Below, in pieces: positions 1 through 23,782 of a stretch of 23,782 nt of DNA. Positions within the stretch are counted from its first letter, which is position 1. The number at the start of each line of letters is the position of its first letter. Below the pieces are notes generated by a model, which had not been told where the DNA came from, searched no databases, and worked only from the letters and a program-made list of their open reading frames with translations. Origin of the DNA: a virus. The position numbers and the translations under genes are program-made. The stretch spans positions 1 to 23,782 of IMG/VR virus record IMGVR_UViG_3300030328_000574; one strand, 5' to 3'.

Positions 1-602
1 GACGACAATGGGAACTTAGTTATCGACTAGGAATGCGACCATGGATTTGTGTCGCTTACTCTGCACCAGTTGCAGCAGCATTCTCAGTCTTCCTTGTATA
101 CCCATTCGGTCAAGGGAGTTTCTCTGATGGTATGCCTCTCGGTATTAGTGGGACTTTTAATTTTATGTTCGTATTCCAAGCAGAACATAATATCCTTATG
201 CATCCTTTCCACATGCTTGGGGTTGCTGGGGTTTTCGGTGGAGCACTATTTGCTGCTATGCACGGAAGTCTCGTTACATCTTCGCTCATTCGTGAAACGA
301 CTGGGCTTACCTCACAGAACTATGGATACAAATTCGGTCAAGAGGAGGAGACGTATAACATTGTTGCGGCTCATGGCTACTTTGGACGACTTATCTTCCA
401 ATATGCCAGCTTTAACAATAGCCGTAGCTTACATTTTTTCCTTGCTACTTGGCCCGTCGTTTGCATATGGCTTACCAGTGTATTAAACCGTGCTAATCTA
501 GGTATGGAAGTAATGCATGAAAGAAACGCACATAACTTCCCATTAGATCTGGCATCTAGTGGGAGTCAACAAGTCGCTCTAACGACACCAACAATAGGAT
601 AG
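1..602 (+). CDS. psbA: Photosystem II D1 protein, 5'-truncated by window edge and with an internal deletion
   Basis: D1 is the photosystem II reaction-centre subunit that carries TyrZ, the QB site and most manganese ligands. The frame is open from base 3, and the first residue corresponds to D1 Arg129; the start lies outside the window. Visible landmarks are Tyr161 ([11 protein letters not shown]), Asp170, Glu189, His215 (HPFHML), the DE loop, His252, Ser264, His272 and the C-terminal ligands His332, Glu333, His337, Asp342 and Ala344 (MHERNAH...PLDLA), followed by a 15-residue tail of the kind removed by CtpA. The odd part is near base 480: IWLTS runs directly into [11 protein letters not shown]. 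The normal protein has 32 more residues there (about 288-319, the end of helix E and the lumenal segment with Asn298). The gap is in frame. It could be a genuine variant, a decayed copy or an assembly artefact. Phage psbA normally replaces host D1 lost to photodamage. Confidence 0.95.
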
Positions 603-606
603 AATT

Positions 607-687
607 ATGCCACAAGGTAAAGGAACATACGGTTCAAAAGTAGGTCGCCCACCTAAAAAGAAAAAGGGTACAAAGAAAACATATTAA
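607..687 (+). CDS. 26-residue basic mini-protein (cyanophage type)
   Basis: The peptide starts MPQGKGTYGSKVGRPPKKKK and ends at TAA. It is very rich in Lys, Gly and Pro, with no membrane segment. I recall very similar short peptides with the TYGSKVGRPPKK core scattered through marine cyanophage genomes, so the reading frame is probably real although no function is known. It lies four bases after psbA, with an AGGA-like sequence upstream of the ATG, and just before the riboswitch-like element. A nucleic-acid-binding role would suit the charge but is only a guess. Confidence 0.6.
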   Translation: MPQGKGTYGSKVGRPPKKKKGTKKTY

Positions 688-691
688 ACGT

Positions 692-750
692 CACGTCCGT
701 TCATCCTGTTTAGGACGCATGAAACCTGATCATGGAACGGGGGTCAGGTA
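692..750 (+). ncRNA. Riboswitch-like H-type pseudoknot (resembles glutamine-II / Downstream-peptide motif)
   Basis: Three helices can be read directly. P1 is CCGTTC (697-702) with GAACGG (735-740). A small hairpin is TCCT (704-707) with AGGA (712-715), loop GTTT. ACCTGA (724-729), inside the P1 loop, pairs with TCAGGT (744-749) downstream of P1, which makes an H-type pseudoknot. The CGTTCATCC...GGACG core resembles, from memory, the Downstream-peptide RNA of Synechococcus, Prochlorococcus and their phages, a glutamine-binding riboswitch class that precedes very short ORFs. A GAGG ribosome site (755-758) follows within six bases and the micro-ORF starts at 767, so control of translation initiation is likely. 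Ligand identity is inferred. Confidence 0.65.
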
Positions 751-766
751 CTATGAGGTAATTACT

Positions 767-874
767 ATGTCTCCAGTAGAACTACAAGCTCGCATCAAGC
801 AGCAATTAGATCTTCAAAGACTTACTAAACTCAAGTATCGTGGCGTATCTTACACCAAGAAAACTTATTGCTAA
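767..874 (+). CDS. 35-residue micro-peptide with YRGVSY motif (DUF4278-like)
   Basis: The ORF starts MSPVELQARIKQQLDL and ends with KLKYRGVSYTKKTYC. The (L)xYRGVxY pattern is typical of small cyanobacterial DUF4278 proteins, whose function is unknown. GAGG at 755-758 gives a well-placed ribosome site, eight bases from the ATG. The ORF directly follows the pseudoknot RNA and fits the class of very short downstream peptides known to be controlled by that riboswitch family. Its stop overlaps the next start (TAATG at 872-876). Function is unknown; a small regulator or inhibitor of a host nitrogen-metabolism protein is possible but is not shown by the sequence. Confidence 0.6.
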   Translation: MSPVELQARIKQQLDLQRLTKLKYRGVSYTKKTYC

Positions 875-1005
875 TGTCACAACAAGCAACTCACTCTCCA
901 GCTTTTGTAACTAAACTTTCACCTGAACCAGAAGTGAAGGAAGAAGTTAAGAAAGAGGATGATGACTTCCCTAGATCATTAGAAGAAGCATTATTAGGTG
1001 AGTAA
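874..1005 (+). CDS. 43-residue acidic mini-protein upstream of capsid gene
   Basis: It begins MSQQATHSPAFVTKLSPEPE and continues with an acidic/lysine-rich stretch and a short leucine-containing end (SLEEALLGE). It overlaps the upstream micro-ORF by one base (TAATG), and its own end overlaps the next GTG start (GGTGAGTAA), so the three look translationally coupled. I do not recognise the family. The acidic, likely helical C-terminal half recalls the charged tails of scaffold-type proteins, but at this length a scaffold role is speculative. Confidence 0.5.
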   Translation: MSQQATHSPAFVTKLSPEPEVKEEVKKEDDDFPRSLEEALLGE

Positions 1006-1120
1006 ATTCAATGAACTCTGGCTGGTAGTCTTTGGACTACTGGCCCTTTTTATTATGGTAGAAACAATGCATGTTAACTACCACAGGTTAGAGACACCTC
1101 AGAGTCGGATCTCTAGCTAA
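998..1120 (+). CDS. 40-residue single-pass membrane mini-protein (GTG start)
   Basis: Starting at GTG 998 the frame reads MSKFNELW, then a clear hydrophobic helix (LVVFGLLALFIMV, about residues 9-21), then a polar tail ending in RISS. The start overlaps the stop of the preceding ORF (GTGAGTAA), a common re-initiation arrangement, and the AGAAGAA/TTAGGTG region lies just upstream. A short N-terminus, one transmembrane span and a basic tail suggest an inner-membrane peptide. The role is unknown; holin-like or photosystem-associated roles cannot be separated. The DNA for the hydrophobic segment also forms a terminator-like hairpin, so the ORF could instead be incidental. Confidence 0.45.
   Translation: MSKFNELWLVVFGLLALFIMVETMHVNYHRLETPQSRISS
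1020..1051 (+). terminator. Possible rho-independent terminator upstream of the capsid gene
   Basis: GGCTGGTAGTC (1020-1030) pairs with GACTACTGGCC (1035-1045) over 11 positions, two of them G-U, around a TTTG loop, and is followed by CTTTTTATT. This has the shape of an intrinsic terminator that would partly insulate psbA and the mini-genes from the capsid gene. It overlaps the hydrophobic codons of the 998-1120 ORF, so one of the two may be fortuitous. Confidence 0.5.
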
Positions 1121-1155
1121 TTGGCTTCTGGCCCTGTACGCAGGATACCCTTTAG

Positions 1156-1167
1156 CCGTCTAGACGG
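1156..1167. repeat. Perfect 12-bp palindrome in the capsid gene leader
   Basis: CCGTCTAGACGG is fully self-complementary. It lies about 75 bases upstream of the capsid ATG, flanked by CCC (1148-1150) and GGG (1169-1171), which could lengthen a hairpin. It might be a protein-binding operator, an RNA processing site or a chance palindrome. No clear promoter could be assigned in the 1121-1240 leader. Confidence 0.35.
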
Positions 1168-1240
1168 TGGGATAGACCACAACAAAACTGATCAAAAAAT
1201 TTCAGCTGAAGAAAGTAAATATCAATCTTATTATAGAACA

Positions 1241-2377
1241 ATGGCCCAACAGGCAACCCATAGTAATGCCTCACTGACTAGAGCTGGTCAATCCAACTCA
1301 ACAGGTGACGCAAGAGCACTTTACCTTAAATTATTTTCTGGTGAAATGTTCAAAGGATTCCAGCATAATGCAATAGCTAGGGATCTAGTGATGAAGAGAA
1401 CTCTTAAAAATGGTAAGAGTTTACAATTCATCTACACAGGACACACCAAGGCTGAGTACCATGTACCAGGCCAGAGCATACTCGGTAACTCTGACGGAGC
1501 ACCTCCAGTAGCTGAGAAGACTATCACAGTTGATGATCTCCTTATCAGTTCAGCTTTCGTTTATGAGTTAGATGAGACACTTGCTCATTATGAATTAAGG
1601 GGAGAAATATCTAAGAAAATTGGATATGCCCTAGCACAGAAGTATGACAGACTAATCTTCAGAGCTATTACTCGTGGAGCTAGAGCTGCTTCTCCAATCA
1701 CTAAGACTAACTTTGTAGAGCCAGGTGGAACACAGATTCGTGTAGGCACAAATGCTGCGGCATCTGATGCTTATGTTGCTGCTTCACTAGTCAATGCATT
1801 CTACGACGCTGCAGCTGCACTAGACGAGAAGGGCGTTAGCTCTGAAGGTCGTGTAGGTGTACTAAACCCAAGACAGTACTACGAGCTAATTCAAGCTGTA
1901 GGATCTAACGGTCTTGTAAACAGAGATGCACAAGGTGATGCATTGCAGTCTGGTAACGGCATCATTGAGATTGCTGGTATCAAGATCTACAAGTCAATGA
2001 ATATACCATTCTTCAGTCAGTACGGTACTAAGTTCGGTACTGGTTCTGCAACTAACCCAGGTGTAACTGATCCTGGTAATAATGGTTCATTCGTTGGTGA
2101 AGCTGTAGAAGACGCTGCTGCTGACGTAACTGGAATCAACAACGAGTATGGTGAAGAAACTGAATTCGCTAACTCTTGTGGACTTATCTTCCAGAAAGAA
2201 GCTGCAGGTGTAGTTGAAGCAATCGGACCTCAAGTTCAAGTAACATCTGGTGATGTATCAGTTGTATACCAAGGTGATGTCATCCTCGGACGACTCGCAA
2301 TGGGAGCTGACTATCTAAACCCAGCTGCTTCTGTAGAACTATTCGCAGGTACTGCTACAAAACCCTCTGCATTCTAA
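1241..2377 (+). CDS. Major capsid protein (T7 gp10-like)
   Basis: This is the icosahedral shell protein (HK97 fold, known for the family). The N-terminal pattern MAQQATHSNASLTRAG...ALYLKLFSGEMFKGF aligns with T7 gp10 (gene 10), where a short Gly/Ser-rich start leads to LALFLKVFGGEV. GKSLQFIYTGHTKAEYH and ITVDDLLISSAFVYELDETLAHYELR follow in the family order. The length of 378 residues fits cyanopodovirus capsid proteins. The frame stays open 40 codons further upstream to a TTG at 1121, but that extension has no family counterpart, so the ATG at 1241 is preferred even though no strong ribosome site precedes it. The scaffold and portal genes expected upstream are not in the window. A strong terminator follows the gene. 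Confidence 0.95.
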   Translation: MAQQATHSNASLTRAGQSNSTGDARALYLKLFSGEMFKGFQHNAIARDLVMKRTLKNGKSLQFIYTGHTKAEYHVPGQSILGNSDGAPPVAEKTITVDDLLISSAFVYELDETLAHYELRGEISKKIGYALAQKYDRLIFRAITRGARAASPITKTNFVEPGGTQIRVGTNAAASDAYVAASLVNAFYDAAAALDEKGVSSEGRVGVLNPRQYYELIQAVGSNGLVNRDAQGDALQSGNGIIEIAGIKIYKSMNIPFFSQYGTKFGTGSATNPGVTDPGNNGSFVGEAVEDAAADVTGINNEYGEETEFANSCGLIFQKEAAGVVEAIGPQVQVTSGDVSVVYQGDVILGRLAMGADYLNPAASVELFAGTATKPSAF

Positions 2378-2387
2378 GCACATTTAT

Positions 2388-2415
2388 AGAGGATTCTTCG
2401 GAGTCCTCTTTTTTT
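2388..2415 (+). terminator. Strong intrinsic terminator after the capsid gene
   Basis: AGAGGATTC (2388-2396) pairs with GAGTCCTCT (2401-2409), one T-G wobble, around a TTCG tetraloop, and runs into TTTTTT. The position matches the T7 late terminator (T-phi) just after gene 10, where partial readthrough sets a high capsid-to-tail expression ratio. Confidence 0.9.
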
Positions 2416-2428
2416 ATATATTAATATT

Positions 2429-3049
2429 ATGCCTTTTCCAACCACTAACGCTACTCAAGAATTACCCGCTATAAATCAAATCCTGTCGTCATGTGGTCAG
2501 GCACCTGTAACCACGTTGGACACAACCAACCCAGACGTTGCGATTGCATACGATACGTTGTTACAGGTTACTAGGGAAGTTCAGGCTGAAGGATGGACCT
2601 TCAATAAAGAGTACCACTATGAATTCTCACCAGACGATGATGATTTCATACTAATACCTAACAATATATTACAAATTAAACTGACTGAAAACTCTGCTAA
2701 TATGGATAAAGATGGTATCCGTAGAAGTGGTAAGTTATATGATAGATATAACCATACATATAAATGGACTGATGATGTAGTAGAATGTGATGTTGTATGG
2801 GAATTTGACTGGGTAGATTTACCTCAACCTATACAGGATTATATTGTAGCTAGAGCTTGTGCATTTGTATCTCAACGTATTGTTGGTGATCCTCAACAAC
2901 ATAGAGCCTTACAACAACAAGAAGCATATTCAAGAGCCATGGCTTTAGAGTATGAAACACAGCAAGGTCAGTTTACATTCTTTGGACACCCACAAGGACA
3001 TCAGAATTACTATCAAAGTTATCAACCATTCCATGCCCTTAAGAGATAA
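2429..3049 (+). CDS. Tail tubular protein A (T7 gp11-like adaptor)
   Basis: This 206-residue protein forms the ring between portal and tail nozzle in T7-type virions. The start (MPFPTTNATQELPAINQILSS), the GQAPV and ..VTREVQAEGWTFNKE motifs, the middle ILQIKL and the C-terminal LPQPIQDYIVARA...RIVGDPQ are the expected family signatures, and the length is close to T7 gp11 (196). The C-terminus is Gln/Tyr/His-rich (YYQSYQPFHALKR). It starts 14 bases after the capsid terminator in very A+T-rich sequence without a clear Shine-Dalgarno site. Its stop overlaps the start of the nozzle gene (TAATG at 3047-3051), so the two interacting ring proteins are translationally coupled. Confidence 0.95.
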   Translation: MPFPTTNATQELPAINQILSSCGQAPVTTLDTTNPDVAIAYDTLLQVTREVQAEGWTFNKEYHYEFSPDDDDFILIPNNILQIKLTENSANMDKDGIRRSGKLYDRYNHTYKWTDDVVECDVVWEFDWVDLPQPIQDYIVARACAFVSQRIVGDPQQHRALQQQEAYSRAMALEYETQQGQFTFFGHPQGHQNYYQSYQPFHALKR

Positions 3050-6000
3050 TGCCAGCAGTAACACAACGAATAGATAACTATTTAGGTGGTGTGTCGAGGC
3101 AATCAGATGATAAAAAGCTACCAGGACAAGTCAGAGAATGTCTTAATGGATATCCAGATCCTACCTTTGGATTAACTAAAAGACCTGGTTTTAAATGGAT
3201 AGCTAATATCGGTACTGGTACCACATACGACTCAGCTAAATGGTTCTACATCCACAGAGATGATGATGAAAAATATATAGGTTGTATCAAACCAGCCTCT
3301 ATAACAATAACTGGTAATGGAACCAGTGGAGCTACAAACAAAACTAAACTAGCTACTACAGCTAGTGGTTCAGGTACAGGATTAAAAGTTAATTTAACTG
3401 CTAGTAGTGGTGTAGTAACTGCTATCACTATTGAAACTGCTGGAGCTAACTATGTAAATAATGAAACTATTACTATAGCTTCTAGCGATGCAGGTACAGG
3501 TGCTAATGTAACTGGTACTTTAAACGTAGGAGATATAGATATATGGAATGCTGAAACAGGTATTGCATGTACTATTACTTATGCTTCAGGAACACAAGGT
3601 TATTTAACAGGTACACGAAATGATTATGATATACTAACTGTACAAGATACTACTATCATAACTAATAAATTAACAGTAGTTAGTACAGAACCAGATCCTA
3701 CATTTATAACTAGAACTAGAGCTACTTTACAGTTGTTTGATACAGCTATTAGCTCCACTTATAGTGTCACTATGAATGCTGGAGGAGGTGCATCAGATCA
3801 AACATTTAGTACAACTACAGGGAATAGTGATACTTATGATACTCTACTAACTACACTAAAGAATGGTATAGATGCATTCAGTATATCTGGTTTAACAGTT
3901 ACTAAGTATGGAGCATCTTTAGAGTTAGAAAGAATAGTTAGTGGTACAAGAACTGCTTTTAGTATAACTTGTAAAGGTGGTGCAGCTAATAATAAACTAA
4001 CTGTATTTCAAGATCAAGTAGATAATGTATCTCAAATACCACTTCAATCCTACCAAGATCATGTCGTAAAGATTATCAATACTGCAGGAACTAGTGATAC
4101 TTACTTTGCTAGATTTGTAGCAGATGATGGTGTATCTGGTACTGGATATTGGGCAGAAACTATTGACCCTGCTAAATCACCAGGCTTAGTAGATTCTTCT
4201 ATGCCACATGAATTAATCAATACAGCACTAAACACATTCACATTTAGAAAAATAACATGGATTGATCGTTTAGTAGGTGATGATAAAACTAATTCACATC
4301 CCAGCTTTGTTGGGGCTAAAATACAACAAGCATTCTTCCATAACAATAGACTAGGATTCTTAGCTAACGATAATGTTTCTATGAGTCAATCTGGTCAGTT
4401 CTACAATTTCTATCATACCTCTGCACAAACAGTTACTGATGCAGATCCAGTTGATTTAAGTTCGTCTACGATTCGTCCTGCTGCACTTCATGGGGTGATT
4501 CCTACTACACAGGGTTTAGTTCTCTTTAGTAAGAGTCAGCAATTCCTTATGAGAGGAGCAGATGGAATCCTGACACCTTCTTCAACTACTATCAGTACTA
4601 TTTCTAACTATGAGATGGATACAGATGTAGATCCAGTTGATATGGGTGGTACATTAAATTTTATAAGTAAAACACCAAGTTATACTCGTATATTCGGAAT
4701 GGTCACACGTGGTCAGAACGAGAATCCTCAAGTAGTAGACGTTGGTAGAGTTGTAAATGAGTGGGTACCAGCTACAGTGGATACGTTCATTGCTAGTCCA
4801 CAGAATCAATTCTTAGCGTTGTCAGGACAGTCTTCCGATAAAGTATACTTCTATCGTACATATAGCCAAGGCGAACAGAACATAATAGAAGCTTGGTTTA
4901 ACTGGGAAATGATGGGTAACGTACAGACAATGGCTGTAGACCAAGATGATATGTTTGCTGTTACTAAACAAGCTAATCAATTTACTATAAGTAAAGGTAG
5001 CTTAAGTCAAAGTCCAGAAGATGCTATCATTGTCAACAATGTAGGTACAAAGATTAATCCATGTATAGATCTCTTTGCAACAGCTACTTCTGTTGACTGG
5101 GATTCTGCTAATGAAATATCTAAATGTTATATACCTTGGAATAATGTAACTGGATTAACTCCAGTCTTGATTATTAAAGGTAGTACTGCATCAGGTAGTT
5201 TTGTTGAATCTGGATTTACTGTTACACCAAGTGTTGCTACAGATGATAGTGGTACATATTTCAGTGTAAAGAATAAGAATCTAACTAGTGTAGCTAATGA
5301 TGTTATAGTTGGATGGAAGTATAACTTTGATGTTATATTACCTAGAACTTATCTTAGACAAGATGATCAAAAAAGAATTACTGATTTTACTGCTAGTTTA
5401 ACTATATCTAGAATGAAATTTGCTGTAGGTTTATCTGGCTTAGTAGCATTTAAATTAAAATCTACAGGAGTAAGACAAGGTAAACGAGATTACATAGCTG
5501 ATGGTACTACAACTGTATACCAATGGGATCCATCTGATCTTGATTATGTTGATAATGATCAGATAAAAGTTAAAATTAATAATGTTCTTAGTACTGATTA
5601 TACTGTAGATACTACAGGAACATTACCTAAGATTACACTTAACTCAGCTTCTAGTGAATTGAAAACACTTAGTGGTAATAATAGTAATACAACATTTGCT
5701 TTAACTTATACACCTGTTAATCTTACTAGAGTGAAAGTTAAGATAGGTGGTGTTATACAAGATCCATCAACTTATCATGTAGTTGGAGATTATATTACAT
5801 TCGATACTGCACCAGCGTCAGGTACTAATAATATATTAGTATATAGTGCTGATGAGATATCTATATACCTAGATGAATGGTATAGTTTAAATCCAACTTC
5901 TAAAGCTGATGATTATTTAGCTAATGATATTGCATTAGAAAACCAATCAGTATTTACTGTACCAATCCATCAAAAAACAGATAATTTCCAACTAAGAATA

Positions 6001-6084
6001 TATAATGATTCAGCATTTCCTGTCTCCTTAAATTCTATGATGTGGGAAGGTAACTATTCACCAAGATTTTATAGGAGAGCTTAA
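3049..6084 (+). CDS. Tail tubular protein B (T7 gp12-like nozzle)
   Basis: This 1011-residue protein would form the tail nozzle. The N-terminus (QRIDNYLGGVSRQSDDKKLPGQV...PDPTFGLTKRPGFKW) is the classic gp12 opening, and YLTGTRNDYDILTVQDTTIITNK matches the conserved T7 segment. It is about 200 residues longer than T7 gp12. Two features explain part of the excess: a Gly/Ser/Thr-rich insert near residues 83-160 (GSGTGLKV...ITIETAGANY...ETITI), and two tandem beta-modules near residues 815-935 that resemble the T7 tail-fibre N-terminal domain. The central part carries nozzle segments such as KIQQAFFHNNRLGFLANDNVSMS and RPAALHGVIPTTQGLVLFS. The C-terminal part (FTVPIHQKTDNFQLRIYND...MMWEGNYSPRFYRR) also fits the family. 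Confidence 0.95.
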   Translation: MPAVTQRIDNYLGGVSRQSDDKKLPGQVRECLNGYPDPTFGLTKRPGFKWIANIGTGTTYDSAKWFYIHRDDDEKYIGCIKPASITITGNGTSGATNKTKLATTASGSGTGLKVNLTASSGVVTAITIETAGANYVNNETITIASSDAGTGANVTGTLNVGDIDIWNAETGIACTITYASGTQGYLTGTRNDYDILTVQDTTIITNKLTVVSTEPDPTFITRTRATLQLFDTAISSTYSVTMNAGGGASDQTFSTTTGNSDTYDTLLTTLKNGIDAFSISGLTVTKYGASLELERIVSGTRTAFSITCKGGAANNKLTVFQDQVDNVSQIPLQSYQDHVVKIINTAGTSDTYFARFVADDGVSGTGYWAETIDPAKSPGLVDSSMPHELINTALNTFTFRKITWIDRLVGDDKTNSHPSFVGAKIQQAFFHNNRLGFLANDNVSMSQSGQFYNFYHTSAQTVTDADPVDLSSSTIRPAALHGVIPTTQGLVLFSKSQQFLMRGADGILTPSSTTISTISNYEMDTDVDPVDMGGTLNFISKTPSYTRIFGMVTRGQNENPQVVDVGRVVNEWVPATVDTFIASPQNQFLALSGQSSDKVYFYRTYSQGEQNIIEAWFNWEMMGNVQTMAVDQDDMFAVTKQANQFTISKGSLSQSPEDAIIVNNVGTKINPCIDLFATATSVDWDSANEISKCYIPWNNVTGLTPVLIIKGSTASGSFVESGFTVTPSVATDDSGTYFSVKNKNLTSVANDVIVGWKYNFDVILPRTYLRQDDQKRITDFTASLTISRMKFAVGLSGLVAFKLKSTGVRQGKRDYIADGTTTVYQWDPSDLDYVDNDQIKVKINNVLSTDYTVDTTGTLPKITLNSASSELKTLSGNNSNTTFALTYTPVNLTRVKVKIGGVIQDPSTYHVVGDYITFDTAPASGTNNILVYSADEISIYLDEWYSLNPTSKADDYLANDIALENQSVFTVPIHQKTDNFQLRIYNDSAFPVSLNSMMWEGNYSPRFYRRA

Positions 6085-6087
6085 CAT

Positions 6088-7080
6088 ATGATGATGAATG
6101 AATTTGGCACACCAATGAGTGATGCTGAAATGACAATGAGACCAACTAAGCCACATGAACAAATGATGGCTCAGTCTGGTGTAGAAATGAATTTTTTGGA
6201 ATGGGCGATTCCTGCAGCTGTTAGTGTTGTAGGTACAATTTGGGGAGGTAATAAAGCTGCTGAAGCTGCTGAAGATCAGGTTGATGCACAGAATGATGCA
6301 AAGAAGATACAGCATGAATATGATAAATTAGTCTATCAAGCTAATAAAGATAAGATTGATGCAGACCATGCCTTTGCAACAGAAACTTATAATACTAATC
6401 TTATCAATGATGCAGCTCTTGTAGCTTATAAAGATCAAGTTAATATTGATAGATATAATTATGACTTAAAAATTAAAAATCAAGAACAAGCTTCATTAGA
6501 TGCACAATTTAAAAGATCAGGAAGTATATATGATTCTCAAACTTCTTTAAATGCAATGTCAGCTGAAGTAGCTGTCAATGATGAAATAAGGAAGTTACAA
6601 GAAATAGGTGCTGAAGCTGCTTTTGATAAACAAGAAGAACAGATAAAATTACTTGTAGCTCAAGGTAAAGCTAGAGCTAGTGGTCAATCTGGTAGATCTG
6701 CAGAGAAAGTAGATCAATCTAGTTTAGCTGGTTATGGTAGAACTATAGCTATGATGAACGAAGGTTTAGCTGCTTCAGGACGTAATTCAAAATCAGCTCT
6801 AACAAAAATATCTATGGATAAAGCTTCAGCTGATTTATCTGCTTGGGCTCAAAAGATGTTAGATCCTGGTGTATTACCAGATCCTATTGAACCAATATCA
6901 ACACCTTTCACAACCTATCAAGCTCCTAGAGCAATTGGAGAATTCGACTATGGACCAGAACCTGTATTAGGTGGATTAATGTCAGCTAATGCTGCTGCTA
7001 ATCAAGTATGGGGTTCTACTATAGCTAATATTAGTCAAACTATAGGACAAGCTGCGATAGCAATCGGAACCGCACCATAA
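6088..7080 (+). CDS. Internal virion protein, gp14-like
   Basis: The gene sits directly after the nozzle gene, where T7 has its core/ejection genes. The 330-residue protein has a short polar Met-rich N-terminus, a hydrophobic segment (WAIPAAVSVVGTIWGG, about residues 34-49) and then long Ala/Lys/Gln/Asp-rich helices. T7 gp14 also has an N-terminal hydrophobic segment and forms the outer-membrane pore after ejection. The C-terminal third is Pro/Gly-rich, then Ala-rich. AGGAGA (6073-6078) ten bases upstream is a good ribosome site; three ATG codons in a row (6088, 6091, 6094) could each serve as start. Assignment rests mainly on position and architecture. Confidence 0.75.
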   Translation: MMMNEFGTPMSDAEMTMRPTKPHEQMMAQSGVEMNFLEWAIPAAVSVVGTIWGGNKAAEAAEDQVDAQNDAKKIQHEYDKLVYQANKDKIDADHAFATETYNTNLINDAALVAYKDQVNIDRYNYDLKIKNQEQASLDAQFKRSGSIYDSQTSLNAMSAEVAVNDEIRKLQEIGAEAAFDKQEEQIKLLVAQGKARASGQSGRSAEKVDQSSLAGYGRTIAMMNEGLAASGRNSKSALTKISMDKASADLSAWAQKMLDPGVLPDPIEPISTPFTTYQAPRAIGEFDYGPEPVLGGLMSANAAANQVWGSTIANISQTIGQAAIAIGTAP

Positions 7081-7089
7081 CTAAAAACA

Positions 7090-9570
7090 ATGGCAAAATT
7101 CTATCAACGACAATCTACGGGTGGTCGCTTTGACCGTAAAAGTGTAGGAGACTTAGGCTTACGAGCTTTCAAAGATCAACAAGATCAAATTCTTGAGAGT
7201 CTCAAACTACAACGTTTAAGATCTTATGAATATGGAAAACAAAATATTCAAGATATAGAATCTTCACAACGAAAAGAACAGAACTGGAAGGAAGAACTTC
7301 AACAGTTAGAAACTAAAATTCATAACAATAAAGTTAAGAATATTACAAAAAGAGGAGAAGACGAAGCTGACATCCTACTAACTAAAGCAGAGGAGTATAA
7401 GAGAGAGTCAGAGTTTTGGCAAGACTTTGCTCCTAAGTTTGCTAAAGGTTTAGGTAATATAGCTCAGGGTCTTGAACAAGAGTTAGGTAAGAGAGCAGCA
7501 GCTGAGAAAATAGAAGAATGGGAAAAACAAGGTGGTTTAGAGCAGTATCATGGTTTACAAGATGAAGCTGCTCTATATGTTACAGATGAATTAAAAAAGC
7601 AATGCCTAATAGATTCAGCTAAAGCTAACTATGCTGTTGATCTTTGGGGAACTGCTAAAGTAATATTTGAAAGAGACATTGGTAATAGAATCATCAACTC
7701 AGAAGATGCTATATTTAATACTATAAAAGCAAAACTTGATGCTGATAAAAATGTTGATTTTGAAAACTTTACTAAATCAGCTTATAGAGAATTAGATAAA
7801 GTAATAGAAGCACAAGGTATTGATAAACGATCTAAATCTGCTAGAAAGATAAAGACTCATTTCACTAGAAAAATAGCTGCTGAAGCAACTAATCAATATA
7901 ATTTGTTTAAAGGTCATAGAGGAGAGGAATCTATAAAAGATCTAAAGCAAAGTTTTGTAGGTCTTCTTAGAGATCCTACTTCAACTCCTGAGATTAAAAG
8001 CTCGACATTGTATGCATTAGCGACGCTGAAAGGAACAGCTTATACTTTAGATGATAAAGGTCGGCCTATTAAACCAGAGACAACTGGTTTAAGGTTTAAA
8101 GATAAAAATAATAAGTGGAAAGTTAATTATGCTGAAGCTATTAAAGATACAATTCGAGATATAATACCAGAACTAATAACATCACCTAGTGACTATACTA
8201 ACGAACAAGAGCTTTGGGATTTACTTGATGTCCCTACAGATGATGGTAAAACAAAGGTATTAACAAAACATTATAAAACCTTTAGAGAAGAGTTTTCAGA
8301 ACTATATAGTAAACGTATAAATGAGTTAACAAAAAGTGCACAAGATACAGAAGAAGCTGAAACTAATGCTAAAACTGATAAAATTAAAAAAGAGATATTA
8401 AAATATGATCTCAACGAACCAGAAGACAGACGTCAACTTATGATTGAACATGATAAATATCCTTTTGGTTCTGTAGGTAGAACAGTTATTGGTGAGCGAC
8501 TAGGGTACGATCCATCACAACATGATAGTGTACAACAAGTAAATAATTTAGAATTAGCTTTATTAGAAGGCAGACATCTTGAAGCTGTAGAGCTTTGGTC
8601 TTTTTTACCGAAAAAAGGTCAGGAAACATATCTTCCACGGATTAGAGATGTAATAGAATTAACAAATGCTGGTATGACTTATGAAAAAGTGAAGGAATAT
8701 GCTAAAGGTACGATTCAAGGGATATCTTCTAGTGGTAAGCTACCTAATGCAAAACTTCATACTAGCGATGATGGAGCGATTGAAGGCATGGTAGATGCTT
8801 ACTTCTACTATAATAATGAATTAAGAGAAGAATTTCCTAATGTAAAGAAAAGAGATCAAGAGATCAAAAAAAAATTATCTGCAGATTTAGATTATGTAAA
8901 TAAGACTGGTGGAGAGACTATTTTAGGTAGAGGATGGGCTAGACGTTCTACACCATCTACAGGTAGGAAAGCAAATTTTGTAGTTTGGGAAAACTATGAA
9001 GATGAAGGAAGTAAAGATGCATTACTGACTATTAATAATATAAAAGAAGTATTAGATAAAAATGATTTATCAGGTTTACTGAATTATAATGAGAATGGTA
9101 ATGTAGTTACACCAGATGAATTAGATCTAGTAAATGATTTTGTTTTAACAGGACAAGGTGAAATTCCTAATAATGAGAATGTTAATTATTTAGCTTCTAG
9201 ATATAATCTGACTAGAACTGAAATGTGGAATAAAATCTTAACTCATAAGTTTGGAAAAGATGCTTTATTAGTACCTCCTAGTCCTACAGAATTAGCAATT
9301 CAAAGACTTAGAGAATCAAAAGGTATACTACCTAATGATGTTTCTAGATATAGTGGTGAGAATTTAATTAGATTAAATATACTCACAAAACTAGCTGAGA
9401 ATCAACCAGCTGGTATTAATGCTTTTATGAAGAATGAATTCCGTACTCCTATGGATTGGTCAGTTGCTCCTACTTCGACTATGATAAGAAATAGTTATAA
9501 ATATGTAGACAAGGATGGTGAATATCTTATATATAATCCTATAGCAGGAACAACTTATTTTGCAGAATAA
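7090..9570 (+). CDS. Internal virion protein, gp15-like
   Basis: This 826-residue, charged, mostly helical protein is similar in length and position to T7 gp15 (747), which forms part of the periplasmic ejection tube. Residues 1-30 are basic and Gln/Arg-rich (MAKFYQRQSTGGRFDRKSVG). Residues 30-150 are heptad-like and highly charged (LESLKLQRLR...LEQELGKRAAAEKIEEWEK), probably a coiled coil. No enzyme motif and no signal peptide are seen. The start lies nine bases after the preceding stop with only A-rich sequence before it, like several other genes here that lack a clear Shine-Dalgarno site. It ends one base before the next gene. Confidence 0.75.
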   Translation: MAKFYQRQSTGGRFDRKSVGDLGLRAFKDQQDQILESLKLQRLRSYEYGKQNIQDIESSQRKEQNWKEELQQLETKIHNNKVKNITKRGEDEADILLTKAEEYKRESEFWQDFAPKFAKGLGNIAQGLEQELGKRAAAEKIEEWEKQGGLEQYHGLQDEAALYVTDELKKQCLIDSAKANYAVDLWGTAKVIFERDIGNRIINSEDAIFNTIKAKLDADKNVDFENFTKSAYRELDKVIEAQGIDKRSKSARKIKTHFTRKIAAEATNQYNLFKGHRGEESIKDLKQSFVGLLRDPTSTPEIKSSTLYALATLKGTAYTLDDKGRPIKPETTGLRFKDKNNKWKVNYAEAIKDTIRDIIPELITSPSDYTNEQELWDLLDVPTDDGKTKVLTKHYKTFREEFSELYSKRINELTKSAQDTEEAETNAKTDKIKKEILKYDLNEPEDRRQLMIEHDKYPFGSVGRTVIGERLGYDPSQHDSVQQVNNLELALLEGRHLEAVELWSFLPKKGQETYLPRIRDVIELTNAGMTYEKVKEYAKGTIQGISSSGKLPNAKLHTSDDGAIEGMVDAYFYYNNELREEFPNVKKRDQEIKKKLSADLDYVNKTGGETILGRGWARRSTPSTGRKANFVVWENYEDEGSKDALLTINNIKEVLDKNDLSGLLNYNENGNVVTPDELDLVNDFVLTGQGEIPNNENVNYLASRYNLTRTEMWNKILTHKFGKDALLVPPSPTELAIQRLRESKGILPNDVSRYSGENLIRLNILTKLAENQPAGINAFMKNEFRTPMDWSVAPTSTMIRNSYKYVDKDGEYLIYNPIAGTTYFAE

Positions 9571-9571
9571 C

Positions 9572-12500
9572 ATGGCAATTAATGAATTTGAATTAGAGAA
9601 TGAAAAGAAGATTGCTGATGTAAATCCTTCAATGAATATAGCTCAATTGAAGGAGATGTCTGCAACAGAACAAGCTCATTCTCAACTTGATAGCAATACT
9701 TCTCCTCAAGAAGCATCTGGTAGATTTACAGATATGAAAGCAGGAGGTCAACAAATAAACAGTTCTGTTGACCTTAGAAAAGATAATAACTTAGCTAAAT
9801 TCTACAGAGAACTTAAAGAGATAGAACGTATGGATAAGAACGACCTTGGTAGACATGCAAGGGAAAACAGTTTTTATCAAAAATACTATAATATGACTCG
9901 AGAGCAAGTTCAAGATAAAAGGATAAATATCAGATCACAATATGCTAACCCTATGTTGGATCTAAATAATACTTTTCAGAACTTAGCTGTACTTGGAGCA
10001 GGTGCTATATCAGATCCTATAATGGATGCAGTAGGTATACTACCTGGATTAGCTCCATTAGATACATGGTACGATAAAGTAACTAGATCTCCTAACGAAG
10101 GTATGCAGAACATTAGAAGAGTACTCTCTGTTGTAGTACCTTCTATGGTTAGTGGAGGCTTCGTAGCAGGTAAGTTAAAACAACTACCTGCTGAGATGTC
10201 TAAGCTACAGAAAGGTCTAATAGCTACAGGAGCCTTTAGTGCTCAAGAAGCAGCTGTTATAGGTATCAGTGATGTAGGTGAAGAACACAACGCTTTAAGA
10301 ATGTTAGCTGATACATTCCCAGGTATATGGGGTCCAAAAGGTAGTTATCCAATTAAGGAGTGGGCTAAGACTTTAGATAGTGATAGTCCTAGTGTTAGAA
10401 GATATAAGAATATGCTTGATACAGCAGGATTAAGTATATTTGGTAGTATACTAGGAGCTTACATTAAACTTAAAGGTAAGGAACGTACACTACAATGGAT
10501 GAAACCTAAAGACGAAGCTTCTCTTGCATACAAACAGAAGGAGATCGTCAAAGAAGCTGATATTGATAAGCTACTAAGAATACAAGATATTGATACTCAA
10601 CTATCTTTAGGTAGTGAGAATATATCTAGTAAGACACAAGCTAGACTAATTGATGAAAGAGAAGCATTAGCTCAATCTTTAGATCAGATAGATGATTTAG
10701 ATAAAGCTCTAGATGCTGTAGATAGGAATGCTACTCGTGAACAGAATATAGCTGCTCAAGGTAAACTAGCTTCTAATCCTGCACCTACAGAGTTTGATCC
10801 TGATATCACACCAGTATTGAATGAATCAGGTAATGCTAGACAATCAGTACCTCCTGGTAATGTAGCTAGGAATATGGCTGATACTACCTCTATTAAGAAT
10901 GGTGCATCTACAGGAGACCCTGCACCTGTCATAACGGAAGCTATGAGAACTAAAGGATTAATGGTAGGTTCTACTTCAAGAGATGCTGTCTTAGGTGTAG
11001 CTGAACAAGCTAGAGATGTAGGTAGATTTGATGCTTTAGTAGATGGATTTAGATTCACTTCTGATCAAATGAATGAATCAGCTTTTGCTATCTATAAAGA
11101 TATTGTAAACCCTGAAACATCATTAGATGATGTAAAGAAACTATTTGCATCTCTTAAAGATACTAAGAAGTTTCTTATTGGTAGATTTGAAGTTGAGTAT
11201 GCAGGTGAAGAACTAGCTAGAGCTGCAGCCTTTTCATTAAGAGACTTAACTGATAGATTCTTAGGTAGACCTATTGCAGAATCATCAGGTAGAGTTATGG
11301 ATACTTTAGGTAGAGAAGCAGCTACTATTGCTGAAGGTGTACAAGAACTAAGTGGATTTGTAGATGATAATAGGGCAATGGATCTTATTATTGATAAGAT
11401 GCAATTCTTATTAGATGAGTATGCACTTAATAAATATATCTCTGGTTGGCAGTTAAGAAACAAGAACTGGTTTGACCAAGTACCTAAAGATAGACCTATT
11501 AATGAAGTTTTAGAAACTTTAACAAATGAGTTTAAAACAGCTGAAAACTCTATACATGCTAAGAACTTAGAGTTTACTAAGACATTAAAGAATTTAGCTG
11601 AGAATAATCCTTTAGCTGTACGTCCTTTAATTGACGCTTATGCACATACTAAAGGTGATGTAGATTCATTAGTTAAACTACATAGATGGGCTTCAGAACA
11701 GATCACACCAACTGGTATGTTAAAGAGTCCAGATCCACAAGCTTTGAATCTATTTGCTAGATCTGCTTGGGGTGTAATATATAATAATGTTTTATCTGGT
11801 ATATCAGCATTCAGAGCTGGTGTAGGTAACACTGCACAGTTAATACTTAAACCTATTACTTCAATATTAGGACATGGTATATTAGGTCCACTTGATAATT
11901 TTGAAGGATTAAAGAGAGCATTCTATTATAATGCAGCTGTCTTTGAAACTAATAGAAGAGCTTTATCAGATGCTTATTCAATGATGAAGAAAGCACATAA
12001 AGATCCAGATACTATGCTTAAGGCATACCGTAAAGACTTCGTATTTCAAGAAGATAAGTCTTGGGATATCTTAGAAAGTATGCGACCATTATGGGAGCAA
12101 GAAGAGAATTACGGTAAGATAATGCAGTATGATACAGCTAAGAGTTTAAAGGAAATGTCTCGATTACCTTATCTAAGATATGGTATGACTGGAATGGTAT
12201 TCCCTGATGTATTTACGAATACTCACTTAGCTACTCAGTTATCAAGGATGCGAGCATATGATGATGTCTTTAGTGAATTCGGTTATGCTGATTGGTCAAA
12301 GATACATAAGGCTGAAAAGAAACATTACTCTGAAATATTTGATAAAGATGGTCTCATACAAGATAAAGCACTAAAGGCATTATCTGGTGAGGTATCACTA
12401 AACTTAGATGATGGTCTATCTAGTTGGATTAATAAAGGTACAACAGCATATCCTATATCTAAGTTCCTATTTATGTTCCCTAGAACTGGTAGTAACTATG

Positions 12501-13780
12501 TAAAGAATGCTTTATCTTGGACTCCTATCACTATGATTCCTGGTATCAATAAGTATAGCAAGACTATGTATGCTAGGACTGATGACCAGATAGCTGCTGC
12601 TTTAATGGAGCATGGTATTGATATGGCTACCACACCTAATGCAAGAGTACTCTTTAAGAATCTAAGAGCTGAGTATTGGGGAAGATTAGCATTTAGTTCC
12701 ATATTAACTAAGACAATGTGGGATTATTCTATGGCTGGTAACATTAGAGGTAATGGTCATTACAATGCTAGTAGAAGAAACAAAGAAAGAGATCAACTTG
12801 GTTATCAACCTAAGACAATTAATATAGCTGGTAAATGGGTAAGTTATAAAGGTATTCCTGGTGTAGATCCTATACTAAGTATCATAGGAGATATGGCATA
12901 CTATGGTAGAGACATTGATGAAGCACTAGCTCAGAATTGGCAGTCTAAGCTCATGTGGACCATCTCTGCTACATTCCTTAACGAGACTCCTTTACAAGGC
13001 TTAGAGCCGCTTGTAGCCGCCGCTAACGGTGATCTAGCAGGATGGTCTAGGTTAGTAGCTAACTCAGCTAGATCTATGATCCCTCAATCAGGTGCTTTAG
13101 GTGTATTAAGTAATGCTATTACATCTACACAGAAAGATATTCAAGCTGATATTGTTAAGTATGTTCAGAACAAAACTCCAATAGCTTCTAGTTTCTTACC
13201 AGAACAGATTGATATATGGACAGGAGAACCTCTTAATGATATTGATAATCCATTCCTTAGAATACTTAATTCTTTAAGTCCTATTAAAATTAGTGGTACT
13301 GAAGAGCCTTGGAGACAGTGGTTATTAACTACTGGATGGGATGGTTTAGGTAGATTAAAGAAAGATTCAACTGGATCTTATGAGTATACTGAAGCTGAAA
13401 GAGAAGCTATTTATAAGAATATAGGTGAACAAAAACTATATAAGAAACTTATACCTTTAATGAAGAACTCAAGGTATAATAAAGAATTAAAACTATTACG
13501 TGCTCATCGTGCTACTGGTGATGATCTAGAGAATCAAAGAATTAAACTGAAAACTCAACAGTTACCTTTATTCCAAAAGTTAGATCAAATAATCAGAGAT
13601 GCACAATTTTTAGCAGAAAAGGAAGTCCTATCTGAAAAACCTGATGTACTAAATACTATAGTAAGACAACAGGTCGTTAATCAAAGAATGAAGCAAGGTG
13701 ACGTAATGGGAGCTAGACAACAACAGCAACAAGAAAAAGAAGAAAGAACCAGACTCCTTCAATTTGGAGGTAAACGTTAA
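9572..13780 (+). CDS. Large internal virion protein, gp16-like
   Basis: This 1402-residue protein is the largest in the window. Size, order and the preceding gp15-like gene match T7 gp16 (1318 residues), the inner ejectosome component. The N-terminal 130 residues are polar and helical. Hydrophobic stretches follow (NLAVLGAGAISDPIMDAVGILPG near residue 138; SVVVPSMVSGG near 190; SKFLFMFPRTGSNYV near 970). I could not find the lysozyme-like transglycosylase signature that T7 gp16 carries at its N-terminus, so peptidoglycan cleavage may be supplied elsewhere. The C-terminus is very Gln-rich and charged. The ATG at 9572 is chosen over an in-frame TTG at 9560 because the latter overlaps the upstream stop. 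Confidence 0.8.
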   Translation: MAINEFELENEKKIADVNPSMNIAQLKEMSATEQAHSQLDSNTSPQEASGRFTDMKAGGQQINSSVDLRKDNNLAKFYRELKEIERMDKNDLGRHARENSFYQKYYNMTREQVQDKRINIRSQYANPMLDLNNTFQNLAVLGAGAISDPIMDAVGILPGLAPLDTWYDKVTRSPNEGMQNIRRVLSVVVPSMVSGGFVAGKLKQLPAEMSKLQKGLIATGAFSAQEAAVIGISDVGEEHNALRMLADTFPGIWGPKGSYPIKEWAKTLDSDSPSVRRYKNMLDTAGLSIFGSILGAYIKLKGKERTLQWMKPKDEASLAYKQKEIVKEADIDKLLRIQDIDTQLSLGSENISSKTQARLIDEREALAQSLDQIDDLDKALDAVDRNATREQNIAAQGKLASNPAPTEFDPDITPVLNESGNARQSVPPGNVARNMADTTSIKNGASTGDPAPVITEAMRTKGLMVGSTSRDAVLGVAEQARDVGRFDALVDGFRFTSDQMNESAFAIYKDIVNPETSLDDVKKLFASLKDTKKFLIGRFEVEYAGEELARAAAFSLRDLTDRFLGRPIAESSGRVMDTLGREAATIAEGVQELSGFVDDNRAMDLIIDKMQFLLDEYALNKYISGWQLRNKNWFDQVPKDRPINEVLETLTNEFKTAENSIHAKNLEFTKTLKNLAENNPLAVRPLIDAYAHTKGDVDSLVKLHRWASEQITPTGMLKSPDPQALNLFARSAWGVIYNNVLSGISAFRAGVGNTAQLILKPITSILGHGILGPLDNFEGLKRAFYYNAAVFETNRRALSDAYSMMKKAHKDPDTMLKAYRKDFVFQEDKSWDILESMRPLWEQEENYGKIMQYDTAKSLKEMSRLPYLRYGMTGMVFPDVFTNTHLATQLSRMRAYDDVFSEFGYADWSKIHKAEKKHYSEIFDKDGLIQDKALKALSGEVSLNLDDGLSSWINKGTTAYPISKFLFMFPRTGSNYVKNALSWTPITMIPGINKYSKTMYARTDDQIAAALMEHGIDMATTPNARVLFKNLRAEYWGRLAFSSILTKTMWDYSMAGNIRGNGHYNASRRNKERDQLGYQPKTINIAGKWVSYKGIPGVDPILSIIGDMAYYGRDIDEALAQNWQSKLMWTISATFLNETPLQGLEPLVAAANGDLAGWSRLVANSARSMIPQSGALGVLSNAITSTQKDIQADIVKYVQNKTPIASSFLPEQIDIWTGEPLNDIDNPFLRILNSLSPIKISGTEEPWRQWLLTTGWDGLGRLKKDSTGSYEYTEAEREAIYKNIGEQKLYKKLIPLMKNSRYNKELKLLRAHRATGDDLENQRIKLKTQQLPLFQKLDQIIRDAQFLAEKEVLSEKPDVLNTIVRQQVVNQRMKQGDVMGARQQQQQEKEERTRLLQFGGKR

Positions 13781-13789
13781 CAAACAACT

Positions 13790-16700
13790 ATGGCTGTAAC
13801 ACAGAATTCATATACGGGTAATGGCTCCACCACCAATTACTCGTTCACATTTCCATATCTTAAGTCGTCTGAGGTTAAAGCTCAAATAGACGCAACCGTT
13901 ACAACAGCTTTCATCCTAGCTAATGCTACAACGGTACAATTTAATACTGCTCCAGCTAATGGAGCTAAAATCAAAATATATAGAGAGACAGATGACTCTG
14001 CACTTGCAGCCACCTTTTATGCAGGATCAGCGATTAAGTCAGAAGATCTGAATGATAACTTCACTCAGAACTTATATACAACACAAGAAGTTAACGCTAG
14101 ATATCTAAGCAACCTTGGTGGTACCATGGTTGGAGATATGACAATGGCAGAAGATGTAGATATTATATTTGAAGGTGCGACAGATGATGCATATGAAACT
14201 AGACTAACTGTAGCTGATCCTACAGCTGATAGAACTATCACATTACCTAACGTAACTGGTACAGTAGTAACGACTGGAGACACAGGAACAGTTACATCTG
14301 CTATGATAACTGATGGTACTATAGTTAATGCTGATATTAACTCTAATGCTAATATAGATGAAGCAAAGTTAATATCAGGTAGTGCTAATCAGTTAATACA
14401 TACTGCTAATGATGGTAGTACTGTTACATGGACAAGTAATATAGATATTCCTGGTACACTAGATGTTACTGGAGCTACAGATTTAGATAGTACATTAAAT
14501 GTAGATGGTGCATCAACATTAACAACATTAACAACTAGCAGCAATACAACAGTTAATGGTATTCTTACTGCAGCAAATTTTCAAATTAGTGGTAGCGGAC
14601 GAGTATCTAGTGATTTAATTTCAACTGCCCAATCTGGAACAATTGGCTATGACTTAGGTCAAAGTAATAGCAGATGGGATCAATGTCATTTTAATGATGT
14701 ATTTAATTATGGTGATATACAAATTGGTGCTTCTAATAGTGATACGGTTACATTAAATTCTAAGATTGGTTCGAATATTATACCAACTGGTACTCGTGAC
14801 ATAGGTGGTTCTAGTACTAGATGGAATAAAGTATGGGCTACTGATTTAGATGTTAGTGGTACTACAACCTTCGCTGCTGGTTCTATTAGTACTACTGAAA
14901 TAGCAGATAATGCAGTAACTACAGCTAAGATAGCTGATGATGCCATTACTGAAGCTAAAATACTTAATGGTTCAGTTGATACAGATGAACTAAATTCTGG
15001 TGCAGTAACAACAGTCAAAATAAATGATGGTGCTGTAACTACAATTAAAATAGCAGATGATGCTGTAACAAATGCTAAAATAGGTCCAGCTGCTATTACA
15101 AGTACTGAGCTTGGTACAGGTGCGGTTACAACTCTAAAGCTAGCTGATTTAGAACTCAAACTCCTTGCTGGTATGCAGTCAGGTACTGCATCTATTCTGG
15201 CAAGTAGTACTGCTCTTACTGCGACAAATGCTGAAATTAATGCGGTATGTGACGGTAAAACTGTACAAACTACTATATCAGATACTGATGCCTCCTACCC
15301 TACAAGTGGAGCTGTTGTTGATTATGTTGCTGCTCAGTTAGGTCCAGTAGGCGGTCTTGAAGTTATATCTAATGAAGATAATTTCCCTGCTACTCAACCT
15401 GCCTCTGGTGTTGTTATCAGTATTGCAGATGCTGGTGGTATTGTTGTTAATGGTAGTGGTGTATCCACGACTGCGAGAACAGCTGGTAATGGATCAGATA
15501 ACGTAACTATTAATGGATTCCCTTCAACTCTATATAGTGAAACATTAGTAGATAATATGGGTCTACTTGTTAGTTCTACTGGATCTAGCAATACCTACAC
15601 TTATCATAAACTGCTAGGTAAGGAAGATGACATTAAACAGTTATCTTCAGATATCAATGACTTTAAAGCTAGATATAGAGTAGGAAGTTCTAACCCTTCA
15701 TCTGATAATGATGCTGGTGACTTATTCTTTAACACTGCTACTGATAAACTACTTGTTAGGAATGCAGCTAATAACTCTTGGGACGAAGCTCAATCAGTTG
15801 GTAATTTCTATATATCAACTTTAAGTCCTGCATTTAACGGTGTATTAACTGAATTTACAATTACCAATGCACCTACTTATGCATCTCAGATACTATTAAT
15901 CATTAATGGTGTTTTACAGAAACCTAATGCTGGAACATCAGCTCCTGCTGATGGTTTTGCTATAGATGGTAGTACAATTAAATTAGGTGGTGCTCCTGCT
16001 ACTGGATCAACATATTCAGCAGTTGTTATAGGAAGTACAGTAAATATTGGTACTCCAAGTAATAACACAGTAAGTACAGCTATTATCCAGAACTTAGCAG
16101 TTAATACAGATAAGATTGCAGCAGATGCTGTAACTGGAGCAAAGATTGCAGACGATGCAGTTGGTGCTGAACATATAGAAGTATTAGATAGTCACTTACA
16201 ATTAGCAGATAGTTGTAATATAAAAATTGGTACAGGAGATGATCTACAGCTCTACCATAATGGATCTCACTCGTATATAGAGGATTCAGGTACAGGAAAT
16301 CTATACATTAGAAGTAGTAATACAAGGATGCAATCTTCCGCAGGTGAAGATCAAATAATCTTAGTAGAAGACGGAGCCGTAGAACTCTATAACGACGGCA
16401 GTAAGAAGCTTGAGACAGCGTCTTGGGGTGTGGATATAACAGGAGATTGTAGAGCTACTGAATTTAAACTAGAGGATAATCGTTACTTAAGTATTGGTTC
16501 TGATAATGATTTAAGACTCCACCATACTGGGTCGAACGGTAGCATTGATAACAGTACAGGTGCATTAAGTCTAATTGCTGCTAATAATGTAGAACATAAA
16601 ATCCATAGTGATGGAACGTTTGATATAGGTTTTGGTTCTGATAACGTTCAATTAAGACTTGGTGCGGGGTCAGATTTACAAATCTACCATGATGCTACAC

Positions 16701-17509
16701 ATTCAAGGATCAAACACACACCAGCTTCAGGTGATTTAGTAATTCAATCTGATGATACTTATCTTACAGATGGTGCTGGTTCTGAAGTTTACTTCAGGGG
16801 TGTAAAAGACGGAGCCGTAGAACTCTATTACGACAATGTTAAAAAGGCTGAGACATTAACTGATGGTTTCGCAATATCAGGTGATTCAACCTTATATATA
16901 GGTGCGGCTGGAGATCTCAGATTGTATCACAATGGAACGAACTCATATATAAAAAATCTTACTGGAAATTTATATATAATGGCTACTACTTCTGATGTTG
17001 GTATCCAGATTGTCCCTGACGGAACAGTAAAACTTAGACATGACGATAGTAATAAACTTGAGACAACTAGTAGCGGAATTTCCGTATCTGGGAGAATTTC
17101 TGTTGGAGCAGATGAGGCAAATAGAAGCATTAATACCGATGGTAATGCGGGTAATGGTCAGGTAACTTTATACTATGGATTCGGTACGATTGACCTGACT
17201 GCTGCGTCTGATGAACGTGTTAAAAATAATATTGTACCTACTGCAAAAGGACTTGATGATATTCTTAAATTACCTATAGTCGACTTTACTTATACACCAG
17301 AATACGCAGAGGATCACACAACTGTATGGACAGGTGGTATTGCACAGGAATGGCGAAAAGTAGATCCAAATTTAGTAAATACTGAAAATGAAGAATTATT
17401 ATTTATTGAGTACAAACGAGCTATCCCTCATTTAATAAAAGCAGTACAAGAACTATCCGCAGAGGTAGAAACATTGAAAACAAAAGTCGCCGCATTGGAG
17501 GCTAAATAA
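13790..17509 (+). CDS. Tail fibre protein with T7-type N-terminal anchor and C-terminal S74 self-cleaving chaperone
   Basis: This 1239-residue protein is the likely host-recognition fibre. Residues 1-70 form the T7 tail-fibre anchor (MAVTQNSYTGNGSTTNYSFT, later FNTAPANGAKIKIYRET and SAIKSEDLNDNFTQ). Residues 369-454 hold decad-like repeats (AVTTAKIADDA, AVTTIKIADDA). Residues about 680-750 hold another anchor-like beta-module, and residues 810-1090 carry repeated LYHNGSxSYI and DGAVELYYDN units. The last 100 residues are a peptidase S74 intramolecular chaperone: ASDERVKNN with Ser1140-Asp1141, then GGIAQEW, EYKRAIPHLIKAVQEL and a terminal coiled coil. In the family this domain drives trimer folding and then cleaves itself off at the Ser-Asp. 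The gene occupies the T7 gene 17 position. Confidence 0.92.
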   Translation: MAVTQNSYTGNGSTTNYSFTFPYLKSSEVKAQIDATVTTAFILANATTVQFNTAPANGAKIKIYRETDDSALAATFYAGSAIKSEDLNDNFTQNLYTTQEVNARYLSNLGGTMVGDMTMAEDVDIIFEGATDDAYETRLTVADPTADRTITLPNVTGTVVTTGDTGTVTSAMITDGTIVNADINSNANIDEAKLISGSANQLIHTANDGSTVTWTSNIDIPGTLDVTGATDLDSTLNVDGASTLTTLTTSSNTTVNGILTAANFQISGSGRVSSDLISTAQSGTIGYDLGQSNSRWDQCHFNDVFNYGDIQIGASNSDTVTLNSKIGSNIIPTGTRDIGGSSTRWNKVWATDLDVSGTTTFAAGSISTTEIADNAVTTAKIADDAITEAKILNGSVDTDELNSGAVTTVKINDGAVTTIKIADDAVTNAKIGPAAITSTELGTGAVTTLKLADLELKLLAGMQSGTASILASSTALTATNAEINAVCDGKTVQTTISDTDASYPTSGAVVDYVAAQLGPVGGLEVISNEDNFPATQPASGVVISIADAGGIVVNGSGVSTTARTAGNGSDNVTINGFPSTLYSETLVDNMGLLVSSTGSSNTYTYHKLLGKEDDIKQLSSDINDFKARYRVGSSNPSSDNDAGDLFFNTATDKLLVRNAANNSWDEAQSVGNFYISTLSPAFNGVLTEFTITNAPTYASQILLIINGVLQKPNAGTSAPADGFAIDGSTIKLGGAPATGSTYSAVVIGSTVNIGTPSNNTVSTAIIQNLAVNTDKIAADAVTGAKIADDAVGAEHIEVLDSHLQLADSCNIKIGTGDDLQLYHNGSHSYIEDSGTGNLYIRSSNTRMQSSAGEDQIILVEDGAVELYNDGSKKLETASWGVDITGDCRATEFKLEDNRYLSIGSDNDLRLHHTGSNGSIDNSTGALSLIAANNVEHKIHSDGTFDIGFGSDNVQLRLGAGSDLQIYHDATHSRIKHTPASGDLVIQSDDTYLTDGAGSEVYFRGVKDGAVELYYDNVKKAETLTDGFAISGDSTLYIGAAGDLRLYHNGTNSYIKNLTGNLYIMATTSDVGIQIVPDGTVKLRHDDSNKLETTSSGISVSGRISVGADEANRSINTDGNAGNGQVTLYYGFGTIDLTAASDERVKNNIVPTAKGLDDILKLPIVDFTYTPEYAEDHTTVWTGGIAQEWRKVDPNLVNTENEELLFIEYKRAIPHLIKAVQELSAEVETLKTKVAALEAK
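14894..15152 (+). repeat. About 30-nt coding repeat array (AVTxxKIADDAVT) in the tail fibre gene
   Basis: The translation repeats an approximately ten-residue unit around T-T-x-K-I-x-D-D/G-A-V, for example TTAKIADDAI, TTVKINDGAV and TTIKIADDAV. Such units are frequent in cyanophage fibres and probably form a regular trimeric beta or coiled stalk. Length variation by recombination is expected. Confidence 0.8.
16370..16416 (+). repeat. Fibre repeat unit DGAVELYND, copy 1
   Basis: It contains GGAGCCGTAGAACTCTAT, identical in three places (also near 16811 and 17944). The codons are richer in G+C than the surrounding sequence. Confidence 0.85.
16808..16856 (+). repeat. Fibre repeat unit DGAVELYYDN, copy 2
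   Basis: It shares 26 identical consecutive bases with copy 3 in the neighbouring fibre gene and 18 with copy 1. It encodes DGAVELYYDNVKKAET. Confidence 0.85.
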
Positions 17510-17511
17510 CT

Positions 17512-19110
17512 ATGGCATTAACAAAAATAGATGACAGAGGTTTGACGACTCCAATCGACCTCTTAGATAACGAAAAGATTAGGTTTGGAACAGGTAATGA
17601 TTTAGAGCTTTACCATGATGGATCTCATTCGTACATTAAAGATGCTGGTACTGGTGATCTTCGGATACTAAGCAGTGAATTAAATATTCAAAATGCAGCA
17701 GGTACAGAAACACAAGCTTATTTTGCTGAAGATGGTGCAGTTGCTTTATACTATGATGGCACTAAAACTTTTGAAACAGTTCAGTACGGTGCGAAGGCAG
17801 GTTCTGAGTTAAGTCTTTATCATCAAAGTGGTAATAGTTATATAAAGAACGATACTGGTAATTTACATATAGGATCAAATGGATTTATTGCTATTTATGG
17901 TGGTAATGATTATGGTGAAACTGCTGCCAAATTTATTAATGATGGAGCCGTAGAACTCTATTACGACAACAGCAAGAAGTTTGAGACATTTTCAGAAGGT
18001 ACATCTACAACAGGTCGTGCAACTATTACCTACGCAGGTAGTTCTAGTGGAAAAACTACTTTAACGCTTGGTGCTAATAACAGCTCAGGCTCAACATCCT
18101 TAACAGATAGTACGAGTAAAGGAGCCAGAGTAGGTGTTTACCATTATACAAACGCCGAACAACCTGCAGCTATATTTTATGCAGTTGGAAGTGACACCAC
18201 AAACCAAGTTAATTATGGTGGTGGAACCTCATGGATGAATGCAGCAACACATCATAAGTTCTTTACTGCTGATGATATTACAACTACGTCTGGTTCAGAA
18301 AGATTAAGAATTGATGGTAATGGAAGAGTTTCTATAAATACACAAACACCTCATTGCTCTAATTACGGAGTACATATAAAAACAGGTGATTCAGGTGTTA
18401 CCTCTGCTTCTACAAATAGAGACGATATCTTTATCGAGGGTGTCGATCATACGGGTATAACAATATCTACAGCAAACAATAAAACGGGTGGCATTGGATT
18501 TGATGATCCTGATGGTAATAGGGGAAGGGTTCAATATTCCCATTCTTCTGACAAGATGCAGATATACACTTCAGGTACAAACTCATTTGAGTTTACGGAT
18601 GATCTAGATATTCTCGACGGAAACCTAAAAGTAGCAAACGGTCATGGTATTGACTTTAGTGCTACAAGTGACGGTACTGGTAACAGTCAAGATGAGATTT
18701 TTACAGATTATGAAAAAGGTCTATGGGTTCCTACAGCGAGTGATGGTTGTGATGGATTAACATACGCTGCTTCTAGATGTGTGTACACGCTAATTGGAAA
18801 AAAGGTAACTCTATGGGCCAAAATTTCTAACCCTACCAATGTAGATGCTGATACTTTTCAAATAGGTGGATTACCTTTTACCCCTGCTGACCACACTATT
18901 GGTACAGGTATGTTTCATTCGTTTGCTATAACAACAACTAGAACTAACGGTACAGCTCAGCTTAATCCTTTTGTTGTAGCGGCAGGATATAACGTTATTA
19001 GACTTTACTTGAGCGGTCTAGCTGGAGATGATGGTTGGACGGCTATACCTGGCAACTTTGTTACAAGTAATGGAGACATGTACATTACTGTTTCATATTG
19101 GATTGCATAG
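17512..19110 (+). CDS. Second tail-fibre / adhesin-type protein
   Basis: This 532-residue protein starts MALTKIDDRGLTTPIDLLDN, an opening I associate with cyanophage fibre-type proteins, and goes on with the same LYHDGSHSYI and DGAVELYYDN units as the upstream fibre. The C-terminal part (YEKGLWVPTA..., then a beta-rich domain ending MYITVSYWIA) looks like a receptor-binding tip. There is no T7-type anchor and no S74 domain. It starts two bases after the first fibre gene, with GGAGG at 17497-17501 as ribosome site. It could be a second fibre that attaches to the first, a tip extension, or a branch that recognises a different receptor. Cysteines in its C-terminal half are unusual for these fibres. 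Confidence 0.8.
   Translation: MALTKIDDRGLTTPIDLLDNEKIRFGTGNDLELYHDGSHSYIKDAGTGDLRILSSELNIQNAAGTETQAYFAEDGAVALYYDGTKTFETVQYGAKAGSELSLYHQSGNSYIKNDTGNLHIGSNGFIAIYGGNDYGETAAKFINDGAVELYYDNSKKFETFSEGTSTTGRATITYAGSSSGKTTLTLGANNSSGSTSLTDSTSKGARVGVYHYTNAEQPAAIFYAVGSDTTNQVNYGGGTSWMNAATHHKFFTADDITTTSGSERLRIDGNGRVSINTQTPHCSNYGVHIKTGDSGVTSASTNRDDIFIEGVDHTGITISTANNKTGGIGFDDPDGNRGRVQYSHSSDKMQIYTSGTNSFEFTDDLDILDGNLKVANGHGIDFSATSDGTGNSQDEIFTDYEKGLWVPTASDGCDGLTYAASRCVYTLIGKKVTLWAKISNPTNVDADTFQIGGLPFTPADHTIGTGMFHSFAITTTRTNGTAQLNPFVVAAGYNVIRLYLSGLAGDDGWTAIPGNFVTSNGDMYITVSYWIA
17941..17990 (+). repeat. Fibre repeat unit DGAVELYYDN, copy 3 (in second fibre gene)
   Basis: It is identical over 26 bases to copy 2 in the upstream gene. 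A paralogous unit 200 bases upstream (17731-17760, DGAVALYYDG) uses quite different codons, so this block looks recently copied or exchanged. Confidence 0.85.
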
Positions 19111-19148
19111 ACCGTTAGCACGTCTCAAAACTACGCCATAAACCTGTC

Positions 19149-19163
19149 ACGTTCGGAGAACGT
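19149..19163 (+). promoter_or_regulatory. Hairpin overlapping the ribosome site of the next gene
   Basis: ACGTTC-GGA-GAACGT is a perfect six-base-pair inverted repeat. Its GGAG (19155-19158) is the only good Shine-Dalgarno candidate for the ATG at 19170. There is no U-run, so this is not an obvious terminator. The 59-base gap (19111-19169) is one of the few between late genes. Confidence 0.4.
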
Positions 19164-19169
19164 CCCTAA

Positions 19170-19457
19170 ATGGCATTAACAGAAACACAAGAGAACGATA
19201 AGATTGAAATCGTTGGAAAATGGAACATACAGGTAAGAAACGCAACAATCATTAAAAAAGATGGTGTGGAACTTACCCGTACCTTTAAGAGAAAGGTATT
19301 AACACCAGGAACACTTGATGCAAGTGATAACCTAGTTGATACAGATATCAGCGGAGAAGATGCAGACGTACAAGCAATAGCTAACGCTGCATGGACTACA
19401 CAAGTCAAAGCAGACTATAAAGCATTCTTAATAGCAAACAAAGATACAACTCCTTAA
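19170..19457 (+). CDS. Conserved cyanophage protein of 95 residues, function unknown
   Basis: The sequence MALTETQENDKIEIVGKWN...QVRNATIIKKDGVELTRTF followed by LTPGTLDASDNLVDTDIS and DVQAIANAAWTTQVKADYKAF resembles a small soluble protein I have seen repeatedly next to fibre genes in marine cyanophages. It has no signal peptide and no membrane helix; a beta-rich N-terminal half is followed by a helix. Its place after the fibres and immediately before the 102-residue gene (one base apart) suggests a structural or fibre-assembly accessory role, which is not proven. Confidence 0.75.
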   Translation: MALTETQENDKIEIVGKWNIQVRNATIIKKDGVELTRTFKRKVLTPGTLDASDNLVDTDISGEDADVQAIANAAWTTQVKADYKAFLIANKDTTP

Positions 19458-19458
19458 A

Positions 19459-19767
19459 ATGGCAACAAAAACTTGGCAAGTTAACACCCTTCAGCGAGAA
19501 CTAGCAGATGGGTATGTAAATAAAGTTATCTACCGTGTTAACGGTGAAGATGGTACATATAAGTTCAGAGCTACTGGTGAAGTAGATCTTCCTAAGCCTG
19601 ATACTCTAGTACCTTATGGTGATCTAACTGAAGAAGTAGTTCTTGGTTGGGTCAAAGCAAAACTAGATGCAGATAAAGCTGGTACTGTAGCTGCAATTGA
19701 AGCAGCTGTAGAGAACGGCGTAAACGAGCAAAAGACTCCAACTACAGGTGTCGGTAAACCTTGGTAG
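19459..19767 (+). CDS. Conserved cyanophage protein of 102 residues, function unknown
   Basis: It reads MATKTWQVNTLQRELADGYV followed by VIYRVNGEDGTYKFRATGEV and PYGDLTEEVVLGWVKAKLDAD. This small beta-then-helix protein is common in marine cyanophages, usually next to the 95-residue type that also precedes it here. No enzyme motif is visible. The reading frame overlaps the next gene by about 20 bases if that gene starts at GTG 19748. A virion accessory role is inferred from neighbours only. Confidence 0.75.
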   Translation: MATKTWQVNTLQRELADGYVNKVIYRVNGEDGTYKFRATGEVDLPKPDTLVPYGDLTEEVVLGWVKAKLDADKAGTVAAIEAAVENGVNEQKTPTTGVGKPW

Positions 19768-20149
19768 GATAAGAGTACCTACTTCTCCTGAACCTCTACC
19801 TCCAATGAGGATCGAGTTTAAGCCCCCTTCAGCTCGAATACCATCCTATACCCCTATGGTGATCCCTCCGAGCGATCTGGAGGCTCCTGAAGGGGTACAG
19901 GGAGAGGCTAAGGAAGAGGCACCGTCTGCTCCTAGCGTACAGCTACCTGTTATTGATATACAGATGCCGTTACCTACTGCAGAAGTAGTAGCAACTGCTA
20001 CCTATGCAGCCGTGGCAGCTGTAGCAACAACCACCCTAGCTACACCTTTCTTTGATCAAATAAAAAAGAAACTACAGAAATTCATTCAAGGTAAAATTGA
20101 CAAATGGAAGCAATCGAAGAAAAACAAAAAGGATTCTTTGGTAAATTAA
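19748..20149 (+). CDS. Proline-rich protein with one hydrophobic segment
   Basis: The 133 residues are a Pro/Glu-rich N-terminal half (PTSPEPLPPMRIEFKPPSAR, VIPPSDLEAPEGVQ), then an Ala/Val/Thr-rich hydrophobic helix (about residues 80-102, VVATATYAAVAAVATTTLA), then a very basic tail (KKKLQKF...KWKQSKKNKKD). Proteins with this layout occur in cyanophage fibre-to-terminase regions, function unknown. The start is GTG at 19748, 20 bases inside the previous gene; a shorter form from ATG 19805 is possible. The end overlaps the next gene by 46 bases. A membrane-attached structural or lysis accessory role is possible. Confidence 0.7.
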   Translation: MSVNLGRIRVPTSPEPLPPMRIEFKPPSARIPSYTPMVIPPSDLEAPEGVQGEAKEEAPSAPSVQLPVIDIQMPLPTAEVVATATYAAVAAVATTTLATPFFDQIKKKLQKFIQGKIDKWKQSKKNKKDSLVN

Positions 20150-20388
20150 AAGATGCCGCTGAAGACCAAGAACACCAAATACAAATCTTAGGTACATTTG
20201 TCAGGCTTGGTGTTGTAGTTTGGAGTGGTTTTATTATTACGTTAAACTATGTAGAAATACCTATGATTAAGAAAAGTCCAGGTGGGGACATAACTTTCCC
20301 TGCCAGTATTTTTACTGGAGCTTTAGCTACGTTCGGGTTGACTACTGGTAACGGTAATAATAATAAAAAGGATAAACCGAAAACATGA
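20104..20388 (+). CDS. Small membrane protein, possible holin
   Basis: The 94-residue protein has a charged, helical N-terminus (MEAIEEKQKGFFGKLKDAAEDQEHQ), a transmembrane segment (FVRLGVVVWSGFIITLNYV, about residues 32-50), a short polar loop, a second hydrophobic stretch (FPASIFTGALATFGLTTG) and a polar Lys-rich tail. Two spans, small size and a position between fibre and small terminase are what T7 shows for the holin gp17.5, but the sequence has no direct family mark. The protein is otherwise a recurrent cyanophage hypothetical. It overlaps both neighbours (46 bases upstream, 4 bases downstream). Confidence 0.7.
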   Translation: MEAIEEKQKGFFGKLKDAAEDQEHQIQILGTFVRLGVVVWSGFIITLNYVEIPMIKKSPGGDITFPASIFTGALATFGLTTGNGNNNKKDKPKT

Positions 20389-20756
20389 AGAAATGGCTAG
20401 TACTCTTATTACTGGCATCACCCACGGTAGCAAGAGCAGAATTAGTAACCCCAAATTTCACCCAGGGTTCGATGAACAGTACAACGACAACGACCCAAGA
20501 AATCGTCGAGGAAATAACGACGACCACTTATGGGTCTGCATTAAACAAATGGAGTGGGGAAAACATAACCCATACATCAGCCTCTTCAGGAGGTATTGTA
20601 GATACAGATTCAGTATTTACCCTACATACAGCTGGAGATCCTTTCACTTTAGAGATAGTAGAAAGAGCAGCCAGCCAAGTCCTATCCGTAGAAGTAATCG
20701 ACAGAGAAATCGACGTTACTGCTACTACGGTCTCCTTATCAGTCTTCTCGCAATAG
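20385..20756 (+). CDS. Secreted small protein with signal peptide (cyanophage type)
   Basis: The 123-residue protein begins with a clear signal peptide (MKKWLVLLLLASPTVARA, cleavage after ARA near residue 18). The mature part is Thr-rich (ELVTPNFTQGSMNSTTTTTQ) and ends in SLSVFSQ. I recall this protein, including that ending, from other cyanophages, where it stands directly upstream of the next signal-peptide protein. Function is unknown; export would place it in the periplasm or outer membrane during infection or in the virion. It overlaps the previous gene by four bases, and the following gene overlaps its 3' end extensively in another frame. Confidence 0.8.
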   Translation: MKKWLVLLLLASPTVARAELVTPNFTQGSMNSTTTTTQEIVEEITTTTYGSALNKWSGENITHTSASSGGIVDTDSVFTLHTAGDPFTLEIVERAASQVLSVEVIDREIDVTATTVSLSVFSQ

Positions 20757-21448
20757 CACCAGTTCGTGCTGAAGAAGGTGATAGGAATGTTAGTAATCCA
20801 GTGGCTGCAGCTACAGGTAATGTAACTAATCAAGCTGTACAATTCCAGAATAATGGAGCACCGTCAAGACAGCATTACGGTCCTAATATAAGCTGTAATG
20901 GAAGTACGATGACGTTCTCTCCATTCTATATGGGGAATCAAACAACTCCATTTGATGAGACTATGACACAGCAAACTTACACTGTAGCTGAGAACTGGGG
21001 ATTCCAAGTTAACTTTATGGTACCTCTTGATAAAAAAGGACTACAACAATGTAGAGATATGGCAACTAGACAGGAAGAGAAGATGAGATTAGATTATGAA
21101 TTAGTTAGAGTCTTAAAGTGTGCAGAACTGCAACAGAAAGGATTCATGCTAAAACCATTAACTCGTGTGTCTCAGATGTGTAGTGATGTTATACCTATAA
21201 AGACTTGGGAGAAAGCTAAGAAGAAAGTATTGAAATGTAATACTCCACCTAAACCGTGGTATAAGCCATGGAGTAAACCTAAAGAAACATGTAACATGAG
21301 TTCACTAACTCTACAAAGAAAGGATACAACTCCTAACCTAGATGGTCCTAATGACCTTCAACCTGAAGTAAAGACTTCACGCATCATTGAAAAAGAAGCT
21401 GTAAAACCAGCACCTAAAAAAACATCCAAGAAATCCACTGAAGAATAA
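20684..21448 (+). CDS. Signal-peptide protein with non-standard start, overlapping the upstream gene
   Basis: The conserved part begins EEGDRNVSNPVAAATGNVTN and runs on through SCNGSTMTFSPFYMGN and NWGFQVNFMVPLD to a Lys/Pro-rich C-terminus; the pattern is familiar from cyanophages, function unknown. A hydrophobic signal-like segment (YYGLLISLLAIAPVRA) precedes EEG, but it lies inside the 3' end of the upstream gene in another frame. No ATG, GTG or TTG occurs in frame between the ATG at 20549 and this segment. The first normal start after it is GTG 20801, which would remove the signal. I list an ATC (20684) as a tentative start. The alternatives are ATG 20393 or 20549 (very Arg-rich extension), a -1 shift from the upstream gene, or a mutated start. 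Confidence 0.7.
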   Translation: MRRSNRQRNRRYCYYGLLISLLAIAPVRAEEGDRNVSNPVAAATGNVTNQAVQFQNNGAPSRQHYGPNISCNGSTMTFSPFYMGNQTTPFDETMTQQTYTVAENWGFQVNFMVPLDKKGLQQCRDMATRQEEKMRLDYELVRVLKCAELQQKGFMLKPLTRVSQMCSDVIPIKTWEKAKKKVLKCNTPPKPWYKPWSKPKETCNMSSLTLQRKDTTPNLDGPNDLQPEVKTSRIIEKEAVKPAPKKTSKKSTEE

Positions 21449-21603
21449 TGATCCTAATTATCAAGCCCATCCTTTTCGCCTTCTTGAAATCAGATTCAGT
21501 AAAGAAGCTCGTAGTAGATCTACTAGAAGCTTACGTTGCTAGAACTGATAATAAATTAGATGACCAAGCATTAGAAATTGTTAAAAAGAAACTACTAAGC
21601 TAA
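21448..21603 (+). CDS. 51-residue mini-protein with hydrophobic N-terminus (cyanophage type)
   Basis: It begins MILIIKPILFAFLKSDSVKK, continues LVVDLLEAYVARTDNKLDDQ and ends VKKKLLS. The amphipathic, partly hydrophobic start could insert in or lie on a membrane. The pattern occurs in other marine cyanophages next to the genes found upstream here. Its start overlaps the previous stop (TAATG), and its stop overlaps the next start the same way. Function is unknown. Confidence 0.7.
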   Translation: MILIIKPILFAFLKSDSVKKLVVDLLEAYVARTDNKLDDQALEIVKKKLLS

Positions 21604-21683
21604 TGGCTACAACTTACAATGAGGATGGTACTGAAACCAAATCCATAAGAGAAAGACAAGAAGCTAAGAAAAAGAATGGCTAA
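21603..21683 (+). CDS. 26-residue charged mini-ORF
   Basis: The peptide MATTYNEDGTETKSIRERQE plus a Lys-rich end (AKKKNG) is coupled to the preceding ORF by TAATG and overlaps the start of the small terminase gene by eight bases. The arrangement supports translation, perhaps as a ribosome-handover leader for the terminase gene, but the peptide is short and I do not recognise it. Confidence 0.5.
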   Translation: MATTYNEDGTETKSIRERQEAKKKNG

Positions 21684-21918
21684 AGCTAAAGAAGAGAAGT
21701 TTGATGAACTTCATAACCTTGTCACTAACGAATTCCTTAAGAGGGTTCGTAGTGGCGAGGCTACTACCCAAGATTTAAAAGCAGCGTGTGACTGGTTAAA
21801 AACTAATGATATTACTGGTGTAGCTCTAGAAGGTACTCCATTAGCTAAGTTAGCTTCAATCATACCTAAAGTAGACCCTGAACTCGTACAACATAGACTC
21901 TATGGCAGAACTAGGTAA
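21676..21918 (+). CDS. Terminase small subunit (T7 gp18-like)
   Basis: The 80-residue protein KFDELHNLVTNEFLKRVRSG...TTQDLKAACDWLKTNDITGV...PLAKLASIIPKVDPELVQ has the layout of T7-type small terminase subunits (T7 gp18, 89 residues), which bind concatemer DNA and help the large subunit cut and package it. The gene occupies the expected place, before the large subunit. It overlaps the preceding mini-ORF by eight bases and the following gene by 17, so these packaging genes are coupled. Confidence 0.85.
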   Translation: MAKAKEEKFDELHNLVTNEFLKRVRSGEATTQDLKAACDWLKTNDITGVALEGTPLAKLASIIPKVDPELVQHRLYGRTR

Positions 21919-22150
21919 GACAGCTCGGCATTATAAGAAGAATGCTAAATCGAGAGCTAAACACGTTAAAGATAATAGTCCTGGTGGAAAGTATGCTCAT
22001 TCTAATGAGTATAAGAGAGCACACGGTAAAGCCAGAGAAAAACTAAAAATTAGATCCTCTAGTGTAGATGCTTCTAAACAACCAGACGGTTCGTACAAAG
22101 CAGAGAGCCGTAAGGCTAACAGAGCTAGAGGTGGAGCGAAGAAGAGGTAA
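21902..22150 (+). CDS. Small highly basic protein
   Basis: The 82 residues are rich in Lys/Arg throughout (MAELGKTARHYKKNAKSRAK; ends ESRKANRARGGAKKR), with a PDGSY-type turn near the end. The KANRARGGAKK ending recalls basic cyanophage hypotheticals that carry SxANRAR motifs. DNA or RNA binding is likely from charge alone. Its position between the terminase subunits would suit a packaging accessory, which is an inference. It overlaps the small-terminase end by 17 bases and the following start by one base (TAATG). Confidence 0.7.
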   Translation: MAELGKTARHYKKNAKSRAKHVKDNSPGGKYAHSNEYKRAHGKAREKLKIRSSSVDASKQPDGSYKAESRKANRARGGAKKR

Positions 22151-23634
22151 TGGATAAGAATACTGGATTTCATCCTTACGGTCAATTTGTAGAAGCTGCA
22201 TTCCCTGAAAGTGATAGAGATATAGTTCCACTTACTTGGAAGGATGGGACTACTACATACAATTACAGAGGTAATGAATACCTTACTGAAGAAGAAGCTA
22301 TAGCAGCTAGAGATGGTCCAGCTTGGGGTAAGAAGGCTGTAGAATTTGCAGGTAAAACTTTAATGAGTTCTCCAACTATTAATACTATAGTTAATAAAGC
22401 TGGACCTATAGTTGGTAAAGCATTAGGAAATAAAACTGTACAGGATGCTATGACAATGCCTGGTGAAGATACAGTAGTACCACTTATAGGTGATTCATTT
22501 GTTCAATACGGGTTTCCTAGAATTGCAGGTGAAGGTTTAGGTTATGGTCTCTATCCTGGTCCTGAGAATCCAACAAAATTTGACCCAGGAAATGTTGAAA
22601 AGATATTTAATGCTACTAGAAAAGGTAACTCACTTATTGATGCAGGTACTGGTGCAGTTATACGGAATAACGATGGAATTGTAGATAATAGTGTTTTTAA
22701 AATAACTGGTTCTAATTCTGGAGCACTACCAGAAGGTATTTCTGCTAGAGAATGGTTTAAAAGAGTTGATGAAGATATAGTAAAAGAAGAAGTACTATCT
22801 CAAGGTGGTACTGAATTTCAAGCTAAACAAATATATAGAGATCATCAGAAAAAACTAACTGGAAAAAAAGGTATAAAAGCTACTATCAAAGAACTTAATG
22901 ATATGTGGAATCTTTGGGAACCAAATACTCAGATAAAATTAGTTAGCGATACTGAAACTGGTGGTAAAAAAATGATGATGATGACTAAAACAGGTAATGT
23001 TAAAACTTGGGAATTTGACCATGATCATATACAAGCAGTAATCAATACAAACCGTCCTGAAGGTGGTTTAAGAGGAGCAGATATGGCAGCGAACATAGAA
23101 ATAATGTTTAGAGCCATGAATAGAGAAAAGAGTAATGTATTTGAATTAGATGAAAGATTATTACGTGAACTAGGCGTTCCATATGATTTTAAAGAGTATA
23201 TTTTTAATAAATTAAACCCTGATCTAGTGCCAGAAAGTATCCCGCAACGATGGAAAGAAGTATTTAGTAAAAGTATACTAAATGATTATTATGAATTAAA
23301 ACCTAATACTCCTACATCTAAACATAATGCATTAATGGGTAGATTAATTAGGAAATATAAAAAAGTATTTACTAATAAACAACTATTAGCAGATATAGAA
23401 TATTTAGAAGATATACCATTTTGGAAGAAATACCCTCCAAATGAAATACCTAAATGGGCACAAACTCTAGAACTTCCGAACGATCCTCTTACCGATAAAT
23501 TCTGGAATCAATTACCTCCAAAAGCAAAGAAAAGATGGGAAAATATGGTCAGAAGAAAGCATCAAGAATTGAAATTTGAAATGGAAGGATATAAACCATC
23601 TAAAGGTAGATATAGAATTAAACCAGATGATTAA
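22150..23634 (+). CDS. HNH-like (beta-beta-alpha-metal) nuclease-motif protein between the terminase genes
   Basis: The 494-residue protein has no whole-length family that I recognise. Residues 286-330 read WEFDHDHIQAVIN...GGLRGADMAANIEIMF..MNREKSN, which fits the HNH pattern: DHDH (290-293), the central Asn (Asn315) and the final Asn-x-x-Lys (Asn324, Lys327). No cysteine zinc ligands are present, unlike T4 endonuclease VII. The N-terminal 240 residues are Gly-rich (YNYRGNEYLTEEEA, then PGEDTVVPLIGDSFVQ), and the C-terminal part is basic and Trp/Pro-rich. It starts by TAATG overlap with the basic gene and ends by TAATG overlap with the large terminase. In other phages HNH proteins beside terminase assist DNA cutting; a homing role is less likely because the gene is in-line and coupled. 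Confidence 0.6.
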   Translation: MDKNTGFHPYGQFVEAAFPESDRDIVPLTWKDGTTTYNYRGNEYLTEEEAIAARDGPAWGKKAVEFAGKTLMSSPTINTIVNKAGPIVGKALGNKTVQDAMTMPGEDTVVPLIGDSFVQYGFPRIAGEGLGYGLYPGPENPTKFDPGNVEKIFNATRKGNSLIDAGTGAVIRNNDGIVDNSVFKITGSNSGALPEGISAREWFKRVDEDIVKEEVLSQGGTEFQAKQIYRDHQKKLTGKKGIKATIKELNDMWNLWEPNTQIKLVSDTETGGKKMMMMTKTGNVKTWEFDHDHIQAVINTNRPEGGLRGADMAANIEIMFRAMNREKSNVFELDERLLRELGVPYDFKEYIFNKLNPDLVPESIPQRWKEVFSKSILNDYYELKPNTPTSKHNALMGRLIRKYKKVFTNKQLLADIEYLEDIPFWKKYPPNEIPKWAQTLELPNDPLTDKFWNQLPPKAKKRWENMVRRKHQELKFEMEGYKPSKGRYRIKPDD

Positions 23635-23782
23635 TGAATAACGTATTACTAGCTTTAAAAGACGACTTTAAGCTGTTCCTACAAGCTCTGTGGGAACAAC
23701 TCGACCTTCCATCTCCTACAAGAGCACAGTACTCTATCGCAGACTACTTACAACATGGACCAAAAAGATTACAGATCCAAGC
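23634..23782 (+). CDS. Terminase large subunit, N-terminal fragment (T7 gp19-like), cut by the window end
   Basis: The first 49 codons match the opening of T7 gp19: LKDDFKLFLQALWEQLDLPS, PTRAQYSIADYL, HGPKRLQIQA, the segment just before the Walker A region (QAFRGIGKS in T7), which would lie beyond the window. The ATG overlaps the upstream stop (TAATG at 23632-23636). The large subunit is the ATPase and nuclease that drives DNA into the prohead. Confidence 0.9.
   Translation, partial: MNNVLLALKDDFKLFLQALWEQLDLPSPTRAQYSIADYLQHGPKRLQIQ

Follow-up and report, generated by a model that had tools for sequence, protein, structure and literature searches.

The window, by which we mean the whole stretch of DNA analysed, is a 23,782-base virus record from IMG/VR. 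It begins within psbA, the 5' end of which lies outside, and Pfam and PHROG matches gave the gene order as psbA, the aptamer described below, two small ORFs, a T7-type major capsid protein and two tail-tube proteins. The window was assigned to a T7-like cyanophage because of psbA, the capsid protein and the tail-tube proteins. An earlier reading, made from the sequence only, had proposed a phage origin, psbA as the neighbor, and a GAGG ribosome site followed by a 35-codon ORF for a YRGVSY peptide. These proposals agreed with the matches to Photo_RC (E 6e-49), to a Gp10A-like capsid protein (E 4e-75) and to the tail tubes, and with GAGG at 755-758 followed by an ATG at 767 that opens 35 codons encoding YRGVSY. 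The features of the locus are listed here.

3..602, + strand: 3' part of psbA (photosystem II D1; Photo_RC PF00124 E 6e-49, phrog_182 E 1e-96)
607..687, + strand: very basic 26-codon ORF, MPQGKGTYGSKVGRPPKKKKGTKKTY, in the psbA-aptamer interval (from the sequence)
695..749, + strand: aptamer (RF01704, 58.4 bits; covariation in 76 relatives)
698..702, + strand: 5' strand of the pseudoknot (PK), CGUUC, partner 735-739 (invariant in 76/76; C1-C5 of the solved structure, PMC6698751)
704..715, + strand: P1 hairpin, 704-707/712-715 (compensatory changes in 4/4 pairs, 99% paired)
716..718, + strand: linking strand C17 G18 C19 (invariant; matches the solved structure)
724..731, + strand: 5' strand of P2, partner 742-749 (compensatory changes in 8/8 pairs, 94% paired)
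732..741, + strand: loop AUGGAACGGG, holding the PK 3' strand (735-739), G740 and the A732:G741 junction pair (invariant in 76; solved structure)
742..749, + strand: 3' strand of P2 (covariation in relatives)
755..758, + strand: Shine-Dalgarno-like GAGG, 6 nt past P2 and 8 nt before the ATG (from the sequence)
767..874, + strand: YRGVSY micro-peptide gene, 35 codons, MSPVELQARIKQQLDLQRLTKLKYRGVSYTKKTYC (DUF4278 E 0.0079, below cut-off; family alignment; pN/pS)
874..1005, + strand: acidic 43-codon ORF (phrog_23119 E 1e-9)

Pfam and PHROG profiles gave no family match for the ORF at 607-687. The start of the 43-codon ORF overlaps the micro-peptide stop by one base (TAATG), through which the two genes are probably translationally coupled. 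Further downstream, an RNA-like conserved element was observed 5' of the major capsid gene (window 1094-1181), and it recurs at the equivalent position of at least 34 distinct relatives (alignment A4). Its first part is a hairpin that resembles a tRNA T-arm in some phages, its middle has the form UUGGC..GCC-hairpin-GGAUACC with compensatory changes in 7/14 pairs, and its last part is the near-invariant GCCGUCUAGACGGUGGGAUAGACCACA. The element had no Rfam match at gathering thresholds.

A glutamine-II aptamer in T7-like cyanophages

Rfam 15, searched with the whole window, returned a single match above the curated cut-off, to RF01704 at 695-749 on the + strand. A score of 58.4 bits against a gathering threshold of 33, with E 5.7e-12, places this match far beyond chance. 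The glnA family RF01739, a three-way junction, was below cut-off everywhere in the window. The class named by the sequence-only reading, the glutamine 'Downstream-peptide' RNA, was thus the correct one, and 695-749 is confirmed as an ordinary, intact glutamine-II riboswitch aptamer.

The three helices that had been proposed, CCGUUC/GAACGG (697-702/735-740), UCCU/AGGA (704-707/712-715) and ACCUGA/UCAGGU (724-729/744-749), are all present in the sequence, with the exception of one pair that was wrongly drawn. The last pair of the pseudoknot helix in the solved structure is C19:G41 (PMC6698751), and its counterpart in the window is C718:G740, not C697:G740. The pair C718:G740 was kept in 76/76 viral relatives, and 697:740 was broken in 15/76. 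By analogy with the solved structure, G717 would make a base triple and C718 would pair with G740. P2 comprises eight pairs, as U730:G743 and C731:G742 lengthen the helix that had been drawn. The ligand-site bases of the solved structure (C1, G2, G18, C19, C39, G40 and A33:G42; PMC6698751) are all present in the window, as C698, G699, G717, C718, C738, G739, A732 and G741.

Across an alignment of 76 distinct viral aptamers (A1), 97.3% of cells paired. Compensatory changes were found in 4/4 pairs of P1 and 8/8 pairs of P2, so that 12/12 pairs had changed on both sides, and the covariation score was 0.386 versus 0.115 in shuffled alignments (0/500 as high) and at most 0.082 when partners were slid. 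Both a covariance-model match and compensatory changes, the joint absence of which the sequence-only reading had named as counting against it, were therefore found. Of the three stems that it had named for this check, P1 and P2 covary; the pseudoknot is invariant, and covariation is uninformative there. CGUUC/GAACG and the equivalent of the long-range C19:G41 pair were present in 76/76 aptamers with no variation, in an alignment for which the collection pattern behind most rows fixed the PK bases. Two scans of viral collections that left the PK free yielded 30 matches, all of them chance matches and none before a YRG peptide. With no true variant in either scan, we regard the phage pseudoknot as invariant and beyond the reach of covariation, and its support is its identity with the solved structure.

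The aptamer has a fixed position in this phage clade. RF01704 was above cut-off in 15/17 T7-like cyanophage loci (isolate or uncultured) chosen by similarity to the window, and in most of the 15 it is located downstream of psbA and upstream of the capsid gene; the phages that bear it include P-SSP7, P-SSP10, 9515-10a, NATL1A-7, S-RIP2, S-CBP1 and S-TIP28. Whole-record searches found a single copy in each phage genome, and the 14 control genomes all lacked it (0/14). A sample chosen independently of the aptamer consisted of 80 environmental contigs collected through the capsid protein, of which 40 extended for 1,200 nt or more on the 5' side of the capsid match. The element was present in 37/40; 25 of these matches exceeded 50 bits, and 12 were weaker. 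Two contigs from bacterial genome collections, L170 (a Porticoccaceae MAG) and L227, also carry aptamers of the phage type, with a CGCAUGA or CGCAUAA linker, and these probably represent phage DNA included in MAGs or single-cell genomes.

The glutamine-II class is already known, and the literature searched did not describe its location in phages; the examined records of cultured phages (P-SSP7, S-RIP2, S-CBP1 and others) carry no annotation of it. A metabolite sensor of solved structure is thereby placed in cultured model phages. The window copy shares with the glutamine-II RNAs of Prochlorococcus and marine Synechococcus the covariance-model match, the coaxial P1-PK-P2 arrangement, all ligand-contact bases and a location just 5' of a short ORF with a YRG motif. 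It differs from them in its location within a T7-like phage late operon, in a linker after CGCA that is two bases shorter (CGCAUGA versus CGCAGUUCGA in the hosts) and in a peptide with one YRG repeat rather than about three. The glutamine-I/glnA riboswitch (RF01739) has been reported from T4-like cyanophages and the methylophage Melnitz (PMC9964418, PMC9004378). It has the same ligand, a near-identical binding pocket (PMC6698751) and carriage by phages in common with the window element, but it is a three-way junction without a pseudoknot.

The YRG micro-peptide and the direction of control

A YRGxxY peptide of 13-60 aa follows the aptamer in 112 distinct viral leaders, the shortest having 13 residues (MVTYVYRGVVYTK), and almost all of these leaders have 21-25 nt between the GGG of the aptamer and the ATG. 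The Y, R, G and final Y were invariant in 26 aligned peptide forms. The pN/pS ratio was 0.19-0.47 in the larger, better-sampled length classes (0.38 in the class of the window peptide), and YRG was spelled with several different synonymous codons across relatives. These ratios and the synonymous codons identify the YRGxxY peptide as a translated gene under selection, even though it is mostly unannotated in phage records. An in-frame extension of the window ORF to an ATG at 719, within the aptamer, raised the DUF4278 score to 23.4, yet most relatives lack the extension, and it was attributed to chance.

The 35-aa peptide scored 17 bits against DUF4278 (PF14105), below the gathering threshold of 25.3. 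Alignment of the phage peptides with host DUF4278 proteins by hhalign gave a probability of 95.3 and E 2e-8, over only 1-2 YRG repeats (mainly one). The phage peptide resembles a single-repeat version of the host proteins. Both have the L-x-YRG-V-x-Y-x-K repeat of the DUF4278 proteins (the N-terminal part of the GS inactivating factor IF17; PMM1846-type) and the same riboswitch class upstream, and the phage forms are set apart by a length of 13-60 aa, mostly one repeat and scores under the Pfam cut-off. In host Prochlorococcus genomes the same aptamer was found 5' of proteins of ~55-65 residues with three YRG-type repeats. Marine picocyanobacteria carry a type 2 glutamine riboswitch before DUF4278 genes such as PMM1846, and the PMM1846-type proteins have been proposed, without proof, to act like the glutamine synthetase inactivating factor; the GS target is conjectural even in the hosts (PMC6316151).

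The occurrence of this class before related proteins in host Prochlorococcus could also suggest that the phage element is an unused, host-derived relic that travels with psbA. This explanation was already disfavored, and we consider it very improbable, as 76 diverged viral aptamers share the same ligand-site bases despite covariation in P1 and P2, the element is present in 37/40 capsid-anchored contigs and the peptide is under coding selection.

The class binds L-glutamine (PMC6698751). Where PMC6698751 and PMC6316151 summarize the matter, both citing Klahn 2018, the picocyanobacterial switch is described as an ON switch in a GFP fusion and as probably translational, and the expression of host genes behind it falls in nitrogen starvation (PMC2864571). 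Glutamine binding and the ON direction are taken from this class literature, and by analogy the window element would most likely act on translation, as an ON switch. The Shine-Dalgarno sequence, 6 nt past P2, is consistent with translational control. Partition-function folding of the leaders revealed no consistent partner with which the ribosome site could pair alternatively, and without a consistent fold that hides this site the ON direction in the phages is one carried over from the host.

The same two observations could be read the opposite way. A glutamine-stabilized P2/PK stack near the Shine-Dalgarno sequence might block ribosome loading, so that the peptide would be made when glutamine is scarce; the short and nearly constant spacing between the end of P2 and GAGG fits such an OFF switch, as does the failure of leader folding to find the anti-Shine-Dalgarno fold expected of an ON switch. 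We consider this unlikely in view of the ON result that PMC6698751 relates for the GFP fusion and of the fall in expression of host genes behind the switch in nitrogen starvation (PMC2864571).

Under the preferred ON reading, the riboswitch, placed in the late operon of this T7-like cyanophage, would control translation of the YRGVSY micro-peptide and, via the TAATG overlap, probably that of the 43-codon gene as well. The peptide would be a one-repeat relative of the host DUF4278 proteins, which are candidate regulators of nitrogen assimilation, and when nitrogen is plentiful it would most likely adjust host glutamine synthetase or nitrogen metabolism. We infer the translational mechanism and the peptide function. 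As one explanation, the assignment of the phage riboswitch to its class, the control of YRGVSY translation and the role of the peptide appear highly probable to us. Phage translation would in this way be linked to host glutamine status, and the reading of host nitrogen status by a cyanophage becomes directly testable.

The micro-peptide might instead be only a leader, whose glutamine-gated translation hands ribosomes to the next gene as the real target. The one-base overlap in the window would suit this, and a next ORF of at least 30 codons begins no more than 60 nt from the YRG peptide in 58/106 loci, a -1 overlap being the commonest arrangement. However, relatives differ in the gene after the YRG peptide, which can be an acidic ORF, a gene for a signal-peptide protein or gp222, or can be missing. 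The YRGxxY motif, in contrast, does not vary among the aligned peptides, and the peptide is under purifying selection; we think it quite improbable that the peptide serves as a leader alone.

Relatives with a gene inside the aptamer

The 12 weaker capsid-anchored matches (25-42 bits) cover the 3' half of the aptamer only. Decay of the riboswitch was ruled out as their explanation, as the missing 5' half (CGUUCA) was located 155-210 nt further upstream, with a whole ORF filling the P1 loop between the halves. Two targeted scans identified 140 elements in which an ORF occupies the expected place between the two halves and a YRG peptide follows; they come from S-SBP1, a cultured phage, and from many contigs of ocean origin. 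The inner ORF has 53-62 codons and belongs mostly to the phrog_628 family (E 1e-5 to 2e-11). This nested-gene form is a new variant among the relatives of the window.

S-SBP1 (L368, MT424636 about 18978-19180), cultured phage: gene-in-loop glutamine-II element with a P1 loop of 161 nt
L300, L304, L311, L313, L316, L328, L333, L337, L346 and L370-L543: other gene-in-loop glutamine-II loci
L404, L406, L427, L429, L430, L441 and L445: seven glutamine-I-like elements

The halves of P1 covary over ~160-190 nt. Among 78 distinct P1-half pairs, compared at six positions, 86.1% of cells paired, versus 67.1% (maximum 72.9) after the 3' halves had been redistributed among the sequences by shuffling and 32-51% when they were slid. 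Cells changed on both sides numbered 109, versus 48.9 (maximum 65) in 1,000 shuffles, and the mean pairing energy of the halves was -6.14 kcal/mol for native and -2.79 for shuffled pairs. Because the native halves pair beyond shuffled and slid halves, we conclude that P1 re-forms across the inner gene.

The inner ORF starts at P1 position 4-7 in 100/140 elements, its start codon usually being within or next to the P1 5' strand, and its stop lies within the aptamer core CGCAU(G/A)A in 101/140. Its pN/pS of 0.10-0.29 shows that it is a real gene. The main classes had no synonymous differences in the last two inner codons (GAC GCA, which are aptamer bases), versus 0.34-0.43 inside the ORF. Four phrog_628 homologues that stand alone in T4-like cyanophages were not flanked by aptamer bases.

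The gene-in-loop anatomy has good support. Read from this anatomy, a folded aptamer would hide the start of the enclosed ORF, and a ribosome translating that ORF to its end would open up the aptamer. A single glutamine sensor would thereby select which of two small proteins is made, and ligand binding and internal-gene translation would have to exclude each other. We think it likely that the aptamer of the window represents the simple version of a family of phage riboswitches whose P1 loop can house an entire gene, and in such a family switching would be of this either/or kind. The literature searched yielded no description of a riboswitch whose aptamer encloses a gene, and the architecture appears to be an undescribed one.

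The seven glutamine-I-like elements have the core GAAGGAACG, nested ORFs that are unrelated, and a longer YRG protein with two repeats. In L427, L429 and L445, a second aptamer-like stretch lies directly upstream, with scores of 23.9-32.9 bits that are below the curated cut-offs. Contig L427 looks T4-like, with tRNAs and PhotoRC-II, both of which T4-like cyanophages carry.
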